From Rhizobium tropici CIAT 899 (lineage in GTDB: Bacteria; Pseudomonadota; Alphaproteobacteria; Rhizobiales; Rhizobiaceae): a stretch of DNA of 64,000 nt. Each line of letters opens with the position of its first letter. Within the stretch, counting starts at the first letter, position 1. A program made the translations under genes and the position numbers. The DNA lies in the NCBI RefSeq assembly GCF_000330885.1, contig NC_020059.1, positions 3,691,501 to 3,755,500 of the forward strand, read 5' to 3'. Under the pieces are notes generated by a model. The model searched no databases, was not told the origin of the DNA, and saw only the letters and a list, made by a program, of their open reading frames with translations. Positions 1 to 64,000 of the stretch are shown here, one piece after another.

Positions 1-3000
1 TCCGCTTGAAGTAGTCGATGCTGTAGGGGTTGTTGGCAAACAGCGCACCCGTCTCCTCATCCAGCGTCGACAGGATGAAGGGCCTGGTCTTGTTCTGATT
101 GGTGCCAAGCACCCATTCGGCGTAGTTGTAAATTCGGAGGCGCCGGCTGCCGGCACCCTTGTTGCTGAGCCGGAGGCGGTAGAGCTTGACCGGACGATCG
201 CGATCGACGGTCTGCGTCAGCTCCAGCGCAACACCATCGTCTTCGCTCGAGAAGATCGAGTAGCCGAGACCGTGACGGGCCTCGAAACGGACCTTCGCAT
301 TGCGCGACAGGCCGGCATAGGGCGTCATGACCTTGCTGCTGTCGAGGTCGGCGACATAGAGCGCCTCGCCCGGACGGTTGATGACCATGTCGTTGGTCCA
401 GGGGGTCAGCTGATAGTCGCGCGAATTGTGGCTCCAGGTGAAGCCGCCGCCTTCGGCGGGAACGTGGAAGCCGAAGCGCTCGTTCGAGATGACGTTGACC
501 CACGGATGCGGCGTCGACTGCCCGCCCGGCAAACGCACGACATATTCGCGGCCGTCCTTGGAGAAGCCGCCGTAACCGTTCCAGAAATCGAGATCGTCCT
601 GCGCCTCGATGGGCTCGGCCGCAAAAACGGAATCTTGCAGCGTGACCGGCACGGAAAGGCGATTGACCGGCGTCGTTTCATCGGACTGCGTCGAGGCAAA
701 AAGCGTCGCCGCGCGCGCGATCTGATCGACGAGCTTGCCGTTGCGGGCATGGAAGATCACCCGCGATGCGGCAAGGATCTCCTGGTAGGTCTCGTTTTCG
801 ATCTGGTCCTTGCGCACCGAGAAGATGTTCTGCCTGAGACCGTCGCCCTGGTTGTGACGCACATGCTCGACGAGCTTGTCCAGCTCGCGCTGCATGTCCT
901 GGGCCTGCTCGACGGCGCGTTCGTTGACGATCACCAGATCGGCGCTGATGCCGCGCGACCGCAGATATTCCGCCGCCATCAGCGCTTCCCGGGCGATTTC
1001 GAGGTCGATATCGTCGTTGATGCGCAGGGTGAAGATCGGGAAATCGCCCGAGATCGTCACCGGCCAGAGCGCGGACTGCGAATGCAGGCCGGCCTGCACG
1101 GTGGCGCCGTCGGCGCGCAGGTGCATATCCGGGTAGACCAGATAGCGCGCGAGCTTCTGGAAGGCGGCCGCCTGCTGCGAGGTAACGCCGACATGGCGCA
1201 TCTGCATCTGCGTACGTGTCCACGCCTGCGTGAGCTCGATGCCGAAGGTGTCGGGATTGCGGTAGCGCTCGACGGCCTTGTCGATTTCCTCGCGGTTCGG
1301 CGCGGCAATGGTCCAGAAGATGACACTGACCTTCTTGCCGGCGGGAACGCGCACGACGCGACGCAGCGACAGGCAGGCATCCATGGTGAAGCCGTCCGTG
1401 CCGGAGAGCGTCGCACCCGGATCGAAGGCTGCAGCTTCCGCAAGCGTGCGGCCGCGGCCGAGGAACTTGCGGCGGTCGGTTTCGAATTCGGTCGGACGTT
1501 CCGATCCGGCATTGTCGACGACCAGATGGGCGACCGACATGTCCGGCTCGTTATAGTCGCGCTTGTTGCGCTCGGCACGGATCACGTCACCGCTGTTGCC
1601 GATCTCTGTGCGCACGAACATGCGCGTGAAGACCGGGTGACCGGAATCGACGTCGTCACTCGCCAGCGCCGGCTCGAGATAGGAGGTCACTTCGATGAAG
1701 CGGTCCTCCGCACCCATGTTGAGCAGCGTCACACGGCGGCCTTCCGCATCGTGCTCGGTGGCGACGATGCACTCCACATCACTGGTGAGATCGCCGACGG
1801 TCTTGCTGTACTCGACCTTTTCATCGCTGAAGGCGACCTTGGCCTTTTCCCCTTCGATGCTACGCGGTTCCGCGGTCGCCGACCACCATTGGCCGGAAGC
1901 GGTATCGCGCAGGAAGATGAAGGTGCCCCAGCGGTCCTCCGTCGGGTCGGCGCGCCAGCGCGAGACCGTCAGGCCGTTCCAGCGCGAGTAGCCGGCACCG
2001 GTTGCGGTCAGCATGACCGAATAATGGCCGTTTGAAAGGAAGGCGAGCTCGCGATCCTGCGTGGCCGGATCGGCGATCTTGCGGATTTCCGGACGCAGCA
2101 TGTCTTCCTGGATATTCGCCGGCTGGTCGCTCTCGTGCTTGGCGGCCATGACCGGAATATCGCGCGGCGCCTTTTCCTGCAGCAGCAGTTCGGCCGCTTC
2201 GATCACCGGATCGGCATGGAATAGTTCGCGCAGGCGGCCGTTGAAGGCGACGTTGGCGATCGCGGCGATCGACATGCCGTGATGGTGCGCATAGTAGTTG
2301 TAGACCACCGCGCACTTCTTGCCTTCGGGAACGCGGGTCGGCGTGAAATCGACGGCATCGTGGAAGCCGTAGATGCCGAGAGCGCCGACCTTGCGCAGTT
2401 TCTGCAGATTTTCCAGCGCCGCAGCCGGACGATACTGACTGGCGAGGATCGAGGCATAAGGCGCGATGACGGCGTTCTGGCCGAGGCCGCGCTTCAGACC
2501 AAGCGATGGTACGCCGAAATTGGTGTACTGGTAGTGCATGTAATGGTCGCGGGCGTTGAAGGCCGCTTCCGAAATGCCCCAGGGGATATCGGAGCCAAGG
2601 CGCTTGGCGTAGTTCATCTGTTCCTGCACGACCAGATTGTTCGTCTGGTTGAGGATACCGCCCTGGCGCTCCTGCATGACGAGCGGCGGCATCAGATATT
2701 CGAACATCGAGCCGGACCAGGAGACCAGCGCACCGCGCGAACCCACGGGCACGACCTGGCGGCCGAGGCGATACCAATGCTCCGTCGGCAGATCGCCCTT
2801 GGCGATGGCGAAAAGGCTGGTGAGGCGTGCTTCGGAGGCCAGAAGGTCGTAGCAGGCGGCATCGAGCTCATTGGTTTCGACGCGGAAGCCGATGGAAAGC
2901 AGGCGCCGCTCCGGACGATAGAGGAAGGCGTATTCCATGCCGAAGGCGAGTTCGCGCATCTGATCGCGCAATTTCGCCAGGCGCTGGCGCAGCGAATCCA

Positions 3001-6000
3001 CATTGGCGAGATCGAAGATGCTGTCGGCGATATGGCCTTCACAAACCTTCACCAGCGATTGCGACCAGGTGAGCACCTCGCCGCTCTGCGTCGACTTCAC
3101 CTCATGGTCGAGGTTTGCCGCCAGCTTCTGAATGTCCTGCGCCAGAACCGACAGGTTGATGACGCGGATCGAGGCGAATTCGTGCTCGCGCTTGACGGCA
3201 GCAAGCGCGTTCTGGAAGCCGACGATGCGCTCTTCCAGGCGGCGGCGCAGGGGGCGAACCGTCTTGCGGTCATCCGGAAGCTCGGCAAGGGTTTCGGCGA
3301 GAATACCGGCGACATCGCCGATACCATCGAGATTGCCCTGCATATGCGCTGATGGTGCTTCCGCCCAGATGCGGCAAGCGGACGAGACAGCGATCAGATG
3401 GCCGGCGAAATTGCCGCTATCGACAGCCGAGATGTAGCGTGCGCCCATCGGCTTCAGCGTATCGGTGTGATACCAGTTGCACAGGTGCCCGCGGAACTTT
3501 TCGAGCTTTGCCACGGTCGCCATGGTCTTTTCCATGCGATCGATGGTTTCCTCGAAGGAGGTCCAGCCGAAATGGCGCGCCGAGATGACCGACAGCAGGT
3601 AGACACCGATATTGGTCGGCGACGTGCGTGATGCCACGACCGCATTCGGGGTCTGCTGCACGTTGTCGGGCGGCAGATGGTTCTGCTGTTCGACGACGAA
3701 GGTTTCGAAATAACGCCAAGTGCGCCGCGCGATCTTGCGCAGTTCGAACGAAACGCTTTCCGGCACTTCCAGCCGGTCTTCAGTCTCGGCCGACTGGCTG
3801 ACATACCAGGCGATCGCCGGCGACAGGACCCAAAGCAGCGCAAAGGGAATGCCGACGAAGAAGGCGTTGTCGCCGGAGAGGGACGCGAAGGCAAGAGCAA
3901 GCAGCGCAAGCACTGGCGCATGCCACATGACGCGGTAATGGCCGAGAATGGTCGTTTGCGCGGCAGCCTGGGCGCTGGCGGCGGTCCGCCATTGCAGCAT
4001 CAGCTTGCGGCTGACGAAGGCCCGGTAGAGCGAACGGCCGATGGCATCGGCCATGACGCAGGCGGCGTCGGCGATGAAGACGATGCGCAGCGCGACCTGG
4101 GCATTGGCGGCACGGATATCCGACCAGACCGTGTAGAGATGCGCGCGCGCTACGATATCGCTGCTGCGCGGAATGATGCCGTTGATAAGCGACAGCGTCG
4201 GCGCGACGAACAGGCAGAAGATCAGCAGGATCTGCCAGATGAGCGCCGCCAGCGGTTCCATGAAATACCAGCCGAGCACGGAGGCGAAGAACCAGGCGAT
4301 CGGCGTCAGCGAGCGACGCAGATTGTCCATCATCTTCCAGCGGCCGAGGCCGGTGACGCCGCGCTTGGGGTTGAAGAGATAGGGAAGCAGCTGCCAGTCG
4401 CCACGCGCCCAGCGATGCTGGCGCGAGACTTCCACTTCGTAGCGGATCGGGAAGTCTTCGACCAGTTCGCAGTCGGTGACGAGGGCGCAGCGCGCCATCG
4501 AGCCTTCGAGCAGATCGTGGCTGAGAACAGCGTTTTCGTCGATCTTGCCCTTCAGCGACGCTTCGAAGGCATCGACATGATAGAGGCCCTTGCCGGTGAA
4601 GGTGCCTTCTTCGACCAGATCCTGATAGACGTCGGAAACGGCGAAGACGTAAGGGTCGAGGCCGCGGTTGACCGAGAAGACGCGCTGGAACACCGACGCA
4701 TCCTTGCCCGTGGTCAAGGACGGGGTGACGCGCGGCTGCAGCACGCCGTAGCCGCGCACGACGCGCTTGCTCTCGGGATCGAAAACCGGACGATTGATCG
4801 GGTGATGCAGCTTGCCGACGAGCTTCGTCACGGTATCGCGCACCAGACGCGTATCGGAATCGAGCGTCATGACATACTGCACGTCCTTCGGCACGATATT
4901 GGCGCCGGGCAGGAAGGTGGTGTCGCGGTCGCCGCGCAGCAGCATGTTCAGCTCGTGCAGCTTGCCGCGCTTGCGCTCCCAGCCCATCCACGCACCTTCG
5001 GACGGATTATAGAGACGGCGGCGATGCAGCAGGTAGAAGCGCTGGATGCCATCTTCATCGTAGCGGGCAGCCAGATTGGCCACTTCGCGGCGGGCATAAT
5101 CGAGGATTTCCAGATCGCGCTCGCTCTCTTCCTCCTGGCTGTCGGGCCAGTCGCTGAGCAGCGCGTAATAGATCTCGCCGCCCGGATTGGCGAGGTAGTG
5201 GACTTCGAGATTGCGCACGAGTTCGTCGACGCTGTCGCGGTTGCCGATCAGCGTGGGCACGACGACCAGCGTGCGGGCTTCTTCCGGAATGCCTTCCTTG
5301 AATTCGTAACCGACCAGACGCGCCGGCGTCAGATACATGGTGACGAAGAAATTGAAGAGGCCGGTGGCGCCTTCCGATGCCGGCAGCGAGAACATCAGGA
5401 GCAAGAGGATGGTCTCGGCCCAGCTCATGCCGGAATGCAGCATGAAATAGCCGACAATACCGAGCGCCACGACGGTCAGGAACAACACCGGGGCTGCAAT
5501 CGACAGCCAGTTGAGCTTACGCCATTGACGCACGAAGCTCACCGAAAGGGGCGCACGGTAGCCGATTGCCTTTTCCAGCTTCTGGGTCTGCTGACCCATA
5601 ATGAAATCGCCGATATTCGGCTCACGCGCCTGCCCTTCGCCCGATGCCTTGGCGGCTTCGGTCATCGCCATGGCGACCTGAGCGATTTCCATTTCGGTCT
5701 TGTCGGAACGACGGGCTAGCTTTTCGATACGGCGGCGGTAGCTGTTGCGCGAGCCCGGATCGAGCTTAGCGTAGTCGGTCTCGTCCCAGAGCAGCTTGTC
5801 GACGGCGCTGACCTCTTCGACCCAGACGGACCAATCGGTGTCATCGATGAGACGCAGGCTCTTGATGATGTTGCCCATCGTCACGTTGCCGGATGACAGG
5901 CGATTGTGCTCGGCCATCATGACGCTTTCGGCATCGGTGCCGGCCTCGGCAAGCCGCTTCTCAAGCCAGGTGACGGCGAGACCCGACGTATGCGAGCCGT

Positions 6001-6733
6001 CCCGCAGACGGTAGAGGAACTGCGTGGCGAAGGTATTGTCCGAGGTCAAGGGCTCGAGCGTCTTCAGGAATTCTTCGACCTTGGCGTCGTCGTTCAGACG
6101 GATCAGCTCATCGACGGCGGCATTCGCCTTCTTGCGGGTGATGCGGCTCTGCTCGACACGGCTCGAAATGCGGCGCAGGTTTTCGACCAGGATATACCGC
6201 ACCAGCGAGGGAACGGCCCAAAGCTCGCCGATCTTCAGCATCTCCACCGACTGGAAACCTTCGACGAGCGCCAGCAGCCCCTGATTGGATACGGTGCTAT
6301 GCGTGTGGGCGACGTAGAGCCAGGCAAGCGCCATGGTGCGCGGCATGACCATGCCGTCGATGGTCAGCGTCTGCAGCTGGTCATAAAACTTCTTCGGAAA
6401 ATCGCGGCGGACTTCCTGAATGGCTTCTTCGATGATGTAGTGGTTGTCGAGCAGCCATTCGGCGGCCGGCGTGATTGATTCCCCCGCATCGACATCGGCA
6501 TTGGCCGAGCGATAGACGCGCAGGATCTCTTTCTCGTTTTCCTTGTGCCGGGCGAAGAAATCGAAGGGCGCAAAGCCTGGCAGCTTTGTTTTCGCGCCGT
6601 TACGGGCGAAGGCCGCGCCGCATTCCTTTATCTGCTCATTGGAGAAATAAGTGGCGCGGATCGCATCATTATGATCGATCTGCTTGGCTTCAGAATCGCG
6701 CGGCGTAACGGTGGAGAGATTTTGAGATGTCAT
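1..6733 (-). CDS. ndvB: Cyclic beta-1,2-glucan synthase, C-terminus cut by window edge
   Basis: Inner-membrane enzyme that builds, elongates and cyclises periplasmic beta-1,2-glucan from UDP-glucose, needed for hypo-osmotic adaptation and plant infection in rhizobia (ChvB in Agrobacterium). The frame reads from ATG at 6733 to the window edge without a stop, about 2244 residues; the family is about 2800-2870, so roughly 600 C-terminal residues lie outside. Seen in order: soluble N-terminal part, membrane segments from about residue 410, a GT84-type glycosyltransferase region with the DSD motif in TLDSDTRLV near residue 623 and QHRWARGDW near 774, more membrane segments around 830-1010, then the long GH94-like region that controls chain length. 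No other gene shares its orientation upstream within 300 bases, so it is probably transcribed alone. Long open frames on the opposite strand are shadows. Confidence 0.97.
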   Translation of the reverse strand, partial: MTSQNLSTVTPRDSEAKQIDHNDAIRATYFSNEQIKECGAAFARNGAKTKLPGFAPFDFFARHKENEKEILRVYRSANADVDAGESITPAAEWLLDNHYIIEEAIQEVRRDFPKKFYDQLQTLTIDGMVMPRTMALAWLYVAHTHSTVSNQGLLALVEGFQSVEMLKIGELWAVPSLVRYILVENLRRISSRVEQSRITRKKANAAVDELIRLNDDAKVEEFLKTLEPLTSDNTFATQFLYRLRDGSHTSGLAVTWLEKRLAEAGTDAESVMMAEHNRLSSGNVTMGNIIKSLRLIDDTDWSVWVEEVSAVDKLLWDETDYAKLDPGSRNSYRRRIEKLARRSDKTEMEIAQVAMAMTEAAKASGEGQAREPNIGDFIMGQQTQKLEKAIGYRAPLSVSFVRQWRKLNWLSIAAPVLFLTVVALGIVGYFMLHSGMSWAETILLLLMFSLPASEGATGLFNFFVTMYLTPARLVGYEFKEGIPEEARTLVVVPTLIGNRDSVDELVRNLEVHYLANPGGEIYYALLSDWPDSQEEESERDLEILDYARREVANLAARYDEDGIQRFYLLHRRRLYNPSEGAWMGWERKRGKLHELNMLLRGDRDTTFLPGANIVPKDVQYVMTLDSDTRLVRDTVTKLVGKLHHPINRPVFDPESKRVVRGYGVLQPRVTPSLTTGKDASVFQRVFSVNRGLDPYVFAVSDVYQDLVEEGTFTGKGLYHVDAFEASLKGKIDENAVLSHDLLEGSMARCALVTDCELVEDFPIRYEVEVSRQHRWARGDWQLLPYLFNPKRGVTGLGRWKMMDNLRRSLTPIAWFFASVLGWYFMEPLAALIWQILLIFCLFVAPTLSLINGIIPRSSDIVARAHLYTVWSDIRAANAQVALRIVFIADAACVMADAIGRSLYRAFVSRKLMLQWRTAASAQAAAQTTILGHYRVMWHAPVLALLALAFASLSGDNAFFVGIPFALLWVLSPAIAWYVSQSAETEDRLEVPESVSFELRKIARRTWRYFETFVVEQQNHLPPDNVQQTPNAVVASRTSPTNIGVYLLSVISARHFGWTSFEETIDRMEKTMATVAKLEKFRGHLCNWYHTDTLKPMGARYISAVDSGNFAGHLIAVSSACRIWAEAPSAHMQGNLDGIGDVAGILAETLAELPDDRKTVRPLRRRLEERIVGFQNALAAVKREHEFASIRVINLSVLAQDIQKLAANLDHEVKSTQSGEVLTWSQSLVKVCEGHIADSIFDLANVDSLRQRLAKLRDQMRELAFGMEYAFLYRPERRLLSIGFRVETNELDAACYDLLASEARLTSLFAIAKGDLPTEHWYRLGRQVVPVGSRGALVSWSGSMFEYLMPPLVMQERQGGILNQTNNLVVQEQMNYAKRLGSDIPWGISEAAFNARDHYMHYQYTNFGVPSLGLKRGLGQNAVIAPYASILASQYRPAAALENLQKLRKVGALGIYGFHDAVDFTPTRVPEGKKCAVVYNYYAHHHGMSIAAIANVAFNGRLRELFHADPVIEAAELLLQEKAPRDIPVMAAKHESDQPANIQEDMLRPEIRKIADPATQDRELAFLSNGHYSVMLTATGAGYSRWNGLTVSRWRADPTEDRWGTFIFLRDTASGQWWSATAEPRSIEGEKAKVAFSDEKVEYSKTVGDLTSDVECIVATEHDAEGRRVTLLNMGAEDRFIEVTSYLEPALASDDVDSGHPVFTRMFVRTEIGNSGDVIRAERNKRDYNEPDMSVAHLVVDNAGSERPTEFETDRRKFLGRGRTLAEAAAFDPGATLSGTDGFTMDACLSLRRVVRVPAGKKVSVIFWTIAAPNREEIDKAVERYRNPDTFGIELTQAWTRTQMQMRHVGVTSQQAAAFQKLARYLVYPDMHLRADGATVQAGLHSQSALWPVTISGDFPIFTLRINDDIDLEIAREALMAAEYLRSRGISADLVIVNERAVEQAQDMQRELDKLVEHVRHNQGDGLRQNIFSVRKDQIENETYQEILAASRVIFHARNGKLVDQIARAATLFASTQSDETTPVNRLSVPVTLQDSVFAAEPIEAQDDLDFWNGYGGFSKDGREYVVRLPGGQSTPHPWVNVISNERFGFHVPAEGGGFTWSHNSRDYQLTPWTNDMVINRPGEALYVADLDSSKVMTPYAGLSRNAKVRFEARHGLGYSIFSSEDDGVALELTQTVDRDRPVKLYRLRLSNKGAGSRRLRIYNYAEWVLGTNQNKTRPFILSTLDEETGALFANNPYSIDYFKR

Positions 6734-7010
6734 GGATTCGGGTTCTGGGTCCAAACAGAGTGAGTGGCATTGTCGCCTTTATCGTTTTTGCCCTGCCCGA
6801 CGCAAGAATTCACGCATTTGGACCCTTTTGCTTCGCTTCCCGGCGGGCGAAGGGGGTGAATTCGAAGTGACGGCTTAGAACAAACATACATAGGCGAAGA
6901 TTTTCACGGGGCGGTTTTCAAGGATTACGGCGACTATTCGCCATCATTCCCAAAAGGGTGCCCGTGAACTGGATACGCGGCCAGATGGTTCCGGCAGCGA
7001 TCCGCAGAGG
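6734..7010. other. ndvB upstream region
   Basis: Non-coding stretch before ndvB. It should contain the ndvB promoter and leader, but I could not assign convincing -35/-10 boxes or an operator. No RNA gene is recognised here. Confidence 0.5.
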
Positions 7011-7091
7011 TCAACGACAATCGATCAAGTTCATGAGGCATTCTCCCTGGGCTGATTCATCCCGTTTCGGAAATTCAGCATGGTTCGGCAT
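7011..7091 (-). CDS. Candidate 26-residue peptide upstream of ndvB
   Basis: A 26-codon frame begins at ATG 7091, seven bases behind a perfect GGAGG, and ends at TGA 7011. It lies on the same strand as ndvB, about 280 bases upstream of it. The peptide is hydrophilic with two cysteines and resembles no family I know. A second ATG inside it also has a GGGAGA ribosome site. Support is only the ribosome binding site and position; it may be a leader peptide or nothing. The surrounding 7092-7490 bases hold no convincing gene. Confidence 0.25.
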   Translation of the reverse strand: MPNHAEFPKRDESAQGECLMNLIDCR

Positions 7092-7490
7092 ATTGAATCC
7101 TCCATATCCCGCAGAAGATGAACTTAAACTGAACCCCATAAAAAGATTCGCAAATTCCTGTCGGAGCGCGTCGCTTTCCGAAGCTGCGCAGAACTGAGCG
7201 GCATACCTGCCTGTGAATGGCAACCCCGCAGGGCCAAGACACATCCTCCCTGTCATGCCATCGCAGCGATTCGCCTTCGCTCCGGAAAGAGAGGCAATAG
7301 GCAATAGCATGGCGTCTCGCCGAGCCGCCGAATGGCAACGCGCCAACGGCTTACACGAGCGTATTTTGGGGGAAGTTTACTGTTTTCACACGGCACATTC
7401 TATCGGCCGGGCAAATTTCTTTGCGCAGCAAAATAATACCAGGAAAACGAAGCGGAATTTACCGGGGGCCGCCGGGGAAGTCGGCCAAAC

Positions 7491-7514
7491 AAGCGGCAGT
7501 ATTCCCTGCCGCTT
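7491..7514 (-). terminator. Hairpin terminator after the 52-residue membrane protein gene
   Basis: A perfect 9-bp stem (AAGCGGCAG / CTGCCGCTT) with a 6-base loop lies 15 bases past the stop codon of the small gene at 7529-7687. It is followed on the minus strand by GTTTG, so the U-tract is weak. Position directly after a gene supports a terminator or 3' stabiliser. Confidence 0.55.
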
Positions 7515-7528
7515 CCAAAGGCATCACC

Positions 7529-7687
7529 TTAAACGACGATGCCGCAAACAATGGCCGCAACAAAGAGGAATGCAGCCGAAAACAGGACGACGTGAACCGC
7601 CGTTTGAATCTTTTGCCGCGTATTCGCAGCCCGCTTGGAACCATCGAACTGATTCACATGCGTATTCGAAATACCCAAATTCGCCAT
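7529..7687 (-). CDS. Small single-pass membrane protein, unknown function
   Basis: A 52-residue protein. ATG at 7687 follows GGAGG at a spacing of six bases, which fixes the start. Residues 1-30 are polar (begins MANLGISNTHVNQFDGSK); residues 31-52 form one hydrophobic helix running to the very C-terminus, so it is a tail-anchored or single-span inner-membrane peptide. It stands alone, with a hairpin terminator directly behind it. No family recognised; the clean ribosome site, membrane segment and terminator make it a credible gene. Confidence 0.65.
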   Translation of the reverse strand: MANLGISNTHVNQFDGSKRAANTRQKIQTAVHVVLFSAAFLFVAAIVCGIVV

Positions 7688-7849
7688 GTGTCGCCTCCGT
7701 TCGTTTCTTATATGTCTCTCAGGTCAAGCCCGCGACGGATATTCATACATTTCCTATCAATTAGGTAGAGATGAATTTCCGTCCAGAACACGAGCCGAGA
7801 AAAATTAAACCATTTGAAGTCGAGGACCCGAAAGATCGGCAACGCCTAA

Positions 7850-8038
7850 TCAGCAAAGAATGCGGCGGGCCCAAATCAAGCTGCGCTCAATAGCGCTCGT
7901 ATCGACCGTCTGCTCTTCGGCAGATCCGGCTTGGCGGCGGCTGTTTTCGTCAGAAAGGGTAGCGGACCGTGCACCTTCCCGTTTCGCCGGAACCGGCGGA
8001 TGAAGATAGCCCATGGTCATGCCACCCATGAAAAACAT
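7850..8038 (-). CDS. Hypothetical 62-residue protein
   Basis: Starts at ATG 8038, five bases after GGAGG (an upstream GTG at 8050 overlaps that site and is less likely). The N-terminus is methionine- and glycine-rich (MFFMGGMTMGYLHPP), the rest is charged and hydrophilic without a membrane helix. I recognise no family. It lies on the same strand as the 52-residue membrane protein gene 160 bases further on. The strong ribosome site is the main support; conservation would have to be checked. Confidence 0.45.
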   Translation of the reverse strand: MFFMGGMTMGYLHPPVPAKREGARSATLSDENSRRQAGSAEEQTVDTSAIERSLIWARRILC

Positions 8039-8301
8039 GCCTGCCTCCACTTAACGTCTGACCCGTCATCGGGATCACGAAAGTTAACTGCCATTAACGA
8101 GATCATGACAGAATTGCGGCAGGTGTCAATAGTCTATACGATTGGTCGTGTTTAAACGGCCCGTTCGTTAACGTGCCGTGGGGGCGCAAAGCCGCCCGCT
8201 AAGAGCAACTCCAGCAAAGACGCGAAGCGGTTTTGCGTCCGGAATCGCGTAAAACCAAAGAGATAGAGCTTGTCCGCGATTCGAAGAAAAGCGGAAAGGC
8301 T

Positions 8302-9051
8302 CTAGGCGCGGACGAACCCCTTGCTGGCGACCATCAGATTGCGCGTGTAGTCTTCCTTAACGTCGCCTGCCGAAAGCTCGCTGGCGCTCAATCTCTCGAC
8401 GACAGCGCCGTTGCGCATGACGGCAAGTCGCTCGCACATGTGGGTGATGACGCCGAGATCGTGGCTCACCATCACGAAGGTCAGATGGCGGTCTTTGCGC
8501 ACCTGCTCGAGCAGGTTCAGAACTTCGGCTTGCACCGAGGCATCGAGCGCCGAGGTCGGCTCGTCGAGCAGCAGGATCGACGGTTCGACGATCAGCGCGC
8601 GGGCAATGGCGACACGCTGGCGCTGGCCGCCGGAGAGCTGGTGCGGGTAGCGGAAGCGGAAGCCCTTTCCGAGGCCGACTTCGTCCAGTGCCCTGGCGAT
8701 CCGGGTTTCCGTGTCACCGATCCCATGAATCGATAAGGGCTCCAGCAGCAGCCGATCGATCGTCTGGCGCGGATGCAGGGAGCCATAGGGGTCCTGGAAC
8801 ACCATCTGCACCTGGCGATAGAAGGCCTTGCTGCGCCTGGTGCCCTTCAGCTGCTCGCCGCCAACCTGGATCTTGCCGTCCGTGACGGGCGCAAGACCGG
8901 CAACGGCGCGCAGCAACGTCGACTTTCCGGAACCGGACTCGCCGACCAGACCGAAGGATTCGCCCCTGTTGACCTCGACGCCGACGGCATCGAGCGCATA
9001 ATAACCGTCATAGACGACGCTGAGACCGTCAACTGAAAGCGCCACCGTCAT
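8302..9051 (-). CDS. Dipeptide/oligopeptide ABC transporter ATP-binding protein (DppF-like)
   Basis: Second ATPase of a peptide-type importer; hydrolyses ATP at the cytoplasmic face to drive uptake. Walker A GESGSGKST, signature LSGGQRQRVAIARAL, Walker B ILLLDEPTSALD and the H-loop VSHDLGV are all present in 249 residues. The start is ATG 9051 because it overlaps the TGA of the preceding ATPase by four bases (ATGA), typical translational coupling; a GTG at 9060 is the alternative. It lacks the long C-terminal oligopeptide-transporter extension, so it is a short member. Last gene of the 14637-8302 operon. Confidence 0.9.
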   Translation of the reverse strand: MTVALSVDGLSVVYDGYYALDAVGVEVNRGESFGLVGESGSGKSTLLRAVAGLAPVTDGKIQVGGEQLKGTRRSKAFYRQVQMVFQDPYGSLHPRQTIDRLLLEPLSIHGIGDTETRIARALDEVGLGKGFRFRYPHQLSGGQRQRVAIARALIVEPSILLLDEPTSALDASVQAEVLNLLEQVRKDRHLTFVMVSHDLGVITHMCERLAVMRNGAVVERLSASELSAGDVKEDYTRNLMVASKGFVRA

Positions 9052-9881
9052 GCCGCCCACTCCGGCTTGCGGTCGAGCACCGGCAGCGGATGCCGGTTTT
9101 CGCCGATGACGGGCATGCAGTTCAGCAGGCCGCGCGTATAAGGATGCTGGGCATTGTTCAATTCGGAAGCCTTGAGTTCTTCCACCACCTTACCCGCATA
9201 CATGACGATCACCCGGTCGCAGAAGGACGACACCAGCCGCAGGTCGTGCGAGACGAAAATCAGCCCCATGCCACGCTCGGAGACGAGCCTGTCCATGATC
9301 TTGAGGACATCAAGCTGGACGGTGACGTCGAGCGCCGAGGTCGGCTCGTCGGCGATCAGCAACTCCGGCCCGGCGATCAGCATCATGGCGATCATGACGC
9401 GCTGGCCCATGCCGCCCGAGACCTCGTGCGGATGCAGATCATAGACACGGCTTGGATCGCGGATCTGCACGGCTTCCAGCATAGCAAGCGCGCGGTCACG
9501 CGCTTCGGCCTTGCTCACCTTCTCATGCGTGCGTAGCGTCTCGGTGATCTGCCTGCCGATGGTCATGACCGGGTCGAGCGAATATTTCGGGTCCTGAAGC
9601 ACCATGGCGATGCGCTTGCCGCGCAGCGACCGGCGTTCCCTGGCCGAAATCGACAGGAGGTCGATGCCGCTGAAATTGAGCCTGTCGGCGGTGACGATGC
9701 CATGCGGCGGCGTTAATCCCATGATCGCGCGGCCGGTCTGCGATTTGCCCGAACCGCTTTCGCCGACGATACCAAGCCGCTCGCGGCCGAGCGTGAAGGA
9801 GACGCCGCGCACGGCATCGATGACGCCGGTACGGGTGGGATAGCGAACCCTGAGGTTCTCGACGGTCAAAAGTGTCGTCAT
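9048..9881 (-). CDS. Dipeptide/oligopeptide ABC transporter ATP-binding protein (DppD-like)
   Basis: First ATPase of the same importer, 277 residues. Walker A GESGSGKSQ, signature VSGGMGQRVMIAMML, Walker B LLIADEPTSALD, then the C-terminal HPYTRGLL segment usual for the DppD/OppD group. ATG 9881 overlaps the stop of the upstream permease by four bases; the frame is open further upstream inside the permease gene, but that part is shadow sequence. Pairs with the 8302-9051 ATPase as a heterodimer. Confidence 0.92.
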   Translation of the reverse strand: MTTLLTVENLRVRYPTRTGVIDAVRGVSFTLGRERLGIVGESGSGKSQTGRAIMGLTPPHGIVTADRLNFSGIDLLSISARERRSLRGKRIAMVLQDPKYSLDPVMTIGRQITETLRTHEKVSKAEARDRALAMLEAVQIRDPSRVYDLHPHEVSGGMGQRVMIAMMLIAGPELLIADEPTSALDVTVQLDVLKIMDRLVSERGMGLIFVSHDLRLVSSFCDRVIVMYAGKVVEELKASELNNAQHPYTRGLLNCMPVIGENRHPLPVLDRKPEWAA

Positions 9882-10804
9882 TGCCCGCTCTCCTTCGGAT
9901 CGAGCGCATCGCGCAGGCCATCGCCGAGCAGGTTGAAGCCGAGGCTGACGATGAGGATCGCGATACCGGGCATGGCCGCCACCCACCATTGATCGAGATA
10001 GTATTTGAAGCCACTTGCGATCATCACGCCCCATTCCGGCAGCGGCGGCTGCGCGCCGAGACCGAGGAAACCGAGGCCGGCCGCCGTCAGGATGACGCCG
10101 GCCATGTCGAGCGTAACGCGGACGATCACCGAGGAGATGCAGAGCGGCATGACATGGCGAAAGATGATACGCAGCGGCGAGGCACCCATGAGCTGCACGG
10201 CGGCGATATAGTCCGAACGCCGCACCGTCATCGTCTCGGCCCGCGCCAGGCGCGCATAGGGGGGCCACGAGGTGATGGCGATCGCGATGACGGCGTTCTC
10301 GATGCCCGCGCCGAGCGCGCCGGCGAATGCAAGCGCCAGCACCAGTTTCGGGAAGGCGAGGAAGATATCGGTGATGCGCATCAGGATCACATCGACCCAG
10401 CCGCCAAGATAGCCCGACACCATGCCGATGATCAGCCCGATCGGCGCCGAGATGATCGCGACCAGGACGACGATATAGAGCGTCCAGCGCGAACCGTATA
10501 TGAGGCGCGAAAGGATATCGCGCCCGAGATCGTCGGTGCCGAGAAGATAGCCCGGCGTGCCGGGGGGCTTCAGATAGGCATTGGTCAGGTCGCCGATCAC
10601 GGGCGAATGCGGGGCGATGACATCGGCAAGTGCTGCCACCAGCACGAGCGCGATGATGATGAGCAGCCCGATCACGGCCAGACGATTGGCGGAAAACTGA
10701 CGCCAGGTAACGTAAGCGCGCCCGAGTCTCGCCTGCCGGCGCGACTGCGGCCGATCGGAGAGCAGCCAGTCCCTCAAGCTGGGTTGGGTGGTCTCGACAG
10801 TCAT
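9878..10804 (-). CDS. Dipeptide/oligopeptide ABC transporter permease (DppC-like)
   Basis: Inner-membrane permease of 308 residues. A cytoplasmic N-terminal arm leads into the first helix near residue 42, then GTDDLGRDILSRLIYGSR, a strongly conserved motif of the DppC/OppC group, and further helices with the permease signature region around EAMTVRRSDYI-type sequence (here AETMTVRRSDYIAAV). Both ends overlap their neighbours by four bases, so the genes are tightly coupled. Forms the translocation path with the 10801-11868 product. Confidence 0.93.
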   Translation of the reverse strand: MTVETTQPSLRDWLLSDRPQSRRQARLGRAYVTWRQFSANRLAVIGLLIIIALVLVAALADVIAPHSPVIGDLTNAYLKPPGTPGYLLGTDDLGRDILSRLIYGSRWTLYIVVLVAIISAPIGLIIGMVSGYLGGWVDVILMRITDIFLAFPKLVLALAFAGALGAGIENAVIAIAITSWPPYARLARAETMTVRRSDYIAAVQLMGASPLRIIFRHVMPLCISSVIVRVTLDMAGVILTAAGLGFLGLGAQPPLPEWGVMIASGFKYYLDQWWVAAMPGIAILIVSLGFNLLGDGLRDALDPKESGQ

Positions 10805-11868
10805 TTACGTCGCGTCCTTGGGTCGAGCGTCCGATACAGAAGATCGGAAATCAGATTGATGCCGATGAACACCGTGCCAACGACGATGGTGCCGCCGAGA
10901 ACGGCATTCATGTCGGCATTGCGCAGCGAGCTGGTGATATAGAAGCCGATGCCCGGCCAGGAGAACACGATCTCCGTCAGCACGGATCCCTCGAGCAGCC
11001 CGGCATAGGAGAGCGCGATTACCGTGATCAGCGGCACGGCGGCGCTGCGCAGGGCATGGCCCCAGATCACCCGCGTCTCGGAAAGACCCTTGGCGCGGGC
11101 CGCGACGATATATTCCTGACCCAGCTCGCTCAGCATGAAGCTACGGGTCATGCGGCTAATATAGGCAAGCGAGAAATAGCCGAGCAGCGAAGCCGGCAGG
11201 ATGATGTGGCGGAACACGTCCCAGAAGACATCCCATTGCCCCTGCAGAGCGCTGTCGAGCAGGAAAAAGCCCGTAATCGGCGTAAAACTATATTCATAGG
11301 CGATGTCGATGCGGCCGGGATAGGCCACCCAGTTCAGCTTCGCATAGAAGATGACGAGCGAGACCATGGCCAGCCAGAAGACCGGCACGGAATAGCCGAC
11401 GAGGCCGATCACGCGGACGATCTGGTCGATGAAGCTGTTGCGGCGCACGGCGGCAAGGACACCGAAGGGAACCCCGAACAGGGCTCCGATGATCGTGCCG
11501 ACCGTCGCAAGCTCCATCGTCGCCGGAAAGACGCGCCTGATGTCATCCATGACCGGATTGGTTGTCAGAACCGACGTACCGAAATCGCCGCTGAGCGCGC
11601 TCACGAGATAATAATAGAACTGCAGATAAAGCGGCTGGTCGAGATGCATCTCGCGCCGCAGGCGTTCCAATATCTGCTGCGGCGCGTGATCGCCGGCGAT
11701 CGCCAGCGCCGGATCGATCGGTATGACGCGTCCGATGAAGAAGGTGACGGCGAGTAGGCCGAGATAGGTGGTGACGGCCACGACCAAAAATCGCAGCAGA
11801 CCCATGAAGAATGGAGCGGCACGGCTCTTTTGGGGCCGCACCTGCATTTTTCGTTCGACAGTGCTCAA
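10801..11868 (-). CDS. Dipeptide/oligopeptide ABC transporter permease (DppB-like)
   Basis: Inner-membrane permease, about 355 residues, with the DppB features: an N-terminal helix, a periplasmic loop with MHLDQPLYLQFYYYL, and the cytoplasmic EAA-like loop with QEYIVAARAKGLSE. The likely start is TTG 11868, eight bases behind AGGA; ATG 11847 is the alternative but has no good ribosome site. It follows the binding-protein gene by about 20 bases and overlaps the next permease by four. Confidence 0.92.
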   Translation of the reverse strand: MSTVERKMQVRPQKSRAAPFFMGLLRFLVVAVTTYLGLLAVTFFIGRVIPIDPALAIAGDHAPQQILERLRREMHLDQPLYLQFYYYLVSALSGDFGTSVLTTNPVMDDIRRVFPATMELATVGTIIGALFGVPFGVLAAVRRNSFIDQIVRVIGLVGYSVPVFWLAMVSLVIFYAKLNWVAYPGRIDIAYEYSFTPITGFFLLDSALQGQWDVFWDVFRHIILPASLLGYFSLAYISRMTRSFMLSELGQEYIVAARAKGLSETRVIWGHALRSAAVPLITVIALSYAGLLEGSVLTEIVFSWPGIGFYITSSLRNADMNAVLGGTIVVGTVFIGINLISDLLYRTLDPRTRRK

Positions 11869-11889
11869 AGACCTAGTCCTGCCGGATCA

Positions 11890-13539
11890 TTACTTGGAGA
11901 TCGGCCAGACGAAGTTGTTGTCGAAGCTCGGACCAAGCTTGAAGTCCTTCACGTCCTTGCGATAGCCGGCGACTTCCGTCTGCTGATAGAGGATGATGAA
12001 GGGGCTTGCTTCCAGGAATTTCTTCTGGATGTCCTGATACATGGCGCCACGCTTGGCCGCATCGCCTTCGAAGAGCGCAGCCTTGGCGAGCTTCTCCAGT
12101 TCGGGAGTGGTCCAGGTGTTGCGCCAGACCAGCGTCTTGTTGCTGCTGGTATCGGAATTGTCGTCATTGGTGGTAAAAGTATCGGCGTTGGAATGGGGAT
12201 CCCAATAATCCGGGCCCCAGTTGCCGAAGTAGATATCGTGGTTGCGGGCACGATACTTCGTCAGCTTCTGCTTGCCGTCACCAGGGATGATCTCCACCTT
12301 GATGCCGGCCTGGCCGAGCGTCTGCTGGATCGCGGTCGCGATGCCCGTATCCGGCTCGATACTGCGCACGTCCATGGTGATCGAGAAGCCGTTGGGCAGG
12401 CCTGCCTTGGCCAGCAATTCCTTGGCCTTGGCGACGTCGAGCTTGAACGGATTTTCATCCAGCGAGCCGAGCATGCCCTTCGGTTCGAAAGTCTGATGGA
12501 TCTCGCCGATACCCTTGATCAGCGTCTTGCCGATGGCGTCGTAATCGACCAGATACTTGAACGCCTGCTGCACGTCCGGCTTGGCCAGATTGGCGTTCTT
12601 CTGGTTGAGGCTCATATAGTAGATCGTGCCCTTCGGCGCGCTGGTCGAAGCGAGCTGCGCGTTCTTCTCGACAGCCTGAAGGTCGGTCGGAGACAGGTTG
12701 CGGGCGATATCGATATCGCCGTTTTCAAGCGCCAGGCGCTGTGCCGAGCTTTCCTTCATGAAGCGATAGATGACGCGGTTCAGCTTGGCTTTTTCGCCGT
12801 AGTAATTGTCATTGCGCTCCAGCACGACGGCCTCGTTGGCGCGCCATTCACGCAGCTTGAACGGACCGGAACCGGCAAAGCCGGTCTTCAGCCAGCTGTT
12901 GCCGAAATCGTTGTCATATTTGTAATCGGCAGTCGGCGTTGCCGGCTTTACGTGCTGAAGAACCAGCTTCTTGTCGACCACTTCGGCAACGGTTGCCGTC
13001 AGGCAGTTCAGCACGAAGCTCGGCGCATAGGGCTTGTCGACGGTGAAGGTGAAGGTGTTGGCATCGGTTGCCTTGGCCTTCTCCGTCACGTTGTCGCCCG
13101 TGATGCCGAACTGGGTGAGAATGAAGGCCGGGCTCTTGTTGAGCTTGACGACGCGCTCGAAGGACCATGCAACGTCTTCAGCCGTGATCGGGTTGCCGGA
13201 CGCGAACTTCAGGCCGGGCTTCAGCTTGAACGTATAGGTCAGATGGTCGTCGGAAACCGACCAGCTCTCGGCAAGGTCACCCTTGATCTTCGACGTATCG
13301 TTGATGTCGAGACGGACGAGCAGGCTATAGGTATTGCCGGTGATTTCGGCAGCCGACAGTTCATAGGCTTCGGCCGGATCCATGCTCAGAATATCATCGA
13401 AGGCAAAGCCCTCGACCAGCGTGTCCTTGGGCGTCGCGGCATATGCGTTCGGCGCTGCCATCAGCAGAAGCGAGAGAGCCACGCCGGCAGACAGTGCGCG
13501 CAAACCGCGGTTCATCTTGGTCATCATCATTGTTTTCAT
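11890..13539 (-). CDS. Periplasmic dipeptide/oligopeptide-binding protein (SBP family 5)
   Basis: Solute receptor of the importer, 549 residues. An N-terminal signal peptide (about residues 1-34, ending in APNAYA-A) is followed by the SBP_bac_5 fold: LAESWSVSDDHLTYTFKLKP near residue 100 is the family hallmark. Expression is probably highest for this gene, but no attenuator hairpin is obvious behind it. Several nearby ATG codons (13539, 13530, 13527) compete; GGGGA lies just upstream. Substrate cannot be read from sequence. The linked dipeptidase suggests a dipeptide or amino-acyl amide. Confidence 0.92.
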   Translation of the reverse strand: MKTMMMTKMNRGLRALSAGVALSLLLMAAPNAYAATPKDTLVEGFAFDDILSMDPAEAYELSAAEITGNTYSLLVRLDINDTSKIKGDLAESWSVSDDHLTYTFKLKPGLKFASGNPITAEDVAWSFERVVKLNKSPAFILTQFGITGDNVTEKAKATDANTFTFTVDKPYAPSFVLNCLTATVAEVVDKKLVLQHVKPATPTADYKYDNDFGNSWLKTGFAGSGPFKLREWRANEAVVLERNDNYYGEKAKLNRVIYRFMKESSAQRLALENGDIDIARNLSPTDLQAVEKNAQLASTSAPKGTIYYMSLNQKNANLAKPDVQQAFKYLVDYDAIGKTLIKGIGEIHQTFEPKGMLGSLDENPFKLDVAKAKELLAKAGLPNGFSITMDVRSIEPDTGIATAIQQTLGQAGIKVEIIPGDGKQKLTKYRARNHDIYFGNWGPDYWDPHSNADTFTTNDDNSDTSSNKTLVWRNTWTTPELEKLAKAALFEGDAAKRGAMYQDIQKKFLEASPFIILYQQTEVAGYRKDVKDFKLGPSFDNNFVWPISK

Positions 13540-13578
13540 TCCCCTTTTTTAAACTCTACGCAATATTCAGGACGCACT

Positions 13579-14637
13579 CTAACGGCTGCCTTCCTTCCAA
13601 GCGGACGCGAGGACGCGGAGCCAGTTCTCCCTGCACAGCTTTACAAGATCGGCCTCACCATAACCAGCGTTCCGAAGGGCTTCAATCAGCTTCTGATTGC
13701 CTGCCGCATCGCCGATCTCGGCCGGAATCGTGGCGCCGTCGAAATCCGATCCGAGGCCGACGCAATCGATGCCAAGGCGGCCGACGAGATGATCGACATG
13801 CCGCACCATCGCCTCGAGCGGCGTATCGGCATCCGAGCGCGCATCGTCGCGCAACATCGCCGTCGCATAGTTGAGGCCGACGATACCGCGGCTTTCCTTG
13901 ATGGCGTCGAGCTGCTTGTCGGTGAGATTGCGCGCGACCGGCGTCAGCGCATGTGCATTGGAGTGGCTTGCGACCAGCGGCTGGTCCGAAGTCTTTGCCA
14001 CATCCCAGAAGCCCTTTTCGGTGATATGGGCGAGATCGACGAGGATGCCGAGCCGATTGCATTCGCGCACCAGCGCAAAGCCGGCCTCGGTCAGGCCAGG
14101 TCCTGTGTCCGGAGTGCTCGGATAGGCGAAGGGCACACCATGGGCAAAGACGTTGTTGCGGCTCCAGACTGGTCCGAGCGAACGCAGGCCGGCAGCATAG
14201 AAGGTTTCAAGTGCGACGAGATCGGCGTCGATCGCTTCGCAGCCTTCCATATGCATCACGGCCGCGAAAATTCTTTTCTCCATGCAATCGCGAATCTCGG
14301 CGGTGGAACGGCAGAGCTTCCAGGCGCCGGCGCGGTCGAGGCGCAGCGCGATCGCCGCCATTTCGAGAGCGATATCCAGGGAAGGCGCACGCTCCAGCGG
14401 AGCAGCCAAAGACGTGGCATAGTGGCCATTGCTATCGGGATCGGCAAAGACGAGATCGCCCGACGGGATGTAAATGGCGCAAAGACCACCGGCGAGAGCG
14501 CCCGCACGCGCACGCGGAGCATCGATATGGCCGCTCGACGTACCATCCCTGAATTCGGCAACCGGATCGGCGCCGTCGCGCGCGTGATGCCAGAGCCTCA
14601 AGAGAACGTCGTTATGACCATCGAATACGGCTTGCAT
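13579..14637 (-). CDS. Membrane dipeptidase family (peptidase M19) hydrolase
   Basis: Zinc dipeptidase of the renal-dipeptidase family, 352 residues. The N-terminal metal-binding motif DGHNDVL (H and D ligands) is at residues 6-12, a metal-bridging Glu is in MHMEGCEAID, and conserved histidines are in DLAHITEKGFWD and ASHSNAHAL; C-terminal GLGSDFDGA closes the site. No signal peptide, so it is cytoplasmic. It is the first gene of the unit 14637-8302 and would cleave the dipeptide imported by the downstream transporter. Family members accept L-D, D-D or dehydro-dipeptides; which one applies is not visible. Confidence 0.9.
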   Translation of the reverse strand: MQAVFDGHNDVLLRLWHHARDGADPVAEFRDGTSSGHIDAPRARAGALAGGLCAIYIPSGDLVFADPDSNGHYATSLAAPLERAPSLDIALEMAAIALRLDRAGAWKLCRSTAEIRDCMEKRIFAAVMHMEGCEAIDADLVALETFYAAGLRSLGPVWSRNNVFAHGVPFAYPSTPDTGPGLTEAGFALVRECNRLGILVDLAHITEKGFWDVAKTSDQPLVASHSNAHALTPVARNLTDKQLDAIKESRGIVGLNYATAMLRDDARSDADTPLEAMVRHVDHLVGRLGIDCVGLGSDFDGATIPAEIGDAAGNQKLIEALRNAGYGEADLVKLCRENWLRVLASAWKEGSR

Positions 14638-14761
14638 TTTCTATCCCGGATGAAGCGCTCGAGTGAGCGAATGGAAAGCGGCCAGAATAGAAAAGCTGAC
14701 AGGATTCGCCATACCCAAATGAAAAAAATTTGCATTTGCATGGAACGGCATATTCGAATGG

Positions 14762-14788
14762 AAAAAGGCGGGGCAAATACCCCGCCTT
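14762..14788 (-). terminator. Rho-independent terminator of the sugar ABC operon
   Basis: A perfect 9-bp stem (AAGGCGGGG / CCCCGCCTT) with a 6-base loop, followed on the minus strand by TTTTC, 40 bases past the permease stop. Classic intrinsic terminator for the 18427-14828 operon. Confidence 0.85.
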
Positions 14789-14827
14789 GAAGGCATGCTT
14801 TATAACGCTGATGATGTGTCGGGCATT

Positions 14828-15853
14828 TCAGCGCTTGGCCCGCTTCTTCTGGCGGTAGACGTCGATGGCAACGGCCGCGACGATGATGAAGCCCTTGGCG
14901 ATTTCCTGATAATAGGCATCGACGTTGAGGAAGGTGAAGCCGGAGATCATCACACCGAGAATGACGGTGCCGATCACGGTGCCGGCGATGCGGCCGACGC
15001 CGCCGGTCAGCGACGTGCCGCCGATGACAGCAGCTGCGATCGCATCCAGCTCATAATTGACGCCCATGCCGGCCTGCGCCGTCTGCACGCGGGCGGCGGT
15101 GATGATGCCTGCAAGGCCCGCCAGAAGCCCGGCGATCGCATAGACCTTGACCAGATGCGCCTCGACATTGATGCCCGAGACGCGCGCCGCCTGCACGTTG
15201 GCGCCGATGGCGTAGGTGAACTTGCCGTAGCGCGTATAGCGCAGCACGATGTGGAACGCGATTGCGATGATCAGGAAGACGATGACGGGCCAGATGCCGG
15301 AACCGATGAAATTGAACTGGTCGGTGAGGCCAGAAATCGGCTGGCCCTTGGTGTAGAGTTTTGACAGGCCGCGTGCCGAGACCATCATGCCAAGTGTCGC
15401 GATGAAGGGCGGGATCTTGGTCTTGGTGATCAGCTGGCCGTTGATGTAGCCGGCAAGAAGACCGATCAGCAGGCCGATGCCGATCGGCACGAAGAAGGGC
15501 ATATCGGTCAGTGCGGGATAAACGGCCCGCGCCCATGTCGACGACTGTGCGAAGCTCGCGGCGACCATGGCCGTGAGGCCAACGACAGAGCCGGACGAGA
15601 GGTCGATGCCGCCCGTGATGATGACCTGCGTCACGCCGACCGAGATGATGCCGATGACCGACACCTGCAGGATCATGATCTTCAGGCGCTGCAGGTTCAT
15701 CAGGAAGCTCTGGCCGACGAAGATCCAACCGAGGATTTCGCAGAGAAGCGCAATGCCGATCAGCACCAGGAAGATGCCGAGTTCGGGCGGCACGCGGCGC
15801 CTTTTTGGCCGTGTGACTGCCGGGGCGGCCGCCTCTGCAACTTTGCTAACCAT
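14828..15853 (-). CDS. Sugar/polyol ABC transporter permease (RbsC family; likely inositol)
   Basis: Inner-membrane permease of 341 residues with many hydrophobic helices and the RbsC-family motifs GGIDLSSGSVVGLTAM and the C-terminal GGTSLTGGVGRIAGT. ATG 15853 has a GGGAGG ribosome site. Third gene of a three-gene operon; a strong terminator follows. By context with the binding protein and the operators upstream of it, it is a candidate IatP (myo-inositol permease), but the family also carries ribose, xylose and rhizopine. Confidence 0.9.
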   Translation of the reverse strand: MVSKVAEAAAPAVTRPKRRRVPPELGIFLVLIGIALLCEILGWIFVGQSFLMNLQRLKIMILQVSVIGIISVGVTQVIITGGIDLSSGSVVGLTAMVAASFAQSSTWARAVYPALTDMPFFVPIGIGLLIGLLAGYINGQLITKTKIPPFIATLGMMVSARGLSKLYTKGQPISGLTDQFNFIGSGIWPVIVFLIIAIAFHIVLRYTRYGKFTYAIGANVQAARVSGINVEAHLVKVYAIAGLLAGLAGIITAARVQTAQAGMGVNYELDAIAAAVIGGTSLTGGVGRIAGTVIGTVILGVMISGFTFLNVDAYYQEIAKGFIIVAAVAIDVYRQKKRAKR

Positions 15854-15885
15854 GGTTCAATCCTCCCTTGCGATGATTGGCGGCG

Positions 15886-17427
15886 TCACTGCGCGGCCAG
15901 CTCCATCACCTTCACTTGAGTTGCATCCGCGCGATCCAGGAAGCCGGTGACCCGTCCTTCATGCATGACCATGATGCGGTCGCTCATGCCGAGCACCTCG
16001 GGCATTTCCGAGGAGATCATGATGACGGCGACGCCGTTGCGCGCCATTTCGGTGACGAGACGATGGATCTCCGCCTTGGCACCGACATCGATGCCGCGCG
16101 TCGGCTCGTCCAGGATGAGAATGCGGGGATTGGTGAGCATCCACCGGCCGATCAGCGCTTTTTGCTGATTGCCGCCGGACAGGTTTTCGATGCGTTCGTC
16201 GAGGTTCGGCGTCTTGACGCGCAGCTTCCTCGCCATCTCCTCGCAGGCCTCTTCGATCGCGCCCTCCTGGACGAAGCCACCACGCACGAACTGGTCATGC
16301 AGCACCGCGACCTGCATATTCTCCAGCACGCTAAGGATGAGAAGACAGCCCGTATCCTTGCGGTCCTCCGTCAGGAAGGCCATGCCGTGGCGGATCGCCG
16401 CCGCCGGCGACGAAATTTCTGTCTTCTTGCCGAAAAGCTCGATGGTGCCGGATGAGGCGGGCGTCACACCGAAGATGGTCTCCGCGACATTGGACCGGCC
16501 CGATCCGACAAGTCCGGCCACGCCGAGAATTTCGCCAGCCCTGACGTCGAAGGATACATTGGAGAAGACGCCGTCGAGGTTCAAATCCTTGACCGACAGC
16601 ACGGTATCGCCGATCGGCACCTCCTCCTTCGGGAACATCTGCGTGATCTCGCGGCCGACCATCATACGGATGATGTCGTCGCGGGTCACATCGGTCGAGG
16701 CATGTGTGCCGATATATTTGCCGTCGCGGAACACCGAAAACTCGTCGGCGATCTCGAACAGCTCATTCATCTTGTGGGTGATATAGACGATGCCGATGCC
16801 CTGGGCGCGCAGGTCGCGGATGATCTGGAAGAGATGCGCAACCTCGCGCTCCGTCAGCGCCGAGGTAGGCTCATCCATGATCAGCACGTCGGAATTATAG
16901 GAGACCGCCTTGGCGATTTCGACCATCTGCCGGCTCGCGACGGAAAGCTCACGCACCTGGATCTCGGGATCGATAGAAATGTTGAGGCGCCGGAAGAGCT
17001 CCTCAGTCTTGCGGCTCATCTCCGCGTGATCGACGAGACCGAACCGGTTCTTCGGCTCACGCCGGATCCAGATATTCTCGGCAACCGTCATGAAGGGCAT
17101 CAGGTTCAGTTCCTGATGGATCATGGCGATGCCGTTCTCCAGTGCGTCGAGCGGTGACTTCAGACGGATTTCGACGCCCTTGAGACGTACCTCGCCCTGA
17201 TCGGGAATATAAATGCCGGCAAGGATCTTCATCAGCGTCGACTTGCCCGCGCCATTCTCCCCCATTAGCGCATGCACCGTCCCGCGCTTCAGGCGGAAGG
17301 AAACGTCGTCGAGGGCGACCACGCCGGGAAATTCCTTGCGGATACCTTCCGCGCTCAACAGATAGGCGGCATTGGGGACAACGCCGCTGGCGCGCACCGC
17401 CGCCATGGTGGATGGGCTCACAACCAT
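15886..17427 (-). CDS. Sugar/polyol ABC transporter ATP-binding protein, two ABC domains (RbsA/MglA family)
   Basis: Tandem-domain ATPase of 513 residues, as usual for carbohydrate uptake family 2. The first domain has Walker [10 protein letters not shown], signature [11 protein letters not shown] and Walker [13 protein letters not shown]. In the second, Walker A is degenerate (GLVGSGRSN), followed by [14 protein letters not shown] and [17 protein letters not shown] 17427 is preceded by GGGAGG. Candidate IatA, energising the permease at 14828-15853. Confidence 0.92.
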
Positions 17428-17500
17428 TTTTCCCTCCCGGGCAGATCGGATTTCAAGGGATGCGGGCTTTCAAGCCCGCATCCGTCGATCATTTTCGTCC

Positions 17501-18427
17501 TCAGTTCTTCTTGACGAAGTCCTTGACGTTGGTCGGCGTGACGAGCTGGAAGGGGATGTAGACCTTCTTCTCGATCTTATCGCCCTTGGCGAGCTTGAGT
17601 GCGGCGTCCACTGCACCCTTGCCCTGACCGGCAGCATCCTGGAACACGGTGACCTTCAGGTCGCCGGCCTGCATGGCGGCAAGCGCGTCCTGCGTCGCAT
17701 CGACGCCGGCAACGACGATCTTGTCGAGCGACTTGCCGGACGCCTTCAGTGCCTGGATGGCGCCGATCGCCATTTCGTCGTTGTTAGAGATGACGGCATC
17801 GAATTCGATGCCGCTGGAGAGCCAGTTGGTCATCAGGTCGGCACCCTGGGTGCGCTGCCAGTTGGCGGTCTGCTCCTGAACGATCTTGATGCCCTTGCAC
17901 TCATCGGTCGCCACGACATCATGGACGTCCTTGGTGCGCATGCGGGCAGCCTGGTTCGAAAGCTCGCCCATCATGATGACGGCCTTGCCCTTGCCGCCCA
18001 GCAACCGGCAGACTTCCTTGGCTTCCAGCGTCCCCGATTCCTGTTCGTTGGAGGCGACGAAAGCCTGCTTGTCCGGAAGGCTATCGACGTTTGCCGGTTC
18101 GCGGTTGACGTAGACCAGCGGGATCTTGGCATCGGCGGCAAGCTTGGAAATCGCGGCCGTCGCGTCGGTATCGACCGGGTTCACGATGATGGCATCGACC
18201 TTACTGGCGATGAAGTTCTGGATCTGGCTCTGCTGCTTGGCGATATCGTTCTGCGCGTCTTCGACCTGCAGGGTGACGCCCTTGTCCTTTGCGTAATCCT
18301 GCATGCCGTTGCGCAGAACCGTCAGGAAGTTGTCGTCGAAAAGCGCCATGGAAACGCCGATGGTCTCGGCATGGGCAGCGGTCGACAGCATAAGCGCCAT
18401 CGCAGAGCCAAGGATAAATTTCTTCAT
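17501..18427 (-). CDS. Periplasmic sugar/polyol-binding protein (likely myo-inositol or rhizopine type)
   Basis: LacI/RbsB-like solute receptor of 308 residues. The signal peptide MKKFILGSAMALMLSTAAHA is cut before ETIGVSMALFDDNF. The fold runs as two alpha/beta lobes, with VNPVDTDATA, VNREPANVD and VISNNDEMAIGAI near ligand-contact positions. From memory the FDDNFLTVLRNGM stretch is like rhizobial inositol/rhizopine binding proteins (IbpA, MocB). Two GGAA-N6-TTCC palindromes upstream fit control by the inositol repressor IolR. ATG 18427 has TGGGAGG upstream; an in-frame start at 18457 is unlikely. First gene of the operon. Confidence 0.85.
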   Translation of the reverse strand: MKKFILGSAMALMLSTAAHAETIGVSMALFDDNFLTVLRNGMQDYAKDKGVTLQVEDAQNDIAKQQSQIQNFIASKVDAIIVNPVDTDATAAISKLAADAKIPLVYVNREPANVDSLPDKQAFVASNEQESGTLEAKEVCRLLGGKGKAVIMMGELSNQAARMRTKDVHDVVATDECKGIKIVQEQTANWQRTQGADLMTNWLSSGIEFDAVISNNDEMAIGAIQALKASGKSLDKIVVAGVDATQDALAAMQAGDLKVTVFQDAAGQGKGAVDAALKLAKGDKIEKKVYIPFQLVTPTNVKDFVKKN

Positions 18428-18574
18428 GTTTTCCTCCCAGATACGGTGCCCGGCCACACCCCTCCTGAATGCCGGAGCCCCCGGTTTCGACCGCGGGGCC
18501 TTTATTCAATCGGCTGTCACTCCCATGGCAGCCATATCGAAAACGGAACAAACAAACCGTAAAATTCTTTATCC

Positions 18575-18588
18575 GGAATATTCATTCC
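18575..18588. promoter_or_regulatory. IolR-like operator 1 (GGAA-TATTCA-TTCC)
   Basis: Perfect GGAA-N6-TTCC palindrome about 150 bases upstream of the binding-protein ATG. This is the motif I recall as reported for the RpiR-type inositol repressor IolR of Sinorhizobium. No iolR gene is in this window. Confidence 0.55.
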
Positions 18589-18712
18589 ATTTTTCAAGAC
18601 AAAGGTCAACAGCAAATTCTCGCCCCCGAAAGGGTCCGGGCGACGACGAGTTTTTCTCCTCTGCTGCTGTAAGAAACGGCGACCAAACCCTACATACGGG
18701 CGCCGACGTCAT

Positions 18713-18726
18713 GGAACGGTTATTCC
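18713..18726. promoter_or_regulatory. IolR-like operator 2 (GGAA-CGGTTA-TTCC)
   Basis: Second perfect GGAA-N6-TTCC palindrome, 72 bases before the DUF1993 start and 138 bases from the first one. Two copies in one intergenic region argue against chance. Confidence 0.5.
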
Positions 18727-18797
18727 ATCGACATGGGAACGGAATAGAATGTCGGCAAACCAACCGGCCGCGCCGCGGCCCGCAATGGAGAATAAGC

Positions 18798-19304
18798 ATG
18801 CCCTCAATGTACAGTTTCTCGGTCCCGATCTTTCAACGCGGCCTGCAAAACCTTTCGGCCTATCTCGGCAAGATTGAAGCCTATGCGACGGAAAAAGGCA
18901 TTGCGGCGGAAGAACTCGTTTCCGCGCGCCTGATCGACGACATGCTGCCGCTCTCCGGCCAGTACCAGCGGGCCTCCGATACGGCGAAGCTCACCATCTC
19001 CCGCCTTACCGGCATCGATGCGCCACGCTTCGAGGACAATGAAGTTACCGTCGCAGACCTGCGCGAACGTCTGAAGAAGACGCAGGATTTCCTGGCAACG
19101 ATCACGCCAGCAACGATGGAAGGCAGCGACGCGCGGGAAGTGACGATCTCGCCCGGAGGCAACAAGATCGTCTTCAAGGGTGAAGATTATCTGGCGAAAT
19201 TCGCGCTGCCGAATTTCTTCTTCCACGTCACCACGGCGCACGACATTCTGCGCAGCCGCGGCCTGGCGGTGGGCAAGATGAATTATCTCGGCGCACTCGG
19301 CTAA
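18798..19304 (+). CDS. DUF1993 family protein
   Basis: A 168-residue protein of the DUF1993 family, whose fold is related to DinB-like four-helix bundles; its biochemical role is unknown. Seen: N-terminal SMYSFSVPIFQRGLQNLSAYL, central LPLSGQYQRASDTAK, and C-terminal LPNFFFHVTTAHDILRSRG, all typical of the family. ATG 18798 follows ATGGAG at a spacing of seven bases; the frame is open far upstream, but that part is intergenic. Transcribed alone, with a strong terminator right behind the stop. Confidence 0.88.
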   Translation: MPSMYSFSVPIFQRGLQNLSAYLGKIEAYATEKGIAAEELVSARLIDDMLPLSGQYQRASDTAKLTISRLTGIDAPRFEDNEVTVADLRERLKKTQDFLATITPATMEGSDAREVTISPGGNKIVFKGEDYLAKFALPNFFFHVTTAHDILRSRGLAVGKMNYLGALG

Positions 19305-19310
19305 GATGAC

Positions 19311-20879
19311 TCAGGGCCGGAGCGAAACCGGCCCTTTTTCCGTCAGTTCCGTATAGGCGAGCGTCTGGTCCAGATGCTCCGCGCGAAGGGAAAGCAGCTT
19401 TTCAGCATAAGCAAGCCTGATCGCCATATAGGCGCCGTCTTCGGCGACATTGGACAGCTCGGCCGGATCCTTCGTCAGATCGAAGAGCAGCGGCGGCAGC
19501 CCGGCGCAATGGACATATTTGAAGCGCTCGTCGCGCACAACGGCCAGATTGCAGGCATTGGACCGCAAGCCGAAATGCCGCTCCGGAACACCCTCGGCGA
19601 TGTCGCGGAAATCGAACTCCCAAAAAGCCGCATCGCGCCAATTTTTCGGTTCGGATCCTGCGAGGAACGGCAGAAGGCTTTCGCCATCGACATGATTTGC
19701 CGGCGCGATACCGAGCCGATCGCACAGGCTTGGGAAAATATCGGCCGCACTGGTGAAACGCTCCACATGCCGGCCATGCGTGGCAGGCTGGCCGGGATCG
19801 CGAATGACGAGCGGAACGTGATAGCTGCCGTCAAAGAAACCGCCCTTGCCGAGCATCCAGTGATCGCCCATCATCTCGGCATGGTCTGAGGTAAAGACGA
19901 TGACGGTATCGTCCCAGGCGCCTGCATCCTTCAATGCCTGCCAGATCCGGCCGAGCTGCGCATCGACTTCGGCGATCATGCCGTAATAGACGGCACGGAT
20001 GGCCGCAAAATCCTCAGACGTCCACTCCTCGATGGAGCCCTTGCCGCCATAGACGAAGCCGCCCTTGCCGATCAGCGGCAGGCCGAAGGCAAGCAGCGGA
20101 TGCGAGGCCATCTCCGTCTCGCGATCGGCTGCGCGCGCAAATTCCGGACCGTCGGCAGCCGAAAACATGCGGTTATAGGGCTCCGGCACCGAGAAGGGCG
20201 GATGCGGCCGCAGGAAGGAAACATGCGCGAACCACGGCTGATCCTGCTCTCCGAGCCAGCGGATGAACTCGCCAGCCAGGAATGCCGTCTGCGTCTCGTC
20301 CCTGGAATAGGCGGGCGCATTGTTGGAAATTTCGCCGGGCAAAGCACCGACCGGAATATGAATATCGCGGCTGACGGCATCGGCATGGCCGCGCGACCGC
20401 AGCCAGGAGAGCCACTGCTTCTCGTGCTCGGGCAGAAGCTGCCGCGCCGTAAAGCCCGGCAGCACGCCCTCATAGGTCGTCAGATGCGGATCGTGGGGAT
20501 CGCGGCTGCGCGGATCGGGTGCCGTATCCGTATAGCCGAACAGCGTCGGCTCGTAGCCGGCCCGGCGTGCGGCAAGCGCGATATTGTCGAAACGCGCATC
20601 CAATGGCGAACCATTGCGGCAAACGCGATGGTTCATTTGATAGAGGCCGGTATAAAGCGTCGCGCGCGCCGGCGAACAGGGGGCCGTTCCGGCATAATGC
20701 CGCCGGAACAGCACGCCTTCCTGCGCCAGCGCATCGACATTCGGCGTCTTCACGCATTCATGCCCGATGGCGGAAAGGCAATCTCCCCGCCATTGATCTG
20801 CCGAAATCAGCAGGACGTTCGGGCGTTTGCTCCCAACAGCAACGGAAGAACGCCGTTCAGTGCTGGTTGGACTTGGCAT
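19311..20879 (-). CDS. Sulfatase / phosphonate monoester hydrolase family enzyme
   Basis: Alkaline-phosphatase-superfamily hydrolase, 522 residues. C68 in CSPAR is the site converted to formylglycine; D28 and the later TSDHAEMMGDH and LGKGGFFDGS segments supply metal and substrate ligands. Overall layout (LNVLLISADQWRGD-like start, PHPPF, MNHR after the catalytic loop) matches rhizobial phosphonate monoester hydrolases more than classical arylsulfatases. It needs a formylglycine-generating enzyme from elsewhere. No signal peptide, so cytoplasmic. Its 5' end overlaps galE by 23 bases on the same strand; its last codons overlap a terminator of the opposite gene. Confidence 0.9.
   Translation of the reverse strand: MPSPTSTERRSSVAVGSKRPNVLLISADQWRGDCLSAIGHECVKTPNVDALAQEGVLFRRHYAGTAPCSPARATLYTGLYQMNHRVCRNGSPLDARFDNIALAARRAGYEPTLFGYTDTAPDPRSRDPHDPHLTTYEGVLPGFTARQLLPEHEKQWLSWLRSRGHADAVSRDIHIPVGALPGEISNNAPAYSRDETQTAFLAGEFIRWLGEQDQPWFAHVSFLRPHPPFSVPEPYNRMFSAADGPEFARAADRETEMASHPLLAFGLPLIGKGGFVYGGKGSIEEWTSEDFAAIRAVYYGMIAEVDAQLGRIWQALKDAGAWDDTVIVFTSDHAEMMGDHWMLGKGGFFDGSYHVPLVIRDPGQPATHGRHVERFTSAADIFPSLCDRLGIAPANHVDGESLLPFLAGSEPKNWRDAAFWEFDFRDIAEGVPERHFGLRSNACNLAVVRDERFKYVHCAGLPPLLFDLTKDPAELSNVAEDGAYMAIRLAYAEKLLSLRAEHLDQTLAYTELTEKGPVSLRP
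19313..19339 (+). terminator. Rho-independent terminator of the DUF1993 gene
   Basis: Perfect 8-bp stem AGGGCCGG / CCGGCCCT with a 7-base loop and a run of Ts, nine bases after the stop codon. It lies inside the last codons of the convergent sulfatase gene, so the same DNA encodes KGPVSLRP on the other strand. Confidence 0.85.
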
Positions 20880-21840
20880 GCCAATTCCAGGCGGATTGGA
20901 TGATCTCGGTCAGATCGTATTGCGGCGACCAGCCGAGAATATCGCGAGCCTTGTCGTTGTTGGCGACGAGCGTCGTCGAATCGCCCTCGCGGCGGCCGAC
21001 ATACTCGACCGGAAACGGCCGGTTCGACACGGTCTCGATCGTTCCAAGCAGCTCCTTCACCGTCGTGCCCGTGCCGGTGCCGAGATTGAGCGCGACGGAA
21101 TCGCCACCGCGGAGCAGATATTCCACGGCGCGGACATGGGCGTCGGCGAGATCGAGCACATGGATGTAATCGCGGACGCAGGTGCCGTCGCGTGTATCGT
21201 AATCGCTGCCGAAGACCTTGAAGCCCTGACGGCGGCCGAGGGCCGCATCGATGGCGAGCGGGATCGCGTGGGTTTCCGGCGTATGCCACTCGCCGACGCG
21301 CCCCTCGAAATCGGCCCCGGCAGCATTGAAATAGCGCAGGATGACGGAGCGCAGCCCCTTGTACTGGTCGTAATCGGCCAGTGCCTGCTCGACGATATAC
21401 TTCGTGCGGCCGTAAGGGTTGATCGGCACTTGCTGGTGGCTCTCATCCAGCGGCACGCTCTGCGGCAGGCCGTAGGTGGCGCAGGTCGAGGAAAAGACAA
21501 AAGCCTTCACGCCGGCCGCCTGGGCTGCCGAAAGCAGGGTCAGCGTGCCGATGACGTTGTTTTCATAGAATGAAACGGGATCCTTGACCGACTCGCCGAC
21601 CTCGATCAGCGCGGCGAAATGCAGGATCGCGGCAGGCTTGTGCTTGGCCAGCACCTCGTCGAGGCGCGCCCGATCGCGGATATCGCCTTCTTCCGCCGGC
21701 CCCCATTTGACGAACTCGCGATGACCATTGGAGAAATTGTCGTAGACGACCGGCTTGAACCCCTTGTTCGCCAGATCCAGACAAGTGTGCGAACCGATAT
21801 ATCCGGCTCCGCCGACCACAAGCACCGTTTCTCCTGCCAT
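20857..21840 (-). CDS. exoB: UDP-glucose 4-epimerase
   Basis: Interconverts UDP-glucose and UDP-galactose for exopolysaccharide and LPS; 327 residues. NAD-binding GGAGYIGSHT at the N-terminus, catalytic Ser in FSSTCATYG and Tyr/Lys in YGRTK, then LRYFNAAGAD and the C-terminal LGWSPQYDL typical of GalE/ExoB. ATG 21840 is preferred over 21846 because GAAGGG lies six bases before it. Leads a two-gene unit with the sulfatase, which overlaps its 3' end. In rhizobia the gene is usually named exoB (galE). Confidence 0.93.
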   Translation of the reverse strand: MAGETVLVVGGAGYIGSHTCLDLANKGFKPVVYDNFSNGHREFVKWGPAEEGDIRDRARLDEVLAKHKPAAILHFAALIEVGESVKDPVSFYENNVIGTLTLLSAAQAAGVKAFVFSSTCATYGLPQSVPLDESHQQVPINPYGRTKYIVEQALADYDQYKGLRSVILRYFNAAGADFEGRVGEWHTPETHAIPLAIDAALGRRQGFKVFGSDYDTRDGTCVRDYIHVLDLADAHVRAVEYLLRGGDSVALNLGTGTGTTVKELLGTIETVSNRPFPVEYVGRREGDSTTLVANNDKARDILGWSPQYDLTEIIQSAWNWHAKSNQH

Positions 21841-21990
21841 GACCATCCCTTCTCGACTGACGACGACTTACCGCCCCAAAGCGGCGGACCGGGTTCGATC
21901 CGACGCGTACACTTAGAGAGCTGTAGCCGACTTGCAAGGCGGGAGAAAGGAGCAAGATTGGTCGTATCGAGAACAGGCCCAGGCAAAAAG

Positions 21991-22674
21991 CTAAGCCGGC
22001 TTCACCTCCGCCTTGCCTATATGCGTGAGAATTCCGGCAAGCGCCAGAACCGGAGGCAGAAGGAAACAAGCCATGCCGACAAACAGGAAAAGGGCCGCAG
22101 CCAGCGCACAGCCGAAGGCAAAGCCGCCGACAGAGACGGCCATGCGGCGAAGCCGAGCCTTCATCGCCGCCTTTTCCTCCGGCTTGGCACCATGGAGCAG
22201 ATCGGCGATGTCGATCATGATCTGCGTCGTCGTGCCCGTCATCATCGTCGTCGGTGGTGACGAGCCGAGATGAATGCGATGTGCTGTCGTCTGGATGGCC
22301 ATCGCCGCGACAAGCGTTATGCCTATCAGAAGCGGCTGCCAGCCATCCCCATCGCCAAACGGGCCAAAGCGCATGGCGAGGATCGCCGCAAAGGCCAATA
22401 GCAACAATTTCAGCGTAAGGATGATCTGCAGCGTCGGCAGATTGCGCCGCGAGAGATCGCCACCGATGAGACGGGCGAGGATGACGACGACGCAGAAAAC
22501 CGGCAGCGCCAGGAGCTTGGCCAGAGCGCCCGAGGTTCCGAGCGCCAGGGAAGCGCCCAGCGTGACAAAATTGCCCGTGACATGCGCCGTGAACAGCCCA
22601 TGCAGGGCAAGAAACCCGGCGGTATCGACATAGCCGCCATTGATGCTCAGAAGGGTGGGCAGGCTCGGCCTCAT
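21991..22674 (-). CDS. DUF1275 (YoaK-like) membrane protein
   Basis: Inner-membrane protein of 227 residues with about six helices. The N-terminal SINGGYVDTAGFLALHGLFT and AHVTGNFVTLG are the hallmark of DUF1275; a middle TTMMTGTTTQIMID repeats the pattern in the second half. Function unknown; a transport role has been suggested for the family. ATG 22674 chosen; an upstream TTG at 22704 would add ten residues. Confidence 0.88.
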   Translation of the reverse strand: MRPSLPTLLSINGGYVDTAGFLALHGLFTAHVTGNFVTLGASLALGTSGALAKLLALPVFCVVVILARLIGGDLSRRNLPTLQIILTLKLLLLAFAAILAMRFGPFGDGDGWQPLLIGITLVAAMAIQTTAHRIHLGSSPPTTMMTGTTTQIMIDIADLLHGAKPEEKAAMKARLRRMAVSVGGFAFGCALAAALFLFVGMACFLLPPVLALAGILTHIGKAEVKPA

Positions 22675-22873
22675 CGCTTTCTCGCTCGCTTCGATCGTCT
22701 CCAACCTTATCGCGCCGAATAGCTGCCGATGTCGAGATGTTTGCGTGCCTATCGATGCCTCGTATTTTAACCCGGTGGCAGTCTCGTGAAACGGTGCAGA
22801 TCGAGGTTGTGCCCCTTGCCTAATTGGATTGCACTTTGCTAGCTTCCATTCAGTGGGTGCGGGGTTTCACTTC

Positions 22874-24031
22874 ATGATTTTTGCAGTTTTCAGGCATCTT
22901 TTGCGTTGCGCGCTGAAGATTTGCCTGCCGGCAGCCGTGGCCGGTTTTGCACTCACGGGGCTGACGGCGGCTGCGATGGCCCAGGTGCCCGGCGCGCCAA
23001 TGCAATTCATGCTCGTTCACGCGGCTCCCGGCTCCGACAATTGTCGGCCCGAGGGCTGCATGGACTGGATTGCAGCCGAAGGCATGATCGATGCAAGATC
23101 CCCCGACGACTTGCGCAAGCTTCTTGCAAGCACGGGCAACAAGAAGCTGCCTATAATCGTGAATTCACCCGGCGGAAATGTAGAAGCCGCGATGCAAATC
23201 GGTGAGATCATCCGCACCCACGGCCTGTCCGTTGCCGTGGGTGGAACCCGGCTGCAATCCTGTCCAGGCAATCAGCCGCTGTGTGCCGACGGCTGGCGCG
23301 CCGGAGCAAAAGCTATTGCATATTCCGCAGGTAGCAGATGTCTTTCGGCCTGCCCCTTCGTGCTGTCCGCCGGCGTCAGGCGCGTCGTCAGCCCCTTCGC
23401 TATAGTCGGAGTCCATCAGGTCAAAACGACCTATGATCAGGAACGGATCATTTACCGAATGAAGTATCAGATCGTTAACGGCAAGAAGCACCTCATCAGT
23501 CGCCAGGAAATCAGCCGCAAGTTTGTCGGACTGCACGACAGTACGAAACTGTCGAAATCGCAGCGATCGAAGATGCTCGCTTACTTCAAGAAAATGGGTG
23601 TTGATCGGTCGATACTGGATATGGCGATGAGTATCGTTCCAAGTTCGATACGGCTTATCACGCCGGATGAGGCGACGAAAATCAACCTAGTGACCGACAA
23701 GGCGACCACCGACGACTTGATCAAGGCCGGCGCTTGCGCAGCCGGCCAGCCGTTTTCGGCCTGCTTGGCGCCCATATCGACGGATTCGACAGCTCTTGTC
23801 GCAAATCCGCCTTTTGCGGACTGGCAGCTGAACCAGGTTCAGGATTTCCTTGCACCTTCTATCACCGATCACGCCGACCGGAATCAGCAAGCTGGCGCCT
23901 GTGCCCAACAGCCGTCAGACTATTCACCCCATTGGGTTTCAAGCACGGTGATTTCGTCAGACAATTCGGCGATCCGTTGCCGCAACTCCGCCTCGGTACC
24001 GTCTTCGACCTCGCCGTCGCCGAAACAATAG
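22874..24031 (+). CDS. Secreted ClpP/crotonase-like protein (COG3904 type)
   Basis: Predicted periplasmic protein, about 385 residues, beginning with a signal peptide or anchor (hydrophobic residues to about 36, ending TAAAMAQ). The ClpP-like core shows SPGGNVEAAMQIGEIIR, then AYSAGSRCLSACPFVLSAG with the Ser that would act as nucleophile, and a His in VGVHQV; four cysteines around it suggest disulfides. Start ATG 22874 chosen; the frame is open to 22829. The last 35 or so residues look like non-coding sequence: they lie antisense to the small gene at 23920-24108, so the natural end may have been lost by a frameshift. Possible role: cleavage of envelope proteins. Confidence 0.75.
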   Translation: MIFAVFRHLLRCALKICLPAAVAGFALTGLTAAAMAQVPGAPMQFMLVHAAPGSDNCRPEGCMDWIAAEGMIDARSPDDLRKLLASTGNKKLPIIVNSPGGNVEAAMQIGEIIRTHGLSVAVGGTRLQSCPGNQPLCADGWRAGAKAIAYSAGSRCLSACPFVLSAGVRRVVSPFAIVGVHQVKTTYDQERIIYRMKYQIVNGKKHLISRQEISRKFVGLHDSTKLSKSQRSKMLAYFKKMGVDRSILDMAMSIVPSSIRLITPDEATKINLVTDKATTDDLIKAGACAAGQPFSACLAPISTDSTALVANPPFADWQLNQVQDFLAPSITDHADRNQQAGACAQQPSDYSPHWVSSTVISSDNSAIRCRNSASVPSSTSPSPKQ

Positions 24032-24108
24032 CGAGCTATATGCAGCTCAAGCTTGGCTTCGAGATCCTCTCGCTGTGAGCGTAGATACTTGAGATGGCTG
24101 TTTCGCAT
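23920..24108 (-). CDS. Small coiled-coil protein, unknown function
   Basis: A 62-residue, highly charged protein, predicted almost wholly helical (SQREDLEAKLELHIARY, ELRQRIAELSDEITVLE). ATG 24108 has GGGTGG seven bases upstream. It overlaps the tail of the convergent ClpP-like gene by 112 bases. Heptad-like spacing suggests a short coiled coil; no family name recognised. Confidence 0.7.
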   Translation of the reverse strand: MRNSHLKYLRSQREDLEAKLELHIARYCFGDGEVEDGTEAELRQRIAELSDEITVLETQWGE

Positions 24109-24356
24109 CGCGAACCACCCTTTCCGAGAAAATAACTGTTGCCCTTATAAATAGGTTCGGGACGAGAAAGTTTCGATGCCCATATCAGGCGCGTTGCCAA
24201 AACCAGCCCCAGTCCCGTATCTCCAGCCTATTGCAAAGCCGACAGCCGATATTCACATTCACGCGACCGGCAGCAGAAACCACGCCTGTGGCAAATATTG
24301 CCGCTGACATCGGCTTCGGATTTAGGCTAATTCAGGCGGAGTGTTCGAGGTATGTT

Positions 24357-25643
24357 GTGTTGAACGAAAAAATTGCCGTCATCGGCCTCGGTTATGTGGG
24401 CCTGCCTGTCGCGATTGCGCTTGCCGAAAAATTCCCTGATGTGGTCGGCTTCGACATCAAGGCCTCCCGCGTCGCCGCGCTGAAGGCAGGCGAGGACGAT
24501 ACCCGGGAGATTTCTGCCGAGCGGCTGCAGTCGAGCGGACTGCGTGTCAGCGGCGATATCGCGGATCTCAGGGATCGCGATATCTTCATCGTCGCCGTGC
24601 CGACACCGATCGATCGGAACCGGCAGCCCGATCTGCAGCCGATGATTTCGGCCTCGCGCACGGTCGGCAAGGTTTTGCGCAAAGGTTCGGTCGTCGTCTA
24701 CGAATCCACCGTCTATCCCGGCGTCACCGAAGACGTCTGCGGCCCGGTGCTGGCGGAAGTTTCCGGGCTGCGCCAGGGCGAGGATTTCCATGTCGGCTAT
24801 TCCCCGGAACGCATCAATCCCGGCGATAAGGAGCACACCTTCGAGCGCATCGTGAAGGTCGTCGCCGGCGATGATGCACAAACGCTGGAAAGGATCGCTG
24901 CGATCTATGGCGCTGTGGTCGAGGCCGGCATCCACCGCGCCCCCAGCATCAAGGTGGCGGAGGCCGCCAAGGTGATCGAGAATACCCAGCGCGACGTCAA
25001 TATCGCATTGATGAACGAGCTTTCGATCATTTTCGAGAAAATGGATATCCGCACCGCCGACGTGCTGAAGGCGGCGCGGACGAAATGGAATTTCCTGCCC
25101 TTCACCCCCGGCCTGGTCGGCGGCCACTGCATCGGCGTCGACCCCTATTACCTGACGGCCAAGGCCGAAGAACTCGGCTATCACCCTGAAGTCATTCTTT
25201 CCGGCCGCCGCATCAATGACGGCATGGGCGCCTTCATTGCCCAAAAGCTCATCAAGATGCTGGTCGCGGCGAAAAAGCCGATCAACGGCGCCCGGATCGG
25301 CATATTCGGCCTGACTTTCAAGGAAAACGTGCCCGACCTGCGCAACAGCCGCGTTCCTGACATTATAAGCGAACTGCATCAGTTCGGCCTGGAACCGCTG
25401 GTGCACGACCCGATGGCGAGCACCTCGGAGGCTGAGGAGGAATACGGCATAAAGCTCCGGGAATTGCGGGACTTCGGCAAGCTTGATGCTATCGTGCTTG
25501 CCGTTCCGCACAAATCCTATCTGGCAGAAGGTGCAGCCACTATCCTCGATCTCTTGAGCGAGAACGGAGTCGTCGTCGACGTGAAGGCAGCCCTCGATCG
25601 AGCCAATCCTTTGCTGGAAGATCATTCGGTCTGGAGCCTGTAA
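24357..25643 (+). CDS. UDP-N-acetylhexosamine dehydrogenase (WbpA/WbpO/TviB type)
   Basis: NAD-dependent oxidation of the C6 hydroxyl of a UDP-HexNAc (UDP-GlcNAc or UDP-GalNAc) to the uronic acid, for O-antigen. 428 residues, like TviB. NAD-binding GLGYVGLPVA at the N-terminus, then YESTVYPGVTED, and catalytic Cys in GGHCIGVDPYYL. The frame is open upstream to 24231, but alignment to the family puts the start at GTG 24357 (GAGG six bases before) or TTG 24360; the residues upstream look non-coding. First gene of the O-antigen locus; faces the convergent SDR gene with a 15-base gap. Confidence 0.9.
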   Translation: MLNEKIAVIGLGYVGLPVAIALAEKFPDVVGFDIKASRVAALKAGEDDTREISAERLQSSGLRVSGDIADLRDRDIFIVAVPTPIDRNRQPDLQPMISASRTVGKVLRKGSVVVYESTVYPGVTEDVCGPVLAEVSGLRQGEDFHVGYSPERINPGDKEHTFERIVKVVAGDDAQTLERIAAIYGAVVEAGIHRAPSIKVAEAAKVIENTQRDVNIALMNELSIIFEKMDIRTADVLKAARTKWNFLPFTPGLVGGHCIGVDPYYLTAKAEELGYHPEVILSGRRINDGMGAFIAQKLIKMLVAAKKPINGARIGIFGLTFKENVPDLRNSRVPDIISELHQFGLEPLVHDPMASTSEAEEEYGIKLRELRDFGKLDAIVLAVPHKSYLAEGAATILDLLSENGVVVDVKAALDRANPLLEDHSVWSL

Positions 25644-25658
25644 GGCTGAAAGGCCCGC

Positions 25659-26594
25659 TCAGCGTGCCTTCGTCCTTGCACCGGCAACCGTTGCCGCCAA
25701 CCCTTCTTCGACCGAATAAGGTGGCGACCAGCCGGTGATCGCCCGCGTCTCGCCGATATCGACCTGAAGCGAGCCAAGCAACCGCTGCGCGGCGGCTCGA
25801 CGGCCCAGCAGCGCGGCAAGTCCCTCGAGCAGAGCAGGCGGCACCGGCAGCATCCAGGCCTTGCGCCCCGCGGCCAGGGATAGTTTGGCGATCAGCTGGC
25901 CGATCGAAACATCTTCACCGTCGCTCACCAGGAAGACGCGGTTTCGAACGGCAGGATGGTTGGCGCAGAGCAGTATAAAGTCGACGAGATTGCCGACGTA
26001 AACGAGCGACCTGCGGTTCCGAACCGCACCGAACGGCCAGGGAAACGGCCGGGCGGCCCATGTCATCAGGCTTGCGAAATTCGCCTTCACACCAGGCCCG
26101 TAGACGAGCGGCGGCCGGATGATGACAACCTCCATGCCTGTTTCCGCTGATATTGCCAACAATGCCGCCTCAGCCTCCAGCTTCGAGCGGCCATAGGCAT
26201 CTTCCGGATGCGGCACGTCCGAGGCCCTGAAGGCCTTACCCGCCGACGTCCCTTCGCCATTGACCTTGATCGAGCTCAGGAAAATAAAGCGTTTCACGCC
26301 TGCGGTCACTGCCTGTCGCGCCAGGTTTACCGTTGCATCGACATTGACGGCGCGAAACGCGGCCAACGGATCGGCAGCACTCTCGTTCATGACATGGACG
26401 CGAGCCGCCAGATGCATGACGGTATCGATGCCGGCAAGCGCCTCCGACCAATCTGTCTGGCCATCGATCGCCCCGATGGCGAAGAAGCCCGGACGAGAGT
26501 TGCGGCTGACCGGCCGATAATCCATCCGGCGGTGGGAAAGCTCCGTGCACAGAGCCTGTCCGACAAAACCCGTCGCACCCGTTACCAGGATCAT
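25659..26594 (-). CDS. SDR nucleotide-sugar epimerase/reductase (WbpV/WreQ-like)
   Basis: Extended short-chain dehydrogenase, about 311 residues: TGATGFVGQAL at the N-terminus, catalytic YGRSK in the middle, and the C-terminal GWSPPYSVEEGL. It resembles the WbpV group; in Rhizobium etli the WreQ member reduces UDP-4-keto-6-deoxy-GlcNAc to UDP-QuiNAc and sits next to the initiating transferase WreU, as here (divergent, 170 bases). A UDP-HexNAc 4-epimerase is the alternative. Start taken at ATG 26594, just before the nucleotide-binding strand, with GGAGG ten bases upstream; upstream in-frame starts run to 26648. Confidence 0.75.
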   Translation of the reverse strand: MILVTGATGFVGQALCTELSHRRMDYRPVSRNSRPGFFAIGAIDGQTDWSEALAGIDTVMHLAARVHVMNESAADPLAAFRAVNVDATVNLARQAVTAGVKRFIFLSSIKVNGEGTSAGKAFRASDVPHPEDAYGRSKLEAEAALLAISAETGMEVVIIRPPLVYGPGVKANFASLMTWAARPFPWPFGAVRNRRSLVYVGNLVDFILLCANHPAVRNRVFLVSDGEDVSIGQLIAKLSLAAGRKAWMLPVPPALLEGLAALLGRRAAAQRLLGSLQVDIGETRAITGWSPPYSVEEGLAATVAGARTKAR

Positions 26595-26763
26595 CCGCGC
26601 ACTGCCTCCGCTTTTCCGCATCATGATTTGCTGAGACATGCTTTGCACGGGATATCCGCTCGGAACAAGGGCGAGGAATCTTGCCGGGGATGGTTGTGCT
26701 TGAAATCGCGATATGAGATGGACGGAGCATTGACGACCTTGATCACCCTTAGAACAGAGGGCG

Positions 26764-27357
26764 ATGCAACGACAAGAGACGATGCTTTATACGATCGCCA
26801 AGCGCCTTTTCGATTTTCTCGCCGCTCTCGCCGCGACCATCGTTTTTTTCATTCCGGTCCTGATCGTCGCACTCGCGGTACGGCTGACCTCGCCAGGTCC
26901 GATCCTCTATTGGTCGGATCGGGTCGGCCGGAAAAACCGAATCTTCCGCATGCCGAAATTCCGTAGTATGCGCACCGACACGCCGGCGGTTGCGACCCAT
27001 CTGCTGAAGGACCCCGACATTTATCTGACGCCGATCGGCTCCTTCCTGCGCAAGTCGAGCCTCGACGAGCTGCCGCAGCTCTGGTGCATCCTGAAAGGCG
27101 AGATGAGCATCGTCGGCCCGCGCCCGGCGCTCTTCAACCAGCACGATCTCGTCGCCCTGCGCACGCAACGCGGTGTCGACGCGCTGCTGCCAGGCTTGAC
27201 CGGCTGGGCGCAGGTCAATGGCCGCGACGAATTGCCGATCCCCGAGAAGGTGGCACTGGACGAAGATTATCTGCGCCGGCGCTCCTTTCTTTTCGATCTC
27301 AAGATCATTTTCCTGACGGTCTTGAAAGTGGTTCGACGCGACGGAGTTGCCCATTAA
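26764..27357 (+). CDS. O-antigen-initiating phosphoglycosyl transferase (WreU/PglC-like)
   Basis: Transfers a sugar-1-phosphate (probably QuiNAc or another HexNAc derivative) to undecaprenyl phosphate on the inner membrane. About 197 residues, the minimal monotopic PGT: one N-terminal re-entrant hydrophobic segment ([20 protein letters not shown]), a basic KFRSMRTD, the Asp-Glu catalytic pair in LDELPQL, and SIVGPRP and [13 protein letters not shown]. It lacks the extra helices of WcaJ/WbaP. ATG 26782 is an alternative start. Adjacent to the WreQ-like gene, it would launch chain synthesis before export by Wzm/Wzt. Confidence 0.85.
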
Positions 27358-27491
27358 CAAACAATCGGCAAAATCGACATCGTTGACCCAACGGCATAGG
27401 AAAATTGCCGCATTCCTGCCCCTTTGCGACCATAGGGGCCGTCATGGGAGCGAGAAATGCCGGATGATGAACCGATTCTGGACGAAGGCGG

Positions 27492-28901
27492 ATGACGACA
27501 TTGGACGACTCGCGCATCAACAAACCGCGTGCTGACCTTGCAGCCGAACCGATCGGCGTCATGAAGGCAGGAAGCAGCATGACGAAACCGGTCGCCATCA
27601 TCGGCGGCATTCTCTGGCTGCTGGTCGCCTCCCCCACGGTGGTCGAAAGCGATGCCTATCGCTATGCCACCGCGCTCCTGTCCCTCATCGCCCTCTACTA
27701 CTATATGAAGGCACCGATACGACCGCGCACGGACTGGATCGGCTGGCTCTGCATGGGCTGGGCCTTCTATGTCATGGCGCGTTTCTTCATCACCTTCTGG
27801 CTGACGCCGCAGCACGATATCGGCGCCTCCGACTGGCTTTATGCTTTTCCCTTCTTCTTCCCCATCATGGGCGTCGCCTTCCTGCTATACGAAGAGCTGA
27901 TGGAGAAGATCGTCGCGGCTTATTTCGCCATGGTTCTCATCATGCTTGTGGCAACACAGCACCTGCGCGAAGTCTTTGCCGGCGAAACCATCCGACCGCT
28001 GATCATGAACAATCAGATCCACGGCGCCGTCGCCTGTGGCATGATCGTGATCTTCACCCTGTTCTGGCTGTTGCATTACCTGACAGATAAATCGAGCGAC
28101 CGCCGGATCGCCCGCTTCGCCTGTATCGCGTCGCCCTTCATCTTCGCGCTCTGTTTCATCGCCATTTATGGCGCCAAATCGAAAGGCGTCTGGCTGGCAC
28201 TCGGCATCACCCTGCCGCTGCTGGCACTCATTACACTGACTTACCTGCGGCTGAAGAGCGGCGTCATCATCATCATTGCCGTCGGGGCCCTGCTGATCGC
28301 CGGTATCTATGGCGTCAGGCACAATCTCGACAAGACGGCCGGCCCAACTGTGTCGGCCGCCCTTTCCATGGTCGAAAATGTGGCCAACGGCCATGAGATG
28401 GGCGGCGTGGTTTCAAACGCCATTAGCTCCAGCAATACACCGGTGTCGATGGACGAACGCCTGCAGCTCTGGTCGAACAGTTGGGAAGTCTTTTCCTCCG
28501 CGCCGATCTTCGGCTGGGGCAACCGGTGGCTCGAACGCTGGGCCGAGACGCGCTACTCGCATGTCCAGTACACGCTGCTGCACAACGGCTATCTGGAAAT
28601 CCTAGTGCGCTACGGGCTGTTCGGTGCGGCAATCATGGGCTTCATGCTCGCCACCTTCATCCGCGCCGTCTGGCGCGCCCGCAAGGCCGGCATTATTCCG
28701 CGCGCCGCATGGCACGCATACATCGCCTGCCTTTTCTTTTTCTCATTGACGCTCCTCAGCAACTCCAACAACCGCCTGGCGATCGGCGAAAGCCTCGCCT
28801 TCGCCTCCTCCGCCTTTGCCTGCTGGTGCCATATGCGGCTGAAGGGGGAGTATTTGGCGGTGGGGAACGTGGAAAGGAAGGAAGCGGTGGCGAGAGCGTG
28901 A
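27492..28901 (+). CDS. O-antigen ligase/polymerase-type membrane protein (Wzy_C superfamily)
   Basis: Polytopic inner-membrane protein of 469 residues with about ten to twelve helices. It carries the large periplasmic loop of the Wzy_C/WaaL superfamily (DERLQLWSNSWEVFSSAPIFGWG, and YTLLHNGYLEILVRYGLFG), where HN(G/S)YL-type residues are conserved. Because the cluster exports by an ABC transporter, which needs no Wzy polymerase, the ligase role (joining O-chain to lipid A-core) is more likely than polymerisation. ATG 27579 with AGGA six bases upstream is a good alternative start. Behind it lies mobile-element debris. Confidence 0.82.
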   Translation: MTTLDDSRINKPRADLAAEPIGVMKAGSSMTKPVAIIGGILWLLVASPTVVESDAYRYATALLSLIALYYYMKAPIRPRTDWIGWLCMGWAFYVMARFFITFWLTPQHDIGASDWLYAFPFFFPIMGVAFLLYEELMEKIVAAYFAMVLIMLVATQHLREVFAGETIRPLIMNNQIHGAVACGMIVIFTLFWLLHYLTDKSSDRRIARFACIASPFIFALCFIAIYGAKSKGVWLALGITLPLLALITLTYLRLKSGVIIIIAVGALLIAGIYGVRHNLDKTAGPTVSAALSMVENVANGHEMGGVVSNAISSSNTPVSMDERLQLWSNSWEVFSSAPIFGWGNRWLERWAETRYSHVQYTLLHNGYLEILVRYGLFGAAIMGFMLATFIRAVWRARKAGIIPRAAWHAYIACLFFFSLTLLSNSNNRLAIGESLAFASSAFACWCHMRLKGEYLAVGNVERKEAVARA

Positions 28902-28910
28902 TCATGATAG

Positions 28911-29215
28911 TTGCACGACCGCCTCTTCGCGGGCTCCGGCGGCTTCAAGACGACCATCAATGTCGTCCCGACGGCGCTGCGCTACAGAGCCGCTGATCTG
29001 TCTCGATCCATCGACGGGGCGCGCGATGATTCTCGAGCATCGCGCCCATCTGCTCGGCTGCAAAGTCATGGTACTCGATACGACCAATCCGGTCATGGGC
29101 TTCAACGTTCTTAATGGGATCGAGAGATCGATGCGTAAGGAAGAGGACATCTTTGGGATCGCCCATATGCTTTTGTCGGAAAGCCTACGCTTCGGCGCCT
29201 CGACTGGCTCCTACT
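28911..29215 (+). pseudogene. traG: traG/virD4-type conjugation coupling protein fragment
   Basis: About 100 codons of a TraG/VirD4 ATPase. In one frame: FAGSGGFKTTINVVPTALRY, the Walker A region of TraG; after a +1 shift near 28985: LICLDPSTG, VLDTTNPVMGFNVL and KEEDIFGIAHMLLSES, then STGSYF, where the match ends abruptly at about 29215 against the IS630 remnant. No start, no C-terminal two thirds. A relic of an integrative or conjugative element. Confidence 0.75.
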
Positions 29216-29642
29216 TCCGCCGAATCGAGATCGAGCTGGCCGTCGAACCAGTCGCGCCGACGCTTCAGAAGGTCGGGGCGCTCCTGCTCCAATGCATGTG
29301 CGGTCTTTTTTTGAATGTCCAGCCGCGCTTTCGCAGCCAGACGTCAAGCCCGCGGCCAATGGAGACCGCCTTCTGTTCGGCTAACCGCAGAACCATTTCG
29401 TTCAGCGTGATGTCCTTTTCCTCTTCGATCATGCCGACGATGTAATCCTCGTGGGTATCGAGGCGCGAGCCGCCGCGTCGTCCCTGTTTCGACGGGGTCA
29501 GCCGACCCTGCCGCGCACTCGCAATTCACGCGATGGCTGTCGAAATGCCAATCCCAATCGGGCTGCTGAGCGCGCCGACATGCCATCCCGTGACGCAGCC
29601 AGGACGCGGCTACGCAGATCATCGCTGATAAGCTCGGGTCAT
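29216..29642 (-). mobile_element. IS630-family transposase remnant
   Basis: About 140 codons in several frames. From ATG 29642 (MTRAYQ) a one-base shift leads into SDDLRSRVLAASRDGMSARSA, the helix-turn-helix start of IS630 transposases; further shifts give QGRRGGSRLDTHEDYIVGM, EEKDITLNEMVLRLAE and WLRKRGWTFKK, then ALEQERPDLLKRRRDW. Sequence stops before the catalytic DDE domain, where it abuts the traG fragment. At least three frameshifts; inactive. Confidence 0.75.
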
Positions 29643-29814
29643 AGTGCCTCCGACCAAATCACCAGTCGGAGCCAGGGAATCAGAATTCGGCCAGTAAGGG
29701 AAGCCCCAACGCGATTCCGCGTTCAACGGATGCGCTCTAGGCTGAGGTGTTGACCGCGAAGCCAACAGCAAATTTCGGCAGCTAGCGGTCATAGAGTGTG
29801 ACCTTGCATTGATT
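29643..29814. other. Non-coding spacer between transposase remnant and GT2 gene
   Basis: No gene, terminator or intact inverted repeat recognised. It may contain the lost left end of the IS element. Confidence 0.4.
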
Positions 29815-30678
29815 TCAAAACATCCTTGAAATTATGTTTCTAAGGCGCCGAAGATATCGGTGCCTGCCTGCGGCTTTTGTCTCTACTGCCGGAAAGGCTT
29901 CCTGCAGCGCAGTTACAAAAAGTACTGACTCGTGGCCATACTTTCGCAGTATCTGCTCAATCCGACTGGTTTCTCCCCAGCCCCTCACGCCATACAGAAG
30001 ATACTTCGCTTCCTCTTTCAACAAAAAGGGAAAGTTACGTTGGATGACACTGCAGGCCTCCGCTATGATTTCTTCCGGATTGGTCGACGACGTGCCCTCT
30101 GTTCCAAACTCGACGAAGACCTGTTCAACCTTGCGGCATGATATATCCGATTTGATCGCGCGATGAACCCACTCCGCATCGGCACAAATTCGATAGGCTA
30201 GATCATACAACCCAACCTTCCGATAAGCCTCTTGGGAAGCGAACATTGCATTGTGACCAAATGGAATGCCGCTGATCAACGCCGCCGGCCTATATTGTTC
30301 GTCCGCCCGCAATTGCCCGTCGATCAGGGTCAAGCCTGCAACGATCTCCACCCCTCGCGAAGCATTTTCCTTCACAACCGAAAGTACGTTCGGTTTGTAG
30401 ACATCGTCCGCGCCAAGAACACCGATCATTCCGCCTTGCGCGCGCGAAACACCCTTGTTGATCGCATCGTAGATGCCTCGATCGGGTTCGGAAATAATAG
30501 TAAGGTTTGTCGATGAAAAGCTCTGCACGATGGAGATTGTCGCGTCCGGCGATCCTCCATCGACGACGATGATCTCCGTGGACACGCCCTGCTGGGAAAG
30601 AACTGACTCCAGACATTGTCCGACAGTCTTTTCAGCCTTGAATGTCGGGATAACGACCGTGATATCGAACTCAGGCAT
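29815..30678 (-). CDS. GT2-family glycosyltransferase
   Basis: Cytoplasmic GT-A glycosyltransferase, 287 residues. N-terminal ITVVIPTFKAEKTVGQCLES, IIVVDGGSPDAT, and the metal-binding GADDVYKP. C-terminal half shows an ADAEWVHRAI acceptor-side motif, close to the WcaA/colanic-acid type GTs. Donor and acceptor not predictable. Intact and full length; last gene of the minus-strand O-antigen unit, next to mobile-element debris. Confidence 0.85.
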   Translation of the reverse strand: MPEFDITVVIPTFKAEKTVGQCLESVLSQQGVSTEIIVVDGGSPDATISIVQSFSSTNLTIISEPDRGIYDAINKGVSRAQGGMIGVLGADDVYKPNVLSVVKENASRGVEIVAGLTLIDGQLRADEQYRPAALISGIPFGHNAMFASQEAYRKVGLYDLAYRICADAEWVHRAIKSDISCRKVEQVFVEFGTEGTSSTNPEEIIAEACSVIQRNFPFLLKEEAKYLLYGVRGWGETSRIEQILRKYGHESVLFVTALQEAFPAVETKAAGRHRYLRRLRNIISRMF

Positions 30679-30729
30679 ATTCCGCCCCTTGCCAGTATTC
30701 TCAACTAAAAAATCGGTTAAGCCGCTCGC

Positions 30730-31635
30730 TCATTCGAGCGGTCTGGCATCCAGCATTACATGCCGAAACAAATAGAGTACGTGTAGCGGAAACAGGAAAT
30801 ACTGTGCTGAACGTCTGGTATAGCGATTCCGAACGTGCCGCATTTCCCGCTTGCCGGCTGTGAGTGCTGCCTGTGTCTTTTGGGAAGCATGAACCCTGAA
30901 GGCGCCCGTAAAAACAGGAATATGAGCGATATTCGCGCCAACAGATTGGAATTTCAGCACGAGATCCCAGTCCATCGCGAATTGCAAGGTATCGTCCAAT
31001 TTTCCGCCCGCTTGTTCCCACAGGCTGCGGCGCCAGAATAAGGTTTCCTGCGGCACGTAGTCGACGACGCGCGTTACTGCGGAACTATGGGCAGGCAGCC
31101 GCCAGTGGCCGATGACGTTACTCTGCTCATCGATTATGAGGCGATCCGCGTAGAGCGCATCGACATCCGGATTGGCTTCGAAATACGCGGCCACCTGTGT
31201 CAAGGCATCCGGAAGAAGAAGATCGTCAGAATTTAGATAGGCCATGATGTCTCCGCTCGTGCGGAGGAAACCACGATTTATCGCATTGGCCTGACCAGTG
31301 TCCTTTTCATAGAAGGCCCTTAAGCGTGGATCATGGAAAGATGCAATTACCTCAGGCGTTTCATCCGCCGAGAGCGAGTCCTGTATGACATATTCGAGAA
31401 GCGGATAACTTTGTGAAAGAACACTGTTGATTGTTTCGCCGATATAACGCCCTTGATTATAGGATGGCGTCACGAGGGAAAATGTCAGCCTCGCCCGCTC
31501 GGCAACGGGCAAAACACATGTGCGCACCCCGTTCAACGGTCGTGCGTCATAAAGGTAAAATAACCCAAGCGAGATACCCAGTTTCTGCTTTAGACGGGCG
31601 ACAAACCGTGAATCCCTACGCTGCTGGCTATGCAT
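30730..31635 (-). CDS. GT2-family glycosyltransferase
   Basis: 301 residues. After an N-terminal extension of about 50 residues the GT-A fold begins with FSLVTPSYNQGRYIGETINSV; QDSLSADET and the metal motif in LNSDDLLLPDAL follow. The DWDLVLKF segment is conserved in this subgroup. Its start overlaps the end of wzt by eight bases, implying coupling in one operon. Probably adds one residue of the O-chain or its primer. Confidence 0.86.
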   Translation of the reverse strand: MHSQQRRDSRFVARLKQKLGISLGLFYLYDARPLNGVRTCVLPVAERARLTFSLVTPSYNQGRYIGETINSVLSQSYPLLEYVIQDSLSADETPEVIASFHDPRLRAFYEKDTGQANAINRGFLRTSGDIMAYLNSDDLLLPDALTQVAAYFEANPDVDALYADRLIIDEQSNVIGHWRLPAHSSAVTRVVDYVPQETLFWRRSLWEQAGGKLDDTLQFAMDWDLVLKFQSVGANIAHIPVFTGAFRVHASQKTQAALTAGKREMRHVRNRYTRRSAQYFLFPLHVLYLFRHVMLDARPLE

Positions 31636-33010
31636 CCGAGCCCTTCCTAGCTACAGCCAAATGCGATTGTGAGGGAAGGCCCGCCAGACCGTAAAATGGT
31701 TGCGCAGTGTAGCCACCGCCGGTTTTTCCCACCACCGAGAAGCTGGTCGCCGCTGTGACCACACTATGCCGTGCGGCCGTTCCCTCCAGCTCGATGGTAG
31801 GAATGGCATTCTGCCTGGCATAAACATCTGGCGGAAAACTGGAAAAACCCAAATCGACTACATACTCACCTACCGATACGTCCAGCTTAAGCTCATGAAC
31901 CACCCGAACCGCAGCACCATTGGGGATCGACCTCGGCACAGCGGCATTGGTCTGCGCCGTGTGACGCCCATGAACGACGACGCCTTTGTCCGTTCGCACG
32001 ACAAACCCGCCACAGGGTGATCCGATATCACTCTGTGTCCGATATTCGGCAAGCAAATGCATCGTATCACCCTGACGAAATACGTTCTTTGCCTGGCCCG
32101 CGTCGTCTTGCATTCGAATGGCTGTACAAACGACTTTTCCATCCCCTGTCTGACGATCGGGCGCTACGCTGGAAAAGCCGTCATTTGGCCATGCGGCGGG
32201 TAGCATAATCCTATCGGCCTGCATTTCCTGGTCGTCTTCACCGATCCATGCAGTCACTTCTTTTGCCTCAGCTGGAGCACTCATATGCCCAAGCTCATAG
32301 TAACGGTTGACAGCGTCGGTGGGGTCACCACAGAAGAGTGCGTTGCCGTGATCGAGTAGCAATGCACGATCACAGTAATACATTATATCTTCAGAGCTAT
32401 GCGTTACCAGGATTACCGTCGTGCCGTTCGCTTTGAGTGCGTTGAGGCGATCATAGCACTTTATGCGGAAAAAAATGTCGCCAACGGCAAGAGCTTCGTC
32501 GATGATGAGGATATCCGGGTTGATCGCGGTCTGGACTGCGAAAGCTAGCCGGACAAACATACCACTCGAATACGTCATGACGGGTCGGTCGATAAAGTCC
32601 CCAATATCCGCGAACTTTTCGATCTCAGGCATCGCTGCGGTTATGTCCGCATTCGATAGACCGAGTATCTGCGCATTAAGGCGTGCATTTTCACGCCCCG
32701 TAAACTCTGGATTGAATCCGGCGCCGAGTTCCAGCATAGCCCCTACACGACCGTTGACATGAATATGCCCGCTCGTTGGAGGTATAATACCCGATATCAT
32801 CTGAAGGAGGGTCGATTTACCGCTTCCGTTACGTCCGATAATTCCAAAGAATTCTCCTTTTTTGATTTCAATATCGAGCGAATTCAAAGCGGTGAAGCGC
32901 TTGATATGGCTAGCGCCGAAAATCAGACTTCGAAGCCGCTGAGCGCTGCTGTTATAGAGACCATAACTCTTCGAAACCCCACGGCAGATAATCGCCGTCT
33001 CATAGGACAT
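31628..33010 (-). CDS. wzt: O-antigen ABC exporter ATP-binding protein with C-terminal glycan-binding domain
   Basis: ATPase that drives export of undecaprenyl-linked O-chain. 460 residues: ABC domain (Walker A GRNGSGKST near residue 65, signature YSSGMFVRLAF, Walker B ILIIDEALAVGD) to about residue 240, then a beta-sandwich of about 200 residues typical of Wzt-C. In E. coli O8/O9a that domain recognises the capped non-reducing end before export. ATG 33010 is chosen over TTG 33016. It overlaps wzm by 11 bases. Confidence 0.93.
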   Translation of the reverse strand: MSYETAIICRGVSKSYGLYNSSAQRLRSLIFGASHIKRFTALNSLDIEIKKGEFFGIIGRNGSGKSTLLQMISGIIPPTSGHIHVNGRVGAMLELGAGFNPEFTGRENARLNAQILGLSNADITAAMPEIEKFADIGDFIDRPVMTYSSGMFVRLAFAVQTAINPDILIIDEALAVGDIFFRIKCYDRLNALKANGTTVILVTHSSEDIMYYCDRALLLDHGNALFCGDPTDAVNRYYELGHMSAPAEAKEVTAWIGEDDQEMQADRIMLPAAWPNDGFSSVAPDRQTGDGKVVCTAIRMQDDAGQAKNVFRQGDTMHLLAEYRTQSDIGSPCGGFVVRTDKGVVVHGRHTAQTNAAVPRSIPNGAAVRVVHELKLDVSVGEYVVDLGFSSFPPDVYARQNAIPTIELEGTAARHSVVTAATSFSVVGKTGGGYTAQPFYGLAGLPSQSHLAVARKGSDA

Positions 33011-33830
33011 CTGCAAAACCTACTCTCAATTTCTGGAAGAAGAGATATCCCGTGACCATAATTACCGCGGCTATCAAGCAATAGATGCCAAGAACGTCGA
33101 AACTAAAATCGCCGCCGAAAATCATAGCGCGAATGGTTTCGACCGGAATGGTCAGCGGATTGAATCGCAACAGCCGGCCGAATTGTTCAGGCACCATAGT
33201 CTTCGGATAACAGATAGGGGCGGTGAAGAGCAGGATTGTGCTTAGGAACGGCGTTATCTGATTGATATCTCTGAAATAAACACCCAGCGCCGCCATGTAC
33301 CAACCAATTCCGAGCGCCATACAGGCCAAGGCAAGTAAGGGGACGATGATCAGCGGAGTCCACATCGATACGTGACCGATAAAGCCGATCGAAATCAATA
33401 CGACGAGTGCCAGAGCAATAGCGGCGAGAACAAGCGCGCTGAAAACGACGATCATGGGCAGAAGAGCGAGGGGAAAAACGACCTTTTTCACATACGAGGT
33501 ACTGCTCGAAATGATGGCTGGGCACCGGATCAGTGCGTCCGCCAGCAAGGTGTACACACTTAGCCCCGTAAACAGAATAAGCCCTACCGGAACATTACCG
33601 TTCGAAAACGCGGCATCTTGCCATCGCACGCGCATGACGACTTGGAAGACAAACGAATATACGAGCAGAAGAAACAAGGGTTGCAGCACGAGCCAGAGAA
33701 AGCTGAACGCGGACTGCCTGAAGCGCATCGTAATGTCACGATGCACCAAGCTGTAAATCAGGCTCCGATATCGCTTAGCCTGTATCAATAACGCGAGCGG
33801 ATTTCCTCTTCCTCCAAGTCCTATCGACAT
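33000..33830 (-). CDS. wzm: O-antigen ABC exporter permease
   Basis: ABC-2 type membrane component, 276 residues, about six helices, with an N-terminal cytoplasmic amphipathic region (YSLVHRDITMRFRQSAFSFLW, the Wzm/KpsM hallmark) and the late FTAPICYP motif. It follows the GT4 gene without a gap and overlaps wzt. Moves the lipid-linked O-chain across the inner membrane. Confidence 0.93.
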   Translation of the reverse strand: MSIGLGGRGNPLALLIQAKRYRSLIYSLVHRDITMRFRQSAFSFLWLVLQPLFLLLVYSFVFQVVMRVRWQDAAFSNGNVPVGLILFTGLSVYTLLADALIRCPAIISSSTSYVKKVVFPLALLPMIVVFSALVLAAIALALVVLISIGFIGHVSMWTPLIIVPLLALACMALGIGWYMAALGVYFRDINQITPFLSTILLFTAPICYPKTMVPEQFGRLLRFNPLTIPVETIRAMIFGGDFSFDVLGIYCLIAAVIMVTGYLFFQKLRVGFADVL

Positions 33831-34973
33831 TCAAACGCCTCCGCTTACATTCGTGACGATATTCATAAAGCTCTCAGCGAACTCGCGTCTGCGTGCAGCG
33901 TAGTCGATGGGGATATTCTCACCAGGATCAGCGAGGCGTTGCTTGATGGCCTTCGCCAGATCCACCGGGTTGTGCGGATCGAAGAAAAGGGCATTCTCGA
34001 GAAGCTGCTCGCGGTGAACCGCAATATCCGAGGCGATAATGAATTGAGACTTCGATTTCGCTTCTTCCACGACGGTGGACCAGCCTTCGAAGAGCGACGG
34101 CTGCAACAAGGCGTTGGCCCGCTCGATAAGAACATATTGGTCTTCCTTGCTGATAAACCCGAGAAATTTAATCCGCTCTGCGAGTCCAAGCTCGGCGACC
34201 CTAGTCTTCAAATTCGTTACATGCATTGGATCTCGACGATCAAGCTCCTTTCCGGAGAAAGCGACTGTGATCTCTATCCCCTCCTGCGCAAGCAAATGCA
34301 CAGCCTCGATCACCAACTTATGGTTCTTGTGCATCCAGAACTGATTTGGGCAATAGAAGAAAGTGTCAGGAAGCTGAAGACGCTTAAGTACCGATACGTG
34401 ATCGCGACTATCAGGGACATTTGCTACGGCGAATTGCATCACATGTTTTGTATTTTTTGCATCTGGATAATATTTTTCGAAATCGTCTTTCGCCGCATAG
34501 CTGCTGAATAATATATTATCGAAATTATTAATATAATACAGATGCTGTTCCGTTCGATATGTGAGCTCCTCTTTCGAAAAGAGATGCGGAAGTGCCCTCT
34601 CCTGAAAATCCGGGATCCAGCAAATAGTCTTGTGCCGCTCTTTCGTATCGATGGGAAACGGGAAGATCGCATCATAGGCGATCTTCCTTTTGACGAAACG
34701 CGGCAGCAATTTCGACAGAATCCGCAGCGTCTTAAACAAACCGCCGTCGATGTCGCTTATCATTAGCGACGAGATCCAGCGCAACCTGGGATAGTTAGAT
34801 GATTGAGCGACAAAATCGAACGATGCGCGGTTGTGACTTAGAATGTAAACTTCCGGCTGCCGGATTGCCGGAATGCTGTTCAGCGATGAAACCAGGTTGG
34901 AAATATAATAATTCCCTCCGGTCCAACCCTCATCGTAATTAAATGGAATTATTATTCTTGTTCTTTTAGCCAT
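33831..34973 (-). CDS. GT4-family glycosyltransferase
   Basis: GT-B enzyme, 380 residues. The C-terminal donor-binding lobe shows FYCPNQFWMHKNHKLVIEA, IKFLGFISKEDQ and the E-x7-E motif in SLFEGWSTVVEEA. The N-terminal lobe starts with RIIIPFNYDEGWTGG. The gene is noticeably AT-rich compared with the window's flanks. It overlaps the upstream SDR gene by 22 bases and abuts wzm. Donor could be GDP-mannose or GDP-fucose given the cluster, but this is inference. Confidence 0.86.
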   Translation of the reverse strand: MAKRTRIIIPFNYDEGWTGGNYYISNLVSSLNSIPAIRQPEVYILSHNRASFDFVAQSSNYPRLRWISSLMISDIDGGLFKTLRILSKLLPRFVKRKIAYDAIFPFPIDTKERHKTICWIPDFQERALPHLFSKEELTYRTEQHLYYINNFDNILFSSYAAKDDFEKYYPDAKNTKHVMQFAVANVPDSRDHVSVLKRLQLPDTFFYCPNQFWMHKNHKLVIEAVHLLAQEGIEITVAFSGKELDRRDPMHVTNLKTRVAELGLAERIKFLGFISKEDQYVLIERANALLQPSLFEGWSTVVEEAKSKSQFIIASDIAVHREQLLENALFFDPHNPVDLAKAIKQRLADPGENIPIDYAARRREFAESFMNIVTNVSGGV

Positions 34974-35824
34974 TGGGCCGTCGCCTTGATCCCATCAATG
35001 AGTGATGTTCTGTTTTCGAAGCCTAGGGCTTTCAGCGTTGTAATATTGGCGCACCAAGAATCCGGATCGCCCTCGCGTTTCTGACCTACAAAATCGGCCT
35101 GGTGCGCGCCACCCAGTTCCTTCAATAGCAATGTGACAATTTCACGGATGGAAATGGCCGTTCCGCTCGCTATATTGATGCTTTCACCGCCAAATCCGGC
35201 TCTCTCCACCACCGCCCGTATGGCTTCGCAGACATCATCGATGAAGATGAAGTCCCGCGTCTCGTCGCCGGTGCCAAACAGTTTGACTTCGGTGGAATCC
35301 CGCCATTTGCAGTAGGTGTCCCAAAGAAGCTGCTTCCGCAGGCCCGGTCCGTAGGCGGAAAAAATCCGCAACGATACGGTCTTGATGCCATAGATGCTTG
35401 AAAACTCTTGGCAAAACTGTTCAGCCGCTAACTTATGGTAGCCGTACGGCGATACGGGGTTCAGCGGCGCACTTTCCGCTATGGGAAGTGTGACAGGGCT
35501 TCCATAAACCGCCGCACTCGACAGATGAACGAACCGAGTCCCAGGACTCTCCTGCCGTATCGCAGCCAGCATTTCATAAACGCTCGCAGTATTCATCTCG
35601 AAATCGTTAAGAGGATTGCTGAATGAGCTTGGAACATGGGCTGCCCCCGAACAATTTACGCAAATATCAGGCTGGATACTCGCAAATAATTGTGTGAGAC
35701 GTTGCTTCCGATCACCTCCTTGAAGCGAAGACAAGCTTACAGCTACAACCTCACCGAAGTTGGCCATGTACTCTTTTAGGTGCGAGCCTATAAAGCCGCG
35801 CGCTCCGACGATCAACGTTTTCAT
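34952..35824 (-). CDS. NAD-dependent nucleotide-sugar epimerase/reductase (extended SDR)
   Basis: 290 residues; GARGFIGSHL at the N-terminus, SSAAVYG with the catalytic Ser, YGYHKLAAEQF with the Tyr/Lys pair, DFIFIDDV further on. Closest in shape to GDP-6-deoxy-hexose 4-reductases and UDP-sugar 4-epimerases. With gmd present, a product such as GDP-6-deoxytalose or GDP-rhamnose (from GDP-4-keto-6-deoxymannose) is possible, besides the fucose made by fcl. It overlaps the 810-residue enzyme gene by four bases. Confidence 0.82.
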   Translation of the reverse strand: MKTLIVGARGFIGSHLKEYMANFGEVVAVSLSSLQGGDRKQRLTQLFASIQPDICVNCSGAAHVPSSFSNPLNDFEMNTASVYEMLAAIRQESPGTRFVHLSSAAVYGSPVTLPIAESAPLNPVSPYGYHKLAAEQFCQEFSSIYGIKTVSLRIFSAYGPGLRKQLLWDTYCKWRDSTEVKLFGTGDETRDFIFIDDVCEAIRAVVERAGFGGESINIASGTAISIREIVTLLLKELGGAHQADFVGQKREGDPDSWCANITTLKALGFENRTSLIDGIKATAQWLKEQE

Positions 35825-38253
35825 TTCGACCGCCCAGGTTTGACTGCTACAAAAGTGTAGGGACGTCCGGCGATATCGCGTTCATCCAACTTCTGTGCAA
35901 TTTCACGAGAATGCGGTTCGTAGTTGATAGGGCTATCACCAAACTTGAGCACTTTCTCAACGACCAGACCGCTCTTCTTGATGAAATCAATATACTCTTC
36001 CACAGTGTAGGCATTTTCACCGCCATAGAATTTTTGAAACGGATGGCCTTTCAAAAATGCCTGTTTGTCGTCGGCGTCGAAAACAACGTGCTCACGGACG
36101 AAGAGCGCGGTTCCGCCCGGCTTGAGCAGATTGAAAATATTCTGAACAGCAAGATGTGGATCGGAAAAATGATGTAGGGCCTGACGGCACAGAACTGCGT
36201 CGAAGCGCTTTTCTGTCTGGTATGTAAGAATGTCAGCTCTTTCCCAGCTCAATCTGTCAAATATCGTCGGATCAATCCAAGCGCCGTGCTTGGCCATTGT
36301 CTCAACGGCATCAATACCGCCTATAGGACCCTCCCCTGGCTCGATAGCAACAACCTCATGATTTTCAAGCGCAAAGGCCACGGAACAAACGCCATTCCCG
36401 GCGCCTACGTCTAGGATGCTAGCGGGTTGCTCATACCGATCAGCGATTATTCCGGCGACCTCCCGGAATTCCTCACTATGGCGGTATCTGTGGAGCGTGT
36501 CGGCATAATCCTTATGGATGTAGCTATGCCGCAGTGTATCTCGCATCGCTGGGTCACCATGCGCTGCCGCTAGCGTATCTTCCCAATTCCACTGGCCGCG
36601 CGGCACGTAAGAAATGAAAGACGCGGGATTTCCCCCGACGATAGTGAAGGGGGCAACATCCTTGGTTACAACGGATCTCGATGCGACAACCGCGCCTCGG
36701 CCAATAGTAACACCCTTCATGATCGTCGAGCCAAATCCGATCCATGCACGATCTTCAATGACGATTGGCGCAGCCGCTACATCCTGCCAGTCCTTGAACG
36801 CGCCGTAGTGGCCCGTCTCTATGCCTGACAACCAATCGAAAGCGTCGCCGGCCCTCAACTCTGGATCAAGCGGATGGGAGTTGCTATCGATGACGGTCAC
36901 ATCCCAGGAAATCAAGACTTGATTGCCGATTTTGATGCCTTCCGGCTGGGTACAGATCATCATCGTCCCGTGCCCGACAGAACTGAAGTCACCGATCGAG
37001 ATAGTGCCAACACCACGTTCGAATACGTAACTGCCGCCAACGAGACTGTGATTTCCAACCACAAGGTAATCACGTTGCTCAGATTGAAGACGGACATCGA
37101 CCCGCGCATGCTCAAGTCTGGAACCGGTCCCCAGACGGTAGTTCAGAGCGGGAACCTGGCCGACTTCGATAAGCTGACGTGCCTGTACTCCAAAAGACCG
37201 TGTTTTACGCAAAAAACGCCGTAACAATCCAATCAGGCGATTCCTGAGGGCAAGACGCAAACGAGTGCGCCCTCCGGCCGACATCAAAAGCTTGATCCGA
37301 CGTATGGTTGCCTTTTCCGGCTTCGGCACGCGGCCAGCAATAGCGCCGCGAACGAAATCTATGCGAACCGGATCGTCCAGCTTTTCAAGCAAGGCTTGGT
37401 CTTCAGGCGTAATCAGTTTTCCCAGACGCTCGACAAATTCCTGGCGGAAGGGTTCCGCGACATGTGCGTCGTAGAAGTTGCGGGGCGAGACATAAGAAGA
37501 GGCCAGTTCGCTGAACTCTTCGAATTTGCCAAAACGCTTGAAAAGATCAATGGATAGCTGCCGAACCGTCAGAAAATCGAACGCTTTGCGGTCATTGGCG
37601 TGCGTGGTCGAGCCGGGACGCTGGAAATATGCATAAGAGGCTGGAGGATAGATGAAAACCCGTTCCGCTACCAACATCAAATGAATCGCGAACGGGTGAT
37701 CCTCGTAGAAGACACCCTCTGCGAATACGATACCGTGATCGAGAAGCAGTTGCCTCTTGCAAACTAGGCGCCAGGGAGGCGTATTCCAGCAGGACACGGA
37801 GGCGAACACATTTTCTTTTTCGGCTGGCTTTATGACCTTTCCAAGCAGTTCAGGCGCGATATTGGACCTCGGGATATAACGACCGTCATCATATGCGTTG
37901 ACGTAGTTCAGAACAACGACGTCCGGCGAATACGCGCCCGTCACCTTCGCCACGCGCGAAACGGCACCATCGAGCAACCAATCGTCGCTGTCGACAAACC
38001 AGATATATTCGCCCCGCGCGGCCCTTACCCCTGCGTTTCTCGCGGCACCTTGCCCGTTATTAGCTTGGTTGAGCGGACGAATAGCCGAAAAACGCCGCGC
38101 CAATCCTTCGATTATCTCCGCGGAACCATCCGTAGAACCATCATTGATGATAATGATCTCGTAGTCGGAAAAGCTGTTGGCCGTGATGGATGCAACACAT
38201 TTCTCCAGAAGGCTACCAGTATTGTATACCGGGATGACGAATGAAAATTTCAT
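35821..38253 (-). CDS. Three-domain enzyme: GT2 glycosyltransferase + LbH acyltransferase + methyltransferase
   Basis: A single frame of 810 residues with three catalytic modules. Residues 1-300: GT2 (FSFVIPVYNTGSLLEKC, NDGSTDGS, metal motif VDSDDW). Residues about 390-560: left-handed beta-helix acetyltransferase of the CatB/WbbJ type, with hexapeptide turns (ISIGDFSSVGHG, IGFGSTIMKGVTIGRGAVVA) and a likely catalytic His in DSNSHPLD. Residues about 570-810: class I SAM methyltransferase with motif I ILDVGAGNGVCSVAFA and LCRQALHHFSD. It could add, acetylate and methylate the terminal sugar of the O-chain. Four-base overlap with the next SDR gene. No frameshift is seen at the joints. Confidence 0.9.
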   Translation of the reverse strand: MKFSFVIPVYNTGSLLEKCVASITANSFSDYEIIIINDGSTDGSAEIIEGLARRFSAIRPLNQANNGQGAARNAGVRAARGEYIWFVDSDDWLLDGAVSRVAKVTGAYSPDVVVLNYVNAYDDGRYIPRSNIAPELLGKVIKPAEKENVFASVSCWNTPPWRLVCKRQLLLDHGIVFAEGVFYEDHPFAIHLMLVAERVFIYPPASYAYFQRPGSTTHANDRKAFDFLTVRQLSIDLFKRFGKFEEFSELASSYVSPRNFYDAHVAEPFRQEFVERLGKLITPEDQALLEKLDDPVRIDFVRGAIAGRVPKPEKATIRRIKLLMSAGGRTRLRLALRNRLIGLLRRFLRKTRSFGVQARQLIEVGQVPALNYRLGTGSRLEHARVDVRLQSEQRDYLVVGNHSLVGGSYVFERGVGTISIGDFSSVGHGTMMICTQPEGIKIGNQVLISWDVTVIDSNSHPLDPELRAGDAFDWLSGIETGHYGAFKDWQDVAAAPIVIEDRAWIGFGSTIMKGVTIGRGAVVASRSVVTKDVAPFTIVGGNPASFISYVPRGQWNWEDTLAAAHGDPAMRDTLRHSYIHKDYADTLHRYRHSEEFREVAGIIADRYEQPASILDVGAGNGVCSVAFALENHEVVAIEPGEGPIGGIDAVETMAKHGAWIDPTIFDRLSWERADILTYQTEKRFDAVLCRQALHHFSDPHLAVQNIFNLLKPGGTALFVREHVVFDADDKQAFLKGHPFQKFYGGENAYTVEEYIDFIKKSGLVVEKVLKFGDSPINYEPHSREIAQKLDERDIAGRPYTFVAVKPGRSK

Positions 38254-38358
38254 TTCTCAATTCCATTTCGGCTAGTGGAGCGACATCCATATCCACAAAG
38301 TCTTGAAAGCGGCCATTCTTGTGCTTGCTGCGATTTCCTGGTCAAATCCTGCCCATAT

Positions 38359-39114
38359 TCATCGCTGGATGACATTGAAGAGGCCCTTGTACCAGACGGC
38401 ATATGGCTGCGCGAGCCACCACTTTAGCGGTACGCGGCCATAGTGCTTTCTCACGGTCGTGATGGCTTCCCGGTAATGGCGCCGCCTCTGTGAACTGGTC
38501 TTTGTGAGTTCGTGTTCCCGGTTAACTGCGACGAATTTGTCGACATAGCACAACGGTCCACCGAAACGATAAAGCCGCCACCACAAGTCATAATCCATAA
38601 CCATGTGAAGACTTTCGTCGAGGCCGTTCACGCCTTCCCAACACGAGCGTCTCACCAAGGTCGCGGGTTGCGAAACGATGCAACGTACCGCCATTCGCTC
38701 AACAGAAAACGGCTCGGTCCAAATGGGCCGCTTCGAGCCGGTCTTTTCTTTAACATTCCAAGCCCGGCCATAAACGGCGGGTGCCGTTGGATTCTTGTTG
38801 CAAGATTCCAAAAGCGTACGCAGTCCGTCGGGAAGAAACCAATCGTCGCTGTTAAGCCAACAGACGAAGGGCGCCCCCCCCCTAGCAATCCCTTCGTTGA
38901 TGGCAGCAGCTTGCCCGCGATCATTATGACTTCGCCATCCAGCAAGCCGGTGCTCCCATCGACGAATGACGTCCAGGGAGTTGTCAGTCGAACCGCCGTC
39001 GATCACAAAAACTTCTACTGGTACGTCCTGCTCGAAGATCGAGCGCAGGGCGTGCTCCAGAAACTGCCCTTGATTGAAGGATGGAACGGCGACGGTGACA
39101 ATTGCTGCAGTCAT
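38359..39114 (-). CDS. GT2-family glycosyltransferase
   Basis: 251 residues, GT-A fold: VTVAVPSFNQGQFLEHAL, VIDGGSTDNS, metal motif LNSDDWFLPDGL, and VMDYDLWWRL near the acceptor site. ATG 39114 lies one base after the stop of fcl (39116-39118), so coupled; the frame is open further upstream but that is inside fcl. It resembles the GT2 at 30730-31635 in its DYDLW/DWDLV element, suggesting related acceptors. Confidence 0.87.
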   Translation of the reverse strand: MTAAIVTVAVPSFNQGQFLEHALRSIFEQDVPVEVFVIDGGSTDNSLDVIRRWEHRLAGWRSHNDRGQAAAINEGIARGGAPFVCWLNSDDWFLPDGLRTLLESCNKNPTAPAVYGRAWNVKEKTGSKRPIWTEPFSVERMAVRCIVSQPATLVRRSCWEGVNGLDESLHMVMDYDLWWRLYRFGGPLCYVDKFVAVNREHELTKTSSQRRRHYREAITTVRKHYGRVPLKWWLAQPYAVWYKGLFNVIQR

Positions 39115-39115
39115 A

Positions 39116-40051
39116 TCAGGAGCTGATGCCCTGAGACCGGAAATCGGCATAAGCCTTTGAAATGCCTTCTCGCAGCGACGTTTTCGCTTTCCAGCCAAGC
39201 TCGTTTATGCGGTCGACATTGAGAAGCTTGCGTGGCGTGCCGTCGGGCTTGGAGCGATCAAATACGATTTCTCCTGTAAAGCCGACGACATCCATGACGA
39301 TTTCGGCAAGCTCCCGGATGGTCACATCGGTACCCGTGCCTATATTGAACAATCCGGCGGCAATCCCTTTCTCCATCAAGTACACGCAGGCTTCGGCCAT
39401 ATCGTCGACGTAGAGAAATTCTCGCATGGGTGTACCGGAGCCCCAGACTACAAATTGCGTGTCTCCACGCATCTTCGCCTCATGAGCTTTCCGGATCAGT
39501 GCTGGAAGCACATGACTCTTGCTCAAGTCATAATTGTCATTCGGCCCATACAAATTCGTGGGCATAGCCGAAACATACTGCGTCCCATATTGCGCATTAA
39601 AGCTATCACAGAGTTTTACCCCTGCGATTTTGGCGATCGCGTAAGGCTCGTTCGTCTGTTCAAGTAGCCCAGTGAGAAGATAGTCCTCCCGGATGGGCTG
39701 CGGGCAGTCACGGGGATAAATACAACTGGACCCCAAAAAGAGCATCCGGTCGACGCCGGCTTTGTGAGCCGCCCCGATAACATTGGCCTCTATCAGGAGA
39801 TTCTCATAGATAAAGTCAGCTCGGTAAGTGTTGTTCGCGTGAATGCCACCCACCTTAGCTGCCGCCATGAACACATAATCCGGCTTCTCGATGGCAAAAA
39901 ATTCCGTCACCGACCGTTGATTCACTAGATCGAGCTCATCGTGCGTCCTCGTCACGATGTTTGTATAGCCGTTTCCCTGAAGCTGCCTAACGATCGCGGA
40001 CCCAACCATTCCGCGGTGGCCTGCTACATAAATCTTGGCATTTTTTTGCAT
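39116..40051 (-). CDS. fcl: GDP-L-fucose synthase
   Basis: Bifunctional 3,5-epimerase/4-reductase turning GDP-4-keto-6-deoxymannose into GDP-L-fucose. 311 residues: [10 protein letters not shown] for NADP binding, [23 protein letters not shown], catalytic Tyr/Lys in [10 protein letters not shown], and [11 protein letters not shown], all diagnostic for Fcl/WcaG. Directly follows gmd by three bases, the usual pair. Confidence 0.95.
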
Positions 40052-40054
40052 GTT

Positions 40055-41137
40055 TCACTCGTGATAATCGTATGCCGAAAAGCCGTGACGCTTCACCAGC
40101 TCGTCGCGCTCCGCCGCCTTCATGTCTTCCAGCATCATCTCAGAGACCAGCTCGTTAAAAGTGATCTTCGGCGTCCACCCGAGTTTCTGCTGCGCTTTGG
40201 TGGGATCGCCCAGCAATGTTTCTACTTCCGTTGGCCGGAAATACCGCGGATCAACCGACACGATGCATTTGCCGCTTCCGTCATATCCCTTTTCGTCGAC
40301 GCCTTCGCCCTTCCATGTTACGACAATCCCGATTTCGCGGGCGGCGGTGTCCACAAACTCGCGCACGCTGTATTGCACACCTGTCGCGATCACGAAATCC
40401 TCCGGCTGCTCTTGTTGAAGCATCAGCCACTGCATTTCAACATAGTCTTTCGCGTGACCCCAGTCGCGTCGCGCATCGAGGTTACCGAGATACAGGCAAT
40501 CCTGGAGACCCAGCTTGATGCGGGCCAACGCGCGCGTGATCTTGCGCGTTACGAACGTCTCGCCGCGAACCGGGCTCTCATGATTAAACAGAATGCCATT
40601 ACATGCGTACATGCCATACGCTTCGCGATAGTTGACCGTTATCCAGTAAGCGTAAAGTTTCGCAACTGCATAAGGCGAGCGCGGATAAAATGGAGTCGTC
40701 TCTCGCTGCGGTATCTCTTGAACCAACCCGTATAATTCCGAGGTCGAAGCTTGGTAGAAGCGCGTCTTCTTCTCAAGCTTCAAAATTCGAATGGCTTCGA
40801 GTATGCGCAATGCACCCAGAGCGTCCGAATTTGCTGTGTATTCCGGCTCCTCAAAGGAAACCGCCACATGAGATTGCGCGGCAAGATTGTATATTTCATC
40901 AGGCTGCACCTGTTGGATGATCCGCACCAAACTGGAAGAGTCGGTCATGTCACCATAGTGGAGGACAAATCGACGATCCTCATCGTGTGGATCCTGATAG
41001 AGATGATCGATGCGATCCGTGTTAAAGATCGAAGACCGCCTTTTGATACCATGAACTTCATAGCCTTTTTCAAGCAAAAGCGATGCGAGATAAGAGCCGT
41101 CTTGACCCGTTACACCAGTGATAAGCGCTTTTTTCAT
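40055..41137 (-). CDS. gmd: GDP-mannose 4,6-dehydratase
   Basis: Makes GDP-4-keto-6-deoxymannose from GDP-mannose. 360 residues with [43 protein letters not shown] and [11 protein letters not shown], near-invariant Gmd motifs. First gene of the 41137-29815 minus-strand unit; about a kilobase of gene-free DNA lies upstream and should carry the main O-antigen promoter. Confidence 0.97.
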
Positions 41138-42193
41138 CTGTAGTCTACTTTCTTGATATCAACTCTTGAACTCGGTCTTTCTGATCGGTTCGCTTCGCTG
41201 GGGAATTACTGCGTCTAACGCGGCGGTGTCAACGAACGAGGCATCACGTGACATAAATCGGCTTGCCGGACATTGCGTAACGTCCGATGATAGTGCACCA
41301 GATTGCCGGATCTCATGAACAATCTAGCGTCACCTGTGAAATCACGTTCTCTGTAATCTGGAAAAAATCGTTTACTCCATCTCCATCGCTCAATCGCGCC
41401 AAGAACATAACGCCTTCATTTTGCGGAACATTCTGCACATACAGAATCACACAAAATCGAAACCACCCAATATCGCAAAAAGACAATGCCGCTCGGGCGC
41501 GATTGTGGTGGATCTAGCAAGAATGAACAAGACCGAACATCTCGTAGATAGATCCTCGGCAAACACTGATTTCTTGCGATTGTGTTCCTGAGAGTAGCGC
41601 CACCATTCGTCTTGAAGCCGCCTATCTCCGCTATCTAAGCATGCCCGTAGCATTTTCGCCGCCGAAAGAGCAACTCGGTTCGCGAATTTAACAACACGGG
41701 AGAAGCAAAAACTCAGCGTCCATCCAGAATGCGGTGATTGAGTCAACGAAATTATCCCAGGCAAAACTGCCGCGTTCATCGGGAAGTGCACTTGCCTTGG
41801 TATAAGCCAAACATCCATTTTGTCCCTCGCGCGCGTATTGGCCTTCCCCATTTCGTCTCCTCGATGCGTGCGTGCCGTCGTTTCACGCTTGAGAGCTGCC
41901 GCGGAAACTGAGCACAAATTGTCGGTCATCCTCGATCGGCGCAAAAAGCCCTTGTGGGAAATCGATGTAATAACCTCTTGTTATATGCATCAATGCTTTA
42001 CGAGACATCGTGTAAATTGAAACCTTCTGGGGCTGACCAATCCGGGCCTGCGGTCCACGAGGACCGTACCCACACCGGCAAAAATCGGCTAATGTGGATT
42101 GAAGGCATTTTCGTCGATAGTGTTGAGCCAGCTACGGAGACACCGGATTCACGCACGGGCTCTCGCCAGAGTATGAATGTGGGTCGTCAATGT
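41138..42193. other. Long gene-poor region upstream of gmd
   Basis: About 1.05 kb without a convincing gene. A frame of 165 codons at 41447-41944 (minus) exists, but its composition and lack of a ribosome site do not support coding, though the stretch around EWWRYSQEHNRKK looks protein-like. The DNA is AT-rich near 41330-41470. It probably holds the promoter and a long leader of the gmd operon. No JUMPstart-type element, insertion sequence or RNA gene recognised. Confidence 0.5.
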
Positions 42194-43312
42194 TCAGCTC
42201 ACAATGGTGCCCGACAATTCGCAATAGAGACGATAATATTCGGAACACATCTTCTCTGCCGTAAAACACGTGAGATAGCGGTCGCGCGCCGCAGCACCCA
42301 GCACGGCAGTCTTTTGCTCGTTATCCCAGATAGACCTCATAGCGTTAGATAGAGCATCCACATCGTTGGGCGGCACCACAAACCCAGTCACTCTGTCCAG
42401 GTTGACAAAGCTTGTCCCCGTGCCGATTTCACACGAAATCATCGGCTTGCCAAACATTGCCGCTTCGACGAGAGAAAGTCCAAAGGCCTCGGAGCGAAGA
42501 TGCGAGGGAAACACAAACACCGCACAAAGCTCGAGCAGAGCGATCTTGTCGTTGTCCGACAGGGATCCGAGAAAATGGATATTGTGCAGATTTTCGCCAG
42601 CAGCCTGCTTCAGTTCCGCCTCCATCGGCCCACTGCCGACGATCACGATATCAAGGCCATTGCGTTTCGCAGCCTGCAGCAGGATATGAACCCCTTTGTA
42701 ATATCGCAGGACGCCAACGAATAAAAGGAAGCGATCGGGAAGCCTGCCACGCCAGCGTGCTAGCGTCAGTTCGTCTGCCTTTGGATAGTCTGCTTCATCC
42801 AGACCCAACGGAATCACCATCGTCTTTGATTTAAACCTTTTCAGGACATCACTCGACAGGAGGTAATTGGGAGACGTAGCAACAATGCGGTCGACGTTTT
42901 TCAGAAAGCGAAACATCAACGGCTTGTAGAACTGCAGCAGCACCTTCTGCTTGACGATGTCAGAATGATAGGTCACCACCGTCGGCTTGCCGGGAGGAAC
43001 TGTAAGATGGACGATATCCATCACCGGCCACGGAAAGTGATAGTGGACGATATCAGCTTTCCGACTCAACTCCCGAAAACGGCCAAACACCTCGCGCGAG
43101 AAGCCAGTGGACGCGAATTCAAAATCGAGCTTGACCTTGTGAGCCATGTGGCCGTCGAATTCGACGCTGTTTTCGATCGGCGTTTCGCTCAGCGATAGAA
43201 CATCAGATTCCACACCATATTTGGCGGTACCCTTGGCGATCGCGTGAATGGCCCGCTCAACCCCACCGAATGTGTCGGGCCAATATGTTTTGAAAAAATG
43301 TAAAACGCGCAT
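42194..43312 (-). CDS. GT4-family glycosyltransferase
   Basis: GT-B enzyme, 372 residues: N-terminal VLHFFKTYWPDTFGGVERAI, DIVHYHFPWP, and donor lobe LFVGVLRYYKGVHILLQA, IVGSGPME, and E-x7-E in SEAFGLSLVEAAMFGKP. This is the mannosyltransferase-like subgroup (WbpY/WbdC style), fitting a GDP-mannose donor, an inference. Stands apart from the gmd operon, separated by the 1-kb gap on the same strand. Confidence 0.87.
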   Translation of the reverse strand: MRVLHFFKTYWPDTFGGVERAIHAIAKGTAKYGVESDVLSLSETPIENSVEFDGHMAHKVKLDFEFASTGFSREVFGRFRELSRKADIVHYHFPWPVMDIVHLTVPPGKPTVVTYHSDIVKQKVLLQFYKPLMFRFLKNVDRIVATSPNYLLSSDVLKRFKSKTMVIPLGLDEADYPKADELTLARWRGRLPDRFLLFVGVLRYYKGVHILLQAAKRNGLDIVIVGSGPMEAELKQAAGENLHNIHFLGSLSDNDKIALLELCAVFVFPSHLRSEAFGLSLVEAAMFGKPMISCEIGTGTSFVNLDRVTGFVVPPNDVDALSNAMRSIWDNEQKTAVLGAAARDRYLTCFTAEKMCSEYYRLYCELSGTIVS

Positions 43313-43496
43313 TCCACTCCTGTATCGAAAAGCAATCGCTACGTCACCTGGGACACCGAAACAGGTTCGACTGGAGCGTGGAGAGTAGGCTCATTGTCGG
43401 CATCGGCGAAAAAATCTTGCTTTGCCGGCGCCGCCGGATTAATGCCGCGAATAATTTTCGGCCGGCGGCCGATTGACTTTTCGCGAGGAGATTTCG

Positions 43497-43865
43497 TTGA
43501 AATACGGAAGCTTTTACAAGATCGGCGACAATGATCAGCGCCCCTGGGGCACATGGCATGTGCTCGATATCGGTGATCGCCATGTCGTCAAACGCATTGT
43601 CGTAAACCCCGGCGAGCGCCTGTCGCTGCAGTATCACAACCATCGCTCCGAGCGTTGGACCGCCGTTTCAGGGCAGGGCATTGCCGAGATCGACGGAATC
43701 GAACACTCTCTGCAACTTGGGCATACGGTTGATATTCCGCTCAAGGCAACGCACCGCGCTTCATGCACCGGCGATACACCGCTGGTTTTCATCGAGATCC
43801 AATATGGTCAACTGCTTGATGAGAGCGACATCATCCGGCTCAGCGACGATTACAATCGGGTCTGA
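43497..43865 (+). CDS. Stand-alone mannose-6-phosphate isomerase type cupin
   Basis: 122 residues equal to the C-terminal isomerase domain of ManC/AlgA, without the guanylyltransferase part. Motifs: PWGTWHVLDIG, VNPGERLSLQYHNHRSERW with metal ligands Gln/His/His/Glu, and the second cupin strand. TTG 43497 is the likely start (GAGGAG upstream); an earlier start at 43473 would destroy that spacing. Probably supplies mannose-6-phosphate from fructose-6-phosphate for GDP-mannose, or acts on a related sugar. Convergent with rmlC, 13 bases apart. Confidence 0.8.
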   Translation: MKYGSFYKIGDNDQRPWGTWHVLDIGDRHVVKRIVVNPGERLSLQYHNHRSERWTAVSGQGIAEIDGIEHSLQLGHTVDIPLKATHRASCTGDTPLVFIEIQYGQLLDESDIIRLSDDYNRV

Positions 43866-43878
43866 TATCGAAGCCATA

Positions 43879-44427
43879 TCAATCGAATAGCTCGCCATCC
43901 GCAAGCAGCGGCTGCCGCTGATCCTTGGCAGAAAGCGTCGGCTGACCATTGAATTTCCAATCGATAGCGATCTTCGGATCGTCCCAGCGGATGCCGCGAT
44001 CGCTCTCCGGCGCGTAATAGTTGGTGGTCTTGTAGAGAAACTCGACATGGTCGCTCAATGTCAGGAAGCCATGGGCGAAGCCTTCTGGGATCCAGAGCTG
44101 ACGCTTGTTTTCCGCAGACAGAAGAACGCCGACCCATTGGCCGAATGTGGGCGAGGATTTCCTGATGTCGACGGCAACATCATAGACTTCGCCAACTACA
44201 ACCCGCACCAGCTTCGCCTGCGCATGCGGCGGCAGCTGATAGTGGAGACCGCGTAGGACACCCCTGCCCGACCGGCTGTGATTGTCCTGCACGAAATCGG
44301 CACTTCGGCCGATCGCTGCTTCGAACTTCGCCTGATTGAAGCTTTCGAAGAAGAAGCCGCGATCGTCTGCAAACACCGTCGGTTCGATAATCTTGACATC
44401 GGGAATAGCGGTATCGATGGCTTTCAT
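43879..44427 (-). CDS. rmlC: dTDP-4-dehydrorhamnose 3,5-epimerase
   Basis: 182-residue cupin enzyme, third step to dTDP-L-rhamnose. Diagnostic elements: FFFESFNQAKF, FVQDNHSRS, the catalytic His in GVLRGLHYQ, and PEGFAHGFLTLSD. The usual length. Last gene of the rmlB-D-A-C set, about 55 bases after rmlA. Confidence 0.95.
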   Translation of the reverse strand: MKAIDTAIPDVKIIEPTVFADDRGFFFESFNQAKFEAAIGRSADFVQDNHSRSGRGVLRGLHYQLPPHAQAKLVRVVVGEVYDVAVDIRKSSPTFGQWVGVLLSAENKRQLWIPEGFAHGFLTLSDHVEFLYKTTNYYAPESDRGIRWDDPKIAIDWKFNGQPTLSAKDQRQPLLADGELFD

Positions 44428-44483
44428 TCGTCGTCCTGTTCGGATTGTTTGCGAGGGAGAAGCGGCGGCATAAAGCGCGTAGG

Positions 44484-45371
44484 TTAGAATATCTGCTCGC
44501 GCAAGATCCCAAGGAGATATTGCCCATAGGCATTCTTCTTCAGCGGGTTCGCCAGCGCCTCGACATCAGATGCACTGATCCAGCCGCTGCGATAGGCGAT
44601 CTCCTCGGGGCAGGCGACCTTCAGGCCCTGCCGGTTTTCGATCGTCGCAATGTAATGGCTCGCCTCCAGCATCGATTCATGCGTTCCGGTGTCGAGCCAG
44701 GCATAGCCGCGGCCCATGGTCTGCACGTCCAGCTGTCCGGCCTGCAGATAGTGAACATTGACATCGGTGATCTCCAGCTCGCCACGCGGCGACGGACGGA
44801 TGGATTTAGCGACGTCGACGACGGTTTCGTCATAGAAGTAGAGGCCGGTGACCGCATAATTGCTCTTCGGCATCTTCGGCTTTTCCTCCAGGCTGATCGC
44901 CCGGCCGCTCTGATCGAACTCGACCACGCCATAGCGATGCGGGTCCTGCACGTGATAGGCAAAGACGGTCGCCCCCGTTTCCTTGGCGCTCGCCTCGTGC
45001 AGCAATCGGGTAAAATCATGCCCGTAAAAAATGTTGTCTCCCAGAACCAGGGCAGACGGCGCGCCATCCAGAAACGTCTCGCCGATCAGGAAGGCTTGGG
45101 CCAGACCGTCGGGGCTGGGCTGAACGGCATAGTCAAGCTTTATGCCCCATTGGCTGCCATCGCCAAGCAGCTGTTCGAAACGAGGCGTATCCTGCGGCGT
45201 TGAGATGATCAGGATCTCGCGCATACCCGCCAACATCAAAGTCGTCAGCGGATAGTAGATCATCGGCTTGTCGTAGATCGGCAGGAGCTGCTTACTAACC
45301 GCAAGTGTCAGCGGATAGAGCCGTGTTCCCGATCCGCCGGCGAGTATGATTCCTTTGCGTGCCTTCGTCAT
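44484..45371 (-). CDS. rmlA: Glucose-1-phosphate thymidylyltransferase
   Basis: First step to dTDP-L-rhamnose: glucose-1-phosphate + dTTP. 295 residues: [52 protein letters not shown] 45371 chosen: the frame runs open upstream to 45527, but that part is not homologous and lies between genes. Normal family length. Confidence 0.95.
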
Positions 45372-45456
45372 GATCCTGCGTCTCGTCCTTAGTGCATCTG
45401 CCTCTGTCTCACCGGCGGGAGGACATGGTCGGAAATCATCGGCAAAATTACGGTTT

Positions 45457-46359
45457 TCAATTCCCTGCAGCCCGCAATCTCGCCAGAACGTCATCGACGC
45501 CCTCCTGCCAGAGAGGAAGCGCAACATCGAAGCGATCCATCAGCTTTCGACAATCCAGCCGCGAATTGGCCGGGCGCTTGGCAGGGGTCGGGTATTCAGC
45601 TGTCGATATCGGTTTCAGCGCATCGAGAGACAGCGCAAGCCTAACGTTTGCTGCCAATGCCTCACGAACGATATGCGCGGCATAACCATACCAGGAGGTG
45701 CTGCCTTGTGCGGTGAGATGATAGGTCCCCGAGAGGTCGCCTGGAGCCTGCGAGGCCATGATGCGCTCGATCACCGTGCGTGTGACATCGGCAATCAATG
45801 CCGCCGAGGTCGGCGCACCAACCTGGTCGGCAACGATGTTCAGTGCGCTTCTTTCACCGGCCAGCCGAAGAATAGTCTTCAGGAAATTGCTGCCGTGATG
45901 ACCATAGACCCAGCTGGTGCGCAAAATGGCATGATGTGCGCCGGAGGCGCGCACCGCCTCTTCGCCACGCCATTTGCTTTCGCCATAGACCGACTGCGGA
46001 TTGACCACATCCTCTTCCTGATAGGGATCAGCTTTCGTGCCGTCGAAGACATAGTCTGTGGAGTAATGGATGAGCAAGGCACCATTGTCCGCCGCCCAGC
46101 GCGCCAGTATCCCCGGAGCGGTAGCATTGACCGCCATGGCCAGCTCATTGTCGCTCTCGGCCCGATCCACCGCCGTATAGGCGGCGGGATTGACGATGAT
46201 GCCGGGTTTATGCTCGTCGAGCGCGGCAAGGATGCTTCTTTCGCTGGCCAGATCCATTTCGGCGCGTGTCACTGCGCTTATCGTGCCGAGCGGCGCCAGG
46301 GAGCGCCGCAATTCGAAACCAACCTGCCCATTGGCGCCGGTGACCAGAATGGCGCTCAC
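45457..46359 (-). CDS. rmlD: dTDP-4-dehydrorhamnose reductase
   Basis: Last step to dTDP-L-rhamnose. 300 residues: [36 protein letters not shown], and Tyr/Lys in [10 protein letters not shown]. Starts with GTG 46359, whose GTGA overlaps the stop of rmlB by four bases. Confidence 0.95.
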
Positions 46360-47423
46360 AACTCAACCTCGTACTGCTTGCCGACCCATTCACGATAGGC
46401 ACCACTGGTGACGTTACGGACCCAGTCCTGGTTTTCGAGATACCAAGCGATCGTCTTGCGAATGCCGGTCTCGAAGGTTTCCGCGGGCTTCCAGCCGAGT
46501 TCGCGCTCGAGCTTGCGGGCATCGATCGCATAACGACGGTCGTGACCGGGCCGATCCTTAACGAAGGTGATCTGATCACTGTAGCGGCCGCCATCGGCCT
46601 TCGGCCTCAGCTCATCGAGGATGGCGCAGATCGTCTGCACGACATCAAGATTGGGCTTCTCGTTCCAGCCGCCGACATTATAGGTTTCACCGAGCTTGCC
46701 GACTTCCAGGACGCGGCGAATGGCGCTGCAATGATCTCGGACGTACAGCCAGTCGCGGATCTGCTGGCCATCGCCATAGATCGGCAGGTTCTTTCCCGAA
46801 AGCGCGTTCAGGATCACCAGCGGGATCAGCTTTTCCGGAAAATGGTAAGGTCCGTAATTGTTGCTGCAGTTCGTCGTCAAGACAGGTAGGCCATAAGTAT
46901 GATGCCACGCCCGCACAAGATGATCGGAGGCCGCCTTGCTGGCTGAATAGGGGCTGTTCGGCTCATAGCGATTGACCTCATTGAACGGTGCATCATCCTG
47001 CGACAGCGTGCCATAGACCTCATCCGTCGAGACATGCAGAAAGCGAAAGCCTTGCTTCTCCCCGTCCGGCAAGCCATCCCAATAGCCGCGCACGGCTTCC
47101 AGCAGATTGAAGGTACCGACAATATTCGTCTGGATGAAATCGCCGGGACCGTGGATGGAGCGATCGACATGACTTTCGGCTGCGAAATTGATGACCGCGC
47201 GCGGCCGGTGCATCGACAGCAAATCGCTCACCAGCTCGCGATCGCCAATATCGCCATGCACGAACACATGGCGATCATCACCCTTCAACCCCTTCAGCGT
47301 ATCCAGATTGCCGGCATAGGTCAGCTTGTCCAGATTGACGACCGTCTCGTCATGTCTCTCAAGCCAGTCAAGGACAAAGTTCCCGCCAATAAACCCGGCT
47401 CCACCTGAAACCAATATCGTCAT
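46356..47423 (-). CDS. rmlB: dTDP-glucose 4,6-dehydratase
   Basis: Second step to dTDP-L-rhamnose. 355 residues: [32 protein letters not shown] with catalytic Asp/Glu, [14 protein letters not shown], and [17 protein letters not shown], all invariant in RmlB. ATG 47423 with AAGG upstream is preferred over ATG 47438. First gene of the rml operon; gene order B-D-A-C. Confidence 0.96.
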
Positions 47424-47597
47424 CGAAAACCTTTCCATTTAATCATACGGCTAAATTGTCGGGACAAAATTCAAGCCAAGTCAAATCTAACTACAAGGAG
47501 TAGTTTCTTCTGCGAAAGGATTGCAATCATCGGGAAGACGGATATTTGCCCCAGGGAGTGAGACAAACGTGCTCACTCGAATAGGGAAGCTTGAAAT

Positions 47598-47671
47598 TGG
47601 CTGGGGAACCTGGACTCGAACCAAGATTAACGGAGTCAGAGTCCGTCGTTCTACCATTGAACTATTCCCCA
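47598..47671 (-). tRNA. tRNA-Gln (anticodon CTG)
   Basis: 74 bases including encoded CCA. The acceptor stem TGGGGAA pairs with TTCCCCA, D stem GTTC/GAAC, anticodon stem ACGGA/TCCGT around loop CTCTGAC (anticodon CTG), T stem CTTGG/CCAGG with TTCGAGT loop. A U at position 1 is usual for tRNA-Gln. Its 3' end faces the O-antigen locus. Confidence 0.95.
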
Positions 47672-47832
47672 ACGACCGCCAGGCGATAAAACCGTTCGCG
47701 GTGAAGGCTGGGCCTCTATAATAGAATTCGTCGCAGATGCAAATAGTTTAACGCAGGCAAATGCATTTTTTTGGCGGAGCCCCGTCGATGCTCAAGATGA
47801 TGGCCCCTGGTGGAAGTTTAGGATTGATTATT

Positions 47833-48468
47833 TCACCAGCGCAACAGGCGCCTGCCGAGGACATATCCGACCGCCGTCACCATGGCGATCGCGATCGGGT
47901 ACCAGAGCAGGACGAAAAGTGGGCTGTCGTCCGTGCAGTTGGAGGCGTAGAAGGTCGCCGCGATGCCGCTGGCGGCAAGGCCGGCGACGGCGCCGGCAAT
48001 ACCCGGCTTTTCCGGCGCGCCCTGGCGCAGGGCAAACAGGAAGCAGGCAAGCGGCCCGATCGACAGCAGCGGGATTAGTGTCAGGCAGAAGCGGGCATTG
48101 TGCCCGATCATCCGCGCACTCCAGCTGTAGGCCGGCATGACGGCCATTTCGACAGCGGCGGCGGCAAGCAGCAGGACGGGCGCCAAAAGCAGCGTCCAGC
48201 CCCACAGGCGTAGTGAAACGCCCGGCCGCCCGATGCGGAAGACGACGGCGCAGGCTGTTGTGGCAAGTGCGATCGTCACGACGAACTTGAACAGGAAGCG
48301 AACGGTCTCCATCGCTGTATCGATATCGGCACGAAAGCCGATCGCGGCGAAGAAAAGCCCGCCGCTGATGAGGATGCCCGCGATAACCGCCATGGTCAGG
48401 GCCTTGCCGATCCGCGTGCGGACCGGCGCGTCCTGCGCCAAAAGATTGATGAGGTCATCGGTTTTCAC
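47833..48468 (-). CDS. NrsF-like (DUF1109) membrane anti-sigma factor
   Basis: 211 residues with six predicted helices, the DUF1109 architecture of NrsF, which in Caulobacter holds the ECF factor SigF at the membrane. Short cytoplasmic N-terminus (KTDDLINLLAQDAPVR), then helices; two cysteines (one in TACAVVF, one in SNCTDDSPL) may sense stress or metal. GTG 48468 has GGAG upstream and overlaps the sigma gene by 14 bases, so the two are co-translated. Confidence 0.87.
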   Translation of the reverse strand: MKTDDLINLLAQDAPVRTRIGKALTMAVIAGILISGGLFFAAIGFRADIDTAMETVRFLFKFVVTIALATTACAVVFRIGRPGVSLRLWGWTLLLAPVLLLAAAAVEMAVMPAYSWSARMIGHNARFCLTLIPLLSIGPLACFLFALRQGAPEKPGIAGAVAGLAASGIAATFYASNCTDDSPLFVLLWYPIAIAMVTAVGYVLGRRLLRW

Positions 48469-49021
48469 TGGTCTCACTCCGATACAAAGCCGCAAGCGCC
48501 TTCAACGCGCGGTGCAGCGCCACGCGCACCGCCCCTTCCGTCATCTTCAGCCGGCCCGCCGTTTCCCGCACGCTGCTTCCCTCGACGGAAATCGAGCGCA
48601 CGATCGTCTTCTGCGGGTCTTTCAGCAGCTCCAGCATACGATCGACATCGAACCGGTCCAAGGCGTCGGTATGCACTTCCGCCTCCAGGAAATCGATCAC
48701 GTCGTCGATCGGTACGCTCGTATGCCGCCCGCGCCGCCTCAGGCTGTCGATCAGCTTGTTGCGCACGATCGTCGACAGCCAAGGTCCGATCGGGCGGGAT
48801 GAATCCCATGTGCCGCGCTTCAGATGGATGGCCAGCAGCACTTCCTGCACCACATCCTCGGCCTCGCTTACCGGCGCGCCTAGCTGGTCGCAGCGCCGGC
48901 GCGCCATGGCGCGCAGGTGCGGCGTCACAGCGGTGAGGAAACGGTGATAGGCCTGCGCATCGCCGCTGATGGCGGCGCGCATCCAGACTGCCCATTCCTC
49001 TTCGCGCGCCGAATGATTCAT
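48455..49021 (-). CDS. sigF: ECF sigma factor, SigF-like
   Basis: 188-residue extracytoplasmic-function sigma factor. Region 2: EDVVQEVLLAIH and PWLSTIVRNKLIDSLRRRG; region 4 helix-turn-helix: VRETAGRLKMTEGAVRVALHRALKAL. It is coupled to a membrane anti-sigma gene and divergent from the bufferin operon, as in Caulobacter where SigF drives buf-type genes. A promoter identical in key bases to that of the buf operon precedes its start, so it probably drives itself. ATG 49021 has GGAG seven bases upstream. Confidence 0.9.
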   Translation of the reverse strand: MNHSAREEEWAVWMRAAISGDAQAYHRFLTAVTPHLRAMARRRCDQLGAPVSEAEDVVQEVLLAIHLKRGTWDSSRPIGPWLSTIVRNKLIDSLRRRGRHTSVPIDDVIDFLEAEVHTDALDRFDVDRMLELLKDPQKTIVRSISVEGSSVRETAGRLKMTEGAVRVALHRALKALAALYRSETSENR

Positions 49022-49032
49022 CCGACATCTCC

Positions 49033-49060
49033 TCTACGCGGGACCGCAAGCTTTCGTTAC
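49033..49060 (-). promoter_or_regulatory. Autoregulatory ECF (SigF-type) promoter of the sigma gene
   Basis: GTAACG (49060-49055), 16 bases, CGTAGA (49038-49033) on the minus strand, directly before the sigma gene. The same -35/-10 pair with identical spacing lies before bufA1. Confidence 0.75.
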
Positions 49061-49236
49061 CGGCAACGGCAACTATTTTTCAAGCCTTTTCGTCTCCGCG
49101 ACAGATTCTCCGGCGGATGCGTCCGCTACCCATGCACATTCCAGCCTCATCGCCACACCTGCTCGGCTATTGCCCGCCGCAGCAGATAGCCGGCACAGTA
49201 TAAATGACGCCATCTCGAAAAAATTCCGATGCGGCT

Positions 49237-49264
49237 GTAACATCCGATCGAGACGCTCCGTAGA
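49237..49264 (+). promoter_or_regulatory. ECF (SigF-type) promoter of the bufferin operon
   Basis: GTAACA (49237-49242), 16 bases, CGTAGA (49259-49264). Transcription would start near 49271, giving a leader of about 40 bases that contains the GGAG of bufA1. Confidence 0.78.
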
Positions 49265-49312
49265 CCTCGATGCAAGCCAATGACGGCTCGCATCCAACTA
49301 GGAGACAGATCC

Positions 49313-49579
49313 ATGAAGAACAGCATCCTCACCCTGGCCATTGCTGGCTCGATCGCCTCGGCACTTGCATCCGTCGCCGTCCCTGCTTCGGCCGCCGATA
49401 CCAAGGAAAAATGCTATGGCGTCGCCCTCAAGGGCCAGAACGATTGCGCCGCCGGCAAGCATGATTGCGCCGGCAAGTCGACCATGAGCTACGACAAGAT
49501 GTCCTTCAAGCTCGTTCCCACGGGTAGCTGCACCTCGATGAAGACCCCGAAGGGCCACGGCTCGCTGACCCCGGCCTGA
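49313..49579 (+). CDS. bufA1: Bufferin-type precursor peptide (DUF2282), copy 1
   Basis: 88-residue RiPP precursor. Signal peptide of about 27 residues ending ASAA, then a core with four cysteines (KCYG, NDCAAG, HDCAGK, GSCTSM) and C-terminal TPKGHGSL. In studied bufferins the MNIO enzyme BufB converts cysteines to thiooxazole rings and the secreted product binds copper in the periplasm. GGAG lies eight bases before ATG 49313. First gene behind the SigF-type promoter. Confidence 0.9.
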   Translation: MKNSILTLAIAGSIASALASVAVPASAADTKEKCYGVALKGQNDCAAGKHDCAGKSTMSYDKMSFKLVPTGSCTSMKTPKGHGSLTPA

Positions 49580-49625
49580 TCCGAAACCGGATTGATCGTC
49601 AATCATCTCTCGTAAGGAGTTTGTC

Positions 49626-49910
49626 ATGAGCAAGATGTCCGCACTCGCCCTGGCCGCCTCGGTCGCAGCCGCAGTGACGCTGATTGCCGGCGCAACGACA
49701 GCATCTGCCGCCGATGCCAAGGAAAAATGCTACGGCGTCGCCCTCAAGGGTCAGAACGATTGCGCCGCCGGCCCCGGCACGACCTGCGCCGGCACGTCAA
49801 AGGTCGACTATCAGCGCAACTCGTGGAAGCTGGTTCCCGCCGGAACCTGCGAGACGATCACGACGCCGAACGGCCACGGCACCCTGATGCAGGGGCCGGC
49901 CCCGGTCTGA
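49626..49910 (+). CDS. bufA2: Bufferin-type precursor peptide (DUF2282), copy 2
   Basis: 94-residue paralogue of bufA1, 46 bases downstream. Own signal peptide (ends ASAA), four cysteines at matching positions (KCYG, NDCAAG, TTCAGT, GTCETI), C-terminal TPNGHGTL plus a short extra tail. The first half of the core is almost identical to copy 1, DNA included, while the second half differs. AGGAG before ATG. Likely a second substrate for the same enzyme. Confidence 0.9.
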
Positions 49911-49929
49911 CAAGACAGCGTAAACACGT

Positions 49930-49959
49930 GGGCGGCGCAGCCTTTCACAGGCGCCGCCC
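49930..49959 (+). other. Intercistronic hairpin between precursor and enzyme genes
   Basis: Perfect 9-bp G+C stem GGGCGGCGC / GCGCCGCCC, loop of 12, no T-run. Position 20 bases past bufA2 and 60 before bufB suggests partial termination or protection of the precursor mRNA so that peptides outnumber enzyme. Confidence 0.6.
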
Positions 49960-50020
49960 CCCTTCCGAACGCAAACCGCTTCGTAACTTTGCTGGAATTG
50001 CCCGAACCCGGAGGCCCGCA

Positions 50021-50875
50021 ATGAAACCGTCAGAACTTCCCCGCCACGCCGGCGTCGGCTTCAAGCCGGAACATTTTGCCGCGATCAATGCGGCTGCGCA
50101 GCCGATCGGCTTCTTCGAAGTCCACGCCGAAAACTATATGGGGGCCGGCGGTCCGCCGCATGCCCAGCTCGGGAGGCTGCGCCAAGACTATGCCTTGTCC
50201 GTCCATGGCGTCGGCCTCTCCATCGGCTCGATGCTACCTTTGGATAGCGATCATCTTGCCCGCTTGAAGATCGTCTGCGATCGCTACGAGCCGGAGAGCT
50301 TTTCGGAGCACCTCGCCTGGTCGACGCACGATACGACCTTTCTCAACGATCTCCTGCCCCTCCCCTATACCGAAGCGACGCTATCGCAGGTCTGCACCCA
50401 TATCGATCAGGTGCAGACAATACTCGGTCGCCAGATGCTGCTCGAGAATCCGGCTACCTACCTGCTCTTCGAGGAAAGCACGATCGAGGAAACGGATTTT
50501 CTCGCCGAAGTCGCCAGACGCACGGGCTGCGGCCTGCTGCTCGACGTCAACAATGTCTTCGTCGCCGCCACCAATCATCACATGGATGCGCGGGCCTATC
50601 TGGAGCGCTTTCCTGTGCAATGGGTGCGCGAGATCCATCTGAGCGGCCATTCGGAGACTATCGACGATTCAGGTGCGCCACTTTTGATCGATAGCCACGA
50701 TACGCCGGTGAAAGATCCTGTCTGGGCGCTCTATGAAGAGCTGATCGGCCGCACCGGGCCGATTGCCAGCCTGGTAGAGTGGGATAACGACGTGCCGGAA
50801 TGGCCGGTTTTGAGGGCCGAGGCCGAAGCGGCCGACACCATCCTGAAGCGCGCTGCCGCACGCCGGGCAGCCTGA
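50021..50875 (+). CDS. bufB: Bufferin maturase, multinuclear non-heme iron oxidase (DUF692/MNIO)
   Basis: 284-residue TIM-barrel enzyme that oxidises precursor cysteines using iron and O2. Family motifs: [69 protein letters not shown] and [11 protein letters not shown]; the His, Glu, Asp and Asn in these form the iron sites. ATG 50021 sits five bases behind GGAGG; the frame is open upstream through bufA2, but that part is out of frame with it. Eleven bases before bufC. Confidence 0.93.
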
Positions 50876-50885
50876 GGAGGGTTGG

Positions 50886-51641
50886 ATGTCTTTTTCCACG
50901 CAAAGCGAATTCGCCGCAGCGCTCATCGATCCCGCTCTGGCGGTGCCCGATGGACTGACGGCCTGGAACGGCTCACGGCCCGCACGGCGTTTCGGCGTCT
51001 ATCGCAACAACGTCGCCATCGGCCTGATCGGTGCGCTCTCCTCGCGTTTTCCGGCAGCGGAAAGGATCGTCGGTGAGGAATTCTTCGCCGCCACGGCGCA
51101 TGAGTTCATCCGCCTGCATCCGCCGCGATCGCCGCTGCTGCTTGCCTATGGCGATGATTTCCCCGATTTCATTGAAAGTTTCGAACCGACACGGGAAATC
51201 CCCTATCTGGCCGATGTCATGCGGCTGGAGGCGCTGCGAGGGCGGGCGTATCACGCGGTGGATGCCGTGCCGCTCGATGCAGCGCTCGTGGCGACCATCG
51301 AGCCGGCAGGCCTGGCGGAGCTGACTTTCGTGCCGCACCCCTCTGCCTCGATCGCACGTTCCACCTATCCGGCCGTCACCATATGGGCGATGAACACCGG
51401 CGAAATCGAGCTTGCGGATATCGACGATTGGACGGGCGAGGATGCTCTCGTCATCCGCCCGCAGATGATTGTCGAGGTGCATCGCTTGCCGCCGGGTGGC
51501 GCAACCTTTCTGGAAGAGCTGTTTTCGGGCGCCGCCCTTGGCGAGGCCTATGAGAGGGCTCTCGCCGAAGCCGCCAATTTCGATCTTTCCGCCAACCTCG
51601 CCGGTGCGTTCACGGCAGGCGCTTTCATGGCCATTCGCTGA
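50886..51641 (+). CDS. bufC: Bufferin maturation partner (DUF2063)
   Basis: 251 residues of the DUF2063 family, often labelled putative DNA-binding but found with MNIO enzymes, where it is thought to deliver the precursor to the enzyme. Seen: N-terminal RRFGVYRNNVAIGLIGAL and FPAAERIVGEEFF, then PYLADVMRLEALRGRAYHA, conserved for the family. Ribosome site GGAGG before ATG 50886. Cytoplasmic. Confidence 0.9.
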   Translation: MSFSTQSEFAAALIDPALAVPDGLTAWNGSRPARRFGVYRNNVAIGLIGALSSRFPAAERIVGEEFFAATAHEFIRLHPPRSPLLLAYGDDFPDFIESFEPTREIPYLADVMRLEALRGRAYHAVDAVPLDAALVATIEPAGLAELTFVPHPSASIARSTYPAVTIWAMNTGEIELADIDDWTGEDALVIRPQMIVEVHRLPPGGATFLEELFSGAALGEAYERALAEAANFDLSANLAGAFTAGAFMAIR

Positions 51642-51659
51642 ACGCCAAGAGGAATGAAG

Positions 51660-52145
51660 ATGCAGAACCAGATGATGACGGCCGCCCCGGACGAACGCGA
51701 AACCGTGCCCCGAAGGCTCTGCGGCGCCCTGAAACTTCTCGACCGCATCCCGCACGATCTGATCGCGCTCGTTGCGAGGCTGTCGATCGCCGCGGTCTTC
51801 TGGCAATCCGGCCAGACGAAGGTCGATGGCTGGCATGTGACCGACAATGCCGTCTATCTCTTTCAGACGGAATACAAGCTGCCGCTGGTCGATCCCTGGA
51901 TCGCTGCGCATATTGCCGCCTTCAGCGAGCATTTCTTCCCGTTCCTGCTCGTCATCGGTTTCGCAAGCCGGCTCTCGGCGCTGGCGCTGCTCGGCATGAC
52001 CCTGGTCATCGAGATTTTCGTCTATCCCGATGCCTGGCCAACGCATGGCACATGGGCAACCTGTTTTCTGGTAATCATCGCGGGCGGGCCGGGGCGCATC
52101 GCGCTCGACCATCTGATTGCCAGACGGTTCAGCCGCTCGGCCTGA
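51660..52145 (+). CDS. DoxX-family membrane protein of the bufferin operon
   Basis: 161 residues with four helices and the DoxX hallmark ARLSIAAVFWQSGQTKVDGW. DoxX-like genes regularly close buf operons; the function is unknown and may concern redox or export. ATG 51660 is preferred to ATG 51654, because AGAGGA ends just before 51654 and is six bases from 51660. Last gene before a hairpin. Confidence 0.9.
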   Translation: MQNQMMTAAPDERETVPRRLCGALKLLDRIPHDLIALVARLSIAAVFWQSGQTKVDGWHVTDNAVYLFQTEYKLPLVDPWIAAHIAAFSEHFFPFLLVIGFASRLSALALLGMTLVIEIFVYPDAWPTHGTWATCFLVIIAGGPGRIALDHLIARRFSRSA

Positions 52146-52158
52146 GATCGGTCAGACG

Positions 52159-52184
52159 GGAGCGCCAATTATAAAAGGCGCTCC
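52159..52184 (+). terminator. Hairpin at the end of the bufferin operon
   Basis: Perfect 8-bp stem GGAGCGCC / GGCGCTCC with a 10-base loop, 14 bases past the DoxX stop. No T-run, so a weak or Rho-assisted terminator. Confidence 0.5.
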
Positions 52185-52262
52185 ATGATGCCAGCTAAAT
52201 GCGCGTTTTGATTTTGCGCCTGTCGTTGTTGCGAAACCGCAGTGGACTTCGCGCGGCGTGCT

Positions 52263-53219
52263 CTAGCGCAGGACCGGTTCGCCGTGGAAACGGCGGTGCG
52301 ACGGCTTCGAGACCCCGAAACCCACCTCCATCATCAGCCGCGGCTTCTGCGTCGGTACGGTGCCCATATGGAAACCGAAGGGATCTTCGACAAAGCCGGA
52401 GCCGGCCTTGCCTGTCAGCGTCAGCGCGTTCGCCTGCCCATAATAATCGAGCACCTCCTTGGCCGGATGCCCCACAAGCAATGTCAGCTGATGCCGGACG
52501 CGCCGGCGCTTGTGGCTTCCCTTGACGAAGACATGCGGGCCGGTGCCCTCATCAACGTCGACGAGATTGAAGAAGAACTTCAGCATCCGCCAATCATCGA
52601 GATCGAAGTGGTATTTGTCGAGTGAGGCGAGGCTTCTGTCGGCCTCGGAAGCCTGCGTCGGGAAGCTCCACCAGATGCGGGTGGTGATTACCTTGGCCTG
52701 CCCGCCGAGATATTGGCGGGCGACATCGATCAGCAGCGGATCGCGCTGGACCGCCATGACAGCCTCGCAATCGAGCGAGCGCTCGAAGAAGTGTCCGCTC
52801 AGAAGCGGCCGTCCGAAACGACCCTCCGCTTGCCTGTGTTCGCTTGCGACAAATTCGAGCTTCCTGTTGAAATTGCCGAAGCAGGCGGTGTGGGCAGCGA
52901 ATTCGGCGATTTCCCGATGAATATGGTCCGGCAGCATCAGGCTCGGATAGATGCCATCATTCCGCAGGGCCTTGACGATGGCGCTGCGATCGGCGCCGGC
53001 AAACATCGAGGCGCCGGAAACCGGAAGCCTGACGGGCTGCCTGGTGGCCAGCCAATGGATGCGCCGAAACGGCAGGGTCCTGGCCAACAGGAACATAGGC
53101 AGCCAGGCTGGATTCTCTTTGAGATCGGTCAGGTAAGTCGGTATCCTGACGGCCATACGCTTGAAGCGGCCGCCCTGCCGGGCGATGGACTCCAAGTCCT
53201 CTGCCGGGGGATTGTGCAT
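52263..53219 (-). CDS. PhyH-like Fe(II)/2-oxoglutarate-type oxygenase family protein
   Basis: About 318 residues. The double-stranded beta-helix shows the H-x-D iron motif in YHFDLDDWRML, a FVKGSHKRR segment and a distal His in FHMGTVPTQKPRLM, followed by Arg, the layout of phytanoyl-CoA dioxygenase-like proteins. ATG 53219 chosen (GGAAAGGA upstream); the frame is open to 53267. Substrate unknown; convergent with the bufferin operon, about 100 bases apart, so not obviously part of it. Confidence 0.7.
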   Translation of the reverse strand: MHNPPAEDLESIARQGGRFKRMAVRIPTYLTDLKENPAWLPMFLLARTLPFRRIHWLATRQPVRLPVSGASMFAGADRSAIVKALRNDGIYPSLMLPDHIHREIAEFAAHTACFGNFNRKLEFVASEHRQAEGRFGRPLLSGHFFERSLDCEAVMAVQRDPLLIDVARQYLGGQAKVITTRIWWSFPTQASEADRSLASLDKYHFDLDDWRMLKFFFNLVDVDEGTGPHVFVKGSHKRRRVRHQLTLLVGHPAKEVLDYYGQANALTLTGKAGSGFVEDPFGFHMGTVPTQKPRLMMEVGFGVSKPSHRRFHGEPVLR

Positions 53220-53690
53220 AGCGATCCTTTCCACTCTTTTAAAAGATCCGCGACGACAGGCCCCCAACCCGCTGCCGATAATTCATTGAAACCTTAACAT
53301 TTATTCGCTCTCACGAATGTCTGTTGCACTGCGGCAAATAGAAGTCGGCCGGCCCTGGTCAAGGGGTGAAAAATCAAAACCTGATTGAATCGGTAGAAAT
53401 TCCTGCAGAAACACGTAACGCTTTTGAAAACGTTTAAGAAATCGCGCGGAACGGTTGTTTTTGGAGGTCCCGGCAAAATTCGGCGCAACGGATCGCAAGG
53501 ACGGCGCACGGTGTTTGCCGTTGCTTAGGATAATGGCGCTAGAATTTTGCCGGGAGCAAATGGAAGAGTAAAGTTGCAGATGGGAGATAGCGGCCTGTAT
53601 CGGTCGCAATATCCCCTGTCTTCGAACAGTCATATTCCTGTTCGCATTATTGGCTAAATGAGCGAGAAAACGTCAAAGAAGGCCCCTTAG
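53220..53690. other. Gene-free divergent region
   Basis: 470 bases between the PhyH-like gene and the DUF1003 gene. Presumably holds both promoters. No gene, repeat or RNA recognised; a GTAACG at about 53417 lacks a partner at the right distance and is not a SigF-type promoter. Confidence 0.5.
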
Positions 53691-54608
53691 ATGACAGAAA
53701 CGAAGACCTTTGAGCCGGCGGAAGGTATCGTCGATTTCGACGCGGGCGAGGGCGAGAGCCCAACCGTTGTGGAGATGGACGATTATACCAAAAGTCTCGC
53801 GCAGGCGAAGGCCAAGTCCGTCAAGCTGATCGACGCCATCACCGGTCAGGTGCTCAAGAAAAAAGATGCCGTCCATGTCGATGACCTCCGCCCCTCGCTG
53901 GCGGATTTCATGCGGCTCAAGCATCCGGAGCTTCGCGCGGACGACTATATCAGCCGCAAGGTCATGGACGATTACCGCGCCCAGTATATTGCCGAGCTGC
54001 TGACGGTGGAGCGCGGCGAGCTTTCCAACCTCGAGGACGAGGTCGTCGAAAGCCTGAAGACGCATGATACGCTGGCCGAAAACATCGAAGAGGATTACGA
54101 GGACCACCGTTCGATCGGCGACCGCATGGCGGATGGCGTCGCGTCCTTCGGCGGCAGCTGGGTCTTTATCATTTCCTTCTGTCTGTTTCTCGCCGTCTGG
54201 ATGGCCGTCAACATCGTCATGGGCGAAAAGCAGGCCTTCGATGCCTATCCATTCATTCTTCTCAATCTCGTCCTGTCGACGATCGCCGCACTGCAAGCGC
54301 CCGTCATCATGATGAGCCAGCGCCGCCAGGAAGAGAAGGATCGCCTGCGCGCCCTCAATGACTACAAGGTCAACCTGAAGGCCGAACTGGAAATCCGCCA
54401 CCTGCACGAAAAGGTCGACCACCTCCTCAATCGCCAATGGGAGCGCCTGACCGAAATCCAGCAGATCCAGATCGAGATGATGCTGGAACAGGCCAAGGCC
54501 GCGACACGGGCGATCAAGGCCAACAAGGCTACGAAGGCGAAGACCAGTGCGCTGAAGAGCCTCTTCACCAAGGTCAAGGATCCCGATCCGGACGATTCCG
54601 TCAACTGA
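53691..54608 (+). CDS. DUF1003 family membrane protein
   Basis: 305 residues. A soluble N-terminal half (a cysteine-less domain with LIDAITGQVLKKKDAVHVDDLRP), then two membrane helices (GGSWVFIISFCLFLAVWM; NLVLSTIAALQAPVIMMSQRRQ) that define DUF1003, and a long charged coiled coil (KAELEIRHLHEKVDHLLNRQ). Both ends likely cytoplasmic. Function unknown. Transcribed alone. Confidence 0.88.
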   Translation: MTETKTFEPAEGIVDFDAGEGESPTVVEMDDYTKSLAQAKAKSVKLIDAITGQVLKKKDAVHVDDLRPSLADFMRLKHPELRADDYISRKVMDDYRAQYIAELLTVERGELSNLEDEVVESLKTHDTLAENIEEDYEDHRSIGDRMADGVASFGGSWVFIISFCLFLAVWMAVNIVMGEKQAFDAYPFILLNLVLSTIAALQAPVIMMSQRRQEEKDRLRALNDYKVNLKAELEIRHLHEKVDHLLNRQWERLTEIQQIQIEMMLEQAKAATRAIKANKATKAKTSALKSLFTKVKDPDPDDSVN

Positions 54609-54693
54609 CCGTGGACAAACCGGCGGCTCTTATCCGGCCCCGCATGGATCGATTGTTCACCTCCTTCCTCTATATCACCGACTGGGATGCCGC

Positions 54694-55082
54694 TCAGTGC
54701 GGCTCTCCTTGGTGATGCCCCGCTCCTTTCCTCGGTCGATCTGCCTGAGCCCCGTTTGTGAACAGAACCGGCATACAGAGAAGATAGAGCGAAGCACCGA
54801 GAACCCAGACCAGCCGGGAAAGATATGCCTTGAGGCAAAATAGGTCTCGCTGATCACCCAGGGCGCGATCATGGAGGCAAGGCTCATCAGGCAGGTCAGC
54901 ATTCCTTGCAGGCGCCCCTGCGCATCCGCACGCACCCGTTTCGTCATCAACGGCAGCAGCGCGGGCCGCGCCAATGCCGCCGAGGCAAAAGAGCGGGAAA
55001 AGCAGGAAGGCGATGAAACCGCGCGTGGCAAAGACGATTGTAACGATAGGCGCAAACCGCTCACCCAGCGCTCGGCATCTGA
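54694..55082 (-). pseudogene. MFS transporter (TetA-like) C-terminal remnant
   Basis: Last part of a major-facilitator drug transporter in three frames: GFIAFLLFPLFCLGGIG, then a shift to PALLPLMTKRVRADAQGRLQ and GMLTCLMSLASMIAPW (the conserved TetA/ADAQGRLQG segment), then another shift to VLGASLYLLCMPVLFTNG and a stop at 54694. No N-terminal half and at least two frameshifts, so it is dead. Confidence 0.75.
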
Positions 55083-55116
55083 ACCTGAAGGGTAACTAGA
55101 CGCTTATTCTCCAGCT

Positions 55117-55266
55117 TCACGCCCGCTCAGCTGCGATATTGACTGCCCGATCGATCATCTCACGCGTAATCATCGGCACAAAGTTCATCCGCTTCCCTTT
55201 GCGGAATATTTCTTGGTAATCGACTAAAGTAGTGAAATCTGCAAGATACGCTAGCGCAGTCAAATG
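55117..55266 (-). pseudogene. Duplicated C-terminal fragment of the CDI immunity gene
   Basis: 49 codons plus stop that match the last 49 residues of the intact immunity protein (55959-56510): 41 of 49 identical by my count (for example FRKGKRMNFVPMITREMIDR against FRKGKRLNFVPMITPEMIDR). DNA similarity runs a few bases past the stop. The upstream part is missing; the piece abuts and overlaps the end of the 55260-55806 gene by seven bases. Confidence 0.9.
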
Positions 55267-55806
55267 TCGTAATTGACCTCCGCCAACATCTGGACGCCTT
55301 TGATCGCGAGTTCATGTATGCAGTTTTGAAGATTCAAATTTTGGCCCCAAATCTCGATCTCTCGAAGAATACTTTTGAACAGTTCTGAATATTCTTCGTC
55401 GTGTTCTGGAATTGCCTTTGCAACCTCCGTATAAGCAACCGCCTGAAATTTAGCTTTATTTTGGAATATTTCTTTCTCAATTTTGCTGAACAGAGCATTT
55501 GTCAAAAACGGGCCAACGCGGACTTTTGGATTCAAAGTTGGGGCCAATACGCTTCTGTTATTGGTGACCAATCGGACACTCGACCCATCGAAATCACGCG
55601 AAACGGTCCAGAAGTTCTTGCGTTTACCATGCTGCGAGAACCAGCCCTGCTCTTCGAAATATTCGACAAACTGACTTATGAAGTTAGCAGTGTCCAATCG
55701 AAACCTCATGGGCTTTACCGTTATCGGTTTTTACTTCGCACCACTCCTTATCACGGAGGTACTGTATCAACGGTTGCAGCTTTTTGAGATCAAAGCGTCT
55801 GGTCAT
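55260..55806 (-). pseudogene. Orphan CDI immunity-like gene with a frameshift
   Basis: ATG 55806 opens a frame (MTRRFDLKKLQPLIQYLRDK) that stops at 55684, while the continuing sequence RFRLDTANFISQFVEYFEE lies in another frame from 55709 to 55260 (149 residues). Joined, they give about 181 residues, the size of the intact immunity protein, with no similarity to it. The ATG overlaps the stop of a toxin-tail relic by three bases, as expected for toxin-immunity order. If the frameshift is real the gene is dead; separate translation of the 149-residue part is possible. Confidence 0.7.
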
Positions 55807-55868
55807 TTTGTGGGCCCTGGAGTTGTAGTGTGATAGAAGGGCATTCCGTTAGGATAGGTCTTGTGCCT
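55803..55868 (-). pseudogene. CdiA C-terminal tail relic
   Basis: About 21 codons ending in TGA 55803, reading TYPNGMPFYHTTTPGPTK, aligned with the end of the intact CdiA (GYPNGIPIYQITAPGL). An in-frame stop lies immediately upstream, and no toxin body remains. It marks a lost second toxin module; 55869-55958 carries nothing recognisable. Confidence 0.75.
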
Positions 55869-55958
55869 TCAACAATCTACCAACAGCAAACCTCAGACTA
55901 AAAACTAGGCTTATTTAGATTTTCTGCACGTTTGCTACTCAAAGGCCATTTTCCAGTT

Positions 55959-56510
55959 TCACGCCCTCTCAGCTGCAATATCGACTGCGCGATCAATCAT
56001 CTCTGGCGTGATCATCGGCACAAAATTTAGCCGCTTCCCCTTGCGGAATATCTGCTGATAGTCAATCAAGGTATTGAAATCGCCCAGATAAGCGAGAGCA
56101 GCCAAATGCTTCAATTGAGGTTGACCAGTATCGGGTGGTGGCGCAGCGAGTGCCTTGATTGCTGAAAGATTGTCTTGTTCCACCCACCAAGCAAGGGCCT
56201 CATTGCTCGCTTCTTCAATATCCGTATCGCAAAACTCGGTCTTCCGCTTCAATATATTTCGTTGATAAAGCCACATATGTCTGGGCTCTCGACCGGCTAT
56301 TTTCTCAACTATCTCCGAATAGACGCTCAAACCAGAAGATATGATCAGTGTCATAATTTTTTCGTTGGGAAGTTGCCGAAGCTGAAGAATAGCCTGGAGC
56401 TCATTGTCGCCGCTTTTTCTGAAAACAACGGCGTCACCTGTCATCTCAGGAACAGTGGTCCAGCCCAATTGCTTCAAGACAGATACCGCTCTCAGTTCCA
56501 TATCATTCAT
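55959..56510 (-). CDS. cdiI: CDI immunity protein
   Basis: 183-residue cytoplasmic protein three bases behind the cdiA stop, the standard place for the immunity gene that neutralises the cognate toxin tip. No named family recognised: N-terminal VLKQLGWTTVPEMTGDAVVF, a central helical part, C-terminal KHLAALAYLGDFNTLIDYQ. It is AT-richer than neighbours, as usual for CDI modules. Its last 49 residues occur again as a fragment at 55117-55266. Confidence 0.8.
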   Translation of the reverse strand: MNDMELRAVSVLKQLGWTTVPEMTGDAVVFRKSGDNELQAILQLRQLPNEKIMTLIISSGLSVYSEIVEKIAGREPRHMWLYQRNILKRKTEFCDTDIEEASNEALAWWVEQDNLSAIKALAAPPPDTGQPQLKHLAALAYLGDFNTLIDYQQIFRKGKRLNFVPMITPEMIDRAVDIAAERA

Positions 56511-56513
56511 TGC

Positions 56514-59500
56514 TTACAACCCCGGCGCCGTAATTTGATATATAGGAATTCCGTTTGGATAACCTTGATCCCGCAAGGGTACGCCCGGCTCCAGTCCCAA
56601 TTTCTCTGCTATTGGACCTGAAGGCACGGCATCCCCGTTTGAAATCTGAGGGTAAATTGCGGCCTGGTTCGTGGTGTTTTGGGCATCTCCAGTCTTGATC
56701 TCGATAATACCGCCGACCTGAGTTTGGCCGGGCCGACGGTATACGATATCCGGCTTACAGGTGCTGGTCCCACAGGAACTTTGGAAAGTGACGTCATTCT
56801 GAACATCATACCCCTGTGTGCGGAGCTGATCCGTAACATCATCGACATACCCTTGGTGATACGCCCTCTGTTGAGTAATGGACACATCTGGACGACCCGC
56901 AGGATTGGAAGCATCCGTTTTAACACCGTCAAATGTATAATACCGCCCACCGCTATCCTTATAAACTATTTGACCGTCCAAGTCGGAGCCCGCAATTCGG
57001 TAAATTCCACCGCCAGGCCCGGTAATTGTACCATCGGTGTTGCGAGTGTAGTCGGCAGGAAGTGCCTTGCCTTCGGTGCTGCCGAGAACGTCATCCGCCA
57101 GAGCTCCACCTGGGGTTCGAGCCCCCACGGCCCCGATCTTGCCGTAGACCAGATCCTGGGCTGCTTGCTGAGCTAGTTTTAAACCAATTGCGATCGAGAC
57201 GCAGCTACCTCCGGGATTTGAGGCGCAATAGTTACCAATCACTTCCGCGTTTTGTAGCGTGTGCTCGGCGTCGTTCTGGCTATACAGCAAGATTCGGGCA
57301 GCATTCTCATCGATTCCAAGCAGGGTTGCATAGTCCTCTTGGAAGTACTGCTTGGAATCTATAATCTCCTTTTTGATTGCTTCCACGCAAGCCGGATCAC
57401 GGCAGGCCATGAGGCGATTGTTCTGGTCTGCATTAAGGCGTCCCAAATCAGCTGCGGCAGTTTCCTTGGCAGCAGTGCATGCCGCCGAGCCAGCCCCAGC
57501 CTGGGCGCAAACCGCCTCGATTTTCTTGCGGGCGTCCTCGACGTCCTTATGCGTCAGATAGTTGTAATTGATATTGTCGAGGGCAGCCGCGGCACCCGTG
57601 GCGCCGCCAACGGCAGCACCGACAGCGGCTGCCACCCACTGGGTAATGACGCTCTTCTGATTGTCGGAAAGGTTGGAATCGGCCTGTAGGACTTGCTGAA
57701 GCACACCGTTGGCGATTTCGCTCGCAGCGCCACCAAGAGCACCGGCGCCGATATTGGTGCCAGCCAATTTCGACACGATAGCGCCGACCGCTGCATGGAG
57801 GGCGACCTTTTCAGGAGACCCCTCGTCAAAGCCAAGCCGCTGCGAAAGTTCGCCGACTCCCGTATTCAGAAGGATCGACAGTGCCGCGGCGCTCTGCTGC
57901 TGCGCCTTGAGCTTGTCGATGTCGAAGGGTTCGACCTGGTTGTTGGCCTTCGAGGCATCGGTATTGAGGCTTGCGAGATCCTGGCTCTGGCCAGTGAGAT
58001 TCCATGTCCCAGGTGTAATCGTCGCCAGCGTTGCACCGTAATCGCCCTGCTTAGTAGGCTGGCCGACGACCGGGACCGGAATACCGCCTTGGAGGGCGAA
58101 GCCGTAGCTCGTCGAAGAGGCCGACATCGAGTTTCCGATGTCGGAATAGAGGATCTGGTTCGCATTCAGCATATTGTCGGCCGGTGCAGCGGTCGAGCCG
58201 ATGAAGCCGCCCTTCAGATCAATCGTACCATTGGTGCTGACGTGATAGCCGCCGGATCCGGCAAAAATGCCGCTCTGCTGGGTGACATTGGCATAATCGC
58301 CGGTCACCGTGCCCTGATTATAACCACCGGTCAGACCGCCACTGCCTGGGCCAATGCCGAGTGCGGCCCCTCGGGATTTTTCGTTGTAGGAGGCGGTATC
58401 CTGGCGGCTTTCGATGACAATACCGTTGGCTGCACTTACATCGACCGTATTGCCAGATAGCACGCCGCCCGCCACCTTGAGCGTGTCGCCGGCATTGACG
58501 GTTACGACATTTGTTCCCACAATGTTGGAGTTGACCTGCGTGACAGAAGTGCCGTTCGACTTGCCGCTGTTGAAACTCGCGCTGGCGGTCGGCCCTCCGC
58601 CGATGAGGTTGCCGCCGATATCGACGCCTGCGGCGACGCCGATACCGACACTTCCGGCCTTACTGCTGCTTTTGCTATCGGACGTTCCCTGTACGCTTTC
58701 GAGATCGACATTGCCGGCTGCCGAAATCAGCACATTGCCGTTTCTGGGGTCGTCAGAGGCAACTGGGGTACGACCGTCCTTGCCCAACCCCGCGCTGATC
58801 TGCACACCGCGGCCAATGACGTCACCAGATTCGGCAACGATGGAGACGGAACTCCCGCGGATGGACGGCGGAACGGGAATCGAAGTCGTCGATTGCGACG
58901 AACTCTCACTGAAGCTGTAGCCGGCCGTCAGCGAGATTCCTGCGACCGGGGGACGCAAACCGGTTTTCGGGTCGGGCGCAGCGGTCGCTGCGGGGTAGGT
59001 CTGCTGCAGCGCCTTATAGCCATTATATCCAGCAAGTACTGCGGGTGCGATGCCATAGGCGCTATTGTCGCTCGACAACAGGCTACCCGCTTGCGCCGCT
59101 TGTTGCCCGGCCGCAATCAGCGACGATTGGACGGTCAGGCTGATGCCGGCAAAGCTCTTTTTCTGCATCTCGGAGGCGTTGGTCACGTCGTTGCTCGAGA
59201 GCAGTTGGACATTATCGCCGGCGATCAGGCTGATCGGGCCGGCTGCCAGGATCTGACCGGACTGATCGTTGATATTACGGTTGGCGGCAATTGTGATGCT
59301 GGCATCGGACTCCAGCGTGGTGACCGCATTGATATTGGCGTCTTTCGAACGCTTCTCTTCCGAGGTGCCGACACCAATTCCGATCGACAAGCTTCCGCTG
59401 TTGGACGCGAAGTTGATTCCGAAGCCGGAGCGCTTGGTCTGGCTCGAAGACGACTGTTCTTCAGCGCCTGGTGCGATGTTCACATCGCGCGCTGACGAAA

Positions 59501-62500
59501 TCGCCGTGCCGGTGCCAGAATGCGACGATGATCCGAAGATGTTGACGTCGCCCTTGGTCGATGTAATCGACGTCGAGCCACCAGAGTTCAGTGTCGAGCC
59601 GATATTGTCGGTCGAACTTTGGCTGCTCTTCTGATCCTTCGATCCGTAAATGGAGATGAAACCGCCACCAGAGCCGACGCCAATACCGGATTTCTTGACT
59701 TGGCTGTCGCTCTCGTGGCTCTCCTCGGCACCCATGACGGTGACCGTCGAACCCGAAAGAGCAAGGTTCCCACCTGCTGCCATGTTTGACCCGGAAACGA
59801 CCGCCTCGCCGCCAGCGCTGACGTTGATATCGCCGGAGGCCGAAATAGACGAGCCGACATTGTTTTCGTCGTAGCTATGGGTGTGCGTCTTTTTGGAGGA
59901 CAAGAAGCCGCTCGACTTGCTGTCGGAGGTGGTCTCCTTCGTATCCTTTCCGGAGGCGATAATAATGTTTCCATCCGCCTGAACATTGGCGTTGGCCTTA
60001 TGCGTCTCATCGCCAGCGGTGACGTTGGAGGCAGAGATCGTGACATTGCCGCCGCTGGAAATAACATTGACCCCGGTCAGCCCGGCAATGGAAGAACCCT
60101 GTACGGTGATGGTGGTCTCGCTGCTCTTTTGCTTGCCACTGCTGCTGGAGGACGAAGCCGTATCCGTCGCTTCACCAATCGTGACGTCACCCTTGGCGAT
60201 GAGGTTGGTGCTGCTGCCCGCCGCGTCCACGCGCGAACCGATAACACTAATATTGCCTTGATCGGCTTCGACGGTGATGCCGCCGTTCTGCGATGTAATG
60301 GAGGAGGCGTTGCTGGTGACGGCGGTCGAAGATGACTGGCCGCCCTTGTAGCCATTGGCAGCACCGGCGATCGTCTTCGATTGGCTTGCGGTCTGGTCCT
60401 GCGAGGCCGTGATCGCGATATTGCCGTTCGTCGAAACGATGCCGAGATTGCCACCGGCGTCGAGCGACGAGCCGCCGATTAGCACGCCCTGACTGCCCGA
60501 CACCAGCATGGCGCCGCCGGCGATGAGCGATGAGCCCTGCTGGATCTGACTGGTTGTCGTCGTGATCGTGCCGCCCTGCGAAAGGTTCAGGCGGTCCTTG
60601 CCGAGAACGGTATTGTCGACTCCAGCCGAAATGATGCTGACAGAACCGTTCGATGAGGAGACGGAGAGATCGCCACCGACCTTGGCGGAACTGGCGATGA
60701 TGTTGACGCCATTGGTGCCAGCAATGCTCAGATTGCCGCCTGTCGTCACCGTGGTGCCGACCAGTGTCTGCACGCCGCCATTGTCCTGCTTGACGGCGCC
60801 AACCGTGACGGTCTGGCCGGAGAGCTGCGCGCTGCCGCCGGCGGCCACCTTCGTCCCGCTCAGCGTCAGGCTACCCGCCCCGGCATCCATCTTAAGGTTG
60901 CCGCCGGCCGTGACGCCGCCATTGGCGGCAACCATGGTCTGTCCGCCGATGTTCATGGTCTGGGCGGCGAGCGTGATGCCGTTTTCGGCATTGAGATTCA
61001 TATTACCGCCAGCGAGGAAAGCCCCGCCATTGGCCTTGATGCTGCCCGCGTTGATGGTCATGCCGTCTGCTGCGGCAATTGCGCCGGAATTGTCGACGCT
61101 TGCCGCATCGATGCTGACCGTGTTGCCGGCGATCATTGCCGCGGACGTGGTTTTGGCCCGGTCGGCGGCCGAAAGATAGACGACCGGCACCAGCACCGGC
61201 GCCCCATCGACGATCTCGGTCTGGTAAATGACCATGGACTGCGTCAGCGACGCCGCCTGCTGTGGCGTCAGCGCCTGCCCGAGGCCAAGTCCGTTCGCCT
61301 CGGCGTAGGCGACGCCGTTGTCGAGCAACGACTTCATTTGGTCGGTGGCGTTATCGCCGGGAACAAAGGAGCCCGCGCCGAGACCATTGCCGACCAGTTG
61401 CCGCATCTGCTCGTCGATAAGCTGATTGTCGAAATAGGCATCGCCCAGGAAGGGAACCTTCGTCTCGGGCGTGTAGCCAACCCGATCTATAAAATAGGCC
61501 GAACCGTAGAACTTGGAGACGTCAAGGAAGGCCGCCCGCGTCTCGAACAGGAAGACCTGGCCTGGAACCGTGCCGCCGACCCCGCCGGACTGAGGTTTGG
61601 CAAGCGAGGCGAGCTGGGTGCCGTTCGTCTGCAGGATCTGGGTGAGATTGCCGCTATTGCCGATCGCGGCGGTAAGCTTGCCCATCAGGCTGTTCGGACT
61701 GACCGAAGCGCCAGCAGCCGTCAGGGTGTTGCCGCTGATTGCGGGTCCTGCCGCTGCGGTCACGCCAGTATTGCCTATCGATGTACCAGCCGTCGTTGTC
61801 ACGGCAGTGCTGCTGACCGCAACACCGTTGGCCACGGCCATGTTGCCGCCGCCGACCAAAGGACCGTCGGTTGCGGTCACGCGCCGGTTGCTCACCGCGA
61901 CGTCGCTATTTGCCGTCAAAGTGCCGTTGTTGATCGAAGTGCCACCGCTGGCTCGCAGATTACTGTTGCCGACCGCCGGTCCCGAACCGATCGTCGGACC
62001 GCTCCCAGTAAGCGCCGGACCGCTGCCGGCGTTGGCGCCGCCATTGGCTGCGACGTTTGAAAGCGCCGCACTGACATTGAACAATGCCCCGCCGGCGGTC
62101 ATGCTGTTGAGGGCGCCGAGCGGATTGTTCGCAGTCGCCGGAGCGTCGATCGCAACCTGACCGGCGATCGAGCCGTTGGAGGCGACATTGTTGACAGCGC
62201 CGCCGCCGTTGATGGCAAGGGCGCCACGCGCCTGGATCACACCGGAAATAGCGCCGATCACTTGCACGTTGACCGTGGTACCGGGGTTCAGATCGCGCGA
62301 CGGATCGCGCCGCCCGTTCGGGTTCGGCGTATAGTCGAGTGTCGGGTCGTTGCCGCCGATGCAAGGACGATTGGGGCCGCTGCAATCCTGCCCGCCTTGC
62401 GTCGGGTCGGAGGAGACGACGTCTGGGTAATATTGGCATGGAGTGCTGCTGTCGCAGATCGTCTGGGTGACACGGTTCAGCGTCGCGCCGTCGTTGGTGA

Positions 62501-64000
62501 GTGTGCCCGCCACGGTAAGGAGCATGTTGCCGTCGGACTTGATCGAGCTGTAGCCATTCCAGAGATTGATCGCATTGACGGTCAGATCTCCACCAGCGCG
62601 GATCTGTGCGGAGGCGCCGGCGCCGCTGATCAACTGATCCTGCGAAACGATCTGGCTGACCAGATGATCGACTGCTTGTACCCAAGTATATGTCGGAGGG
62701 TCATGATCGCCCGAGCCGTTGCAACGGGTCGCGCAGCGGTAAGTCCTGGTGATTACGTCATAGGCGCTGAGGATAGCATTGGAAATCTGCACATTGCGCT
62801 GGATCGCCGGTGCCGAGGTCGTGACGTTGCTCAGGCCGTTGGTCAGGATCGACATGGAGCCGCCGGACTGAATGAGACCGGCAGAGTTGACGACGGCGCC
62901 GTTGCGCTGACCGCCGCCTGGCCCTGCTATGGCAAGGCCGTTACCGGACAGGATAGCGCCCTGGTCGTTGGTGAGCGTGCCGCCGACGAAGAGGTTGGCG
63001 TTGTTGCCGGCAAAGACGAGACCGGATGGGCTGTTGTAGAAATCGCCAGCAACGTTGAAGGCCAGATTGTTGCCGGCCGCCAATTGGCCGGTGTTGCCGA
63101 GCGATGGCAGGTTGAGCGTGAGGTCATGTGCGGCGAGCAGCGAAGTGCCGGCGGTGGTGGCAAGGCCTGCGGCGGAAATGGTGATATCACCGGAACCGCC
63201 GGCATTGGCGACTGTGCTGACCTGTGCATTGGAGAGATCGGCGCCGCCGGAAAGATTGAGGCTGAGGCCGCCAAAGACGAGATTGCTTCCCGAGAGATTG
63301 GCGGATGAAGCGTTGACGATCAGCGTGCCGCCCGCGGCAATCCGGCTGCCCCTGCTGCCCGAAAGATCCAGCGCCCCGGTATTAAGGGTCAGGCTGCCTC
63401 CAACGCGGGTGGTGTTGGTATAGGCAATGGCGCCAGGACTTGCGAGCGCAGCATTACCCAGGCTCTGCAGGCTATTGTAGCTGATATTTTGCGTCGCGGT
63501 GGCTGAAAGATTACCGCCCGAGAGCAGAGAATTGGCGCTAATGCTACCGCTCGAGGCGGCAAGCGTCATGGTGCCAGCGCGACGCAGCATCAGGCTGCGG
63601 TTGCTCGATGCATTGGTGGCGGCAAAGTCGACGCCCGAGACCAGCGTATCGATCGAGATCGACCGGGCGTTGAGATTGATATTGCCGGTCCCCAGCGATT
63701 GGCCGTTGAGCGTGATGGCGTTGCCCGCTGTGAGCGACAGATCGCCATGGGCGACGGCGTTGGCGCCGATATTGTTTGCAGCGTTGGCCGCAATCGTCCC
63801 GGCAGCAAGCAGGCTGTTGAAAGAGATGTCGCCAGCTGTGCTCGCGAGCGTGAGATTGCCGCCCTGGCCTAGAATGACGTTGCCGGCACCCGATTGGTCC
63901 ATCGCCGCAAAATCGACCCCGGCCGCGATGACGTTGCCGCTGACGCCAGATCCGGTCACCGAGACGTTGCTGGCGCCCAGGAGCTGGCCGCTGATCCTGA
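56514..64000 (-). CDS. cdiA: CdiA / filamentous haemagglutinin-type toxin, N-terminus beyond window
   Basis: Giant two-partner-secreted exoprotein; about 2495 residues are visible and the frame is open at the right edge, so the signal peptide, TPS domain and cdiB partner are outside. Most of it is beta-helical filamentous-haemagglutinin repeat (AGGNLxLxAxxG-type units; a Ser/Gly/Lys-rich Fil_haemagg_2-like part at about 60.4-58.9 kb). Then a DUF637-like pretoxin region with NYNYLTHKD (about 57.55 kb, a VENNYL-like motif) and the toxin tip of about 150 residues: PDIVYRRPG and GGIIEIKTGD, a PD-(D/E)XK nuclease signature. Predicted to kill neighbours by DNA or RNA cleavage. Confidence 0.9.
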   Translation of the reverse strand, partial: RISGQLLGASNVSVTGSGVSGNVIAAGVDFAAMDQSGAGNVILGQGGNLTLASTAGDISFNSLLAAGTIAANAANNIGANAVAHGDLSLTAGNAITLNGQSLGTGNINLNARSISIDTLVSGVDFAATNASSNRSLMLRRAGTMTLAASSGSISANSLLSGGNLSATATQNISYNSLQSLGNAALASPGAIAYTNTTRVGGSLTLNTGALDLSGSRGSRIAAGGTLIVNASSANLSGSNLVFGGLSLNLSGGADLSNAQVSTVANAGGSGDITISAAGLATTAGTSLLAAHDLTLNLPSLGNTGQLAAGNNLAFNVAGDFYNSPSGLVFAGNNANLFVGGTLTNDQGAILSGNGLAIAGPGGGQRNGAVVNSAGLIQSGGSMSILTNGLSNVTTSAPAIQRNVQISNAILSAYDVITRTYRCATRCNGSGDHDPPTYTWVQAVDHLVSQIVSQDQLISGAGASAQIRAGGDLTVNAINLWNGYSSIKSDGNMLLTVAGTLTNDGATLNRVTQTICDSSTPCQYYPDVVSSDPTQGGQDCSGPNRPCIGGNDPTLDYTPNPNGRRDPSRDLNPGTTVNVQVIGAISGVIQARGALAINGGGAVNNVASNGSIAGQVAIDAPATANNPLGALNSMTAGGALFNVSAALSNVAANGGANAGSGPALTGSGPTIGSGPAVGNSNLRASGGTSINNGTLTANSDVAVSNRRVTATDGPLVGGGNMAVANGVAVSSTAVTTTAGTSIGNTGVTAAAGPAISGNTLTAAGASVSPNSLMGKLTAAIGNSGNLTQILQTNGTQLASLAKPQSGGVGGTVPGQVFLFETRAAFLDVSKFYGSAYFIDRVGYTPETKVPFLGDAYFDNQLIDEQMRQLVGNGLGAGSFVPGDNATDQMKSLLDNGVAYAEANGLGLGQALTPQQAASLTQSMVIYQTEIVDGAPVLVPVVYLSAADRAKTTSAAMIAGNTVSIDAASVDNSGAIAAADGMTINAGSIKANGGAFLAGGNMNLNAENGITLAAQTMNIGGQTMVAANGGVTAGGNLKMDAGAGSLTLSGTKVAAGGSAQLSGQTVTVGAVKQDNGGVQTLVGTTVTTGGNLSIAGTNGVNIIASSAKVGGDLSVSSSNGSVSIISAGVDNTVLGKDRLNLSQGGTITTTTSQIQQGSSLIAGGAMLVSGSQGVLIGGSSLDAGGNLGIVSTNGNIAITASQDQTASQSKTIAGAANGYKGGQSSSTAVTSNASSITSQNGGITVEADQGNISVIGSRVDAAGSSTNLIAKGDVTIGEATDTASSSSSSGKQKSSETTITVQGSSIAGLTGVNVISSGGNVTISASNVTAGDETHKANANVQADGNIIIASGKDTKETTSDSKSSGFLSSKKTHTHSYDENNVGSSISASGDINVSAGGEAVVSGSNMAAGGNLALSGSTVTVMGAEESHESDSQVKKSGIGVGSGGGFISIYGSKDQKSSQSSTDNIGSTLNSGGSTSITSTKGDVNIFGSSSHSGTGTAISSARDVNIAPGAEEQSSSSQTKRSGFGINFASNSGSLSIGIGVGTSEEKRSKDANINAVTTLESDASITIAANRNINDQSGQILAAGPISLIAGDNVQLLSSNDVTNASEMQKKSFAGISLTVQSSLIAAGQQAAQAGSLLSSDNSAYGIAPAVLAGYNGYKALQQTYPAATAAPDPKTGLRPPVAGISLTAGYSFSESSSQSTTSIPVPPSIRGSSVSIVAESGDVIGRGVQISAGLGKDGRTPVASDDPRNGNVLISAAGNVDLESVQGTSDSKSSSKAGSVGIGVAAGVDIGGNLIGGGPTASASFNSGKSNGTSVTQVNSNIVGTNVVTVNAGDTLKVAGGVLSGNTVDVSAANGIVIESRQDTASYNEKSRGAALGIGPGSGGLTGGYNQGTVTGDYANVTQQSGIFAGSGGYHVSTNGTIDLKGGFIGSTAAPADNMLNANQILYSDIGNSMSASSTSYGFALQGGIPVPVVGQPTKQGDYGATLATITPGTWNLTGQSQDLASLNTDASKANNQVEPFDIDKLKAQQQSAAALSILLNTGVGELSQRLGFDEGSPEKVALHAAVGAIVSKLAGTNIGAGALGGAASEIANGVLQQVLQADSNLSDNQKSVITQWVAAAVGAAVGGATGAAAALDNINYNYLTHKDVEDARKKIEAVCAQAGAGSAACTAAKETAAADLGRLNADQNNRLMACRDPACVEAIKKEIIDSKQYFQEDYATLLGIDENAARILLYSQNDAEHTLQNAEVIGNYCASNPGGSCVSIAIGLKLAQQAAQDLVYGKIGAVGARTPGGALADDVLGSTEGKALPADYTRNTDGTITGPGGGIYRIAGSDLDGQIVYKDSGGRYYTFDGVKTDASNPAGRPDVSITQQRAYHQGYVDDVTDQLRTQGYDVQNDVTFQSSCGTSTCKPDIVYRRPGQTQVGGIIEIKTGDAQNTTNQAAIYPQISNGDAVPSGPIAEKLGLEPGVPLRDQGYPNGIPIYQITAPGL

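Follow-up and report, generated by a model that had tools for sequence, protein, structure and literature searches.

A bufferin locus combined with an ECF sigma factor and a DUF1109 anti-sigma factor is on record for Caulobacter. In Caulobacter, copper induces the SigF regulon, which includes DUF2282, DUF692, DoxX, and msrPQ-like genes, and the sigF mutant is copper-sensitive. The Buf1 locus of this bacterium (CC3252-CC3257) encodes NrsF, with cysteines C131 and C181, as well as SigF, a DUF2282 protein, a DUF692 protein, a further protein, and a DoxX protein. Buf1 bufferins carry 5-thiooxazoles made from their central cysteines and chelate copper. For Buf1 clusters in general, Antoine et al. 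(2025) reported both precursors in tandem and sigma/NrsF genes. The consulted sections of their main text describe neither a subtype with a His and a short loop nor a fixed pairing of precursors, and the terms "His residue" and "spacing" are absent from the main text.

Related systems are on record in other alphaproteobacteria. In Sinorhizobium meliloti, the ECF16 pair rpoE7-ecfR7 is divergent from a four-gene target operon (SMb20530-SMb20527) with DUF692 and DUF2063 genes. The promoters are GTAAC-N17-CGAA (operon) and GTAAC-N16-CGAA (rpoE7). The RpoE7 system did not respond to the three agents named (H2O2, CdCl2, and K2CrO4), a set that does not include copper, and bufferins are not mentioned in the consulted passages on rpoE7. 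The ECF16 systems EcfF-OsrA of Bradyrhizobium and BcrS-AbcS of Brucella combine a sigma factor with a six-helix DUF1109 anti-sigma factor that has two conserved cysteines, and they have Msr targets, all of which resembles the Rhizobium tropici genes described below. In contrast to the R. tropici locus, no bufferin genes are named for them in the available text; their inducers are H2O2 and HOCl. The promoters on record for Bradyrhizobium have the form GTAAC...CG(t/a).

The bufferin locus of R. tropici CIAT 899

The window is the 64,000-nt stretch of contig NC_020059.1 (positions 3,691,501-3,755,500; assembly GCF_000330885.1) that was analyzed, and all coordinates are positions in it. The features are as follows.

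47833..48468, minus strand: nrsF-like anti-sigma factor (DUF1109), 211 aa; PF06532, 184.7 bits
48455..49021, minus strand: ECF16-type (SigF-like) sigma factor, 188 aa; Pfam sigma-70 r2 and r4_2
49035..49060, minus strand: putative ECF16-like promoter of sigF-nrsF, GTAAC-N17-CGTA
49237..49262, plus strand: putative ECF16-like buf operon promoter, GTAAC-N17-CGTA
49313..49579, plus strand: bufA-a, H-subtype precursor, 88 aa; DUF2282, PF10048, 78.6 bits
49626..49910, plus strand: bufA-b, T-subtype precursor, 94 aa; DUF2282, PF10048, 92.6 bits
50021..50875, plus strand: bufB, MNIO (formerly DUF692) bufferin maturase, 284 aa; PF05114 (MbnB_TglH_ChrH), 349.3 bits
50886..51641, plus strand: bufC, DUF2063 partner protein, 251 aa; PF09836, 93.2 bits
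51654..52145, plus strand: bufD, DoxX-family membrane protein, 163 aa; PF07681, 61.9 bits

All Pfam matches of the locus exceed their curated cut-offs. The sigma factor gene overlaps nrsF by 14 bases; its product matches NCBIfam NF009165 (287.2 bits; cut-off, 198) and was called ECF16 from its NrsF partner and the promoter motif. The start of bufA-a was selected by a ribosome-binding-like stretch, and a longer open frame begins at 49280.

By gene content, the locus is a Buf1 bufferin cluster of the published kind: it has four-cysteine DUF2282 precursors, an adjoining BufB, and DUF2063 and DoxX proteins. The bufB product exceeds the cut-off of the NCBIfam equivalog MNIO_BufB (NF050167; 383.6 bits against 310). 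Narrower equivalogs were not reached for the bufC product (HvfC, 41.1 against 142 bits), the DoxX protein (HvfX, 46.4 against 80 bits), or the anti-sigma factor (NrsF, NF042994, 102.5 against 300 bits). The precursors do not fall into the BufA2 (Buf2, 6/12-Cys) class since NF050166 (Cu_RiPP_BufA2) scored 26.6 and 22.9 bits, below its cut-off of 60, and each precursor contains four cysteines instead of six or twelve. The gene order, with nrsF and the sigma gene divergent from one or two bufA genes, bufB, bufC, and bufD, was seen again in relatives.

These results agree with the sequence-only reading of this DNA in gene set, family, and, exactly, outer coordinates (47833..52145). The parallel that it drew to Caulobacter was also correct in gene types and in the literature on thiooxazoles and copper. 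The likeness to Caulobacter extends to GTAAC-type promoters and msrPQ-like genes in the regulon. However, Caulobacter has a second DUF692 cluster elsewhere (CCNA_02999-03001), its table of copper-induced genes contains one DUF2282 gene, whereas R. tropici has two DUF2282 subtypes in tandem, and the -10 element of R. tropici is CGTA rather than CGAA. The S. meliloti operon likewise has one gene (SMb20530) before the DUF692 gene, against two in R. tropici. Sigma/NrsF genes and tandem precursors had already been reported for Buf1 clusters, which lowers the novelty of the locus itself. The present analysis adds the pair of H and T subtypes, its fixed order, the shared motif at buf and msr genes, and the finding of one MNIO gene in the genome.

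Two precursor subtypes and one MNIO enzyme

Both precursors contain four cysteines and a hydrophobic N-terminus that ends, in a reading by eye, in an AxA-type site; these are putative signal peptides. They are 59% identical and have a stretch of 17 residues around Cys1 and Cys2 in common (EKCYG...NDCAAG), after which divergence begins. In bufA-a (H subtype), Cys2 and Cys3 are separated by six residues, with a His two positions before Cys3 (CAAGKHDC). In bufA-b (T subtype), the loop is one residue longer (Cys2-X7-Cys3) and has no His (CAAGPGTTC). Ala follows Cys2 and Cys3 in both. None of 256 distinct precursor cores combined a His at the H position with a seven-residue loop. Judged by their sequences, the precursors are two subtypes and not a plain duplicate.

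A single PF05114 gene, bufB, was found in the genome. BufB aligns with the 3bww and MbnB chains, with His/Glu/Asp motifs in common according to our reading of the alignment. By analogy with Caulobacter, we infer that the peptides may be modified; since one MNIO gene was found in the genome, BufB is probably responsible if both are. At the level of sequence, the single enzyme gene found and the two conserved subtypes strengthen the earlier proposal that one enzyme yields two distinct peptides.

Conservation and selection of the pair

Whether other Rhizobium genomes keep both precursors had been left as a point to check. Of the 46 genus loci whose bufB shows 77% identity or more, 41 carry the pair with H first, and the pair occurs in the same order in other families of Hyphomicrobiales. 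The other five genus loci hold the T subtype alone; the H subtype is therefore dispensable. The loci L050 (Labrys; on the same contig as L242), L238, L241, and L244 have H as the sole precursor beside bufB and bufC, which suggests that H is by itself a substrate. In L028, L128, and L245, an earlier Cys-x-Gly led the core finder to misread one of the precursors, and other readings give H and T there. An apparent T-before-H order in L140, L141, and L247 was rejected as an artefact of sorting by open-frame start; sorting by core position places H first.

Both precursors are under purifying selection. Median dN/dS was 0.054 for bufA-a, 0.077 for bufA-b, and 0.089 for bufB in 39 of the 41 genus pairs (L140 and L141 left out), and the 17-residue stretch of the H subtype was invariant across the 39 loci. 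Gene conversion between bufA-a and bufA-b was considered for the genus and rejected: third-position agreement was 0.721 for paralogs of the same genome and 0.716 for those of different genomes, a difference reached in 627 of 2000 permutations (39 distinct genus loci; L128 left out as unparsed). For the 21 loci of the named set (L028 and L051 unparsed), agreement was 0.737 within against 0.685 between genomes, and no permutation of 2000 reached it. Kinship and codon usage can explain this excess, and conversion outside the genus is possible.

In a tree of 93 representatives, the 11 H sequences formed one group (SH-aLRT 93). When the Cys2-Cys3 stretch was cut and six long-branch rows were dropped (87 rows), a short search split H (two changes). 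On the same rows, which offer few columns, a tree that kept H in one group exceeded the split one by 39.84 log units (p-AU 0.844). These trees make it plausible that the H subtype arose once.

Promoters and the predicted regulon

The ECF sigma factor is followed by a DUF1109 anti-sigma factor with two conserved cysteines, as in ECF16 pairs; C128 and C178 were present in all 117 aligned NrsF sequences from the loci (between-set duplicates included). Both putative divergent promoters carry the ECF16-type motif GTAAC-N17-CGTA. Across relatives, its frequency greatly exceeds chance: 58 of 77 distinct divergent regions have it on each side, whereas 3 of 3850 shuffled regions do. Relative to the ECF16 consensus GTAAC-N17-CGAA, the putative promoter of the sigma gene has the same -35 element and spacing, whereas its -10 element is CGTA. 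The 70 CGTA loci can be told from the 15 CGAA loci by sigma residues 44, 45, and 136, a separation that is confounded by kinship. Induction of the buf locus by copper is what we infer from Caulobacter.

In the R. tropici genome, this motif also precedes msrPQ and an msrA whose product looks secreted. The predicted regulon thus joins bufferins with periplasmic methionine-sulfoxide repair. In 16 sampled genomes with this bufB, the motif preceded msrP in 13 and msrA in 11, and was absent in three and five, respectively; it also preceded msrP in six of ten sampled genomes with other bufB only and in one of four without bufB (three loci could not be oriented in these counts). Because of these gaps and the msrP motifs without this bufB, the link between the motif-bearing msr genes and this bufB is not exclusive. 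The sequence-only reading had given the locus its own sigma/anti-sigma pair: the pair is present, but it is probably not exclusive to the locus, as the same motif precedes msrPQ and msrA. The genome contains a second NrsF/ECF pair, so either sigma factor may read the msr promoters.

Proposed mechanism and alternatives

We consider it likely that this is an ECF16-switched Buf1 locus with two precursors that BufB and BufC modify into copper-binding products and with msr genes co-regulated; this reading combines sequence evidence with analogy. Following Caulobacter NrsF and Bradyrhizobium OsrA, periplasm-side stress on NrsF would act via C178 and release the sigma factor, and C128 would be needed to hold it. 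The freed sigma factor is predicted to act on the GTAAC-N17-CGTA promoters, namely, its own, that of the buf operon, and probably those of msrPQ and msrA. The buf operon would yield the H and T precursors. In each of them, BufB and BufC most likely convert Cys2 and Cys3 into thiooxazoles while the peptide is still in the cytoplasm, ahead of export by Sec, and a Cys1-Cys4 disulfide would close, as in Caulobacter Buf1. Once in the periplasm, both products may bind surplus copper; MsrPQ and MsrA would repair oxidized methionines. The H subtype is expected to hold copper with a somewhat different geometry or strength.

Regarding the two subtypes, we tentatively speculate that a single enzyme makes H and T from a single message and that the two serve as copper ligands with different functions. 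A short-loop thiooxazole site assisted by His and a long-loop site free of His may form an ordered pair that is kept in Hyphomicrobiales for different copper states or concentrations, or as a hetero-pair. It is unlikely that T is the only true bufferin, with H unmodified or changed at one Cys and working, for example, as a decoy or a His/Cys metal or thiol peptide. Antoine et al. name such an alternative where a genome has one MNIO but several precursors; H and T differ sharply in the residues before Cys3; and in the captophorin study, Cys-flanking residues altered what the related FonBC enzyme processes. However, the FonBC block was due to a charged residue after Cys, where the window subtypes have Ala, and DUF2282 enzymes are described as having little conservation at the site that reads the residues around Cys. 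The loci with H alone beside bufB, the four cysteines and the EKCYG...NDCAAG stretch in both subtypes, and the lower dN/dS of H than of T also argue against it. A plain duplication for gene dosage, in which the two precursors give one and the same product and have diverged by drift, appears very unlikely. The 59% identity, the same cysteines, and the five close relatives that manage with one precursor are consistent with it, but the same ordered pair recurs in several families with His and short loop always together, each precursor is under purifying selection, and same-genome paralogs in the genus are not homogenized, being no more alike than those of different genomes.

The inducing signal has an alternative of its own. 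Oxidants (hypochlorite, H2O2, or singlet oxygen) or thiol stress may be the first signal and copper the second, with bufferins acting mainly as thiol and methionine guards alongside MsrPQ and MsrA. The promoter motif at msrPQ and msrA fits this proposal, as do the Brucella and Bradyrhizobium ECF16 systems, reported to answer HOCl and H2O2 and to control Msr genes. We regard it as a live but rather unlikely alternative. The Caulobacter regulon, which also has msrPQ-like genes, is described as answering Cu, Cr, and Cd, with oxidative stress reported to play no part in the answer to Cr and Cd, and the S. meliloti counterpart was not induced by H2O2.

Returning to H and T as different ligands, if both were modified and bound copper differently, loop length and a neighboring His would be natural tuning knobs of thiooxazole copper sites. 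The locus poses in a clean form the question of whether one enzyme arms two different metal-binding peptides: one MNIO was found in the genome, and one operon holds two precursors that are alike up to Cys2 with a defined difference around Cys3. The same ordered pair is repeated across dozens of genomes.

Additional observations

The first 45 nt from Cys1 are nearly alike in the DNA of the two precursors of the window. An inverted repeat is visible by eye after bufA-b. An mRNA hairpin at this position, which would give more precursor than enzyme, was unsupported (median z, -0.93; 8 of 39 loci below -2; plain shuffles). The CGAA version of the promoter motif has 18 sites in the R. tropici genome, many of which are inside ORFs by a crude ORF check. 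Two CGAA sites, L310 and L321, precede long ORFs by 31 and 106 nt.

Locus organization and precursor subtypes

A sequence-only reading had claimed a complete bufferin locus, and all seven genes of this locus were present at the following coordinates, the outer limits being those originally proposed:

47833-48468, minus strand: nrsF, DUF1109 anti-sigma factor
48455-49021, minus strand: ECF sigma factor
49313-49579, plus strand: bufA-a, precursor, DUF2282 match above the cut-off
49626-49910, plus strand: bufA-b, precursor, DUF2282 match above the cut-off
50021-50875, plus strand: bufB, MNIO (formerly DUF692) maturase, matching the NCBIfam bufferin-maturase equivalog (383.6 bits, cut-off 310)
50886-51641, plus strand: bufC, DUF2063 partner
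51654-52145, plus strand: bufD, DoxX

Genome searches found two DUF2282 genes, both in this locus, and one MNIO gene. The closest named relatives of bufB (91 to 93%) belong to Rhizobium lusitanum, R. multihospitium, R. tropici, and R. hainanense.

Each precursor carries four cysteines (Cys1-Cys4), and the two are the same from EKCYG to NDCAAG and diverge downstream. In bufA-a (core CAAGKHDC; subtype H), Cys2 and Cys3 are separated by six residues, with His two positions before Cys3 and the continuation ...YDK.SFK..., whereas bufA-b (core CAAGPGTTC; subtype T) has a gap of seven residues, no His, and the continuation ...YQ.N.WK.... Among the 256 distinct cores pooled from all locus sets, 55 combined His with the six-residue gap (45 with the SFK-type continuation) and 177 combined Thr with the seven-residue gap. 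The rarer cores were His with eight residues (12), Ser with six (7), and others (5); His with a seven-residue gap occurred in none of the 256.

Distribution and conservation of the H/T pair

Of 148 genomes of the genus, 104 matched bufB with an E value no higher than 1e-20. The genus set comprised 81 loci, including that of the window, drawn from 129 tabulated bufB matches: all 46 loci with BufB at least 77% identical and 35 of the 66 at 58-64%, leaving out 17 matches (16 at 44-48% and one partial). The proposed search for both precursors in other Rhizobium genomes showed H and T together in 41 of the 46 loci with the closer BufB, H being first in all 41. T stood alone in the other five and in all 35 loci taken at 58-64%.

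A named set of 80 loci was picked from a wider collection for similarity to the bufB of the window; it shares some contigs with the genus set, and the counts overlap. H was followed by T in 22 of these loci, from Rhizobium, Allorhizobium, Ciceribacter, Kaistia, Taklimakanibacter, and a Xanthobacteraceae MAG. A single precursor other than H was found in 54 (T in 52), H alone in one (Labrys), and two precursors with seven-residue gaps in one (Methylocapsa); two loci fell outside the subtype pattern. An order-level set of 29 loci, a biased choice of the best H-precursor matches that excluded our own locus and included some contigs of the named set, held 10 pairs, all led by H, with 5 loci of H alone and 14 of T alone. 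DUF2282 was present in 102 of 398 sampled genomes of the phylum. In the part of this match list that was read (30 returned loci, one being the window's own, and 38 fetched), the H form with the SFK-type continuation occurred in none of the 67 other loci, one precursor (L302) being outside the pattern. Many precursors of other classes had His before Cys3 with a different continuation, often with eight residues.

Locus L298 (genome G522, same class) showed another two-precursor layout: a DoxX gene separates two DUF2282 genes, each having the six-residue gap and His, and a sigma/NrsF pair is oriented divergently. Five DUF2282 genes of other genus members (G040:C4:395388, G086:C1:4090234, G097:C5:573953, G012:C1:320329, and G055:C15:448707) lie on contigs without a listed bufB match and are possible orphan precursors.

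In 39 of the 41 genus pairs, the median dN/dS was 0.054 over 718 comparisons of H, 0.077 over 715 of T, and 0.089 over 665 of bufB, and a stretch of 17 residues in H did not vary across 39 genus loci. In a tree of 93 representatives, the H group formed one side of a branch (SH-aLRT 93); this grouping was not demonstrable from the data once the Cys2-Cys3 stretch was cut out. Gene conversion between the precursors was without support in the genus.

PhyH and/or DUF1003 neighbors were kept in 11 of 28 named loci, the R. lusitanum/tropici group. In the other 17, none of five tested neighbors occurred in the flanking sequence, which spanned no more than 6 kb per side. Thus, the locus, with the pair in many of them, survives relocation. 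A tRNA-Gln (CTG) gene lies at 47598-47671 (minus strand), approximately 160 bases from the nrsF end. Given this tRNA and the different location of the locus in more distant relatives, insertion may have been tRNA-linked.

Antoine et al. have already reported sigma/NrsF genes and tandem precursors for Buf1 clusters. The S. meliloti rpoE7 locus is of the same kind, and its description lists one gene before DUF692. The H/T pairing was not described in the literature searched, which included sections of Antoine et al. and of PMC13097082; this does not prove that the pairing is absent from print.

Promoter motif and predicted regulon

An ECF16-type motif, GTAAC-N17-CGTA, was found twice between the divergent genes:

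49035-49060, minus strand: upstream of the sigma factor gene
49237-49262, plus strand: upstream of bufA-a

Excluding identical regions but not near-copies, 92 loci gave 77 distinct divergent regions. A motif of this kind was present on both sides in 58 of them, against 3 of 3850 shuffled regions, and on at least one side in 74. Of the 58, 46 had CGTA as the -10 element at both sites and 8 had CGAA at both; the remaining 4 were mixed. The exact motif had 11 sites in the genome versus 54 for the pattern read backwards; therefore, the string is not enriched, and position decides. Four of the 11 sites stand 13 to 50 nt upstream of gene starts, namely, those of sigma, bufA-a, an msrP-like gene, and msrA; by a crude check, the other seven lie inside ORFs, and the msrP site overlaps two unlikely ORFs. 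The msrP-like gene (Oxidored_molyb match) is followed by what we read as an MsrQ-like membrane protein, and msrA (PMSR match) has a hydrophobic N-terminal stretch. The sites before msrPQ or the secreted-looking msrA are:

C1:1541697-1541722, minus strand
C1:3227129-3227154, minus strand

Matches to msrP and msrA were present in 59 and 55 of 60 genomes, respectively. The motif was then scored among the best 30 loci of each, in which close relatives weigh heavily. In genomes with a close bufB, it preceded msrP in 13 of 16 and msrA in 11 of 16. Where another bufB was the only one, the counts were 6 of 10 and 5 of 8, and in genomes lacking bufB, 1 of 4 and 0 of 5 (one msrA locus not oriented). Two of the 13 msrP loci could not be oriented in the strand-corrected reading and are counted from the uncorrected one.

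Proposed working and sigma/NrsF pairs

Beyond the gene content, subtypes, conservation, and motifs observed here, the working of the locus may be envisioned from published systems. NrsF would free the sigma factor via its cysteines. All 117 aligned NrsF sequences have C128 and C178, which are 50 residues apart, as are C131/C181 of Caulobacter and C129/C179 of OsrA. Copper may induce the locus by analogy with these systems; however, other ECF16 systems reportedly respond to HOCl and H2O2, and the S. meliloti counterpart was reportedly silent to the three agents tested, which argues against placing copper first. Following Antoine et al., the central cysteines would become thiooxazoles, Cys1 and Cys4 would form a disulfide, and the products would bind copper in the periplasm. 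We infer that the single BufB-BufC pair probably modifies both H and T, and that H would provide a different copper site.

A second sigma/NrsF pair lies on contig C4 of the genome (G000:C4, locus L327, 9256-10441), with GTAAC-N16-CGAA motifs in both directions, and adjoins genes that we read as encoding cytochrome-b-like and molybdopterin-type oxidoreductase proteins (whole stretch, 7396-10441). Its motif has another spacing and another -10 element than those of the window, differences that might separate the two circuits. In S. meliloti, the two RpoE7 promoters that have been mapped are themselves unequal in spacing.

The sole cysteine of the sigma factor (48455-49021, minus strand), C44, occurred in 70 of 70 sigma factors with CGTA promoters and 0 of 15 with CGAA, a comparison that includes duplicates and is confounded by kinship. 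This cysteine could be relevant to redox control.
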